A stretch of 34,191 nt of DNA from Oscillospiraceae bacterium. GTDB lineage: Bacteria; Bacillota; Clostridia; Oscillospirales; Ruminococcaceae. The notes beneath the pieces were generated by a model. That model was not told the origin of the DNA. It searched no databases and saw only the letters and a program-made list of their open reading frames with translations. The stretch spans positions 1 through 34,191 of the forward strand of contig JAFSCU010000019.1 in assembly GCA_017436575.1 (NCBI GenBank), given 5' to 3'. This document shows, in pieces, positions 1 through 34,191 of the stretch. A program made the position numbers and the translations under genes. Position 1 is the first letter of the stretch; every line of letters begins with the position of its first letter.

Positions 1-82
1 GTACGCTCTCTTTTTTACGAGGTTGAGCTCCCTCTCTCAAAAAAATCTCTTAGATTCCTTCACAAGCTTTTGTTCTTTTCTT

Positions 83-104
83 ATTGTTTAATTTTCAAGG
101 TCCT
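83..104 (-). promoter_or_regulatory. boxA-like antitermination element of an rRNA leader
   Basis: The minus strand carries GGACCTTGAAAATTAAACA in the leader about 30 nt after the proximal promoter. It resembles the TTCTTTGAAAACTAAACA sequence known ahead of 16S in Bacillus rRNA operons, where NusB/NusE load for antitermination. The resemblance is read by eye. It supports an rRNA operon starting just off the left edge. Confidence 0.65.
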
Positions 105-131
105 TGCCGCCCCTTCCGAGACAGCTTTTTA

Positions 132-159
132 ATTATATCACCAATTCGGATTTTGTCAA
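132..159 (-). promoter_or_regulatory. Proximal rRNA-type promoter pointing left
   Basis: On the minus strand a perfect -35 TTGACA (159-154) is followed after 16 bp by a perfect -10 TATAAT (137-132). The transcript would run left out of the window. A double-consensus promoter followed by a GC-rich initial leader and a boxA-like element is what Firmicute rRNA operons show upstream of 16S. The rRNA gene itself lies outside the window, so the assignment is inferred. Confidence 0.8.
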
Positions 160-224
160 GTACTTTTTTCAAATTATTTTTAATTTGTTTTTCGTTTTTG
201 ATCATCTCCGTGTCGGTGAGATAT

Positions 225-253
225 ATATTACACCTTTTTCTTTCTTTTTGCAA
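225..253 (-). promoter_or_regulatory. Middle tandem promoter pointing left
   Basis: Minus-strand -35 TTGCAA (253-248), 17 bp spacer, -10 TAATAT (230-225). It lies about 90 bp upstream of the stronger promoter at 132-159 and points the same way. Tandem promoters are typical of rRNA operons. It lies downstream of sigF on the same strand, so some read-through from spoIIA cannot be excluded. Confidence 0.65.
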
Positions 254-306
254 GTGTTTTTTTAAAAAAATTTCACTTTTTACACTTTTATCAGTTTATG
301 CAGAAT

Positions 307-336
307 ATTATACGCTTTGTTTGTATATTTTGTCGA
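307..336 (-). promoter_or_regulatory. Distal tandem promoter pointing left
   Basis: Minus-strand TCGACA (336-331), 18 bp spacer, TATAAT (312-307). It starts 8 bp beyond the sigF stop codon and would be the third and outermost promoter of the tandem set. No hairpin terminator is evident between the sigF stop and this promoter. Confidence 0.45.
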
Positions 337-343
337 AAAACTT

Positions 344-1024
344 TTATTCCATAAATCGTTTTCTCAATTTTTGTATTATTTTTCGCTCTTTTCTTGATAT
401 CTGGACCTGTGTTTTACCTAACATCTGTGCAGTGACTGATTGGGTATAATTTTTGAAAAATCTTAAATAAATAATTTTCTTTTCTTCTGGATCCAGATCA
501 CTTATAGCATATTTTAGTCCCATCATATTTGTCAGTTCTTCCTCTGCACTTTCGATAGGAATATCAAACTCACTCTGACCGTCTTCATCTTCAAATGCAG
601 CAGTCAACGACATTGGCGGTGTGGCTGCTGATACCGCCTGGGCAATATCCTCTACCGGAACATTCAATTCAAATGCTATTTCTTTCAAAGTAGGTTCCTG
701 GCCCAGCCTTTTTTGTAAAATATCTCTCGCATAATTAATTTTCAAAGATAATTCCTTTACACTGCGGGTAACCTTTACCATACCTCCGTCACGGAACAGC
801 TTTTTGATTTCGCCAAGGATAACCGGTACAGCATAGGTGGAAAACCGCACACCTCTGTCGGTATCAAAAGCATCATAAGCTTTTATCAGTCCCACACAAC
901 CTGCCGCATACATTTCTTCATACTCTATCCCTTTGCCTCGGAAACGATTTGCACATGAATGTACAAGACCAAGATTTGATTCTATAAATTTTTCTCTGGT
1001 TGCGTCTTTAAGACCTAATGACAT
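344..1024 (-). CDS. sigF: Sporulation sigma factor SigF (SpoIIAC)
   Basis: A 226-residue sigma-70 family factor that directs forespore-specific transcription after asymmetric septation. Region 2 spans about residues 17-75 and includes the AAGCVGLIKAYDAFD and FSTYAVPVILGEI stretches. Region 3 occupies roughly 85-135. Region 4 with its helix-turn-helix lies at about 188-224, ending in a basic QKLRKRF tail. It is the third gene of the spoIIA operon, 10 nt after spoIIAB, and is expected to be held inactive by that anti-sigma factor. SigG and SigE are close paralogues, but the position directly after SpoIIAA-SpoIIAB makes SigF the clear choice. Confidence 0.96.
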   Translation of the reverse strand: MSLGLKDATREKFIESNLGLVHSCANRFRGKGIEYEEMYAAGCVGLIKAYDAFDTDRGVRFSTYAVPVILGEIKKLFRDGGMVKVTRSVKELSLKINYARDILQKRLGQEPTLKEIAFELNVPVEDIAQAVSAATPPMSLTAAFEDEDGQSEFDIPIESAEEELTNMMGLKYAISDLDPEEKKIIYLRFFKNYTQSVTAQMLGKTQVQISRKERKIIQKLRKRFME

Positions 1025-1034
1025 AATTATATAC

Positions 1035-1457
1035 CTAACCTATTTTTTTAGTCATAACAACCCTTGTGCCTTTATCTTGCTTTGAATAAACCTTTACTTT
1101 ATCCATAAAAGAAAGCATCACCGCAAAACCAAGCCCAGCTCTTTCACTTTTAGAATCAGTTGTGAACATAGGCTGCATAGCCTGGGAAATATCCGCTATG
1201 CCCACACCATTATCCTTTACTGTGATTGTAAGAGTATCATTTTTCAATCTGGCTGTTATGTACACGATACCTGTAGTGTCCGGATAGGCGTGGACCACGC
1301 AGTTTGTCACCGCTTCACTTACTGCAGTCTTTATATCGTTCAGCTGTTCTATGGTAGGGTCAAACTGCATACAGAAAGCCGCTACTGTCATACGGGCAAA
1401 AGCTTCGTTTACTGAACGGGATGGAAAAGAAATTCTGAAATAATTTTCGTTTTTCAT
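1035..1457 (-). CDS. spoIIAB: Anti-sigma F factor / serine kinase SpoIIAB
   Basis: A 140-residue GHKL-fold kinase that binds and inhibits SigF and phosphorylates SpoIIAA using ATP. Visible motifs are the N-box around residues 46-58 (VSEAVTNCVVHAY), the G1 box DNGVGI at 82-87, and the G2 box GLGFAV at about 108-113. The length matches the family. It sits between spoIIAA (12 nt upstream) and sigF (10 nt downstream), the standard spoIIA order, so co-transcription is expected. The related RsbW of the stress pathway is excluded by the sporulation context. Confidence 0.96.
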   Translation of the reverse strand: MKNENYFRISFPSRSVNEAFARMTVAAFCMQFDPTIEQLNDIKTAVSEAVTNCVVHAYPDTTGIVYITARLKNDTLTITVKDNGVGIADISQAMQPMFTTDSKSERAGLGFAVMLSFMDKVKVYSKQDKGTRVVMTKKIG

Positions 1458-1469
1458 AGTGTCACCTGT

Positions 1470-1781
1470 CTATATATTTGAATTCTGAATAGTTTTTATT
1501 CCGGCAAGGGAAAGAATTTTGCTCATCTGCCTGTCCACATTTTCCACATACAAAGTTGCACCGCAGTCTGTACAGAAACGAGAGCGCGCCAGCACCAGAC
1601 CAACGCCGGATGAATCCATAAAAGTAACTGCGGAAAAATCCATAACAACCAGTCTGGGCATATATTTCAGAATCCGGTTGTCTATTTCACCTCTGACCTG
1701 CCGCGCTCCGTGATGGTCTATTTCACCACAAAGCAGTACAGTCAGTTTTGATTTGTCCTGTATAAACTCTGCTTTTACCAT
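1470..1781 (-). CDS. spoIIAA: Anti-anti-sigma F factor SpoIIAA
   Basis: A 103-residue STAS-domain protein that, when dephosphorylated by SpoIIE, displaces SigF from SpoIIAB. The phosphoacceptor segment MDSSGVG is at residues 55-61, with Ser58 the expected target by alignment with the Bacillus protein. The GEIDHHGA stretch near residue 19 is typical of SpoIIAA. The start ATG has a GGAGAG ribosome binding site. It is first in the operon. The leader upstream holds a perfect inverted repeat, described separately. Confidence 0.95.
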   Translation of the reverse strand: MVKAEFIQDKSKLTVLLCGEIDHHGARQVRGEIDNRILKYMPRLVVMDFSAVTFMDSSGVGLVLARSRFCTDCGATLYVENVDRQMSKILSLAGIKTIQNSNI

Positions 1782-1808
1782 AATCTCTCCTTGATAGCTT
1801 GTCCTTCA

Positions 1809-1830
1809 GGTACAATGTGAGAATTGTACC
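1809..1830. promoter_or_regulatory. Perfect inverted repeat in the spoIIA leader
   Basis: GGTACAAT, six bases, then ATTGTACC: an 8-bp perfect dyad beginning 28 bp upstream of the spoIIAA start codon. The AT-rich stretch farther upstream (1841-1885) contains TATATT-like -10 candidates, so the dyad would lie in the 5' untranslated region or just after the start site. It could be an operator or an RNA hairpin. It has no T tract, so it is unlikely to be a terminator. Confidence 0.5.
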
Positions 1831-1912
1831 CCCGGTAAGTAATATTTAAAAAGTATATATAATATATTAATATATCTTAAATAAAAAAATTGTCGGTTGT
1901 TGTATGGGAAAG

Positions 1913-1941
1913 AAAAAACACTGCACGTTTTAAGTGCAGTG
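1913..1941 (-). terminator. Terminator after the folC operon
   Basis: An 8-bp stem CACTGCAC/GTGCAGTG with a 7-nt loop is followed on the minus strand by six Ts. It lies just past the stop codon of the 169-residue membrane protein gene and separates that operon from spoIIA. Confidence 0.85.
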
Positions 1942-1951
1942 CTTGATTATT

Positions 1952-2461
1952 TTATTGTAACTCACCATACAGTTTTATAACAGACGCTATAGTTTCAAAA
2001 TCACCATTGTTCAAAGTGATATTTATTATTTTTCCTGTTTCAGGTGAATGACAGCGCATAATATTATCTCTGTCTGTAAGTATATAGCTGTAAAAATCAT
2101 TATCAACATTAAACTCTATATAAACCTTGCTCATACCTGTGATATGAGTCAATATATTTCCATATCCACTGATACGTTTTCGTGATTTGATTTTATCCAG
2201 ATGCTCCAGCACAGATATTATATCGGGCTCTTTGATATCACCTTTAACTATATAAACATTATCCACATAGTAAACACCTGCATCTCCTCTGTCTTCTGTA
2301 ACACTTTCGGAATAATAAAATGTTATTTCTCCTTCCACCTGTTTTAACTTCAAGTTGTCTGATAAAGGTTTTCGATTAAAAAACCAAATAAAATTTACAA
2401 CCAAAATCAATACAAGTCCATACATTATTATGTTGGTTGCAGGAATATATCTTTTATCCAC
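1952..2461 (-). CDS. Hypothetical single-pass membrane protein
   Basis: 169 residues with a short basic N-terminus, one hydrophobic segment at about residues 11-28 (IIMYGLVLILVVNFIWFF), then a soluble domain of about 135 residues, probably outside the membrane. No known family is recognised. The start is a GTG, chosen because AAAGGAG lies six bases before it; that ribosome binding site overlaps the folC stop codon, so translation is probably coupled. It is last in the acetyltransferase-folC operon and is followed by a terminator. The position downstream of sigF's operon partner genes may be incidental. Confidence 0.75.
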   Translation of the reverse strand: MDKRYIPATNIIMYGLVLILVVNFIWFFNRKPLSDNLKLKQVEGEITFYYSESVTEDRGDAGVYYVDNVYIVKGDIKEPDIISVLEHLDKIKSRKRISGYGNILTHITGMSKVYIEFNVDNDFYSYILTDRDNIMRCHSPETGKIINITLNNGDFETIASVIKLYGELQ

Positions 2462-2472
2462 AATAGTCTCCT

Positions 2473-3744
2473 TTATTTTTGCAACAAGTGATTTCTTGCG
2501 TCAGCTGCAAGATAAAGAGAGCCAAACACCAGAAGACCGCTGCCCGGAGTTTCCATGGCCATATCAATAGCTGATTCCACACTGTCAGCAGTGTGCACAT
2601 CTTTGAAATATGGGCGAGCCATATCTGCCAATTGCTGTGGAGTAAGGGCACGGGCACCATAAAGAGGAACTGTGTATAACACATCTATATATGGTGTCAT
2701 CATCTGTATAATTTTTTCAGGTTCTTTATCTGAAAGTGATGCCCATACGGCAGTAAGGCCTGTAATGTTGTTTTCTTTAAGAACATTTAACAGCGCTGTT
2801 ACACCGTCCACATTATGGCCACCGTCAAGGATAATCAAAGGCTCCTGTCTGATAACTTCAATTCTTGCAGGGAATTTTGTATTTTCAATACCTTTTACAA
2901 TATCTTCATCAGAAATATCAAAACCAAAATTTCGCAGCTGTTTCATAGCCTCGATAACAACTGTGGCGTTATAGCTTTGGTGTTTGCCGGTAAAGGCCTG
3001 TGTGATTTTTTTGCCGTCATATTCCAGAGTTGACTGCATAAAACCTGTTACAGTTGTTTTTATATCATTTATATCCGGCAGAACAAATGGTGCATTTTTA
3101 CCATCGGCAACTGCTTTAATTGTTTCAAGTGCAGAGGCTTCCTGTGCAGGATAGCAAACAATCGGTCTGCCCTGCTTGATAATGCCTGCTTTCTGATATG
3201 CGATTTCAGAAAGAGTGTTGCCCAGAATATTTGTATGGTCAAAACTGATATTCATAATACAGGACACCAGACTGTCTTTGATAACATTAGTGCTGTCCAG
3301 AAGACCGCCAATGCCAACTTCAAGAACAACTATATCACAGTTTTCCTGATTGTAGTAATAAAAAGCAAGGGCTGTTACTATTTCAAATTCCAGCAGTTCC
3401 AAACTATCTTCTGCCAGAATTTTTTCCTGGTAGAATTTGATTTTTTCGGTGATTTCTGCCAGTTTGTCCTTTGGGATATACTGCCCGTTTATCTGAAAAC
3501 GCTCTGTAAATTCCACCACAAAAGGTGAAACATTAAGGCCCACTTTATAGCCTGCAGTTTTCAGCACATTGGCAGACATAGCCGCACAGCTGCCCTTGCC
3601 ATTTGTGCCGGCAATATGGACAAACTTCAGATTGTCCTGCGGATTGCCCAGGTAATCCAATAGCTTTCGCATAGCTTTATGGTTATCGGTATTTTTAAAT
3701 CTTGGACGTGAATGGATATAGTCAACAGCTTGCTGATAGGTCAT
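2473..3744 (-). CDS. folC: Folylpolyglutamate synthase / dihydrofolate synthase FolC
   Basis: 423 residues, the usual FolC length. It is a cytoplasmic Mur-ligase-superfamily enzyme that adds glutamate to dihydropteroate and folates using ATP. The P-loop GTNGKGS is at residues 46-52, VGIGGLLDSTN carries the metal-site region near 142-152, and the LDGGHN segment near residue 307 matches the C-terminal domain entry motif. ATG is preceded by AAAGGAG. It is the middle gene of a three-gene operon. Whether it has both synthase activities cannot be told from motifs. Confidence 0.95.
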   Translation of the reverse strand: MTYQQAVDYIHSRPRFKNTDNHKAMRKLLDYLGNPQDNLKFVHIAGTNGKGSCAAMSANVLKTAGYKVGLNVSPFVVEFTERFQINGQYIPKDKLAEITEKIKFYQEKILAEDSLELLEFEIVTALAFYYYNQENCDIVVLEVGIGGLLDSTNVIKDSLVSCIMNISFDHTNILGNTLSEIAYQKAGIIKQGRPIVCYPAQEASALETIKAVADGKNAPFVLPDINDIKTTVTGFMQSTLEYDGKKITQAFTGKHQSYNATVVIEAMKQLRNFGFDISDEDIVKGIENTKFPARIEVIRQEPLIILDGGHNVDGVTALLNVLKENNITGLTAVWASLSDKEPEKIIQMMTPYIDVLYTVPLYGARALTPQQLADMARPYFKDVHTADSVESAIDMAMETPGSGLLVFGSLYLAADARNHLLQK

Positions 3745-3768
3745 AATATATCTCCTTTACTACATCTG

Positions 3769-4323
3769 TTATTTATTGGGATTATCAAGTATATGATATC
3801 TTGCCGCGCGGGTGCTGCCGTCTGTCAGTTTTCTCACTTTTTCAAGCACAAAACGGAAACCGCATTTTTCCATAACTCTGGCAGACTGTCTGTTCTGTGG
3901 AGAACAGCTGCACAGCAGATAGTCACAGCCCGCTGTTTCAAAGCAATAATTGATTACCGCTTTAACAGCTTCCGGCATAAGACCCTGACCCCAGTAATCT
4001 TTGCTGAGAACATAGCCTATTTCTCTGCCGGTCATATTATCATAGCCATCAATTTCAGTGCTTAATTTTTCTATACCAACCGAGCCTATTGCTTTGTTGT
4101 TTTCTTTCAGCACAACAGCAAAAGTTTTTCTGCCTTCAATAAACATTTTCAATATAGTTGCAGATTCTTCAAGAGACTTATGGGGTTGCCAGCCGGCCAT
4201 CTGTCCCACACCGTCAACACTGGCATATTCAAAGAAATCATTAAGGTCGCATTCTTTCCACTCTCTCAAAATAAGCCTGTCTGTTTCGAGGCAGACATTT
4301 TTAAGGTCAACTGCAGCATTCAT
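3769..4323 (-). CDS. GNAT acetyltransferase, RimJ/RimL type
   Basis: 184 residues. The N-terminal ETDRLILREW stretch (about 13-22) and the acetyl-CoA binding region GREIGYVLSKDYWGQGLMPEAV (about 102-123) are characteristic of RimJ/RimL-like N-acetyltransferases. These modify ribosomal protein N-termini or small molecules; the substrate here is unknown. It starts at an ATG with ACGGAGAGAG upstream and is first in the operon with folC, 24 nt apart. A TATAAT element is present upstream on the minus strand near 4357-4362. Confidence 0.85.
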   Translation of the reverse strand: MNAAVDLKNVCLETDRLILREWKECDLNDFFEYASVDGVGQMAGWQPHKSLEESATILKMFIEGRKTFAVVLKENNKAIGSVGIEKLSTEIDGYDNMTGREIGYVLSKDYWGQGLMPEAVKAVINYCFETAGCDYLLCSCSPQNRQSARVMEKCGFRFVLEKVRKLTDGSTRAARYHILDNPNK

Positions 4324-4443
4324 AGTACTCTCTCCGTAAAAGTATTTTATATTTATATATTATACTATAAATAAACCGCAGTTACCAGCTGTATAATATA
4401 TGATATTTTTATGAAATTTTAAGCATCGACACTATTATTATGG

Positions 4444-4449
4444 TATAAT
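4444..4449 (+). promoter_or_regulatory. Extended -10 promoter for the lipoprotein gene
   Basis: TGGTATAAT: a perfect -10 with the TGn extension, about 40 bp before the lipoprotein start codon. No good -35 is seen at the usual spacing, which is compatible with an extended -10 promoter. Confidence 0.55.
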
Positions 4450-4487
4450 ATTATCAAAAAAGATAGCCGACAGAAAGAGGTGTTATT

Positions 4488-5450
4488 ATGAAAAAACTTA
4501 TTGCTGTTATACTTGCCGTGATTATGTGTTTTTCTTTTGTCAGCTGCAGCGAGGAACAGGCAGAAAACACACTGTATAAAACAATATCAATAGTTCAGAA
4601 CAACAACCGCAACAGAATGACTGCAGAAGATGAAAACTACATCTATTTTTATAATGAAAATGAAATACTCAAAATGTCCAAGGCAGATAACTCGGTTGAA
4701 ACTGTATATGCTTTTGAGGGCGATAATTATATTGTGATTGAATGTATCGAATATTTTGATGGTGCCGTATATATGATTGGCTTTGGAAAAGAAGCATCCA
4801 TGGGTATGCTGTTGGCCACTGTAAAAACAGACGGCACAGGCATGAAAACAGTCAGTCTTGGTAATACCGGCTATATGCCAAACTTTTATACCTATGATAA
4901 CACTCTTTATCTGGGTAAAAATACACTGAACCCGGATACACTGGAACTTGAGCCAGAAGATATCAGTATAGATTATCTGACCAAAACTGCAGACGGCACA
5001 GTATTCGAGAAAAAGCTTGAAGGTCAGTATGGCAGACTTTACAAAACAGACCCAAGCGGAAATACACAGCTGTTTTTACATAATGACAAAAGCGTATTTA
5101 TGCAACATGTAACCGATTATTATGTTTTCTATGTGCTTGTTGACCCGGCTGCATTTGAAAAGTTTGAACTTTACCGTTGTGATGCAGACGGAAATAACGA
5201 AACATTTATAAGAGAAATTTCTCTTGAAAAAATCAGGGAAATACACCATGACAACAAATATCTGTATGTAGGCGAATTTGAAGGACCTATATGGAAAATC
5301 AATAAAGAAACTTTGGAAACAACCGATGTTTCCACAATAGAAGATATTGATTATACCTGGCAGGAAGTGAACAATGAAAAATTTTTCTACTGCCGTGGTG
5401 GCGAATGCTACTATATAGATACAATTACAGGTGAAAAAGTGGAATTTTAA
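4488..5450 (+). CDS. Lipoprotein with DUF5050-like beta-propeller repeats
   Basis: 320 residues. A lysine-rich start, hydrophobic core and lipobox FVSC (Cys20) mark a type II signal peptide, so the mature protein is lipid-anchored outside the cell. The rest contains repeated Y/F-rich strands such as NYIYFYNEN, NTLYLGKN, NKYLYVGEFEG and NEKFFYCRGGECYYID, the pattern of DUF5050-type propeller proteins. Their function is unknown. The gene stands alone with its own promoter and a terminator shared with convergent valS. The family call is by pattern only. Confidence 0.82.
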   Translation: MKKLIAVILAVIMCFSFVSCSEEQAENTLYKTISIVQNNNRNRMTAEDENYIYFYNENEILKMSKADNSVETVYAFEGDNYIVIECIEYFDGAVYMIGFGKEASMGMLLATVKTDGTGMKTVSLGNTGYMPNFYTYDNTLYLGKNTLNPDTLELEPEDISIDYLTKTADGTVFEKKLEGQYGRLYKTDPSGNTQLFLHNDKSVFMQHVTDYYVFYVLVDPAAFEKFELYRCDADGNNETFIREISLEKIREIHHDNKYLYVGEFEGPIWKINKETLETTDVSTIEDIDYTWQEVNNEKFFYCRGGECYYIDTITGEKVEF

Positions 5451-5465
5451 ATATACTGCATACAA

Positions 5466-5491
5466 AAAGGCGGAGTTTACACTCCGCCTTT
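5466..5491. terminator. Bidirectional terminator between lipoprotein and valS
   Basis: An 11-bp perfect stem AAAGGCGGAGT/ACTCCGCCTTT with a 4-nt loop. The A and T runs on either side serve both convergent transcripts. Confidence 0.9.
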
Positions 5492-5503
5492 AATGTTATT
5501 AAA

Positions 5504-8131
5504 TTAGTTCAGTGCTTCAAGGCTTTCAAGAATTTTTGCCTTTTTGTTGTTTGCATTTTCCAGTTTTGCTTTTTCCTGTTCAACAACAGCCTGTGGAGCT
5601 TTTGCCATAAAGCCTGCGTTGTTCAGTTTGCCGGAAATAATCTTGATATCCTTTTCAACTGCTGCCAGTTCTTTGTTCAGACGGGCAGTTTCTTTTTCTT
5701 TGTCAACAAGGTCGCCTGTAGGGATAAATGCACGGGCACCTTCAACAACAATCTGTGAATACAGTTTTGCATCGCCTTCAAATTTTTCCACAATCTGTGT
5801 TTCTTTGGAGAATGCAAATTTTTCCACAAATACAAGACCCTGCTGGAAATCGTCACCGTGAGGTGTTTCGATAATCAGATGTGTTTTGTTTGTTGGGTGT
5901 GCACCCAGCTGTGCACGCAGAGCTCTGATTTCTTTTGCAAGGGCGAAAATTCTGTCCAGAGATTTTTCTTCTTTTTCAAAGTTCAGCTCTTCTGTGTATT
6001 CAGGCCATGCACTTACCATAATGCTGCCTTCGTTGTTTGGCAGTGCCTGGTAAATTTCTTCAGTGATAAATGGCATAAATGGGTGCAGCAGTTTCAGTGC
6101 GCCGTTCATTACATAAACAAGAACACGGAGAACATTGTGTTTTGTTTCAATATCATCAGAGTTAAGTCTTGTTTTTGCAATTTCGATATATCTGTCACAA
6201 ATCTGGTCCCAGATAAAATCATAAGCTTTCTGTGCAGCAAGACCCTGATCAAAGTTTTCCAGATTTTCTGTTGCAGCTTTTGCTGTGTTGTTCAGCGCTG
6301 ACAGAATCCATTTATCTTCCTGTTCCAGTTTTTCAGGCAGACCTGCTGGAATTTCACCGTCAATGTTCATCAGGATGAAACGTGCGGCGTTCCACAGTTT
6401 GTTTGCAAAGTTTCTGGATGCTTTTACTTTTTCGTCGGAGTAACGTGTATCGTTACCTGCGGAAGAACCTGTAGCCAATGTGTAACGCAGAGCGTCAGCA
6501 CCGTACTGGTCGATAACTTCCAGTGGGTCGATGCCGTTGCCCAGGGATTTAGACATTTTAACACCGTTTGCATCACGAACAATACCGTGGATAAGAACAG
6601 TGTCAAATGGTGTTTTACCCATATGTTCAACACCGGAGAAAATCATTCTTGCAACCCAGAAGAAGATGATGTCATAACCTGTTACCAGTGTGCTGGTTGG
6701 GTAGAAGAATTTCAGGTCTTCGCTGTCTTCATTTGGCCAGCCCAGTGTGGAGAATGGCCACAGTGCAGATGAGAACCATGTGTCAAGAGTATCTTCGTCC
6801 TGTACCAGATGTGTACAGCCGCATTTTGGACAAACTGTTGGTTCTTCTTTTGCTACAATGATTTCGCCACATTCCTGGCAGTACCAGGCTGGAATTCGGT
6901 GACCCCACCACAGCTGACGGGAAATACACCAGTCTTTGATGTTTTCCATCCAGTGGAAATAGATTTTATCAAAACGTTCAGGAACGAATTTTGTTTCGCC
7001 GCTGCGAACTGCTTCGATAGCTGGTTTTGCCAGAGGTTCCATTTTAACAAACCACTGTTTTGAAATCATTGGTTCGATTGTATTGTGACAACGGTAGCAA
7101 GTGCCAACATTGTGTTTGTATGGTTCTACTTTTACAAGGTAGCCCTGTTCTTCCAGGTCTTTTACGATAGCTTTTCTGGCTGCAAAGCGGTCCATACCTG
7201 CATATTTGCCTGTATCTTCTGCCATTGTAGCATCATCGTTCATACATTTGATGATTTCCAGGCCGTGACGTGAACCAACTTCAAAGTCGTTAGGGTCGTG
7301 GGCAGGTGTCATTTTAACTGCGCCGGAGCCGAACTCTTTTTCTACATAGCTGTCTGCAAAGATTGGCAGTTCTCTGCCTACCAGCGGCAGAATTGCGAAT
7401 TTGCCGATAAGATGTGTGTATCTTTCATCATCTGGAGCTACACAGATACCGCTGTCGCCCAGCATTGTTTCAGGGCGGGTTGTTGCAACTGTGATAAATT
7501 CATCACTGTCTTTGATTGGGTAACGGATATGCCACAGGCTGCCGTCCTGTTCTTCAAATTCAACTTCAGCGTCAGAAATTGAAGTAAGACAGTGTGGGCA
7601 CCAGTTAACCAGTCTTTCGCCCTGATAGATAAGGCCTTTATTGTACAGGTTTACAAATACTTCTTTAACTGCTTCGCTGCAGCCTTCGTCCATTGTAAAT
7701 CTTTCTCTGTCCCAGTCACAGGACACGCCCATCTTTTTCAGCTGTTCTACAATGCGGCCTGCATATTTTTCTTTCCAGTCCCATGCTCTTTCCAGGAAAG
7801 CTTCACGGCCAATCATTTCTTTTGTCAGACCTTCTTTAGCCATTGCTTCAACAATTTTAGCTTCTGTAGCAATTGAAGCGTGGTCTGTGCCAGGAACCCA
7901 CAGTGCGCAGTAGCCGGCCATTCTCTTGTAACGGATGAAAATATCCTGCAGAGTGTTGTCCAGTGCGTGACCCATGTGAAGCTGCCCTGTGATGTTTGGT
8001 GGCGGCATCATAATTGTGTAAGGTTTCTTTGTTTTGTCAATTTCTGTGTGGAAATATTTGTTTTCCAGCCACATACTGTAAATCTTGTCTTCAACTCGTT
8101 TAGGATTATAGATTTTTTCCAGTTCTTTCAT
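5504..8131 (-). CDS. valS: Valyl-tRNA synthetase
   Basis: 875 residues, a class Ia aminoacyl-tRNA synthetase that charges tRNA-Val. The HIGH-type motif HMGH lies at residues 52-55 after PPPNITG. A CP1 editing domain follows. Paired cysteines (YCQECGEI and CPKCGCTHL, near 415-445) look like a zinc-binding insertion. KMSKS is at about 525-529. A C-terminal coiled coil (about 810-870) is the tRNA-binding arm. The length fits bacterial ValRS. Expression is controlled by the T-box leader directly upstream. Confidence 0.97.
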   Translation of the reverse strand: MKELEKIYNPKRVEDKIYSMWLENKYFHTEIDKTKKPYTIMMPPPNITGQLHMGHALDNTLQDIFIRYKRMAGYCALWVPGTDHASIATEAKIVEAMAKEGLTKEMIGREAFLERAWDWKEKYAGRIVEQLKKMGVSCDWDRERFTMDEGCSEAVKEVFVNLYNKGLIYQGERLVNWCPHCLTSISDAEVEFEEQDGSLWHIRYPIKDSDEFITVATTRPETMLGDSGICVAPDDERYTHLIGKFAILPLVGRELPIFADSYVEKEFGSGAVKMTPAHDPNDFEVGSRHGLEIIKCMNDDATMAEDTGKYAGMDRFAARKAIVKDLEEQGYLVKVEPYKHNVGTCYRCHNTIEPMISKQWFVKMEPLAKPAIEAVRSGETKFVPERFDKIYFHWMENIKDWCISRQLWWGHRIPAWYCQECGEIIVAKEEPTVCPKCGCTHLVQDEDTLDTWFSSALWPFSTLGWPNEDSEDLKFFYPTSTLVTGYDIIFFWVARMIFSGVEHMGKTPFDTVLIHGIVRDANGVKMSKSLGNGIDPLEVIDQYGADALRYTLATGSSAGNDTRYSDEKVKASRNFANKLWNAARFILMNIDGEIPAGLPEKLEQEDKWILSALNNTAKAATENLENFDQGLAAQKAYDFIWDQICDRYIEIAKTRLNSDDIETKHNVLRVLVYVMNGALKLLHPFMPFITEEIYQALPNNEGSIMVSAWPEYTEELNFEKEEKSLDRIFALAKEIRALRAQLGAHPTNKTHLIIETPHGDDFQQGLVFVEKFAFSKETQIVEKFEGDAKLYSQIVVEGARAFIPTGDLVDKEKETARLNKELAAVEKDIKIISGKLNNAGFMAKAPQAVVEQEKAKLENANNKKAKILESLEALN

Positions 8132-8174
8132 TTGATTTTTCTCCTTTTTCTATTTTCAGGAGCAGTACAAAAAT

Positions 8175-8430
8175 ATAAAAAAATAACCGCCCCACAAAAA
8201 TATGGGACGATTTTATAACCGTGGTACCACCCAAATTGCCCTGTAAAAATACAGAACCCCTTGTTTTTCTTTAACGCAGAAGGTTACGGAAAGGGCTACT
8301 GAAAGTTCACCTAATCAGCTCAAAAGCTACACAATAAAATTTTGCTTGCCGGCTTTCACCTGCCCCGGCTCTCTAAAAAACAAAGATTTTTACTGCCTCT
8401 TTTTCACAGCTTTTAACTATATTTTTTATT
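8175..8430 (-). ncRNA. T-box riboswitch leader of valS
   Basis: The minus strand carries the T-box core GGGTGGTACCACGG (8232-8219), which pairs with the free 3' end of uncharged tRNA. Upstream is stem I, whose base pairs AAAAGCT with AGCTTTT and whose distal part has AGAGAGCCGG and GAAAGCCGG. Downstream is a terminator stem (cgcccca 8188-8194 with tgggacg 8203-8209) followed by TTATTTTTTT. The 3' strand of the presumed specifier loop reads ATTGTGTAGC (8335-8326), containing GTG and GTA valine codons, so valine specificity fits. Uncharged tRNA-Val would stabilise the antiterminator and switch valS on. Confidence 0.92.
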
Positions 8431-8431
8431 T

Positions 8432-8460
8432 ATTTTAATACCTTATACAAAAAATGTCAA
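8432..8460 (-). promoter_or_regulatory. Promoter of the T-box-valS transcript
   Basis: Minus-strand -35 TTGACA (8460-8455), 17 bp spacer, -10 TAAAAT (8437-8432). It is placed correctly just upstream of T-box stem I. Confidence 0.85.
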
Positions 8461-8481
8461 CAATTTATGGTCAAAATGTGC

Positions 8482-8510
8482 TTGCAATTATACCAAAGAT
8501 ACAGTACAAT
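8482..8510 (+). promoter_or_regulatory. Promoter of the ydbC-like gene
   Basis: TTGCAA (8482-8487), 17 bp spacer, TACAAT (8505-8510). It is divergent from the valS promoter; the two -35 boxes are only about 20 bp apart. Confidence 0.75.
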
Positions 8511-8540
8511 GAATAGCATAAATTTAAAGAGGTGAAACTA

Positions 8541-8762
8541 ATGGCAGAATTCAAATATGAAATCGTTGAAAAACTGGGTGTTATCAGCCAGGGCAAAGGC
8601 GGCTGGGAAAGACAGCTGAATCTGGTTTCCTGGTCAGACAGAGAACCCAAATACGATATCCGTGACTGGTCACCGGACGGCACAAAAATGGGCAAAGGTA
8701 TTTCCCTGACAGCTGAAGAAGTTGCTGTGCTGAAAGAAATCCTGGACGAAATCGACCTGTAA
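8541..8762 (+). CDS. PC4/YdbC-type single-stranded DNA-binding protein
   Basis: 73 residues from the ATG at 8541, which has AGAGGTG at the right distance; an upstream in-frame GTG at 8532 overlaps that ribosome binding site and is rejected. The sequence (GKGGWERQLNLVSW, KYDIRDWSPDGTKMGKGISLT, then an amphipathic helix AEEVAVLKEIL) fits the YdbC family, bacterial relatives of the eukaryotic coactivator PC4, which bind single-stranded DNA or RNA as dimers. Its cellular role in Clostridia is not established. It is monocistronic and followed by a terminator. Confidence 0.85.
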   Translation: MAEFKYEIVEKLGVISQGKGGWERQLNLVSWSDREPKYDIRDWSPDGTKMGKGISLTAEEVAVLKEILDEIDL

Positions 8763-8776
8763 TTAAATATTGTTTT

Positions 8777-8815
8777 AAAAAGGGGTGAATTTGTGATTTC
8801 ATCCCTTTTAAATTT
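8777..8815 (+). terminator. Terminator after the ydbC-like gene
   Basis: A 12-bp stem AAAAGGGGTGAA/TTCATCCCTTTT with one G-T pair, followed by TAAATTTTAT. Confidence 0.75.
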
Positions 8816-8864
8816 TATGTAAATGCTTTATAATATGATTATTAAAATATAAAGGATGAGATTT

Positions 8865-9452
8865 ATGGATTACAAAGCTGAATTTCTGGAAATATTCAAT
8901 AAATATGTTACCCGCGCGGGTGCAGACAAAATGCTGGAATGGCTGGAAAATACTGATTTTTTCACAGCACCTGCCAGCACAAGATACCATGGTGCCTGCG
9001 AAAGTGGCCTGGTTATGCACAGTCTGAATGTTTACAAAGTATTGAAAGCCAGAAATGATATTGAAAAACTGTATTCTGACGAAACAATTGCACTGGTAGC
9101 GCTGTGCCACGATTTCTGCAAAATAAACTTTTACACCGAAGGTACAAGAAATGTGAAAAACGATGTTACAGGACAGTGGGAAAAGGTTAAAGTGTATAAT
9201 GTAGATGACCAGTTCCCTTATGGTCACGGTGAAAAAAGTGTATTTTTGGTTGACAGATTTGTGCGCCTGACAGTGGAAGAAGCTATGGCTATCCGATGGC
9301 ATATGGGTGGTTTTGATGACAGTGCCAAAGCCGGCAGTTTCGCAATGAGTGAAGCATACCGCCGTTATCCGCTGGCTGTTATGACACATCTGGCAGACCT
9401 GGAAGCCACATATCTGTTGGAAAAAGGCACATCTGCTGTAAACAAAAGATAA
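8865..9452 (+). CDS. HD-domain phosphohydrolase
   Basis: 195 residues from the ATG at 8865; an ATG at 8856 directly abuts the AAAGG ribosome binding site and is rejected. Candidate metal ligands follow an H...HD...H...H...D order: VMHSLN, CHDFCK, YGHGEK, RWHMGG and HLADLE. This is the pattern of two-metal HD hydrolases that act on nucleotides, nucleic acids or cyclic nucleotides. The substrate is unknown. A TATAAT lies at 8829-8834. The stop codon is two bases before the next gene, so the pair forms an operon. Confidence 0.82.
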   Translation: MDYKAEFLEIFNKYVTRAGADKMLEWLENTDFFTAPASTRYHGACESGLVMHSLNVYKVLKARNDIEKLYSDETIALVALCHDFCKINFYTEGTRNVKNDVTGQWEKVKVYNVDDQFPYGHGEKSVFLVDRFVRLTVEEAMAIRWHMGGFDDSAKAGSFAMSEAYRRYPLAVMTHLADLEATYLLEKGTSAVNKR

Positions 9453-9454
9453 CT

Positions 9455-9901
9455 ATGAAAAACATAAGACAAGCAACAGAAAAAGACCTGTCCAGAATTG
9501 CTGAAATAGAGATTTTCAATTACAGGCTGAATTTTTATCCCATTTTTAAAAGTGACTGGTTTTATTTTGAATATCTTACAGTGCCTTCCCTTATGGAAAA
9601 GTATGCAGTTGAAACCGGCAGTTTTTATGTTTATGATGACGGTGTGATAAAAGGTTTTGTAAAAACAAGTGACAATGAAATACAGAAACTGTTTGTGGAG
9701 CCTGTTTTGCAGGGTAATAAAATCGGTGATGCACTGGTGAATTTTGCCACAGAAAAACTATCTGCCGATAACCTGTGGGCACTGGAAAAGAACACAAAAG
9801 CAATAAAGTTCTATGAAAAACACGGATTTGAACTGACAGGTGAAAAGAAATTTGAAGAGGATACCACAGAGTATCTGGTAAAACTGAAACTGAACAAATA
9901 A
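9455..9901 (+). CDS. GNAT acetyltransferase
   Basis: 148 residues. MKNIRQATEKDLSRIAEIE is a typical GNAT beginning; the acetyl-CoA loop is QKLFVEPVLQGNKIGDALV (about 75-93), and KAIKFYEKHGFELTGEK is the usual C-terminal motif. No clear ribosome binding site precedes the ATG, which lies two bases after the HD-gene stop, so translation is probably coupled. The substrate is unknown. Confidence 0.85.
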   Translation: MKNIRQATEKDLSRIAEIEIFNYRLNFYPIFKSDWFYFEYLTVPSLMEKYAVETGSFYVYDDGVIKGFVKTSDNEIQKLFVEPVLQGNKIGDALVNFATEKLSADNLWALEKNTKAIKFYEKHGFELTGEKKFEEDTTEYLVKLKLNK

Positions 9902-9931
9902 AACAGGATGTCATTACGACATCCTGTTTTA
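9900..9931. terminator. Bidirectional terminator
   Basis: A perfect 12-bp stem AAACAGGATGTC/GACATCCTGTTT with a 5-nt loop, between convergent GNAT and FMN reductase genes. Confidence 0.9.
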
Positions 9932-9932
9932 T

Positions 9933-10481
9933 TTATATAGATTCTATAAACAATTCAACCTGTTTTTTTAACATTTCAATATTTTCTTCTGAAAGGTTCA
10001 GCACATCAGTTGACCAGGCCGCACCGTCAATGGAAATGCCGCTGCCTTCGCCAGCTATAAGTTTCATTCTCATTGACTGCGCCAGTGCGGAAAGATTTTT
10101 TCGTGCACCTGCTGCCCCGCTTTTGCCGGCCACACCGGAAACAGTTACCGGTTTGTTTTTCAGTACAGAGTTTCGCTGTGTATCATCCTGGCTGACTGGT
10201 CGTGAAAGCCAGTCCAGCAGATTTTTCAATACACCCGGAATCTGATAATTGTATTCCGGTGTAAATATCCACAAACCATCCGCATCCATAACCTGACTGC
10301 GTGCTTTCAGTACACTTTCAGGTGTAGGAAATTCAAAATCCTGATTGAAGAAAGGCACATCTGCATACTCCAGATAAGAAACATCTGTTTTATTTTCCAG
10401 TATTTTTTCCACTGCTTTTGCCAGCTGTGTATTAAACGAATTCTTTCGGAATGAACCAACTATTATCAAAATCTTTTTCAT
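9933..10481 (-). CDS. NADPH-dependent FMN reductase (flavodoxin-like)
   Basis: 182 residues from the ATG at 10481, which follows GAAAGGGG; an in-frame start eight codons upstream lies before that ribosome binding site. The phosphate-binding motif GSFRKNSFN is near residues 9-17, and TPEYNYQIPGVLKNLLDW (about 74-91) is the signature of the NADPH-dependent FMN reductase family (ArsH/ChrR/azoreductase relatives). A cytoplasmic flavin-dependent quinone or azo reduction is likely; the true substrate is unknown. Confidence 0.88.
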   Translation of the reverse strand: MKKILIIVGSFRKNSFNTQLAKAVEKILENKTDVSYLEYADVPFFNQDFEFPTPESVLKARSQVMDADGLWIFTPEYNYQIPGVLKNLLDWLSRPVSQDDTQRNSVLKNKPVTVSGVAGKSGAAGARKNLSALAQSMRMKLIAGEGSGISIDGAAWSTDVLNLSEENIEMLKKQVELFIESI

Positions 10482-10521
10482 ATCAAATCCCCTTTCAGCA
10501 ATCATTTTATTTTTTAATTAT

Positions 10522-10527
10522 ATTATA
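10522..10527 (-). promoter_or_regulatory. Extended -10 of the FMN reductase promoter
   Basis: TGGTATAAT on the minus strand, about 40 bp before the start codon. The -35 is weak. Confidence 0.5.
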
Positions 10528-10632
10528 CCATCTTAATTCTTTTTATTCTACGAGATAATCACATTTGCTACTCACTTTTTTATTATTGGCAATGCTACAA
10601 TTAGCAGTTATTTTTTATGTAACTTATGCGAA

Positions 10633-10662
10633 TTGATAAAAAATGGATTGTTTTGATATAAT
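10633..10662 (+). promoter_or_regulatory. Promoter of the malY/patB-like gene
   Basis: TTGATA (10633-10638), 18 bp spacer, TATAAT (10657-10662) with an upstream TG giving an extended -10. Confidence 0.75.
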
Positions 10663-10694
10663 TAGGTTAATAAGTAAACGAAAGGAAAACAAAT

Positions 10695-11888
10695 ATGGAC
10701 GCAAAATTTTTTGACAAACAGCTGGACAGACGCAACACCGGCGCATTCAAATGGGAAGCACACAAAAATCCAGGCCCATACTACACACCTGTACCTGAAG
10801 AAGATGTAGTACCAATGTGGATTGCTGATATGGACTTTGAAACAGCACCAAGCATTGTGGAAAGAATGATGGAACGTGTAAAACACCCTGCATACGGTTA
10901 TTATCTGCCATCACAGGAATATTTTGATGCTATCTGCAACTGGCACGCAACACGCTATGGCAACCCAATGGTTAAAAGAGAATATATCCTGAACCACACA
11001 TCTGTACTGGCAGGTGTTGGCGCAGCAGTAGAAGCATTTACACTGCCTGGCGACAATATTCTGATCAACCAAACAACATACACAGGTTTCCAGTCAACAG
11101 TTAAAAACCTGGGCAGAAACCTGGTTTACTCTCCACTGGTGAAAGATGAAAATGGTCTGTGGAGAATGAACTTTGAAGAAATGGAAAAACTGATTGTTGC
11201 AAACAAAATCAGCCTGATGATTTTCTGTTCACCACACAACCCAACAGGCCGTGTATGGGAAAAATGGGAAATTGAAAATGTAGTTAACCTGTGCGGTAAA
11301 CTGGGTGTAAAAATTGTTTCAGATGAAATCTGGGCGGACTTTGTGGTAGACCCAGACTGCAAACATATTCCAACACAGTCTGTATCCGACTTGGCAAAAG
11401 AAATTGTAACAGCAAACTATGCACCAAGTAAAACATTTAACCTGGCCGGTCTGCAGGGCTCTTACTCTGTAACATATAACAAACAGATGAGAGACAAAAT
11501 CGACAAAATCGGAAGTACAACACATTCAAACGCTGTTTCCCTGCTGACACTGGAAGCATGTATCGGTGCATACACAGGCGGTGCTGAATATGTGGATGAA
11601 ATGCTGAAATATGTACGCGAAAACCAGAAACTGATGGTTGACTATTTCAACACATGTGAAGGCGTAAGCGTAGACCTGCCACAGGGTACATATGTACTGT
11701 GGGTAAACTTTGATGGTCTGTGCGAAGATGTAGGCGTTATCAGAGATCAGCTGAGAGAAGTGGGTGTTATCACAACTGACGGCCGCGGTTTCCATGGTAA
11801 AACATACCTGCGTTTCAACTGCGCATGCCCAAGAGCAAACTGCGAAAAAGCTATCAAAGCAATGAAAAAAGTTTTCAAATCAAAATAG
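10695..11888 (+). CDS. MalY/PatB-type PLP-dependent C-S lyase or aminotransferase
   Basis: 397 residues, class I/II fold. The PLP lysine is Lys246 in NYAPSKTFNLAGLQ, with Asp210 in SDEIWADF contacting the pyridine nitrogen and SPHNPTGRVW at 179-188 as the family loop. The N-terminal PMWIADMDFETAP segment is the hallmark of MalY/PatB proteins, which usually cleave cystathionine or cysteine. Whether this one acts in methionine synthesis or cysteine breakdown cannot be told. ATG with AAAGGA upstream; monocistronic, with its own promoter and terminator. Confidence 0.92.
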   Translation: MDAKFFDKQLDRRNTGAFKWEAHKNPGPYYTPVPEEDVVPMWIADMDFETAPSIVERMMERVKHPAYGYYLPSQEYFDAICNWHATRYGNPMVKREYILNHTSVLAGVGAAVEAFTLPGDNILINQTTYTGFQSTVKNLGRNLVYSPLVKDENGLWRMNFEEMEKLIVANKISLMIFCSPHNPTGRVWEKWEIENVVNLCGKLGVKIVSDEIWADFVVDPDCKHIPTQSVSDLAKEIVTANYAPSKTFNLAGLQGSYSVTYNKQMRDKIDKIGSTTHSNAVSLLTLEACIGAYTGGAEYVDEMLKYVRENQKLMVDYFNTCEGVSVDLPQGTYVLWVNFDGLCEDVGVIRDQLREVGVITTDGRGFHGKTYLRFNCACPRANCEKAIKAMKKVFKSK

Positions 11889-11902
11889 TATTATAAAATA
11901 GT

Positions 11903-11931
11903 CAACAGGCACAGCTATGCTGTGCCTGTTG
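11903..11931. terminator. Terminator after the malY/patB-like gene
   Basis: A perfect 13-bp stem CAACAGGCACAGC/GCTGTGCCTGTTG with a 3-nt loop; the T tract is short and interrupted. Confidence 0.8.
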
Positions 11932-12026
11932 TTGTATATGACAGTAGAGTGTGATAGTATATAATCAGTTAGGAAAATTTGAATTTGGCGAACAGATGTT
12001 ATGTGGAAAATTACACATTTATTTGA

Positions 12027-12032
12027 TATAAT
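12027..12032 (+). promoter_or_regulatory. Extended -10 promoter of the two-gene module
   Basis: TGATATAAT, a perfect -10 with TGn extension, about 45 bp before the first gene. No clear -35. It lies inside the left inverted repeat, so the module carries its own promoter. Confidence 0.55.
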
Positions 12033-12077
12033 ACTGTTAGATAAATTTGAAGTTAACAAACTGATGGAGGAATAATC

Positions 12078-12572
12078 ATGAAATATAAAAGAGAAGAAAT
12101 GCTTGATTTGAATGAAGAAAATGTAAAAAAAATATTTTCTTACTGTGTAGCAACACCACAAACATTAACAGACAACATTAGACAATCTTCTTTCTTTTCA
12201 CAAAGTTGTAATGTGAAAATGCCTAAAATGAATTTTGATAAAATTAGATTAAAAAAAATGAGAAATTCAATCAACTACATGTTAGGGCAATTAAAACCTG
12301 TTCATTCTCATTCACTTCTTATGTCTTTACAAGAGGGCTATAGGAAATATGATAATACTCTTTGGACAGAAAACAAAATTACATTGTTTTCTTTATATTT
12401 TTTAGGTACTGCAACAATACAGTTACCTCATTTTGAACATTCAATAAACACTCCTCAAAATTTTGATTCACCAATTAACAGACAAAGTGAACTTAAACCA
12501 ACACTATCACCAAATGATCCTAACTTTCCTGCATGGTGGGAAGAACACAAGGTAGAATGGGAAGGTCATTAA
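12078..12572 (+). CDS. Hypothetical protein, first gene of the AT-rich module
   Basis: 164 residues, not recognised. ATG follows a strong GGAGG. The N-terminal half is charged and helical-looking, with a basic patch FDKIRLKKMRNS near residue 54. A more hydrophobic stretch (LFSLYFLGTATIQL, about 102-115) follows. The tail is proline- and tryptophan-rich (FPAWWEEHKVEWEGH). No signal peptide or clear membrane segment. The next gene begins 41 nt later with its own GGAG. Context suggests accessory cargo, possibly an interacting pair, but there is no direct evidence of function. Confidence 0.7.
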   Translation: MKYKREEMLDLNEENVKKIFSYCVATPQTLTDNIRQSSFFSQSCNVKMPKMNFDKIRLKKMRNSINYMLGQLKPVHSHSLLMSLQEGYRKYDNTLWTENKITLFSLYFLGTATIQLPHFEHSINTPQNFDSPINRQSELKPTLSPNDPNFPAWWEEHKVEWEGH

Positions 12573-12613
12573 ATTACAAATTCCAATTTGACACGCAAAG
12601 GAGAATAAAAACC

Positions 12614-13102
12614 ATGATTTCAGAACAAGAATATTTTAAATTTTCAAAGAAATTAAATAAGATATTAAAGAAATGTTATGTAGGTACAATTTATCCTGGA
12701 AAAGCTGTTTTTGAAGTTGTTGACGGTTATTCTAAGCAAGGATTGAGCCCATATTATGGACACTCTTCCTTAACAAAAGAAAATTGCTATTTTTTTAATA
12801 AACAATCAGTAATAGAAAACAAAGATGCCATTTTAGAACTATGTGCTATTTTACCAAAACTAAAAACAGTAAAAAATGGTACAGCTGGTACAATTGCATA
12901 TGTTGATTTATTACCTGAAAGGAAAAATACTTTAGAATCATTGACTAAAGACTGTGAATTGGCTGATAAATTTGTAGCTTTATTAGGATTAGCTGAAATT
13001 GGTCTTGCTTCAGATGAATTTATTGGCAGCGATAAATTTTCAGCAACTACTATTGATTTAAACCCACGATATAAAGCTATTATCAATCCAGATGTTGAAT
13101 AA
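12614..13102 (+). CDS. Hypothetical protein, second gene of the AT-rich module
   Basis: 162 residues from the ATG at 12614, preceded by AAAGGAG; a longer in-frame reading from 12533 overlaps the first gene and ignores that ribosome binding site. The sequence has an N-terminal basic helix (SKKLNKILKKC), a mixed central region and a conserved-looking TAGTIAYVDLLPERKNTLESL stretch near residue 95. No known domain is recognised. It ends four bases before the right inverted repeat, so the module is tightly packed between its ends. Confidence 0.7.
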   Translation: MISEQEYFKFSKKLNKILKKCYVGTIYPGKAVFEVVDGYSKQGLSPYYGHSSLTKENCYFFNKQSVIENKDAILELCAILPKLKTVKNGTAGTIAYVDLLPERKNTLESLTKDCELADKFVALLGLAEIGLASDEFIGSDKFSATTIDLNPRYKAIINPDVE

Positions 13103-13172
13103 CGAGAAATTCCAATTTATCTAACAGATTGTACATTAACTTTTTTAATATTTATCACATTAAACAAATAAT

Positions 13173-13204
13173 AATTGGCAAGCTGAAATAACAGCTTGCC
13201 AATT
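13173..13204. terminator. Bidirectional terminator before the DNA glycosylase
   Basis: A perfect 13-bp stem AATTGGCAAGCTG/CAGCTTGCCAATT with a 6-nt loop. It serves the leftward glycosylase operon and could also end the rightward two-gene module. Confidence 0.85.
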
Positions 13205-13232
13205 GATTTTATCTTTATTCAATATTCTATTT

Positions 13233-13856
13233 TCATACTGTAAAGTCACATTTCGGATTGGCGTAATGCCAGAAATACAAAGCCGCCACAGTGCGGTATG
13301 GAGAAAACTTATCAGTAATTCTGTGGAAATCTTCCACAGAAAGTTCCTCCAGACCATACAGTTTCATAATACCACGGCGTATGGCCAGGTCCCCGTAAGA
13401 CAGCACATCAGGGCGCTGCATACAGAATGTCAGCATCATTTCAGCAGTCCACTGCCCCACACCCTTTATTTTTGTCAGTTCTTTAATCACATCTTCATCA
13501 GACATTGTGTAAAGTGAGTCTATATCTATTTCTCCCTTTAAAACTTTGGAAGAAAAATCTTTGATATAACCTGCCTTGCGGTAGCTGATGCCCACACTTT
13601 TCAGCTCTTCATCGGGAATTGACATTACTTTTTCAGGTGTAAGCACACCAAATTTTTCATATATTCTGTTTCTGATTGTATTATGAGCAGCAGTGGAAAT
13701 CTGCTGGCCCACAATACTGTCAGTAAGGGATGCAAACAAATCTGTTTCACCATCTCGGTGAATATGGCCGGCCTTTTCTATAAGCCTGGCCATTTTTTCA
13801 TCTTTTTGACAAAGATAATTAATTTCCTTTTCGCCGTATTCAATAACTTTTCTCAT
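13233..13856 (-). CDS. DNA-3-methyladenine glycosylase, AlkA/HhH-GPD type
   Basis: 207 residues from the ATG at 13856, one base after the upstream stop; an earlier in-frame start overlaps the GNAT gene. It removes alkylated bases in base excision repair. The helix-hairpin-helix is LTKIKGVGQWTAEMMLTF (about 127-144) and the catalytic Asp156 sits in YGDLAIRRG. There is no C-terminal iron-sulfur cysteine cluster, which separates it from endonuclease III and MutY. It is short, lacking the N-terminal domain of E. coli AlkA. It is last in a three-gene operon. Confidence 0.9.
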   Translation of the reverse strand: MRKVIEYGEKEINYLCQKDEKMARLIEKAGHIHRDGETDLFASLTDSIVGQQISTAAHNTIRNRIYEKFGVLTPEKVMSIPDEELKSVGISYRKAGYIKDFSSKVLKGEIDIDSLYTMSDEDVIKELTKIKGVGQWTAEMMLTFCMQRPDVLSYGDLAIRRGIMKLYGLEELSVEDFHRITDKFSPYRTVAALYFWHYANPKCDFTV

Positions 13857-13857
13857 A

Positions 13858-14355
13858 TCAGATATCTTTTTCCCAGATTTCTTCCACTGCACCTGGCAAT
13901 ACTTCGTCTTCAGGTGTTTCCTTTGTTATAACAAATCCCAGATTTCTGTACATATTTCTGGCAGGTTTCAGCACATTGTATGTGGAAAAGTATAGATGGT
14001 TATAACCCATATCTTTTGCCATTGACATAGCTGTAGTGAAAATCAGTTTGCCAACACCTTTGCCTCTTGTAAAAGGTTCAACAAAGAAGAAGCGCAGGCG
14101 TGCATTACCTTCTTCTTCACCGATAAGTGTAATTGTACCGCCGAATTTACCATCTATTTTTGCAATAAGCATAAAATCTTTTTCAGGGTTGTATGTTTTT
14201 GGGAAATCATCGATAGCCCCTGTGGCATATTTGTTGAAAAATTCTGAAAAGCCATATTCACCATCAAAAATTTCCACATGACGTTTTTTGGAATATTCGA
14301 TATCTTCCTGTGTGAAGGTTGTTGTCAAAAGTACATCATTTACCATTTTTTCCAT
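13858..14355 (-). CDS. GNAT acetyltransferase
   Basis: 165 residues from the ATG at 14355, which has AAGGAG at the proper distance. The acetyl-CoA loop is RFFFVEPFTRGKGVGKLIF (about 90-108), followed by KPARNMYRNLGFVITKET. Its start overlaps the end of the flavin reductase gene by 20 bases, and its stop is one base before the glycosylase start, so the three genes are translationally linked. The substrate is unknown. Confidence 0.85.
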   Translation of the reverse strand: MEKMVNDVLLTTTFTQEDIEYSKKRHVEIFDGEYGFSEFFNKYATGAIDDFPKTYNPEKDFMLIAKIDGKFGGTITLIGEEEGNARLRFFFVEPFTRGKGVGKLIFTTAMSMAKDMGYNHLYFSTYNVLKPARNMYRNLGFVITKETPEDEVLPGAVEEIWEKDI

Positions 14356-14962
14356 TTTTCTTTGCTCCTTGTTTTGCCTGCATATTTCTGCGTTTCTGTA
14401 CGCTTTTTCTGCGTACTGAAAAGCCAAAATCACCTATCTGTTTGCCCAGTGCAAAATATTCACCGTGGGCGTATGCACACAGCCCTGCTTTTGACAGGTG
14501 CAGTTTGCCCTTTTCATCCAGCAGCCTTTCGTTTACATTTACTCCTACAATATCTGCAATAAACATATCGTGACTACCCAGTTTTACAATATCTGTAACT
14601 TTACATTCCAGATTTACAGGGCTCTGGTCAATCATAGGTGCAGAAATTTTTACACTTGGAGAAACAGTCAGATTACATTTAGCCAGTTTGTCTTCCTTTG
14701 CGCCTGTGCGGCAACCGCAGTAATCAACAGCTTTTACTATTTTTTCAGTAGGCAGGTTGATTACAAATTCGCCACTTTCCTTTATCAGATTGTAAGAATA
14801 TCTTTCTGGGCGTACGCTGATATATGTTTTAGGTGGAATGGTGTTGAGTATGCCTGTCCATGCAACGGTCAGTGCATTTGGCTTGTCCACAGTTCCACAG
14901 CTGACAAGTGCCGGCGGCACAGGCCCCAGCATTGCACCACCCGGCCAATGTTGTTTTTTCAT
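14336..14962 (-). CDS. Flavin reductase family protein (flavoredoxin-like)
   Basis: 208 residues of the FMN-binding split-barrel type. Visible features are NALTVAWTGILNTIPPKTYISVRPERYSYNLI (about 29-60), FVINLPTE, and the DYCGCRTGAKEDK segment typical of anaerobe flavoredoxins. It reduces FMN or carries electrons from NAD(P)H. The C-terminal 20 or so residues are strongly basic (RRKSVQKRRNMQAKQGAKKNGKNGK) and lie over the ribosome binding site of the next gene, so this tail may be drift caused by the overlap. ATG follows GGGAGGT. Confidence 0.88.
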   Translation of the reverse strand: MKKQHWPGGAMLGPVPPALVSCGTVDKPNALTVAWTGILNTIPPKTYISVRPERYSYNLIKESGEFVINLPTEKIVKAVDYCGCRTGAKEDKLAKCNLTVSPSVKISAPMIDQSPVNLECKVTDIVKLGSHDMFIADIVGVNVNERLLDEKGKLHLSKAGLCAYAHGEYFALGKQIGDFGFSVRRKSVQKRRNMQAKQGAKKNGKNGK

Positions 14963-14991
14963 AAAATTACCTCCCGGTCAATCTATAAATC

Positions 14992-14997
14992 ATTATA
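14992..14997 (-). promoter_or_regulatory. -10 of the flavin reductase operon
   Basis: TATAAT on the minus strand, about 30 bp before the start codon, with a weak TTTAAA at 17-bp spacing. Confidence 0.5.
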
Positions 14998-15066
14998 CTA
15001 CAGGGTGCATAAAATTTAAACATCATTTTCGTTTTACTGGCAATTTATCTGCGATAAAAATTGTGC

Positions 15067-15072
15067 TACAAT
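15067..15072 (+). promoter_or_regulatory. Extended -10 of the esterase promoter
   Basis: TGCTACAAT, with a weak TTTATC -35 at 17 bp spacing, just upstream of a GGAGGTG ribosome binding site. Confidence 0.5.
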
Positions 15073-15100
15073 TAAATCAGAAAAATGTGGAGGTGCCATT

Positions 15101-15922
15101 ATGTCATTAGTTCATCTTAATTTTGAAAGCCAGTATCTGAACACGAATACTGATGTAAATATTATCCTGCCAGACAAACCAAGAAAAACCCAGCCTGCTG
15201 ATTTTTATGGCAATGGCAAAAAATATAAAGTGCTGTGGCTACTGCATGGTACATTCGGCGACTACACCGACTGGATAAGAAAAAGCAATATTGAATTATA
15301 TGCCAGCGAGAAAAATCTGATAGTTGTAATGCCAAGCGCAATGAACTCCAACTATTCCAATTGGGGTGCCATGATGGGAATAAACGCGTATGATTTTCTC
15401 ACCGAAGAACTGATGCCGCTGGTTTACAACTGGCTGCCTGCTTCTGACAAAAGAGAAGACAACTTTATTTCCGGCCTGTCCATGGGTGGTGAAGGCGCTC
15501 TGAAATATGCTGTGAATTACCCTGAAAAGTTTGCAGGTGTAGCTGTTCTTTCAATGTATGCACGCAATTTGGATGAACTGGATCCCAAAAAAGGGTTCAA
15601 AGAAACGCGCATGCTGAACAGCTATAAAAATGCCGGCGGATATAAAAAATTCTACAACTCTTATGAAAACATCCGCAAAAACATTCTGGACAAGAAAGAC
15701 AGCGGTGTGTTGCCAAAAATGTATTTTGCCTGTGGTGAAAATGACTTTCTGTACAACGGCTATATAGATTTCAAAAAATGGGCACTGGACATAGGACTGG
15801 AAGCCACTTTTGAAGAAACACCGGGCTATACACATGAATGGCGTTTCTGGGATATGGCTATACAGAAGGCACTGGATTTCTTTGGGATAGAAAACAAACC
15901 TGATGAAGGGAGCCCGTTCTGA
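15101..15922 (+). CDS. Esterase, FrmB/EstA-type alpha/beta hydrolase
   Basis: 273 residues. The nucleophile is Ser127 in GLSMGGEGAL, with probable Asp215 in CGENDFLYN and His245 in GYTHEWRFW completing the triad; LLHGTFGDYTDW (about 48-59) forms the oxyanion region. This matches the esterase family containing S-formylglutathione hydrolases, tributyrin esterases and acetyl-xylan or feruloyl esterase-like proteins. No signal peptide, so it is cytoplasmic. The substrate is undetermined. Monocistronic, with a strong terminator. Confidence 0.9.
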   Translation: MSLVHLNFESQYLNTNTDVNIILPDKPRKTQPADFYGNGKKYKVLWLLHGTFGDYTDWIRKSNIELYASEKNLIVVMPSAMNSNYSNWGAMMGINAYDFLTEELMPLVYNWLPASDKREDNFISGLSMGGEGALKYAVNYPEKFAGVAVLSMYARNLDELDPKKGFKETRMLNSYKNAGGYKKFYNSYENIRKNILDKKDSGVLPKMYFACGENDFLYNGYIDFKKWALDIGLEATFEETPGYTHEWRFWDMAIQKALDFFGIENKPDEGSPF

Positions 15923-15930
15923 TAATAAAT

Positions 15931-15962
15931 AAAAGCAAGGTCTGTGATACCTTGCTTTTTTG
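15931..15962 (+). terminator. Terminator after the esterase
   Basis: An 11-bp stem AAAAGCAAGGT/ACCTTGCTTTT followed by a T tract. Confidence 0.9.
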
Positions 15963-15971
15963 TTTCAATAA

Positions 15972-16003
15972 AAATTCACCCCGGCGGAATATTGTCTGCC
16001 GGG
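15972..16003 (-). terminator. Terminator after the Rrf2 gene
   Basis: CCCGGC/GCCGGG stem with a partly pairing interior; on the minus strand it is followed by GTGAATTTTTATT. Confidence 0.7.
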
Positions 16004-16026
16004 ATGATAATACTGAATATGAATAA

Positions 16027-16422
16027 TTAAAGTTTGTCGAAAGTTACTTTTTCCAGTTCTTCGTTTACATACTGGCCTATGCGGGCAAACTCCATACGGA
16101 AAGTACACAGACCAGGAGTTTTCCAGGCACAATCATACCCCGGCTGCAATACGCATTTGGCAAGGGCAAATGTACCTTCGATAGCTTCGATAACCTGTTT
16201 CATATTTATTTCGCATGCAGGGCGTGCCAGTTCGTAGCCGCCTTTGGAACCTTTGTAAGATTTCACGATGCCGTTCTGCACCAGTTTATGCAATATTTTA
16301 AGGGAAAAGCGCAGGGTAACACCCATTTCCTCGCTGATGGAACGGGCATCTTTTCTACCGTCTGCATTTGCAAGACAGTACACTATTCTGATTGCGTAAT
16401 CAGTTTCCTGTGTAATATGCAT
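16027..16422 (-). CDS. Rrf2-family transcriptional regulator with three cysteines
   Basis: 131 residues, a winged-helix Rrf2 protein: MHITQETDYAIRIVYCLA at the start, recognition helix near residues 34-50 (GVTLRFSLKILHKLVQNG), wing GSKGGYELARP. Cys90, Cys98 and Cys106 are spaced C-X7-C-X7-C in the loop that holds an iron-sulfur cluster in IscR, NsrR and RsrR. A cluster-sensing repressor for iron-sulfur assembly, nitric oxide or redox stress is therefore likely. It lies 52 nt after rpoD on the same strand, with a dyad between them that may be its own operator. Confidence 0.88.
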   Translation of the reverse strand: MHITQETDYAIRIVYCLANADGRKDARSISEEMGVTLRFSLKILHKLVQNGIVKSYKGSKGGYELARPACEINMKQVIEAIEGTFALAKCVLQPGYDCAWKTPGLCTFRMEFARIGQYVNEELEKVTFDKL

Positions 16423-16445
16423 GGTATTCTCCTAAAAATAACTTC

Positions 16446-16466
16446 TGTAATATGTCTCAAATCACA
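16446..16466. promoter_or_regulatory. Candidate operator upstream of the Rrf2 gene
   Basis: TGTAAT, nine bases, then ATCACA: a dyad with one mismatch between the rpoD stop and the Rrf2 start codon. Autoregulation is common in Rrf2 proteins. No terminator is obvious between rpoD and this gene. Confidence 0.35.
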
Positions 16467-16474
16467 AGACAGCC

Positions 16475-17557
16475 TTAGTCAAGGAAGTCTTTAAGTTTTT
16501 TGTTTCTGCTTGGGTGACGAAGTTTGCGCAGGGCTTTTGCTTCAATCTGTCTGATACGTTCACGTGTAACGTTGAATTCTTTACCTACTTCTTCCAGTGT
16601 TCTTGGACGGCCGTCTTCAATACCGAAACGCAGGGACAGAACTTTTGCTTCTCTTGGTGTAAGAGTAGCCAGAACTTCGTTCAGCTGTTCTTTCAGCAGT
16701 GTATGTGTTGCTGCTTCTTCTGGAACAGGTGCATCGTAGTCTGGGATAAAGTCGCCAAGATGGCTGTCTTCTTCTTCACCGATTGGGCTTTCCAGTGAGA
16801 TTGGTTCCTGTGCAACTTTCAGAATTTCACGCACTTTGTCCTGTGGCATGTCCAGTTCAGCAGCCAGGTCTTCTACGCTTGGTTCCTGACCATTTTTGTG
16901 CAACAGCTGAGACTGAACTTTTTTAACTTTGTTGATAGTTTCAACCATATGAACAGGAATACGGATTGTTCTTGCCTGGTCAGCAATAGCTCTTGTAATC
17001 GCCTGGCGGATCCACCATGTTGCATAAGTGGAGAATTTGAAGCCTTTTGTATGGTCAAATTTTTCAACAGCTTTGATAAGACCCAGGTTGCCTTCCTGAA
17101 TCAGATCAAGGAACAGCATACCACGGCCAACATATCTTTTTGCGATGGAAACAACCAGACGCAGGTTTGCTTCTGCCAGACGTTTTTTAGCTTTTTCATC
17201 ACCTTTCAGGATTCTTTCTGCCAGTTCGATTTCTTCGTCAAGTGACAGCAGAGGGAAAGAACCGATTTCTTTCAGGTAAACTTTAACAGGGTCGTCAATG
17301 CTTACGCCTTCGCTGGCCAGTGATTTTTCAAACTTTTCAATGTTGCTTTCTGTAAGAACTTCTTCCTCTTCTTCGCCCAGGTCGATAACATCAATACCTG
17401 CTGTTTCCAGGCTTTCATAGAACTTGTCCACCTGTTCCACATCAAAGTCCATATTTTCAAGGAACCGACCAATATCTTTTGATGTAAGTTTGCCGTTTTT
17501 CTTACCCAGTTCCATAAGTTCGGCCAATGTTGTGATTTTCTTTTCTTTTGCGCTCAT
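16475..17557 (-). CDS. rpoD: Primary sigma factor RpoD (SigA)
   Basis: 360 residues. A short region 1.1 (about 1-60) with acidic GEEEEE, region 1.2 [11 protein letters not shown], region 2 including [31 protein letters not shown], region 3, and region 4.2 [29 protein letters not shown] near the C-terminus. The length is typical of Firmicute SigA. It follows dnaG by 12 nt in the conserved dgt-dnaG-rpoD arrangement. Confidence 0.97.
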
Positions 17558-17569
17558 ATTGTTCTCCTG

Positions 17570-19321
17570 TTATTTCTTTTTCTCTTTTAAAGATTTAATT
17601 CTCCGTGCAAGGTCATCAATTGATTTTTCGCTGGCCTCACTCTGAGAAAGTTTTGCTGTAAGTAAGTTTTCTATGTGCATCTGCACATCTTTGCCGGTAA
17701 TTATTATATCGGCATTTCTGGCAAATATGCCGGCCAGTACATTTGCACTGTCCTGTGGCATATGGTACGCCAATGTGGCATAATCCACAGGTATATGCTG
17801 CTCAATAAGATTTTCAAAAGCAATATACGCCCGTTTCATATCTCCATCTGTAAAATTATCAGCCGTCAGCTTTGTGCGCACATCGTTGTACAGGCTGTTA
17901 TCCCTGACTAATGCACATATAATCTGCTGCTGGGCAAAAGCCTTTGGCATTGTATTGCCTTTCTGGCGATAATCCACCTTTATCTGCCGTCCCACACCGC
18001 TACGCAGCAATTCCTGCTCTTTTTTGCGATTTTCCCTGCGACGGTTTTTAGCCTTGGCCCTGTCTATCTGAAGTTTTATAGATGCTTTGTCTGTAGATGT
18101 TTCGTTGGCAAGTCGTGTGCAGTAAACATCCTGCTGAATCGGGTTTGTCAATCCCGCCAGAATATCACAGGCTTTGGTCAGATATTCCACCCTTTGTTCA
18201 GGATTTTGTATATCGTACTGATTTTTCAGTTTCAGCAACTGGAAATCCAGTGCACTGTTGGCACCTTCCAGCAACATTTCAAAACGCTGTGCCCCATATT
18301 TTTTTATGTATTCATCAGGGTCTTTGGCACCATCCATCTGCAATACCTGAACAGTAACTTCTTCCTTTTCAAATATTTCCATCGCTCTGCGGGTGGCTTT
18401 CTGCCCGGCCTCGTCAGAGTCATAGGAAATAATTACCTTTTTGGCATAGTCACCAATCAGTTTTGCCTGCTGGCTGGTAAGGGCTGTGCCCAATGTGGCC
18501 ACAGCATTGTTGAAACCGGCCTGATGCATTGCAATAACATCCATATAGCCTTCGGCCAATATAAATGTATCTTTACCTGATTTCTTTGCCAAATTCAGTG
18601 CAAAAAGACCGTTGCTCTTTTTGAATACCGGTGTATCACCGCTGTTCAGATATTTCGGTCCGCCTTCGTCCCCCATACGCCTGCCGCCAAAGGCAATTAC
18701 ATTGCCACGCAGGTCAATAATAGGAAACATTACCCTGTCTCGGAATATATCGTAAAGATTGCCGTTTTTATTTCTTGCAGCCAGATAACCGCGTGTCATT
18801 TCTTCATCGGTAAAACCTTTGCTGCGCAGATAGTTTGTCAGCCCCTGCCATTCTGCCGGTGCATAGCCCAGGCCAAAATTTACAATGGTTTTGTCTGACA
18901 GCTGTCTGTCACGCAGATATTTGCGTGCATTTCTTCCGGCATCACTGTTAAGGGTGTCGTAGAAAAATCTGGCAGCAAGTTTGTTCATCTGCAAAATTCT
19001 AGATTTCAGCTTTGCCTGTCCGTCATCTTCATCCGGCATAGGCATACCGCTCTGCTGTGCAAGATATCGCACAGCCTCGATATAGGAAAGGGAGTTCATT
19101 TCCATTGTGAATTTAATCACGTCTCCCCCTGCACCACAACCAAAACAGTAATAACTCTGGGTTTCAGGATAAACCATAAAGGACGGGCTGCGTTCAGAGT
19201 GAAAAGGACATAAGCCTTTGTACAGTCTGCCTGCACGCTGCAGCGAAACATAGCGGCTGACTGTATCATAAATGTCATTTCTTGCCACAAGTTCCTGTAT
19301 ATATGAAGCAGGAATAGCCAT
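17570..19321 (-). CDS. dnaG: DNA primase DnaG
   Basis: 583 residues. The N-terminal CHC2 zinc finger uses Cys38, His41, Cys59 and Cys62. The catalytic TOPRIM domain has AEGYMDVIAMHQAGF (about 257-271) and the metal-binding SYDSDEAGQKA. The C-terminal part (about 430-583) is the DnaB-binding domain and is less conserved. It synthesises RNA primers for the replication fork. ATG with AAAGGAGGGG upstream. It is cotranscribed with rpoD; an extended -10 (TGATATAAT) in the 83-nt gap after dgt may provide an additional start. Confidence 0.96.
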   Translation of the reverse strand: MAIPASYIQELVARNDIYDTVSRYVSLQRAGRLYKGLCPFHSERSPSFMVYPETQSYYCFGCGAGGDVIKFTMEMNSLSYIEAVRYLAQQSGMPMPDEDDGQAKLKSRILQMNKLAARFFYDTLNSDAGRNARKYLRDRQLSDKTIVNFGLGYAPAEWQGLTNYLRSKGFTDEEMTRGYLAARNKNGNLYDIFRDRVMFPIIDLRGNVIAFGGRRMGDEGGPKYLNSGDTPVFKKSNGLFALNLAKKSGKDTFILAEGYMDVIAMHQAGFNNAVATLGTALTSQQAKLIGDYAKKVIISYDSDEAGQKATRRAMEIFEKEEVTVQVLQMDGAKDPDEYIKKYGAQRFEMLLEGANSALDFQLLKLKNQYDIQNPEQRVEYLTKACDILAGLTNPIQQDVYCTRLANETSTDKASIKLQIDRAKAKNRRRENRKKEQELLRSGVGRQIKVDYRQKGNTMPKAFAQQQIICALVRDNSLYNDVRTKLTADNFTDGDMKRAYIAFENLIEQHIPVDYATLAYHMPQDSANVLAGIFARNADIIITGKDVQMHIENLLTAKLSQSEASEKSIDDLARRIKSLKEKKK

Positions 19322-19404
19322 ACAACCCCTCCTTTTCCTGTTATATTATCATTTTATCACTAAAATATTAAAATTCTGTGGTAAATATATATTATATCAC
19401 AAAA

Positions 19405-20406
19405 TTATTTAATTTTCCACGCTTTTGGAATAAAAATATTGTCAAAAGTTGTAGAAGCGAAATCATCGCTCATTCCCTGGATATAATCTGTAACAGCACG
19501 GTCTATGCCTTCGTTGTCGGCAATGATGCGATACATTTCTGGCATCCGGTCAGGATTTTTGTAATAATATCTGTACAGTTCTTCTATCAGCTTGTCCACT
19601 TTTCTTTCTTCTATTTTTGCAGCGCTGTCTGTATAGACATTCCGATACATATATTTGTGCAGTTTGTCATAGTAACCAAAGGTTTCATCATCCATTTTTA
19701 TTTCACTGCCGGAATTTTTTACCATTGAAGTAATAAGTGATGTGATTCTTTCGCTTTTGGAATGACCCAAAAAGTCAGTGCAGTCTTTTGGCAGGTCATT
19801 TTCAGTAATAATACCAGCTGTAATAGCATCTTCAATATCGTGGTTGATGTATGCAATCCTGTCTGCATAGCGGACAATGACCCCTTCCTGTGTGGAAGGC
19901 CATGTACCGCGGGTATGGTTCAGAATACCATCCAACACTTCGGCAGTAAGGTTAAGCCCTTTCAGGTTGCGTTCCAGATAGTCCACAACCCTTACACCCT
20001 GCTCAAAATGGGTAAATCCGCCAGGGTTCAGCTGATTGAGCGCCCTTTCCCCTGCATGTCCGAAAGGTGTGTGCCCCAGGTCGTGCCCCATACCTATTGC
20101 TTCGGTCAGGTCTTCGTTAAGACGCAGTGCACGGGCAATGGTGCGGGCAATCTGTGTTACCTCAAGGGTGTGTGTAAGTCGTGTGCGGTAGTGGTCCCCT
20201 TCCGGTGAAATAAAAACCTGTGTTTTCTGCTTCAGTCGGCGAAAACTTTTACTGTGGAGAATTTTATCCCTGTCTTTCTGGTAACATGTGCGCAGGGTGC
20301 ATTCGTCTTCCTGCCTCTTTCTGCCCTTTGTGTTGGCAGCCAATTGGGCATAAGGAGATAAATTCTGTTTTTCTGCTGTCAGCAGATACTCTCTGATATT
20401 GTCCAT
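19405..20406 (-). CDS. dgt: dGTP triphosphohydrolase-like HD protein
   Basis: 333 residues from the ATG at 20406, preceded by GAAAGGGG; an in-frame start 14 codons earlier lacks a ribosome binding site. It is an HD-domain enzyme that splits dNTPs to deoxynucleosides and triphosphate. Visible: KSFRRLKQKTQVF, RTRLTHTLEVTQIARTIAR, and GHDLGHTPFGHAGE with the HD pair. The C-terminal half carries IAYINHDIEDAI. Position directly ahead of dnaG is common in Clostridia and fits a role in nucleotide-pool control. True substrate preference is not predictable. Confidence 0.92.
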   Translation of the reverse strand: MDNIREYLLTAEKQNLSPYAQLAANTKGRKRQEDECTLRTCYQKDRDKILHSKSFRRLKQKTQVFISPEGDHYRTRLTHTLEVTQIARTIARALRLNEDLTEAIGMGHDLGHTPFGHAGERALNQLNPGGFTHFEQGVRVVDYLERNLKGLNLTAEVLDGILNHTRGTWPSTQEGVIVRYADRIAYINHDIEDAITAGIITENDLPKDCTDFLGHSKSERITSLITSMVKNSGSEIKMDDETFGYYDKLHKYMYRNVYTDSAAKIEERKVDKLIEELYRYYYKNPDRMPEMYRIIADNEGIDRAVTDYIQGMSDDFASTTFDNIFIPKAWKIK

Positions 20407-20561
20407 AAAAATTCCCCTTTCATAATACTTATACTGAATAAAACCCAAAAAACCTTTTTATTGTTACAAATATTTTAAACTTTTTCAACTTTTATCTTTT
20501 ATCTTTATTTTATCAGAGAAAAATGATATATTTAACTTAACGATACATCAAGGAGAAAGTT

Positions 20562-21509
20562 ATGTCACTTAAATATTTATCTGAAAAACAAGTTAACGAA
20601 ATGCTAGATATGAATACCTGTATAGGATTGATGAAAGATGTTTTCACAGCCTTTGCAGAGGGTAAAATGGAAAACAAACTGCGCAGTGTTTTCCCATTGC
20701 AGGCAGGCAATGTGTTCGGAATAATGCCAGCCGTTATTCCTTTTGAAGAAGTGTGCGGTGCAAAACTGATTACAGTTTTTCCGTCAAATCACAGCAAAGG
20801 TCTGTCAAGTCATCTGGGTGTGGTAGCTGTGTTTTCCGCCGGTGACGGTCAGCTGTTAGGGCTGTGTGACGGCACAGCAATCACTGCAATACGCACAGGT
20901 GCGGTAAGTGCTGTTGCAACTGAATATCTGTCACGTAAAGACAGCAGTACAATGTGCCTTATCGGTGGCGGTGTACAGGCTGATATGCACCTGAAAGCCA
21001 TCACTATGGTAAGGGATATCAAAAGAGTTACCATCTGGTGCCCAACACTATCCGAAAGTGAAAAATTCTGTAAAAAACACAAGGCTGAATATCCACATAT
21101 CGAGTTTATTCCTTGCGAAAACTGTGCTGATGCAGTAAAAGATGCTGATATTATCAACACTGTTACACCTTCAACAGTTCCTGTGCTGTTTGGCGAATGG
21201 GTTAAAAAAGGTGCACATATAAACGCAGTAGGTGCATGCAGCAAAACAGCCAGGGAACTGGACAGCCAGTGTGTTGCAAAAGCAAAACTGTTCTGTGATA
21301 ATTATGATTCCTGCAGAAACGAAGCCGGTGACTACCTGTTCCCGCTTAATGAAGGTGTGATAAATGAAAGCCATCTGCTGGGTGACCTGGGTGAAGTTGT
21401 CAGCGGCAAAGTGGTGACAAGAACAAGTGATGAAGATATCACAATATTTGAATCACAGGGCCTGGCCTGCGAAGACGTGGTATGCGCCGCATGGCTGCTG
21501 AAGCAGTAA
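20562..21509 (+). CDS. Ornithine cyclodeaminase / mu-crystallin family protein
   Basis: 315 residues, NAD(P)-binding. CGAKLITVFPSN (about 66-77), DGTAITAIRTGAVSAVAT (about 106-123) and the dinucleotide loop LIGGGVQADMHLKAI (about 137-151) are family signatures. Members include ornithine cyclodeaminase, alanine dehydrogenase and ketimine reductase, so the reaction is open. ATG with AAGGAG. The stop codon TAA lies inside the left end of the repeat at 21504, so the insertion appears to have met the exact 3' end of this gene. Confidence 0.88.
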   Translation: MSLKYLSEKQVNEMLDMNTCIGLMKDVFTAFAEGKMENKLRSVFPLQAGNVFGIMPAVIPFEEVCGAKLITVFPSNHSKGLSSHLGVVAVFSAGDGQLLGLCDGTAITAIRTGAVSAVATEYLSRKDSSTMCLIGGGVQADMHLKAITMVRDIKRVTIWCPTLSESEKFCKKHKAEYPHIEFIPCENCADAVKDADIINTVTPSTVPVLFGEWVKKGAHINAVGACSKTARELDSQCVAKAKLFCDNYDSCRNEAGDYLFPLNEGVINESHLLGDLGEVVSGKVVTRTSDEDITIFESQGLACEDVVCAAWLLKQ

Positions 21510-22154
21510 GGAAAATTTGAATAGGGCGAACAGAAAGGGGTTCGGGGAAATCACCCTGAAAAGTTATCGTCGCGTACGGCGACAGGCTGAAGCCCCTCTT
21601 GTCCGCTCGTAACTTTCCCTTCCTCCGCCTTCCTTTATCCGCCACCGGCGGCGGTCGGCTCCGTCACCCGAATAACAATAGCGTAGTCTGCGGAGAGCAA
21701 GTAGATTTCCAGGACGAAGCAGGTGGAAAGATACTTGCGAAAATCGAGGTAAAATTATAGTGCGAATGAACGCAGTGAGTGAGGTTTATAATTTTGCCCG
21801 ATTTGTAGCAGACAGAGCATTCCACACTTGTGCAGCGGTGAGCAAAGCGAATTGGCGGTTTGCCGTGGAAGGCAACTTGTTGCCGACCGCGTGCAAATGC
21901 CCGCTATGGTGGGGCGCGGGCAAGCCAACGGGCTGGGGGAGTCGTCCGCTACACTCGCATGACCAGCTCGTGTTTTTGCTGCGCAAAACCGCTCAGGCGC
22001 TGCGCTAACCCCACGTTTTGGTTACTTTTGCGCCAAAAGTAACGCCAGCGCAGCGTTACAAATTCGGGACGTCGAGGACGCCGTCCCCTACGCGATTGAA
22101 GTATAATATAAATTAATTCTTTGACTATTAGACAAATTCCACTTTATCCAACTG
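21504..22154 (+). repeat. GC-rich structured non-coding repeat, copy A
   Basis: About 650 bp between the ornithine cyclodeaminase gene and the nucleoside hydrolase terminator. Short open frames exist on both strands, but the other copy does not keep them as proteins. Its ends resemble those of the 12 kb module: the left end CAGTAAGGAAAATTTGAAT (21504-21522) and the right end 22134-22154. From about 21534 to 22045 it matches the reverse complement of copy B (32281-32705). Internal hairpins include 21698-21737, 21741-21804, 21974-21988 and 22021-22043. Relative to B it carries about 110 extra bases at about 21548-21666. Confidence 0.8.
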
Positions 22155-22187
22155 TAACTTAAATTCCATTTTTATAACACATATAAA

Positions 22188-22219
22188 AAAACAGGTGAGA
22201 TTGCTCTCTCACCTGTTTT
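22188..22219. terminator. Terminator after the nucleoside hydrolases
   Basis: A 13-bp stem AAAACAGGTGAGA/TCTCACCTGTTTT, flanked by A and T runs in both directions. Confidence 0.9.
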
Positions 22220-22231
22220 AGTTTTGTCTTA

Positions 22232-23161
22232 TTATCTTTTCTGTGCAGCTGTGCCGTGAAGATATTCTTTGAACTTTTTACCATCAAATTTGGTAACAAC
22301 AGTTACATTATGTGGCTGCTTACTGTCAAAATCGTAAACAATCTGGCCATAGCCCGGTTCAGATTTGGTTTCACAACGCGCTGTACATGTGCGCTGTTCC
22401 AGCACAACACCTTCACACAGAGCCGCTGCAACAGCAGTTGGGTCCGGCTGGCTGATAATATCTTTGTCGTAGAAATCGATGTTGAACTGCAGCAGTTTCT
22501 GGTTTGCATTTACAATAAAGTCACCAAATTCTGTACCATAGCTGAGGAGTTTTTCCCTGTCTTCCCTTGTTACTTCTGCAACGCCATAGCAGGCATCCAG
22601 GGGAACAAATGTTACAGGGATACCACTCTGAAGAACTATGTCACAGCTTTCTGCATCAACCCAGATGTTGTATTCAGCATTTGGTGTAACAGGGTTTGGC
22701 ATTCTGTACTGGCCGCCCATTGTCCAGATGCGTTTTACACGCTGCATGGCTTCCAGATTCAGCATAACTGCCATAGCAATATTTGTCATAGGACCAAGAG
22801 TGATGATTTCCAGGTCATCATATTTCAATGCCATTTCAATGATTTTGTCAACTGCATGACCAGGTGTAAATGGCAGTGTTGTTTTGGACAGACCTACATC
22901 AGACAGACCGTCTTTGCCGTGGGCATTTTCACCTGTCATTGGTGCACGCCACAGAGGCTTTGTCATACCTGTGTAAACAGGTGGCTGGTCAGCCTTGCCT
23001 ATTTCTACCGCTACTCGGCCGTTTACATTGGCTGTTTCGTGGTCCAGAACACCGGCACAGATTGTGATTGCTTCAACCACACAGCCAGGGTCACGAAGAG
23101 CAAGTATACACGCAACCAGGTCATCACTGGCGGCGTCTGTGTCTATAATAAACCTTCTCAT
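22232..23161 (-). CDS. Inosine/uridine-preferring nucleoside hydrolase
   Basis: 309 residues. It splits ribonucleosides into base and ribose for salvage. The calcium-binding motif is complete: Asp7, Asp9, Asp13 and Asp14 in IIDTDAASDD. The downstream ATLGPMTNIA-like stretch (ITLGPMTNIAMAV, about 118-130) and NAEYNIWVDAES (about 161-172) complete the active site. It lies 13 nt after a shorter homologue in the same operon. Base preference cannot be read from sequence. Confidence 0.93.
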   Translation of the reverse strand: MRRFIIDTDAASDDLVACILALRDPGCVVEAITICAGVLDHETANVNGRVAVEIGKADQPPVYTGMTKPLWRAPMTGENAHGKDGLSDVGLSKTTLPFTPGHAVDKIIEMALKYDDLEIITLGPMTNIAMAVMLNLEAMQRVKRIWTMGGQYRMPNPVTPNAEYNIWVDAESCDIVLQSGIPVTFVPLDACYGVAEVTREDREKLLSYGTEFGDFIVNANQKLLQFNIDFYDKDIISQPDPTAVAAALCEGVVLEQRTCTARCETKSEPGYGQIVYDFDSKQPHNVTVVTKFDGKKFKEYLHGTAAQKR

Positions 23162-23174
23162 ATTTACCTCCCGA

Positions 23175-23903
23175 TTATTTCACAGCTGTGATAACTGTGT
23201 GTTTTTTGCCTGTTGCCCTGAAACCATTTATAGGGTTCTGGCCGGCAAGGTCGATGATTGTCTGGCCGCGTGTGAAGCCGATACCTGTATCCATAGTCAG
23301 GAATGCATCCCATGTTTCACATTCGGCACCCAGAACAACATCCAGTGCTGTCATTGGCAGATTGTCAGTAATATGGGCAGGGATAAGTGTAAGGTCGATG
23401 CCTGCTCTGAAAACTGTTTCGGCAGCTTCAACGTCGGCAAGAATATTGTGCTGTGAAGTAGGTGTGGTTGTCTGCCAGCCCAGCAGTGCACCACCGGCAA
23501 TATAGATTCTTTTTACCTTTTTCATGGCTTCTTCATCTTTAAGAATAGCCAGAGCAACGTTGGAAAGTGTACCCAGACAAAGAATTTCCAGATCTTCCAC
23601 TTCGTTTGCACTGTCGATAAGGAAGTTTACTGCGTGCTTTTCTTCAAATTTATATTCTGTTTCTGTAACAGGGCAGGTTTTGCCGGCAATATAGTCTTTC
23701 AGCAGCAGTGGGCGCTGTGCGCCTTTGAAAACAGGTACATCCTTCACCTGTTTTACAGCATTGATATTCAGGTTACACAGGTCGTCATAGTTTTCCACGT
23801 CCGGTGAAACTGTAACACCAAGAATATTCAGTTCTTTGTTTTCAAGAGCCTTTACCAGAGCGTCCTGACCCAAAGAAGCAATATCTACAATAATGTTTCT
23901 CAT
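23175..23903 (-). CDS. Divergent nucleoside hydrolase-like protein
   Basis: 242 residues from the ATG at 23903, preceded by AAGGAGG; the in-frame start 11 codons earlier is rejected. The fold is clearly that of nucleoside hydrolases (CLGTLSNVALAIL, KRIYIAGGALLGW, HNILADVEAAE). Lined up without gaps with its neighbour, the motif DxDxxxDD reads DxAxxxQD: Asp9 is Ala and Asp13 is Gln, and the usual ExN is QHN. The protein is also about 65 residues shorter at the C-terminus. It may be inactive, a partner subunit, or active on another substrate. Confidence 0.85.
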   Translation of the reverse strand: MRNIIVDIASLGQDALVKALENKELNILGVTVSPDVENYDDLCNLNINAVKQVKDVPVFKGAQRPLLLKDYIAGKTCPVTETEYKFEEKHAVNFLIDSANEVEDLEILCLGTLSNVALAILKDEEAMKKVKRIYIAGGALLGWQTTTPTSQHNILADVEAAETVFRAGIDLTLIPAHITDNLPMTALDVVLGAECETWDAFLTMDTGIGFTRGQTIIDLAGQNPINGFRATGKKHTVITAVK

Positions 23904-23942
23904 TATAGCCTCCTTGAATAGTATTATTTTGAACATATTTAG

Positions 23943-23973
23943 CTATTATAATAGTAACATTTTACCATATAAA
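23943..23973 (-). promoter_or_regulatory. Promoter and 12-bp palindrome before the nucleoside hydrolases
   Basis: CTATTATAATAG (23943-23954) is a perfect palindrome containing the minus-strand -10 TATAAT (23950-23945). A weak -35 TTTATA sits at 17-bp spacing (23973-23968) in the T run of the preceding terminator. The palindrome could be an operator. Confidence 0.45.
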
Positions 23974-24003
23974 AAAGCAAGGAAAGGTACACCCTTTCCC
24001 TGC
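23971..24003 (-). terminator. Terminator after sppA
   Basis: Minus-strand stem GCAGGGAAAGG/CCTTTCCTTGC with a 5-nt loop followed by TTTTTT. Confidence 0.88.
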
Positions 24004-24034
24004 TGAAAAATCAATGGTAATTATGTGCAATATG

Positions 24035-24997
24035 TTAGTTTGCCATCATATACAGAGGTACACCTGAAAGCTGTGATGAAACCATACTGTTTATATTGTC
24101 CATATCGCTTTTTGGCATTATATCTTCAACTTTATACAGCAGATAGTCCAGCCATGATGCAGAGGAGGCAAACTGCACCTGCCAACCTTCAACACCTGTT
24201 TTTTCTTCCATATAGGCCAGAGCATCTTCCCAGCCTTCCACTTTATCAACAAGACCGTTTTCAAAGGCCTGCTGTGCTGAATAAACACGGCCGTCTGCCA
24301 GCTGTTTTACTGTTTCTACATCCATATTGCGGCCTTTTGCCACGATATCTACAAACACATCATAACTTTCATCCACCAGTGACTGATATATAGCACGCTG
24401 TTCATCAGACAAATCCCCCGCAGATGAACCCATACCTTTGTTGTCACCTGTTGCAATAATGATTTCTTCCAGACCCAGTTTGTCATAAAGACCTTTCATA
24501 TTTGTGTATGAAAGGATAACGCCTATAGAGCCTGTCCAGCAGTTGCGGTTGGCTGAAATATATTCTGCGGCACAGGAGATATAGTATGCACCTGAGGCAG
24601 CTGTCTGTTCAAAATAGGCGTGAACAGGCCTGCCTGTCACTTCTTTATACTCCATAAGTTTCAGATAAAATTCATCAGAATGGTATACTGTACCACCACC
24701 GCTGTTTACTTTCAGCAGAATACCGTGATTGGTTTCATCTTCCATTAAACCGTCCACATAGCCCATAAGGTTTGCATGGTTGTAACTGCCGGCATCTATA
24801 GGTGAGTCAGGCCCTGCCTGTATAGTGCCGGAAATGCTGATAATAGCAAAACTTTCCTCAGGCTGTTCGGTATAAGACATTTCTGTCATTCCACCCAACA
24901 CGGCACCCATACAGCTGGAAAACATAAATACACACACCAATGCCATAACCGCCAGTGCAATAAGTATATTGCGTTTTTTATTGGATTTCTTTTCCAT
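24035..24997 (-). CDS. sppA: Signal peptide peptidase SppA
   Basis: 320 residues, a membrane-anchored S49 serine protease that degrades cleaved signal peptides. One N-terminal membrane segment at about residues 10-28. The nucleophile is Ser135 (AASGAYY) and the general base probably Lys187 (GDNKGMGSS), 52 residues apart, the same spacing as Ser147 and Lys199 in Bacillus SppA. VNSGGGTVYHSDE and GSIGVI are family motifs. The segment FMFSSCMG could serve as a lipobox (Cys29), so lipidation is possible. Monocistronic, between two terminators. Confidence 0.92.
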   Translation of the reverse strand: MEKKSNKKRNILIALAVMALVCVFMFSSCMGAVLGGMTEMSYTEQPEESFAIISISGTIQAGPDSPIDAGSYNHANLMGYVDGLMEDETNHGILLKVNSGGGTVYHSDEFYLKLMEYKEVTGRPVHAYFEQTAASGAYYISCAAEYISANRNCWTGSIGVILSYTNMKGLYDKLGLEEIIIATGDNKGMGSSAGDLSDEQRAIYQSLVDESYDVFVDIVAKGRNMDVETVKQLADGRVYSAQQAFENGLVDKVEGWEDALAYMEEKTGVEGWQVQFASSASWLDYLLYKVEDIMPKSDMDNINSMVSSQLSGVPLYMMAN

Positions 24998-25115
24998 AAT
25001 ATTTCTCCGTAAAATTAATCTGTATAAATATATTATATACCTTATTCAAAGTTTTTCAATGTAATTTATGTGAAAGCCAGCAGTTTCAAAGCAGAAAAAA
25101 TACTTATACATATAA

Positions 25116-25144
25116 CAAAAAACAGGGAACCGGAGTTCCCTGTT
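25116..25144 (-). terminator. Terminator after divIC
   Basis: Minus-strand stem AACAGGGAAC/GTTCCCTGTT with a 4-nt loop, followed by TTTTTTG. It ends the spoVB-divIC cluster. Confidence 0.9.
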
Positions 25145-25152
25145 AAAATCAA

Positions 25153-25446
25153 TTATTCTGACTGTATGTCTATAAATACCTTTTCACCTGGATTTGCATA
25201 GCCCAGTCTTTCGCGTGCAACTCGTTCTATATACACTTCATCCCGGTCTTCTTCCAGCAGACTCTGTGTGTCTGCCACTTCCAGTTCCAGTCGGTATTTC
25301 TGTGCCTGTACTGCAGCCAGTTCCTGTTTTTTTGTCATAAGTTCAAACTGTGCAGTAATAAGATTTATAGTAAGGTACACTATGGCGAGGAGAAACAAAA
25401 CAGAACGTATATTGATTTTTTTCTTTAAAATCTGCATCTCACTCAC
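25153..25446 (-). CDS. divIC: Septum formation initiator DivIC (FtsB family)
   Basis: 97 residues: short cytoplasmic N-terminus, one membrane span at about 14-32, coiled coil at about 33-66, and a short conserved C-terminal part (EVYIERVARERLGYANPGEKVFI). It joins DivIB and FtsL in the divisome. It is last in the cluster, 32 nt after yabQ, as in Bacillus. Confidence 0.93.
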   Translation of the reverse strand: MSEMQILKKKINIRSVLFLLAIVYLTINLITAQFELMTKKQELAAVQAQKYRLELEVADTQSLLEEDRDEVYIERVARERLGYANPGEKVFIDIQSE

Positions 25447-25478
25447 CTCCCAATAGTTTTTCTTACATTTTTGTAACT

Positions 25479-25937
25479 TTAATTATACATCAAAATATCA
25501 GTGGTTTTCAATAGCTCCGGTGTATTTTTTTGTGTAAATTTTTGCTTTTTTTCTTTATTTTTCTGTGAAATTGCCAAAAGTTTTCCACATACTTTTCTGC
25601 GTACATTACGGCCACAGTACACAGCTGTAACCGATATAAATCTGACGGCAATATTTCCCCACTTTGAAAAGCAGAAAGGAAATGACACCATGCCAATCAA
25701 AGCAGGCAAAACCATATACCAGCGCAGTATGCGATAATTTGCAAATGAAACGCTGTAACTGAAAACAAGGGCAGTGAACACAAGGCCTGTGGCAATATCC
25801 CTGATAAACAGTTTCAGCTTGCCTTTGTATAGAAAAGCACCCAGAGTCTGATAAAAAGCACCTGCTATAAAACCCACGCCCATAGCAAAAATGGCGTCGT
25901 GAAAAATCAGGGCATAGCTTTGCACTTCAAAAATCAT
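25479..25937 (-). CDS. yabQ: Spore cortex membrane protein YabQ
   Basis: 152 residues with about four hydrophobic segments in the first 110 residues and a basic C-terminal tail. YabQ is needed for spore cortex formation in Bacillus and sits in the outer forespore membrane. The start ATG overlaps the yabP stop in ATGA, so translation is coupled. Identification rests on size, membrane pattern and the yabP-yabQ-divIC order. Confidence 0.88.
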   Translation of the reverse strand: MIFEVQSYALIFHDAIFAMGVGFIAGAFYQTLGAFLYKGKLKLFIRDIATGLVFTALVFSYSVSFANYRILRWYMVLPALIGMVSFPFCFSKWGNIAVRFISVTAVYCGRNVRRKVCGKLLAISQKNKEKKQKFTQKNTPELLKTTDILMYN

Positions 25938-26206
25938 CTGGTTATACGGGATAAAAGCCCTTCTCTTTTGTCCCTTGCCCCCTTGTACTGCAAAGTATCT
26001 ATGTTTCCTGTAAGTTTCATGGTATTGTTGCTGCTGCTGATTTCACCTGCCACCAGGTCACGGCCTGTAACAATCAGTGTGCCGTAATCTGTGCGCAATA
26101 CTATACGGTTTTCGTCATAAGCCACCACCTGAGTAACACCATCCACCGACATAGCTCCACGGTTTTCTATAATCACTTTATGCTGTAACAAAATTTTATC
26201 GGACAT
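25934..26206 (-). CDS. yabP: Sporulation protein YabP
   Basis: 90 residues, soluble and beta-rich: HKVIIENRGAMSVDGVTQVVAYDENRIVLRTDYGTLIVTGRDL. This is the YabP family, produced in the mother cell, and it acts with YabQ in cortex assembly. It starts with ATG after AAGGGGG and overlaps yabQ by four bases. Confidence 0.92.
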   Translation of the reverse strand: MSDKILLQHKVIIENRGAMSVDGVTQVVAYDENRIVLRTDYGTLIVTGRDLVAGEISSSNNTMKLTGNIDTLQYKGARDKREGLLSRITR

Positions 26207-26247
26207 ATTATTCCCCCTTACAGAAATATATGCCCGATATAAACTGA

Positions 26248-26493
26248 TTATTCTTCAATTACTGTGTACATTTCCCTGGCACCGTCTTTTGACACTGTGT
26301 TTTCCACAGACAGCACCTTTACTTTGACAGGTTTTGTGCCAAACATAATCTGTACTTCATCACCTATTTTTACCTGATATGATGCTTTTACTTCGCGACC
26401 GTTTACAATAATTCTGCCGGCGTCTGCCACTTCATTGGCAACTGTGCGGCGTTTGATAAGGCGGGAAACCTTTAAAAATTTATCTATTCTCAT
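26248..26493 (-). CDS. rqcP: S4-domain ribosome quality control protein RqcP (YabO)
   Basis: 81 residues, nearly all an S4 RNA-binding domain: MRIDKFLKVSRLIKRRTVANEVADAGRIIVNGREVKASYQV. RqcP works with RqcH to add alanine tails to stalled peptides on the 50S subunit. It lies between hup and yabP, the usual place of yabO. A terminator-like hairpin separates it from hup. Confidence 0.93.
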   Translation of the reverse strand: MRIDKFLKVSRLIKRRTVANEVADAGRIIVNGREVKASYQVKIGDEVQIMFGTKPVKVKVLSVENTVSKDGAREMYTVIEE

Positions 26494-26533
26494 ATTTACC
26501 TCTGATGGATATTTTTAATAATTGTAACATATA

Positions 26534-26560
26534 AAAACTGCCGATGCAATGCACCGGCAG
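26534..26560 (-). terminator. Terminator or attenuator after hup
   Basis: On the minus strand CTGCCG/CGGCAG plus an inner TGCA/TGCA stem is followed by TTTTTATATG. As rqcP and the sporulation genes follow, partial read-through or a separate promoter is likely. Confidence 0.8.
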
Positions 26561-26572
26561 AACAGATAACAA

Positions 26573-26848
26573 TTATTTGTTAACAGCGTTTTTCAGAGCT
26601 GTACCTGCTTTGAATGCAGGAGCTTTGCTTGCAGCGATAACCATTGTTTCGCCTGTCTGTGGGTTATGACCCAGTCTTTCAGCTCTTTCTTTTACTTCAA
26701 ATGTACCAAAGCCTACCAGGCTTACTTTTTCACCTTTTGCCAGTGTTTCTGTGATTGCTTCGATAACTGCTGTAACAGCTTTGTCAGAATCTTTTTTTGT
26801 CAGTTCTGCTTTTTCGCTAACAAGTGCGATAAGTTCTGCTTTTGTCAT
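26573..26848 (-). CDS. hup: HU family DNA-binding protein
   Basis: 91 residues, the normal HU length. [25 protein letters not shown] begins the dimer helices, [22 protein letters not shown] covers the beta-arm base, and the NPQTGE proline tip and [15 protein letters not shown] end are present. It compacts the nucleoid. ATG follows CCGGAGG in the 17-nt gap after mazG. Confidence 0.95.
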
Positions 26849-26865
26849 TGTATTAATCCTCCGGT

Positions 26866-27657
26866 TTATTTTTTCTCATCAGGACGCTGTGCCTGAATCC
26901 ATAGTTCATTAAATGTCGCGTTCTCCATTGTATCAAATGAAACACCATTTTGCAATGCTAAATTTTCAAAAATATTAAATATTCTGACAAAATCCCTGCT
27001 TTTTTCGCGCAAAACCATTTCAGAATCCATTTTGCTCTGTCTGACAAGGTTTACACATGAGAACAAAAGGTCACCCAGCTGTGTTTCTTCCGCTGTGTCA
27101 CTGTGTTCCAACAGGTCAAGAATACTGCGTATATTGGCGATTTCCGCTTTTTTATCTGGTACCGGCAGACCACCGGCCGCCACCCTTTTCTGCACTTTCT
27201 GGGCATACATAAGTGAAGGAAAGCTGTGGGGAACTGCGTTTACTGTCCGGCTGATTGTAGTATGACCATGAGAGTCATTTTTAATCGCTTCCCAGTTATT
27301 CAGCACATCTTCCACACCGTTTACTTCCAGCCCTTTGAAAACATGTGGGTGACGCAGCACCAGTTTCTGTGCCAGTGCGTTTACCACATCTTCAAAAGTG
27401 AAACTGCCCTGTTCTTTTTCCATCTGGCAGTGAAGAAGCACCTGCAGCATCACATCACCGAATTCTTCCAGCATCAGTTCCTTGTCGTTGTTATCGATGG
27501 CATCCACTGCTTCATAGGTTTCTTCAATAAAATCTTTACGGACAGACAGATGTGTCTGCACCCTGTCCCATTCACATCCGTTTACAGGGTCGCGCAGCAT
27601 TTCCACAACTTTCAGCAGGTCTTCCATTGTATAATAATCTTTTTTAACAAAATCCAT
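26866..27657 (-). CDS. mazG: Nucleoside triphosphate pyrophosphohydrolase MazG
   Basis: 263 residues. The N-terminal MazG domain has the magnesium-binding acids in [11 protein letters not shown] (about 51-61) and [15 protein letters not shown] (about 66-80). It hydrolyses abnormal or excess NTPs to NMP and pyrophosphate. It lacks the extra N-terminal methylase domain found in Bacillus YabN. It follows spoVB by 42 nt and precedes hup by 17 nt. Confidence 0.93.
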
Positions 27658-27699
27658 AGTTTCAATCTCCTTTATGGGATTATTTTAGCACTTAATTAT

Positions 27700-29271
27700 T
27701 CAGTTATCAACAAAGAACCCCATAAACATAAAAATCGTCAGATACACCACCACAAAAATACCACCACACATAAATGTTTTGAAAACAGTCGGCACTGTGT
27801 ACAGCACAAAATCTGCAAATATCCTTAAAAATGTAAGCAGAAGATATGACACAAGAACAGGCATAACCAAAGTTTTTATGACGCTGACACCCGGCGAACA
27901 GTTTCTGACTGCCAGTACCGAAAGAATAAAAACAAGTATATGAAAAACAATCTGCGAAATAATACACCCCATAATGTTTATTTTTTCCTGTGAACAGAGA
28001 TATGAACTGAGCGCCACTTTTATTCCGCATGAAACCATAAGTATTTTCAGTATCACTGCCGATTTGCCATTGGCATGCAAAACAGAATTAAGTGGGAATG
28101 TAAAAGCCGAAAGTATGGCAACAGGTGCCATAAAACGCAGAAAAGATGTGGCCAGCACTGTCTGTGCACCACGGTGGCCATAAAGTGTCGTCAGCACCTC
28201 ACCGGGAAAAAATGATACAAACAGGCTGACCGGTACAACCAGAAAAGCAGTCAGACTCATCAGTCGGGTTGTCTGCTTTTCAACAGTCAGCCTGTCTTTT
28301 GACCGCATACTTCGTGTTATCAGCGGCAGGCCGGACGAGCCTATTGCCGAAGAAAGTGAAGGTATAAGATTTACCACAGAAAGACATAAGCCCTGGTAAA
28401 CACCAAAAAGCCATATAGCCTTTTCATCCTCTGCAAAAAAACTGATAAAAGGATATGCCGCCATAAGTGCATAATCAGGAATTGATTTTACTATAGACAG
28501 ACATATAACAGTGTCAAAAAAGTTTGCCAGCGACACCACCAGAGCAGATGCCGCAATGGGAACAGCCATGGAAAAAAGAATTTTTGCTGTTACTGTGCCA
28601 TCAGTTTTTACTATTTTTACTGGGTAAGTCTTTTTAAAGTTTTTGTACATATAAAACAGACATATCCGCCCGCATATACTGATTGTCGCAAAAGCACACA
28701 ACAGCTGGGCATCCCCTGCGTTATCCCTGACCATAACACCTGCAAGATATACCGATGTAATACCTATCAGCAGTTTTGCGCTGCTTTCCAGCAGACTGGC
28801 TTTTGCCGTGATGGCCATATTCATACTGCCCTGGCTGATGCCTTTATAGACAGCTTCAAATGTAGCAAAAACAAGATTTGGGCACAGCAGTATTACACCG
28901 ATAAAAATCATAGGCGTATCCATATAACCGCTGTACAGCCAGCTGACAATCACTGCCGCCACTGTCGCCAGTAATGATGTAACACCAAAACACCTGACTG
29001 CAGTTTTCTTTATATTTACCAGGCTGTCTGTATCTCCATCTCTGCACTTGGCCCGCAATCGTGAAACTGTGGGGGTGATGCCTGCCACCGCCAAAGAGAA
29101 AAACGGCATAAAAATATTGAAGGCGGCAGAGTATTTACCCATACCCTCTGCACCAATCATTCGTGTGAGTGGTATGCGGTATGCAGCTGAAAGCAACTTT
29201 ACCACAACACCGGAAACAGCCAAAATAACTGTGCCTTTTATAAAAATATCATTTGAGTGTCTTTCTGTCAT
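27700..29271 (-). CDS. spoVB: SpoVB-type lipid flippase (MurJ/MOP superfamily)
   Basis: 523 residues with about 14 membrane segments. The opening IFIKGTVILAVSGVVVKLLSAAYRIPLTRMIGAEGMGKYSAAF is the polysaccharide-biosynthesis/MATE-like pattern of SpoVB and YabM. These proteins move lipid-linked cell wall or cortex precursors across the membrane. Position ahead of mazG-hup-rqcP-yabPQ-divIC equals yabM in Bacillus, so the YabM/Amj-type or SpoVB role cannot be told apart; a cortex role fits the cluster. Confidence 0.9.
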   Translation of the reverse strand: MTERHSNDIFIKGTVILAVSGVVVKLLSAAYRIPLTRMIGAEGMGKYSAAFNIFMPFFSLAVAGITPTVSRLRAKCRDGDTDSLVNIKKTAVRCFGVTSLLATVAAVIVSWLYSGYMDTPMIFIGVILLCPNLVFATFEAVYKGISQGSMNMAITAKASLLESSAKLLIGITSVYLAGVMVRDNAGDAQLLCAFATISICGRICLFYMYKNFKKTYPVKIVKTDGTVTAKILFSMAVPIAASALVVSLANFFDTVICLSIVKSIPDYALMAAYPFISFFAEDEKAIWLFGVYQGLCLSVVNLIPSLSSAIGSSGLPLITRSMRSKDRLTVEKQTTRLMSLTAFLVVPVSLFVSFFPGEVLTTLYGHRGAQTVLATSFLRFMAPVAILSAFTFPLNSVLHANGKSAVILKILMVSCGIKVALSSYLCSQEKINIMGCIISQIVFHILVFILSVLAVRNCSPGVSVIKTLVMPVLVSYLLLTFLRIFADFVLYTVPTVFKTFMCGGIFVVVYLTIFMFMGFFVDN

Positions 29272-29339
29272 ACGATAACCTGCTTTATGTTTTATAAATA
29301 TATATTTGCAAATAAAGCTAAATATACAGTAAAACAGGG

Positions 29340-29356
29340 CGCAAATTCCAATTGCG
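29340..29356. promoter_or_regulatory. Inverted repeat in the divergent spoVB/HTH region
   Basis: CGCAA, seven bases, TTGCG. It sits where the -35 of the HTH-protein gene begins (GTGACA 29356-29361, 17 bp, TAATAT 29379-29384), so it may be an operator for the HTH protein. Confidence 0.35.
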
Positions 29357-29406
29357 TGACAAATTTACCCCATTGTAGTAATATAAAGGCAAAGGAAGGT
29401 GAGCGT

Positions 29407-30783
29407 ATGCATATAATCAGCAAGAATATTAAGGCGCTGAGGACAGAGCGTGGCTGGACCCAGCAGGAAATGGCAGATATGCTGTTTGTAACCCGACAGA
29501 CTGTAAGCAACTGGGAAAATGGCAAAGCACTGCCAGATGTGGAAACATTACTGCAGATAGCTGAAAAGCTGGATATAGATGTAAACGAACTGGTGTATGG
29601 CAAGCGCCAGCCTGACGAAAAGCTGAAAACAGATATTTTAAAGACAATTTTCTGCCTGGCGATACTTTATATTATTCAATTTATTGTAAATATCATTAAT
29701 CAAAAATATTTTATAAATAATTATCGAATGTCAGCTTTTCATTTTTACTATTTTACAATTGACCCGCTGAAATTATTTTTTAAAGGTGTATTACTGATAC
29801 AGTTTTTAAAATCTTGCGGGATAATAAAAAGAACCAAAGGTATCAAATACATAGGTATATATAAATATTTTCTTGTAGGATTATTTTTTCTTTTCTCTAT
29901 ATGTCCATTTGAGTCTTACAAAATAGATTTTTTCAGCATATTATTCGATTTAAAAATAGGTGAGTTTGCAAATGCTACATATTTCAGCAGTGCAGATTAT
30001 GCGTTAAACCTGCCTGTATGGATGGTGTCAATAAGAGACTTTCTGACTAGTATCGCATTTTCAGGCAGTAAGTTTTACAGACCGCCATATTATCTTATAT
30101 TTGCGTTACTTGGTTTAGGCTATGAACTGGCAAAACCATATAAACATGAAAACAATCTGCCATATTTGCCAAATATAAATGATATAAAAAATGCTGTCAA
30201 AGATATTACCAGCAATCCCTCTGTTTATATAAAAAAGTTTACAGAAAACTGCAAAGAATCTTTTAAATTTATCACCAACAAATCACTGTTTGTGCGCAAT
30301 GCCACATTGCTTTTGATAGTGCTATTCCTGCTGAAAATGCTGACAGGCAGATTCACAACGCTTTTCAGAAAGTTGGTTTATACAGGTATCACCTTGCCGC
30401 TGACTGTTTTTACCACAGGTATATTAGTGGCAATTCTGTTAAAGCGAATTGTTACAGTTTACAAAACTGACGGATTCAGGATAAGAAAAATAATTTCAGC
30501 TTTATCGCTGATTTTACTGGCATTGTCACTTATAGCCTGTGTTCCTGAAATAGCCCGTGAAATTATGGTTTTACTTGACAGATACGGAATTATCACTGTT
30601 ACAGGCACTTACGACATTACTGGCTGGGTGCTGACACCGCCACTGTGGTTTGACAGACTGAATGAGTTTTTTGTAAAAATGAACACATCATCAAAAATTT
30701 TGTGGTGGGCTGTACTGGGGTTTGTGAATGAGATAGCAAAACCATATCACGGCAAAGAAAAATATAATAATACAGATAAATAA
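29407..30783 (+). CDS. XRE-family HTH regulator fused to a multi-pass membrane domain
   Basis: 458 residues from the ATG at 29407, which has AAGGAAGGTGAG upstream; a longer frame from 29257 runs through the promoter and is rejected. Residues 1-62 form a Cro/C1-type HTH (GWTQQEMADMLFVTRQTVSNWENGKALPDVETL). From about residue 78 on there are six or more hydrophobic segments separated by short loops, with a repeated NEIAKPYHGKE / YELAKPYKHE motif near two of them. It looks like a membrane-tethered regulator. The signal and targets are unknown. Lower GC in the central part may mean foreign origin. Confidence 0.8.
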   Translation: MHIISKNIKALRTERGWTQQEMADMLFVTRQTVSNWENGKALPDVETLLQIAEKLDIDVNELVYGKRQPDEKLKTDILKTIFCLAILYIIQFIVNIINQKYFINNYRMSAFHFYYFTIDPLKLFFKGVLLIQFLKSCGIIKRTKGIKYIGIYKYFLVGLFFLFSICPFESYKIDFFSILFDLKIGEFANATYFSSADYALNLPVWMVSIRDFLTSIAFSGSKFYRPPYYLIFALLGLGYELAKPYKHENNLPYLPNINDIKNAVKDITSNPSVYIKKFTENCKESFKFITNKSLFVRNATLLLIVLFLLKMLTGRFTTLFRKLVYTGITLPLTVFTTGILVAILLKRIVTVYKTDGFRIRKIISALSLILLALSLIACVPEIAREIMVLLDRYGIITVTGTYDITGWVLTPPLWFDRLNEFFVKMNTSSKILWWAVLGFVNEIAKPYHGKEKYNNTDK

Positions 30784-30813
30784 AAATATCCCACTGTTTC
30801 CAGTGGGATATTT
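30784..30813. terminator. Bidirectional terminator
   Basis: A perfect 13-bp stem AAATATCCCACTG/CAGTGGGATATTT with a 4-nt loop, between convergent genes. Confidence 0.9.
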
Positions 30814-30818
30814 CAGTT

Positions 30819-31097
30819 TTAATGAATATATTGTGGCGGAACACAATACGGGCACAGCTCATCAGTCATTTTTGAATTTTTCATTCGTCCGTATGTATCC
30901 TGTTTTGCTATCTGCCCCCAGCCACCATACAAATGTGGACAGTCAGGGTCTAAATGAAGATATATATGCCGCGGCACATAGTATACAACAGTATCACCCG
31001 GCAAATGTGTGGCTCTGTATTGGTCATAATCTGTTTTCAGTTTAAAACCAAAAGCAAGCACCGCCAAAACAGTCAGCATACACAACAGTTTTTTCAT
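30819..31097 (-). CDS. Small secreted or anchored protein with cysteine-histidine motif
   Basis: 92 residues. An N-terminal hydrophobic stretch (about 4-18) looks like a signal peptide or anchor with no lipobox. The remainder has HLDPDCPHLYGGW (about 47-59) and ending LCPYC (about 81-85), a C-X2-H-like plus CxxC arrangement resembling small domains with YHLDPxC...PCxxC found in many Firmicute exported proteins. Metal binding is possible. The start ATG overlaps the dipeptidase stop (TAATG), so the two are co-translated. No family name can be given. Confidence 0.7.
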   Translation of the reverse strand: MKKLLCMLTVLAVLAFGFKLKTDYDQYRATHLPGDTVVYYVPRHIYLHLDPDCPHLYGGWGQIAKQDTYGRMKNSKMTDELCPYCVPPQYIH

Positions 31098-32068
31098 TAT
31101 TTCATACTTTCCTTAATAACTCGCATTACATTTCCGTAAGCAATTTTTTCAATTTCGCTTTCGTGGAAACCTGCTTTTGCAAAGGCATCCCACAGCTGTG
31201 GCAGCATAGAGGAATCGCTGATTTCCTGTGTACCGCCGATGCCGTCAAAGTCTGTGCCAAGGCCCAGAACATCAATACCGCCCACATTAACAATATGTTT
31301 TGCATTTCTGATAATATTGGAAACAGGAGTATGTGTGGCATTTACATCCAAATCCATAAACTGTGGTGCAAAATTAAGCCCTGTTACACCGCCTTTTTCT
31401 GCCAGCACTTTAATCATATCATCTGTCAGGTTTCTCTGGTGAGGAGAAGCTGCCCTGGCATTGGAATGAGTGGCAACAAAAGGTTTTTTTGTGTATTTTG
31501 CAACATCGTAGAAACCGCCGTCAGACAGGTGGGAAACGTCAATAATGATGCCCAGGTCATTCATTTTGCCGATTGCTTCAATACCAAAATCTTTCAGGCC
31601 TTTGTTCATAATTTCTTTGTCAAGGCTGTTTGGCCAACCAAAGCAGTTTTCAAAGTTCCATGTAAGAGAAATAGCACGTACACCGCGGTCATATACTTTC
31701 TGCAGCATATCCATATTGCCATTGATAAAACGACCGTCTTCAATTGTGAGAACAGCGCTCATTTTGCCGTCTTTTGCATTCTTTTCAATATCAGCAGCGT
31801 TGCCTGCAAAGGCGATAATATCACTGTGTTTTTCAATATCTCTGTAAAAACCTTCTGTCAGCAGTTTGAAATACAGGTCGTCTGTCATTTCAACACCCTG
31901 CTGTTCAAACATTTTCATTGGTGGGAAAAATACTGCAAAAAACTGTGCCAGCGCATTGCCTTTTTTCATTTTCTGAAAATCAACCTGACCATTGTTGCTG
32001 AAAAGGTTATAGTCACCGCCTCTTGCAAAAGGCATCAGTGTATCACAATGCATATCAATAAATTTCAT
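31097..32068 (-). CDS. Membrane dipeptidase (M19 family)
   Basis: 323 residues from the ATG at 32068, preceded by GGAGG seven bases upstream; the in-frame start five codons earlier overlaps that site. Zinc ligands include His7 and Asp9 in DMHCDTLM, a Glu in LTIEDGRF (about 117), and His residues in ISLTWNF/VSHLSDGG and ATHSNARA. DFDGIGG near the C-terminus is also characteristic. M19 enzymes cleave dipeptides, including some D-amino acid and beta-lactam substrates. No signal peptide is seen, so it is cytoplasmic. Confidence 0.92.
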   Translation of the reverse strand: MKFIDMHCDTLMPFARGGDYNLFSNNGQVDFQKMKKGNALAQFFAVFFPPMKMFEQQGVEMTDDLYFKLLTEGFYRDIEKHSDIIAFAGNAADIEKNAKDGKMSAVLTIEDGRFINGNMDMLQKVYDRGVRAISLTWNFENCFGWPNSLDKEIMNKGLKDFGIEAIGKMNDLGIIIDVSHLSDGGFYDVAKYTKKPFVATHSNARAASPHQRNLTDDMIKVLAEKGGVTGLNFAPQFMDLDVNATHTPVSNIIRNAKHIVNVGGIDVLGLGTDFDGIGGTQEISDSSMLPQLWDAFAKAGFHESEIEKIAYGNVMRVIKESMK

Positions 32069-32089
32069 ATATACGTCCTCCATATAAAA

Positions 32090-32119
32090 TACGTTATAAT
32101 TTAAGTATATTATAACGTA
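32090..32119. promoter_or_regulatory. Palindromic operator candidate before the dipeptidase
   Basis: An 11-bp perfect inverted repeat TACGTTATAAT/ATTATAACGTA with an 8-bp centre, ending 22 bp before the dipeptidase start. Both arms contain TATAAT-type -10 elements (minus strand 32113-32108 and nearby). A regulator bound here would block the promoter. Confidence 0.5.
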
Positions 32120-32153
32120 AAATGAAAAATTAATCTATATAAAATATGTTATG

Positions 32154-32778
32154 AATTATTGTTTATGTGCACTAAACGTGCGCTCTTTAGAGTATTAAAC
32201 ATATATCCGGAAAACTGTCACAATGTCATTCTGAGCGAGTGAAACGAGTCGAAGAATCTTTGCACTTATAAAACATCAAATGATGTTTTATTGTTCTTTT
32301 CTTGAGAAAAGAACCAAAAGCATGGGGCGTCAGCGTAGTGCCTGAGCGATTTTGGCGAAGCCAAAAACACGAGCTGGTCATGAGAGTGTAACGGACGATT
32401 CGCCCTTGGCTTGCCCGCGCTCCACCGTAGCGGGCATTTGCACATGGTCGGCAACACAGTTGCCTTCCACGGCAAACTGCCAATTCGCTGCGCTCATCCC
32501 CTAACGCAGCACAAGTGTGGAATGCTGCGACTGCTACAAATCACGGGAATTTCCCCCTCGCTCACAAATAGTTCGCTCGCCAAAAAATTCTTCCGTGATT
32601 TTCGCAAATATTCCGCCACCTGTCAGTTGTACTGACCCTGGCGGCCTATTTGCTCTCCGCAGTCTGCGCTATTTATATTCGGGGATAAATCCCCGAACCC
32701 CTTTGCCTCCCTCTGACGAGGGAGGTGGCACGGCAAAGCCGTGACGAAGGGAGAGAAATCTCCATATAAACAATAATT
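32154..32778 (-). repeat. GC-rich structured non-coding repeat, copy B (inverted)
   Basis: About 625 bp. It is bounded by a 16-bp inverted repeat, AATTATTGTTTATGTG (32154-32169) and CATATAAACAATAATT (32763-32778), matching at 15 of 16 positions. From 32281 to 32705 it is homologous to copy A in the opposite orientation. Extra parts are a perfect hairpin 32268-32291, a TCATTCTGAGCGAGTGAAAC segment at 32225-32244 of a type I recall as a widespread dispersed repeat, and two hairpins CCTCCCTC/GAGGGAGG (32706-32725) and CACGGC/GCCGTG (32729-32743). No coding gene is supported between 32069 and 32821. Confidence 0.8.
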
Positions 32779-32787
32779 TAAAACTTA

Positions 32788-32813
32788 AAAGACAGGGTCT
32801 GTGCCCTGTCTTT
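32788..32813 (-). terminator. Terminator after the ABC transporter
   Basis: Stem AAAGACAGGG/CCCTGTCTTT with a 6-nt loop; on the minus strand it runs into TTTTAAGTTTT. Confidence 0.88.
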
Positions 32814-32821
32814 CGGTTTGT

Positions 32822-34191
32822 TTATGCGTTTTCAAACTGGCTCTGATAGAGTTTTGCGTAGAAACCGCCTTTTGCAATCAGTTCATTATGGTTGCCTATT
32901 TCTTCCACATGACCGGCGTTGAGCACAATAATCTTGTCAGCGTCTCGGATAGTGGACAGACGGTGGGCAATAACAAAGCTGGTGCGGTTTTCCATCAGTT
33001 TCTGCATAGCCTGCTGGATAAGAACTTCTGTTCTGGTGTCAACACTGGATGTTGCTTCGTCCAGAATAAGAATTTTCGGATTCTGCAGGAATGCACGGGC
33101 AATGGTAATAAGCTGTTTCTGACCCTGGGAAATATTTGATGTTTCTTCGTTCAGTTCGAAATCATAACCGCCCGGTAATGTCTGTACAAAGTGGTGTACA
33201 CGGCTGGCTTTTGCTGCCCGAATCATTTCTTCTTCGGTTGCATCAGGGCGTGAATACATAATATTTTCACGGATAGTGCCTTTGAACAGCCAGGTTTCCT
33301 GAAGTACCATACCAAACATTTCGCGCAGGTCATTTCTGGCAAAATCTTTGATGTTGATACCGTCAATGCTGATAGAACCACCATTCAGTTCATAGAATCT
33401 CATCAGCAGTTTAACAACTGTTGTCTTGCCGGCACCTGTAGGACCAACAATGGCGATTTTTTCACCAGGGTGAACTTCCAGGTCCAGGTCATCTATAATA
33501 GTTTTTTCCTCTGTGTAACCAAAATTTACATCCTGGAATGTAACATGACCGATAATACCTTCTGTGGAAACAGGTGTGTCTGTGTCAGGTTCTTCTTCCG
33601 GCTGTTCCAGAAATTCAAATATACGTTCGCCACAGGCCATAGCAGACTGCAGCATTGTAGAAATATTTGATAACTGCTGGATAGGCTGTGTAAAGTTGCG
33701 GATATATGTGATAAATGACTGGATATTACCAACTGTGATTTTGCCAAAACCTGCCATAGTCGCACCGATAATACATACCAGAATATAGCCCAGATTGGAA
33801 ACAAAGTTTGTAATAGGCATCATTGCACTGGAAGCCACACGGCTGCGCCATGCATTTTCGCGCAGTTCTGTATTGTAAATACCGAAATCGTCAATGGACT
33901 GCTGTTCCATGTTGAAAGCTTTTACAACAATGTGCGCAGACATCATTTCTTCGATATGTCCGTTTACCATACCCAGTGATTTCTGCTGTTTGCGGTACAG
34001 CGGCTGGCTGATTTTGATAATCTTTGCAACAATAAAGCCAGAAACAGGAATCATTGCAAAGGCAATCAGTGTCAGTTCCCAGGAGATTGCAAGCATCATC
34101 GCAATGGTGCCCACCATAAGAGTAAGTGCTGATGCAAACTGTGTAAGAGTTTCGCGCAGTGAGTTGGACAGTGATTCCACATCATTTGTAA
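32822..34191 (-). CDS. ABC-type multidrug/lipid exporter, permease-ATPase fusion (5' end off window)
   Basis: About 456 residues visible; the frame stays open to the right edge, so the N-terminus is missing (full members have about 580-620 residues). The visible first part is the end of the transmembrane domain, with residues TNDVESLSNSL matching the usual coupling region, followed by membrane segments. The nucleotide-binding domain has Walker A GPTGAGKTT, a Q-loop MVLQETWLF, signature NISQGQKQL, Walker B ILILDEATSSVD and the switch histidine in IAHRLSTIRDAD. Such half-transporters often come in pairs; a partner may lie beyond the edge. Confidence 0.93.
   Translation of the reverse strand, partial: TNDVESLSNSLRETLTQFASALTLMVGTIAMMLAISWELTLIAFAMIPVSGFIVAKIIKISQPLYRKQQKSLGMVNGHIEEMMSAHIVVKAFNMEQQSIDDFGIYNTELRENAWRSRVASSAMMPITNFVSNLGYILVCIIGATMAGFGKITVGNIQSFITYIRNFTQPIQQLSNISTMLQSAMACGERIFEFLEQPEEEPDTDTPVSTEGIIGHVTFQDVNFGYTEEKTIIDDLDLEVHPGEKIAIVGPTGAGKTTVVKLLMRFYELNGGSISIDGINIKDFARNDLREMFGMVLQETWLFKGTIRENIMYSRPDATEEEMIRAAKASRVHHFVQTLPGGYDFELNEETSNISQGQKQLITIARAFLQNPKILILDEATSSVDTRTEVLIQQAMQKLMENRTSFVIAHRLSTIRDADKIIVLNAGHVEEIGNHNELIAKGGFYAKLYQSQFENA

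Follow-up and report, generated by a model that had tools for sequence, protein, structure and literature searches.

A dispersed, folded non-coding repeat and small genes framed by the same short inward-facing sites in a gut lineage of Clostridia

The window analysed here, a stretch of 34,191 nucleotides from an Oscillospiraceae bacterium (genome G000, 2.1 Mb in 54 contigs), carries two copies of a family of small non-coding DNA repeats which is dispersed in the chromosomes of some gut bacteria. The copies share a fold with paired changes, they are scattered through the genome, and many of them, as well as small genes, are framed by short sites which face inward. The best explanation for the whole, held with slightly more confidence than doubt, is that of a mobile unit, non-coding and non-autonomous, whose interior is selected as a folded RNA and which is carried in exchanged cassettes.

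A preliminary description of the window, made from its letters alone, had reported that copy A (21534-22045, plus strand) and copy B (32281-32705, minus strand) keep four hairpins through compensating changes. Reading of both copies finds all four hairpins at those places, the arms change in pairs between the copies, and copy B has the claimed partners on the minus strand. In hairpin 1, CAAGTA (21698-21703) and TACTTG (21732-21737) of copy A become CAAATA and TATTTG in copy B, and the inner arms TTTCC/GGAAA become CCGCC/GGCGG. Hairpin 2 of copy A is closed by AAATCG (21741-21746) and CGATTT (21799-21804), and the inner stem of copy B is GAATTT/AAATTC. Hairpin 3 consists of TTTTGC (21974-21979) and GCAAAA (21983-21988) in copy A and of TTTTGGC/GCCAAAA in copy B; the arms of hairpin 4 in copy A are GTTACTTTTG (22021-22030) and CAAAAGTAAC (22034-22043). 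The four-hairpin description is thus accurate but incomplete, for it missed P1, a long-range helix which encloses the first two hairpins (Table 1).

The unit measures roughly 0.35-0.65 kb, with an interior of 248-270 nt in the nine simple copies that were folded. The interior begins with a 5' hairpin, H0, continues with P1 closing P2 and P3, then with P4, a small hairpin after P1, and ends with P5, a GC hairpin, and P6. A 30-bp near-palindrome, approximately CTGTTNGATAAATTNNAATTTNNCGAACAG, stands before H0 in many copies and recurs, inverted, after the last hairpins. The left site of copy A takes in the last letters of the upstream gene, whose stop codon lies at 21507-21509. The site variant with AAATTATTGTTTA which bounds copy B is also present at other copies. 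Among the 59 copies tabulated (68 matches less nine truncated ones), the ~120-bp repeat which interrupts the loop of H0 was caught by pattern in four (copy A, L002, L039 and L051); this repeat (window 21542-21677) is also found at many other places in the genus. Hairpin 3 sits in a peripheral insertion and its pattern matched 8 of the 59 copies; pieces related to this insertion are found alone at other loci.

Table 1. Positions of the unit, its parts and the gene cassettes (window coordinates unless a locus is named)
Feature	Position	Strand	Basis or remark
Two gene cassettes	11966..13127	+	sites 11966-11995 and 12034-12063 by scan
Gene of cassette 1	12078-12572	+	followed by junction ~12578-12600, by eye
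Gene of cassette 2	12614-13102	+	right site ~13103-13127, by eye
Left 30-bp near-palindromic site, copy A	21504..21533	+	position-weight scan, score 40.2
5' hairpin H0 (TTCGGG/CCCGAA), copy A	21537..21672	+	loop interrupted by ~120-bp repeat
Conserved core, copy A (P1, P2, P3, P4)	21672..21837	+	covariance model R1, E=4.2e-40 (a training sequence of R1)
Long-range helix P1	21686-21691 with 21808-21813	+	closes P2 and P3
Hairpin P2 (hairpin 1)	21697..21738	+	helices 3, 4, 5 of structural alignment
Hairpin P3 (hairpin 2)	21741..21804	+	helices 6, 7, 8 of structural alignment
Peripheral insertion with further hairpins, including hairpin 3	21838..22012	+	letters in 9/59 copies by pattern
Hairpin P6 (hairpin 4)	22021..22043	+	arms stay complementary among variants
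Right 30-bp site, copy A	22125..22154	-	score 32.4
Right end, copy B, inverted AAATTATTGTTTA variant	32145..32170	-	by eye; below scan threshold
Conserved core, copy B	32505..32678	-	model R1, E=7.1e-44 (a training sequence of R1)
Left end, copy B, site variant with AAATTATTGTTTA	32760..32780	-	by eye; below scan threshold
Type-II unit, G000	L020 1420-1660		framed by sites
Type-II unit	L015 1700-1932
Type-II-related stretches, viral contig	L060 810-999, 3326-3493, 6359-6482

A DNA search of G000 with copy A gives 24 matches, many of them partial. From these the repeat is seen to be a mosaic in which one part, the core (about window 21667-21840), is conserved. An alignment of thirteen cores (A1) was folded into 46 pairs, 19 of which are changed on both sides; covariance model R1 is based on them. 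The 68 matches from 69 searched loci were then aligned to the covariance model (alignment A2). In this alignment, whose fit to the model favours high pairing figures, 96.2% of 2,900 cells pair, versus 33.9-48.3% for slid partners, and 23 of the 46 pairs are changed on both sides (337 cells). P1, which is helix 2 of A2, is paired in 96.5% of its cells, with both-side changes in two of its six pairs. A tree of the 63 distinct rows gives 30 same-branch double changes in structural pairs, whereas 500 shuffles of the partners average 1.05 and reach 7 at most. Whole hairpins appear to have been exchanged as blocks between copies (by eye, A1), which would inflate such counts. On the same tree, 85 changes otherwise kept a pair and 47 broke one. 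Five of the ten best-scoring column pairs are structural, compared to 0.03 expected, at an effective number of sequences of 13.7.

Two measures were negative. The number of further pair types in A2 is no higher than in shuffles (260 of 500 shuffles reach it), and a home-made test similar to R-scape, in which substitutions are reshuffled along the tree, gives 0 pairs at E<=0.05. The power to detect an individual pair may be low, since the family is shallow and hairpins have seemingly been exchanged as blocks; the claim for the fold therefore rests on the whole structure and not on each pair. The preliminary description had named significant covariation in a many-copy alignment as the test of its proposal: the structure does covary as a whole, but this does not extend to individual pairs. 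The pairing of the whole structure and the tree counts support the proposal made there, that a non-coding element is under selection for a single-strand fold. The outer hairpins keep their arms: H0, uninterrupted by pattern in 53 of 59 copies, has 16 variants, and P6, which the pattern detects in 41 of 59, has 14 variants with complementary arms. P5 was caught in only 12 of 59, with 9 variants.

The alignment also bears on the strand and on the nature of the folded molecule. G-U occupies 153 of the 2,900 cells of A2 and A-C only 12, in an alignment which, being fitted to the model, leans toward G-U as well. This excess favours the plus strand, the strand of the preliminary description, as the RNA, and it is mainly this statistic which suggests that RNA would be the level at which the unit acts. 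An unlikely alternative is that the hairpins work as single-stranded DNA read by a transposase or a recombinase, with no acting RNA. The ends of IS200/IS605-type elements, REP elements and folded attC sites are DNA hairpins read in this way, and the unit resembles them in being a mobile, hairpin-rich repeat with hairpins near both ends of its interior, and its transcription is predicted only. However, one transition turns a G-C pair into G-U and the other turns it into A-C, so a DNA hairpin that is neutral as to strand would not favour G-U. This argument is softened by the fact that in single-stranded DNA, too, G-T is the milder of the two mismatches. Such ends would also seem to require less than a three-way fold of ~170 nt whose junction letters are conserved.

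A new structured-RNA family, without match in Rfam release 15, is the most likely assignment. At gathering thresholds, the only match of Rfam release 15, the reference collection of structured RNA families, in the window is a T-box elsewhere, with none on the element, which agrees with the preliminary description, where no named RNA family was recognised; membership in an Rfam family is defined by a score above that family's gathering cut-off, and no family reaches it here. Searches of 15 loci (two of which, L003 and L022, are one place) at E up to 1 or 0.1 gave sub-threshold matches only. One of these is to RsaF, over the 3' tail in L007 (1399-1499, minus strand; 33.0 bits, cut-off 60), and among the matches listed this tail is hit in L007 and in no other copy. 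Another is to Gut-1 RNA, in the viral contig L060 (240-309; 34.8 bits, cut-off 50). The T-box leader of the window (8200-8416, minus strand; 116.6 bits, cut-off 93) precedes an 875-aa frame on the same strand (5504-8131).

A coding role was rejected, as the cores differ in length by amounts of every phase and have no open frame in common. In 45 of 59 cores an antisense frame is open, where shuffles lead one to expect 29%; the frames differ and 14 cores have none. No promoter-like site was found on the plus strand of copy A.

Model R1 finds 13 copies in G000, besides a truncated fourteenth at a contig end (L019). Among 16 genomes of the genus, four have R1 matches, fragments included: 13 in G000, 31 in G204, 18 in G206 and 10 in G207. 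Of the seven genus genomes with a completeness of 90% or more and a contamination of 5% or less, two have matches. Scans with stricter filters returned G000 as the single positive genome, both among 197 genomes of the family and, with model R2, among 398 genomes of the phylum. The absence elsewhere is provisional because of these filters and because the phylum scan scored just seven candidates in G000 and recovered 7 of its own 13 copies. Phage and plasmid records gave no match to a 306-base query. One copy is found in viral contigs, in L060, which encodes a terminase and a portal gene (the latter just above cut-off); a looser 15-base pattern gives 44 stretches in viral contigs, of which only L060 is a good R2 match (five others have E 0.23-0.6). 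The 30-bp site pattern and a 164-aa cassette protein have no viral match. Open-access literature searches returned nothing recognised as this element.

The unit turns over between species of one genus. For four of the 13 copies of G000 (L001, L007, L008 and L012), a relative has a copy beside a matching flank and in the same orientation. A fifth, L011, has a flank in common with a G204 copy that is oppositely oriented; these counts cover the flanks of fetched copies and are limited by contig ends. Two homologues of the gene upstream of copy A, in L023 and L024, belong to gut genomes from buffalo and goat. Over the 398 bases compared after this gene, L023 does not differ from the G207 stretch L113, so that G207 may be the genome of L023 and not independent of it.

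The placement of the copies tells against a role as a leader. The flanking genes could be read, by longest open reading frame, for 33 copies, some of which are orthologous and so not fully independent: the neighbouring genes are convergent for 18 copies, tandem for 15 and divergent for none. The downstream gene is co-directional in nine of the 33, and six are tandem but on the opposite strand. A leader or riboswitch role was rejected on these figures (18 of 33 convergent, none divergent, tandem 9 versus 6). The placement is consistent with tolerance of the unit at gene ends.

The same placement could be expected if the unit were a cis-acting element in the 3' untranslated RNA of the upstream gene, where it would stabilise the mRNA or end transcription, as other small mobile repeats that carry RNA motifs do. 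The left gene reads toward the unit in 27 of the 33 copies, and the absence of divergent spacers fits as well. But convergent spacers yield this figure for the left gene in either orientation of the unit, and the tandem cases divide 9 to 6. The unit follows what appears to be the upstream gene's own terminator in three of the four copies read by eye, and no terminator-like site was found within copy A on the plus strand. A 3'-end element is improbable.

The preliminary description recognised the repeat as a non-coding element but saw neither its mobility nor the sites which also frame genes. Searching G000 with the site pattern, at up to three mismatches, gives 60 sites, compared to 12 for the reversed pattern, and the position-weight scan, run on the shuffled window, gives a mean of 0.0 matches per 34 kb (20 shuffles). 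In the scoring of the 59 copies, many right flanks are cut by contig ends; 14 copies score above 15 at both ends, and 18 do so at the right end, which is the fairer test because the matrix was trained on left ends. The other copies have weaker or variant sites or are truncated by a contig end. A scan of 23 sources (22 loci chosen as pattern or repeat matches, and the window) gives 13 neighbouring pairs which face inward, none which faces outward and four in the same orientation, the site being so close to a palindrome that orientation was assigned by the higher score. The 13 inward pairs enclose six type-I RNA units, one type-II unit and six protein genes; sites without a partner also exist. 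The cassette proteins include GNAT acetyltransferases, SAP, DUF4304 and HTH proteins, and some have no Pfam match, including both products of the cassette genes in the window. Relatives of the first of these two genes are present at two places in G203. No target-site duplication is evident by eye in the copies read.

Cassette exchange is supported at two loci. Two small genes lie between an aminotransferase gene (10695-11888) and an HhH-GPD gene (13233-13892) in G000; the corresponding interval of G207 contains an RNA unit, ~148 bp duplicated from the upstream gene's end, and a GNAT gene. The outer half-sites of this locus agree between the two genomes and the inner halves differ. In the G207 unit, the ~148-bp duplication takes the place of the right site, an arrangement not predicted by a simple site-specific exchange. 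This duplication (L218, ~1531-1678) comprises the end of the upstream gene, a terminator and a site, and it lies beside the RNA unit. The GNAT cassette, with both of its inner half-sites, recurs at another locus in G206 (90.4% over 562 bp). The second locus follows the OCD gene of copy A, where G000 and G206 have the RNA unit and G207 has the site and then a gene (by eye). Neither RNA unit nor gene was seen there in G203, G204 and G205, nor in G101 and G209, which are more distant. In G207, the place that corresponds to copy A is divided between two contigs which end between the sites. At the three RNA loci followed (copy A, L006 and L022), every relative in which both flanking genes could be located has them on different contigs. 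Either rearrangement or the breaking of contigs at repeats could be the cause, and the relatives yielded no clean empty site at base resolution.

Site-specific exchange is not the only way to account for these data. The 30-bp palindrome might be an operator or the terminal repeat of a transposon, and ordinary transposition together with homologous recombination would then produce the cassette pattern. A TATAAT just upstream of several left sites, the sites without partners, the ~148-bp duplication beside one unit and the flanks of three RNA loci followed on different contigs in relatives all fit such a view. It does not readily account for the different contents between conserved outer halves at two loci, nor for one cassette which has the same inner halves at two loci, and it is considered doubtful.

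On the favoured explanation, that of a mobile unit carried in exchanged cassettes, a putative site-specific recombinase or transposase would move both the RNA units and the gene cassettes by means of the 30-bp sites. The outer half-sites would stay with the chromosome and the inner half-sites would travel with the cassette. The genome encodes six tyrosine recombinases (PF00589) and three serine recombinases. None of the loci fetched for these nine genes has a site at 24/30 or better, and L277 has one weak match at 22. On contig C25 of G000, a site lies ~2.2 kb upstream of tandem integrase genes, which are a lead only as regards the mover; the stretch concerned (L275, 1769-6107) consists of the 30-bp site, an HTH gene, a gene resembling a membrane phosphatase (by eye) and the integrase pair. 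The cassette proteins which were scanned contain no recombinase or transposase domain.

The part that the RNA would play is more tentative. It may be transcribed and bound by a protein through the conserved junction and loop letters, and it might serve the upkeep or the spread of the unit itself and not act as the leader of a neighbouring gene; that it would work in trans is a guess.

The RNA is modular: two or more 5' domains, unrelated to each other, are joined to a common 3' tail. The type-II RNA shares the 3' tail of type I (P5 with its loop, and P6) and has a different 5' domain. Of the three type-II stretches of L060, one is cut by the contig end and one has an altered tail. A third kind of small unit (L016, L017 and L018) combines ends like AAATTATTGTTTA with part of the peripheral insertion of copy A. 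A piece of this insertion also occurs at L021 (~1400-1700), between what appear by eye to be two partial copies of one tRNA. A more ambitious proposal, in which the whole is a chromosomal cassette-exchange system whose modular folded RNAs travel through the sites of the genes and take part in moving or keeping the cassettes, is less probable than any of the alternatives discussed so far.

Two further possibilities are very unlikely. The RNA could be a guide for a recombinase, in the manner of the bridge RNA of IS110, with loops that pair with the sites. A structured RNA within a mobile unit and hairpins with internal loops would suit this role, but when the core of each copy and its next 60 nt are compared to its own left site, the longest match averages 7.08 (24 copies, of which L042 is without a real site), versus 7.37 (sd 0.19) with the cores of other copies and 6.51 (sd 0.20) with shuffled sites. 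Likewise, it is hardly credible that the inverted repeats are a by-product of DNA copying and block exchange without selection on the fold, as the seemingly block-exchanged hairpins and the negative per-pair test might suggest, since P1 pairs letters ~120 nt apart which enclose the exchanged hairpins, one of its pairs switches between U-A and A-U (8 rows being unpaired there), the junction letters are invariant and G-U is in excess.

Among known systems, the unit would work like a dif module or a MITE, which is a likeness and not an established membership. According to the description in PMC10132070, dif has a spacer of 6 bp flanked by two inversely oriented arms of 11 bp each, and the dif (pdif) modules of Acinetobacter plasmids are, like the cassettes described here, small gene modules with short two-armed sites in opposite orientation (the shuffling of dif modules is the subject of PMC13141974). 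Two opposite-orientation sites are indeed what the inward pairs of the chosen sources (13 in 23) and the copies with both ends (14 of 59) display. In contrast to dif modules, the sites are dispersed over a chromosome of Clostridia, they are near-palindromes of 30 bp with letters other than those of the 11 + 6 + 11 dif sites of XerC/XerD, many units are non-coding with a conserved fold, and the recombinase that would act on them is putative.

Like MITEs, the unit is a non-autonomous small mobile repeat in gene spacers; bcr1 is another small mobile intergenic repeat. It is short, non-coding and present in many copies, and its terminal inverted repeats are imperfect and found at both ends in 14 of 59 copies. 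MITEs, ERIC/RU-1, RU-2, Correia and RUP elements are described in PMC2229807 as small non-autonomous repeats of spacers, some with RNA motifs. The present unit differs from MITEs, as they are described in general terms, by its ~170-nt core of several helices with paired changes, by its varying 5' parts on a shared 3' tail, and by end sites which also surround genes.

Two other systems share single features with the unit. The bridge RNA of IS110 is, according to PMC11208160, a structured RNA borne by a mobile element, and so is the present RNA, but its unit has no recombinase gene and shows no guide-like match to its own left site. Integrons have cassettes with and without genes, including ORF-less ones (PMC6557892), as do the loci described here; unlike those of integrons, these cassettes are found on many contigs and not in one array, and no integron integrase was identified.

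The unit adds a structured-RNA family, tied to a pattern of mobile cassettes, in a gut lineage known here from draft genomes only. RNA units and genes lie between the same short sites, as though the same slots served for trading both. Provided that the exchange is site-specific, it would amount to a system resembling dif modules on a chromosome of Clostridia, with an RNA as regular cargo, and the role of this RNA would become testable by finding the recombinase and the partner of the RNA.
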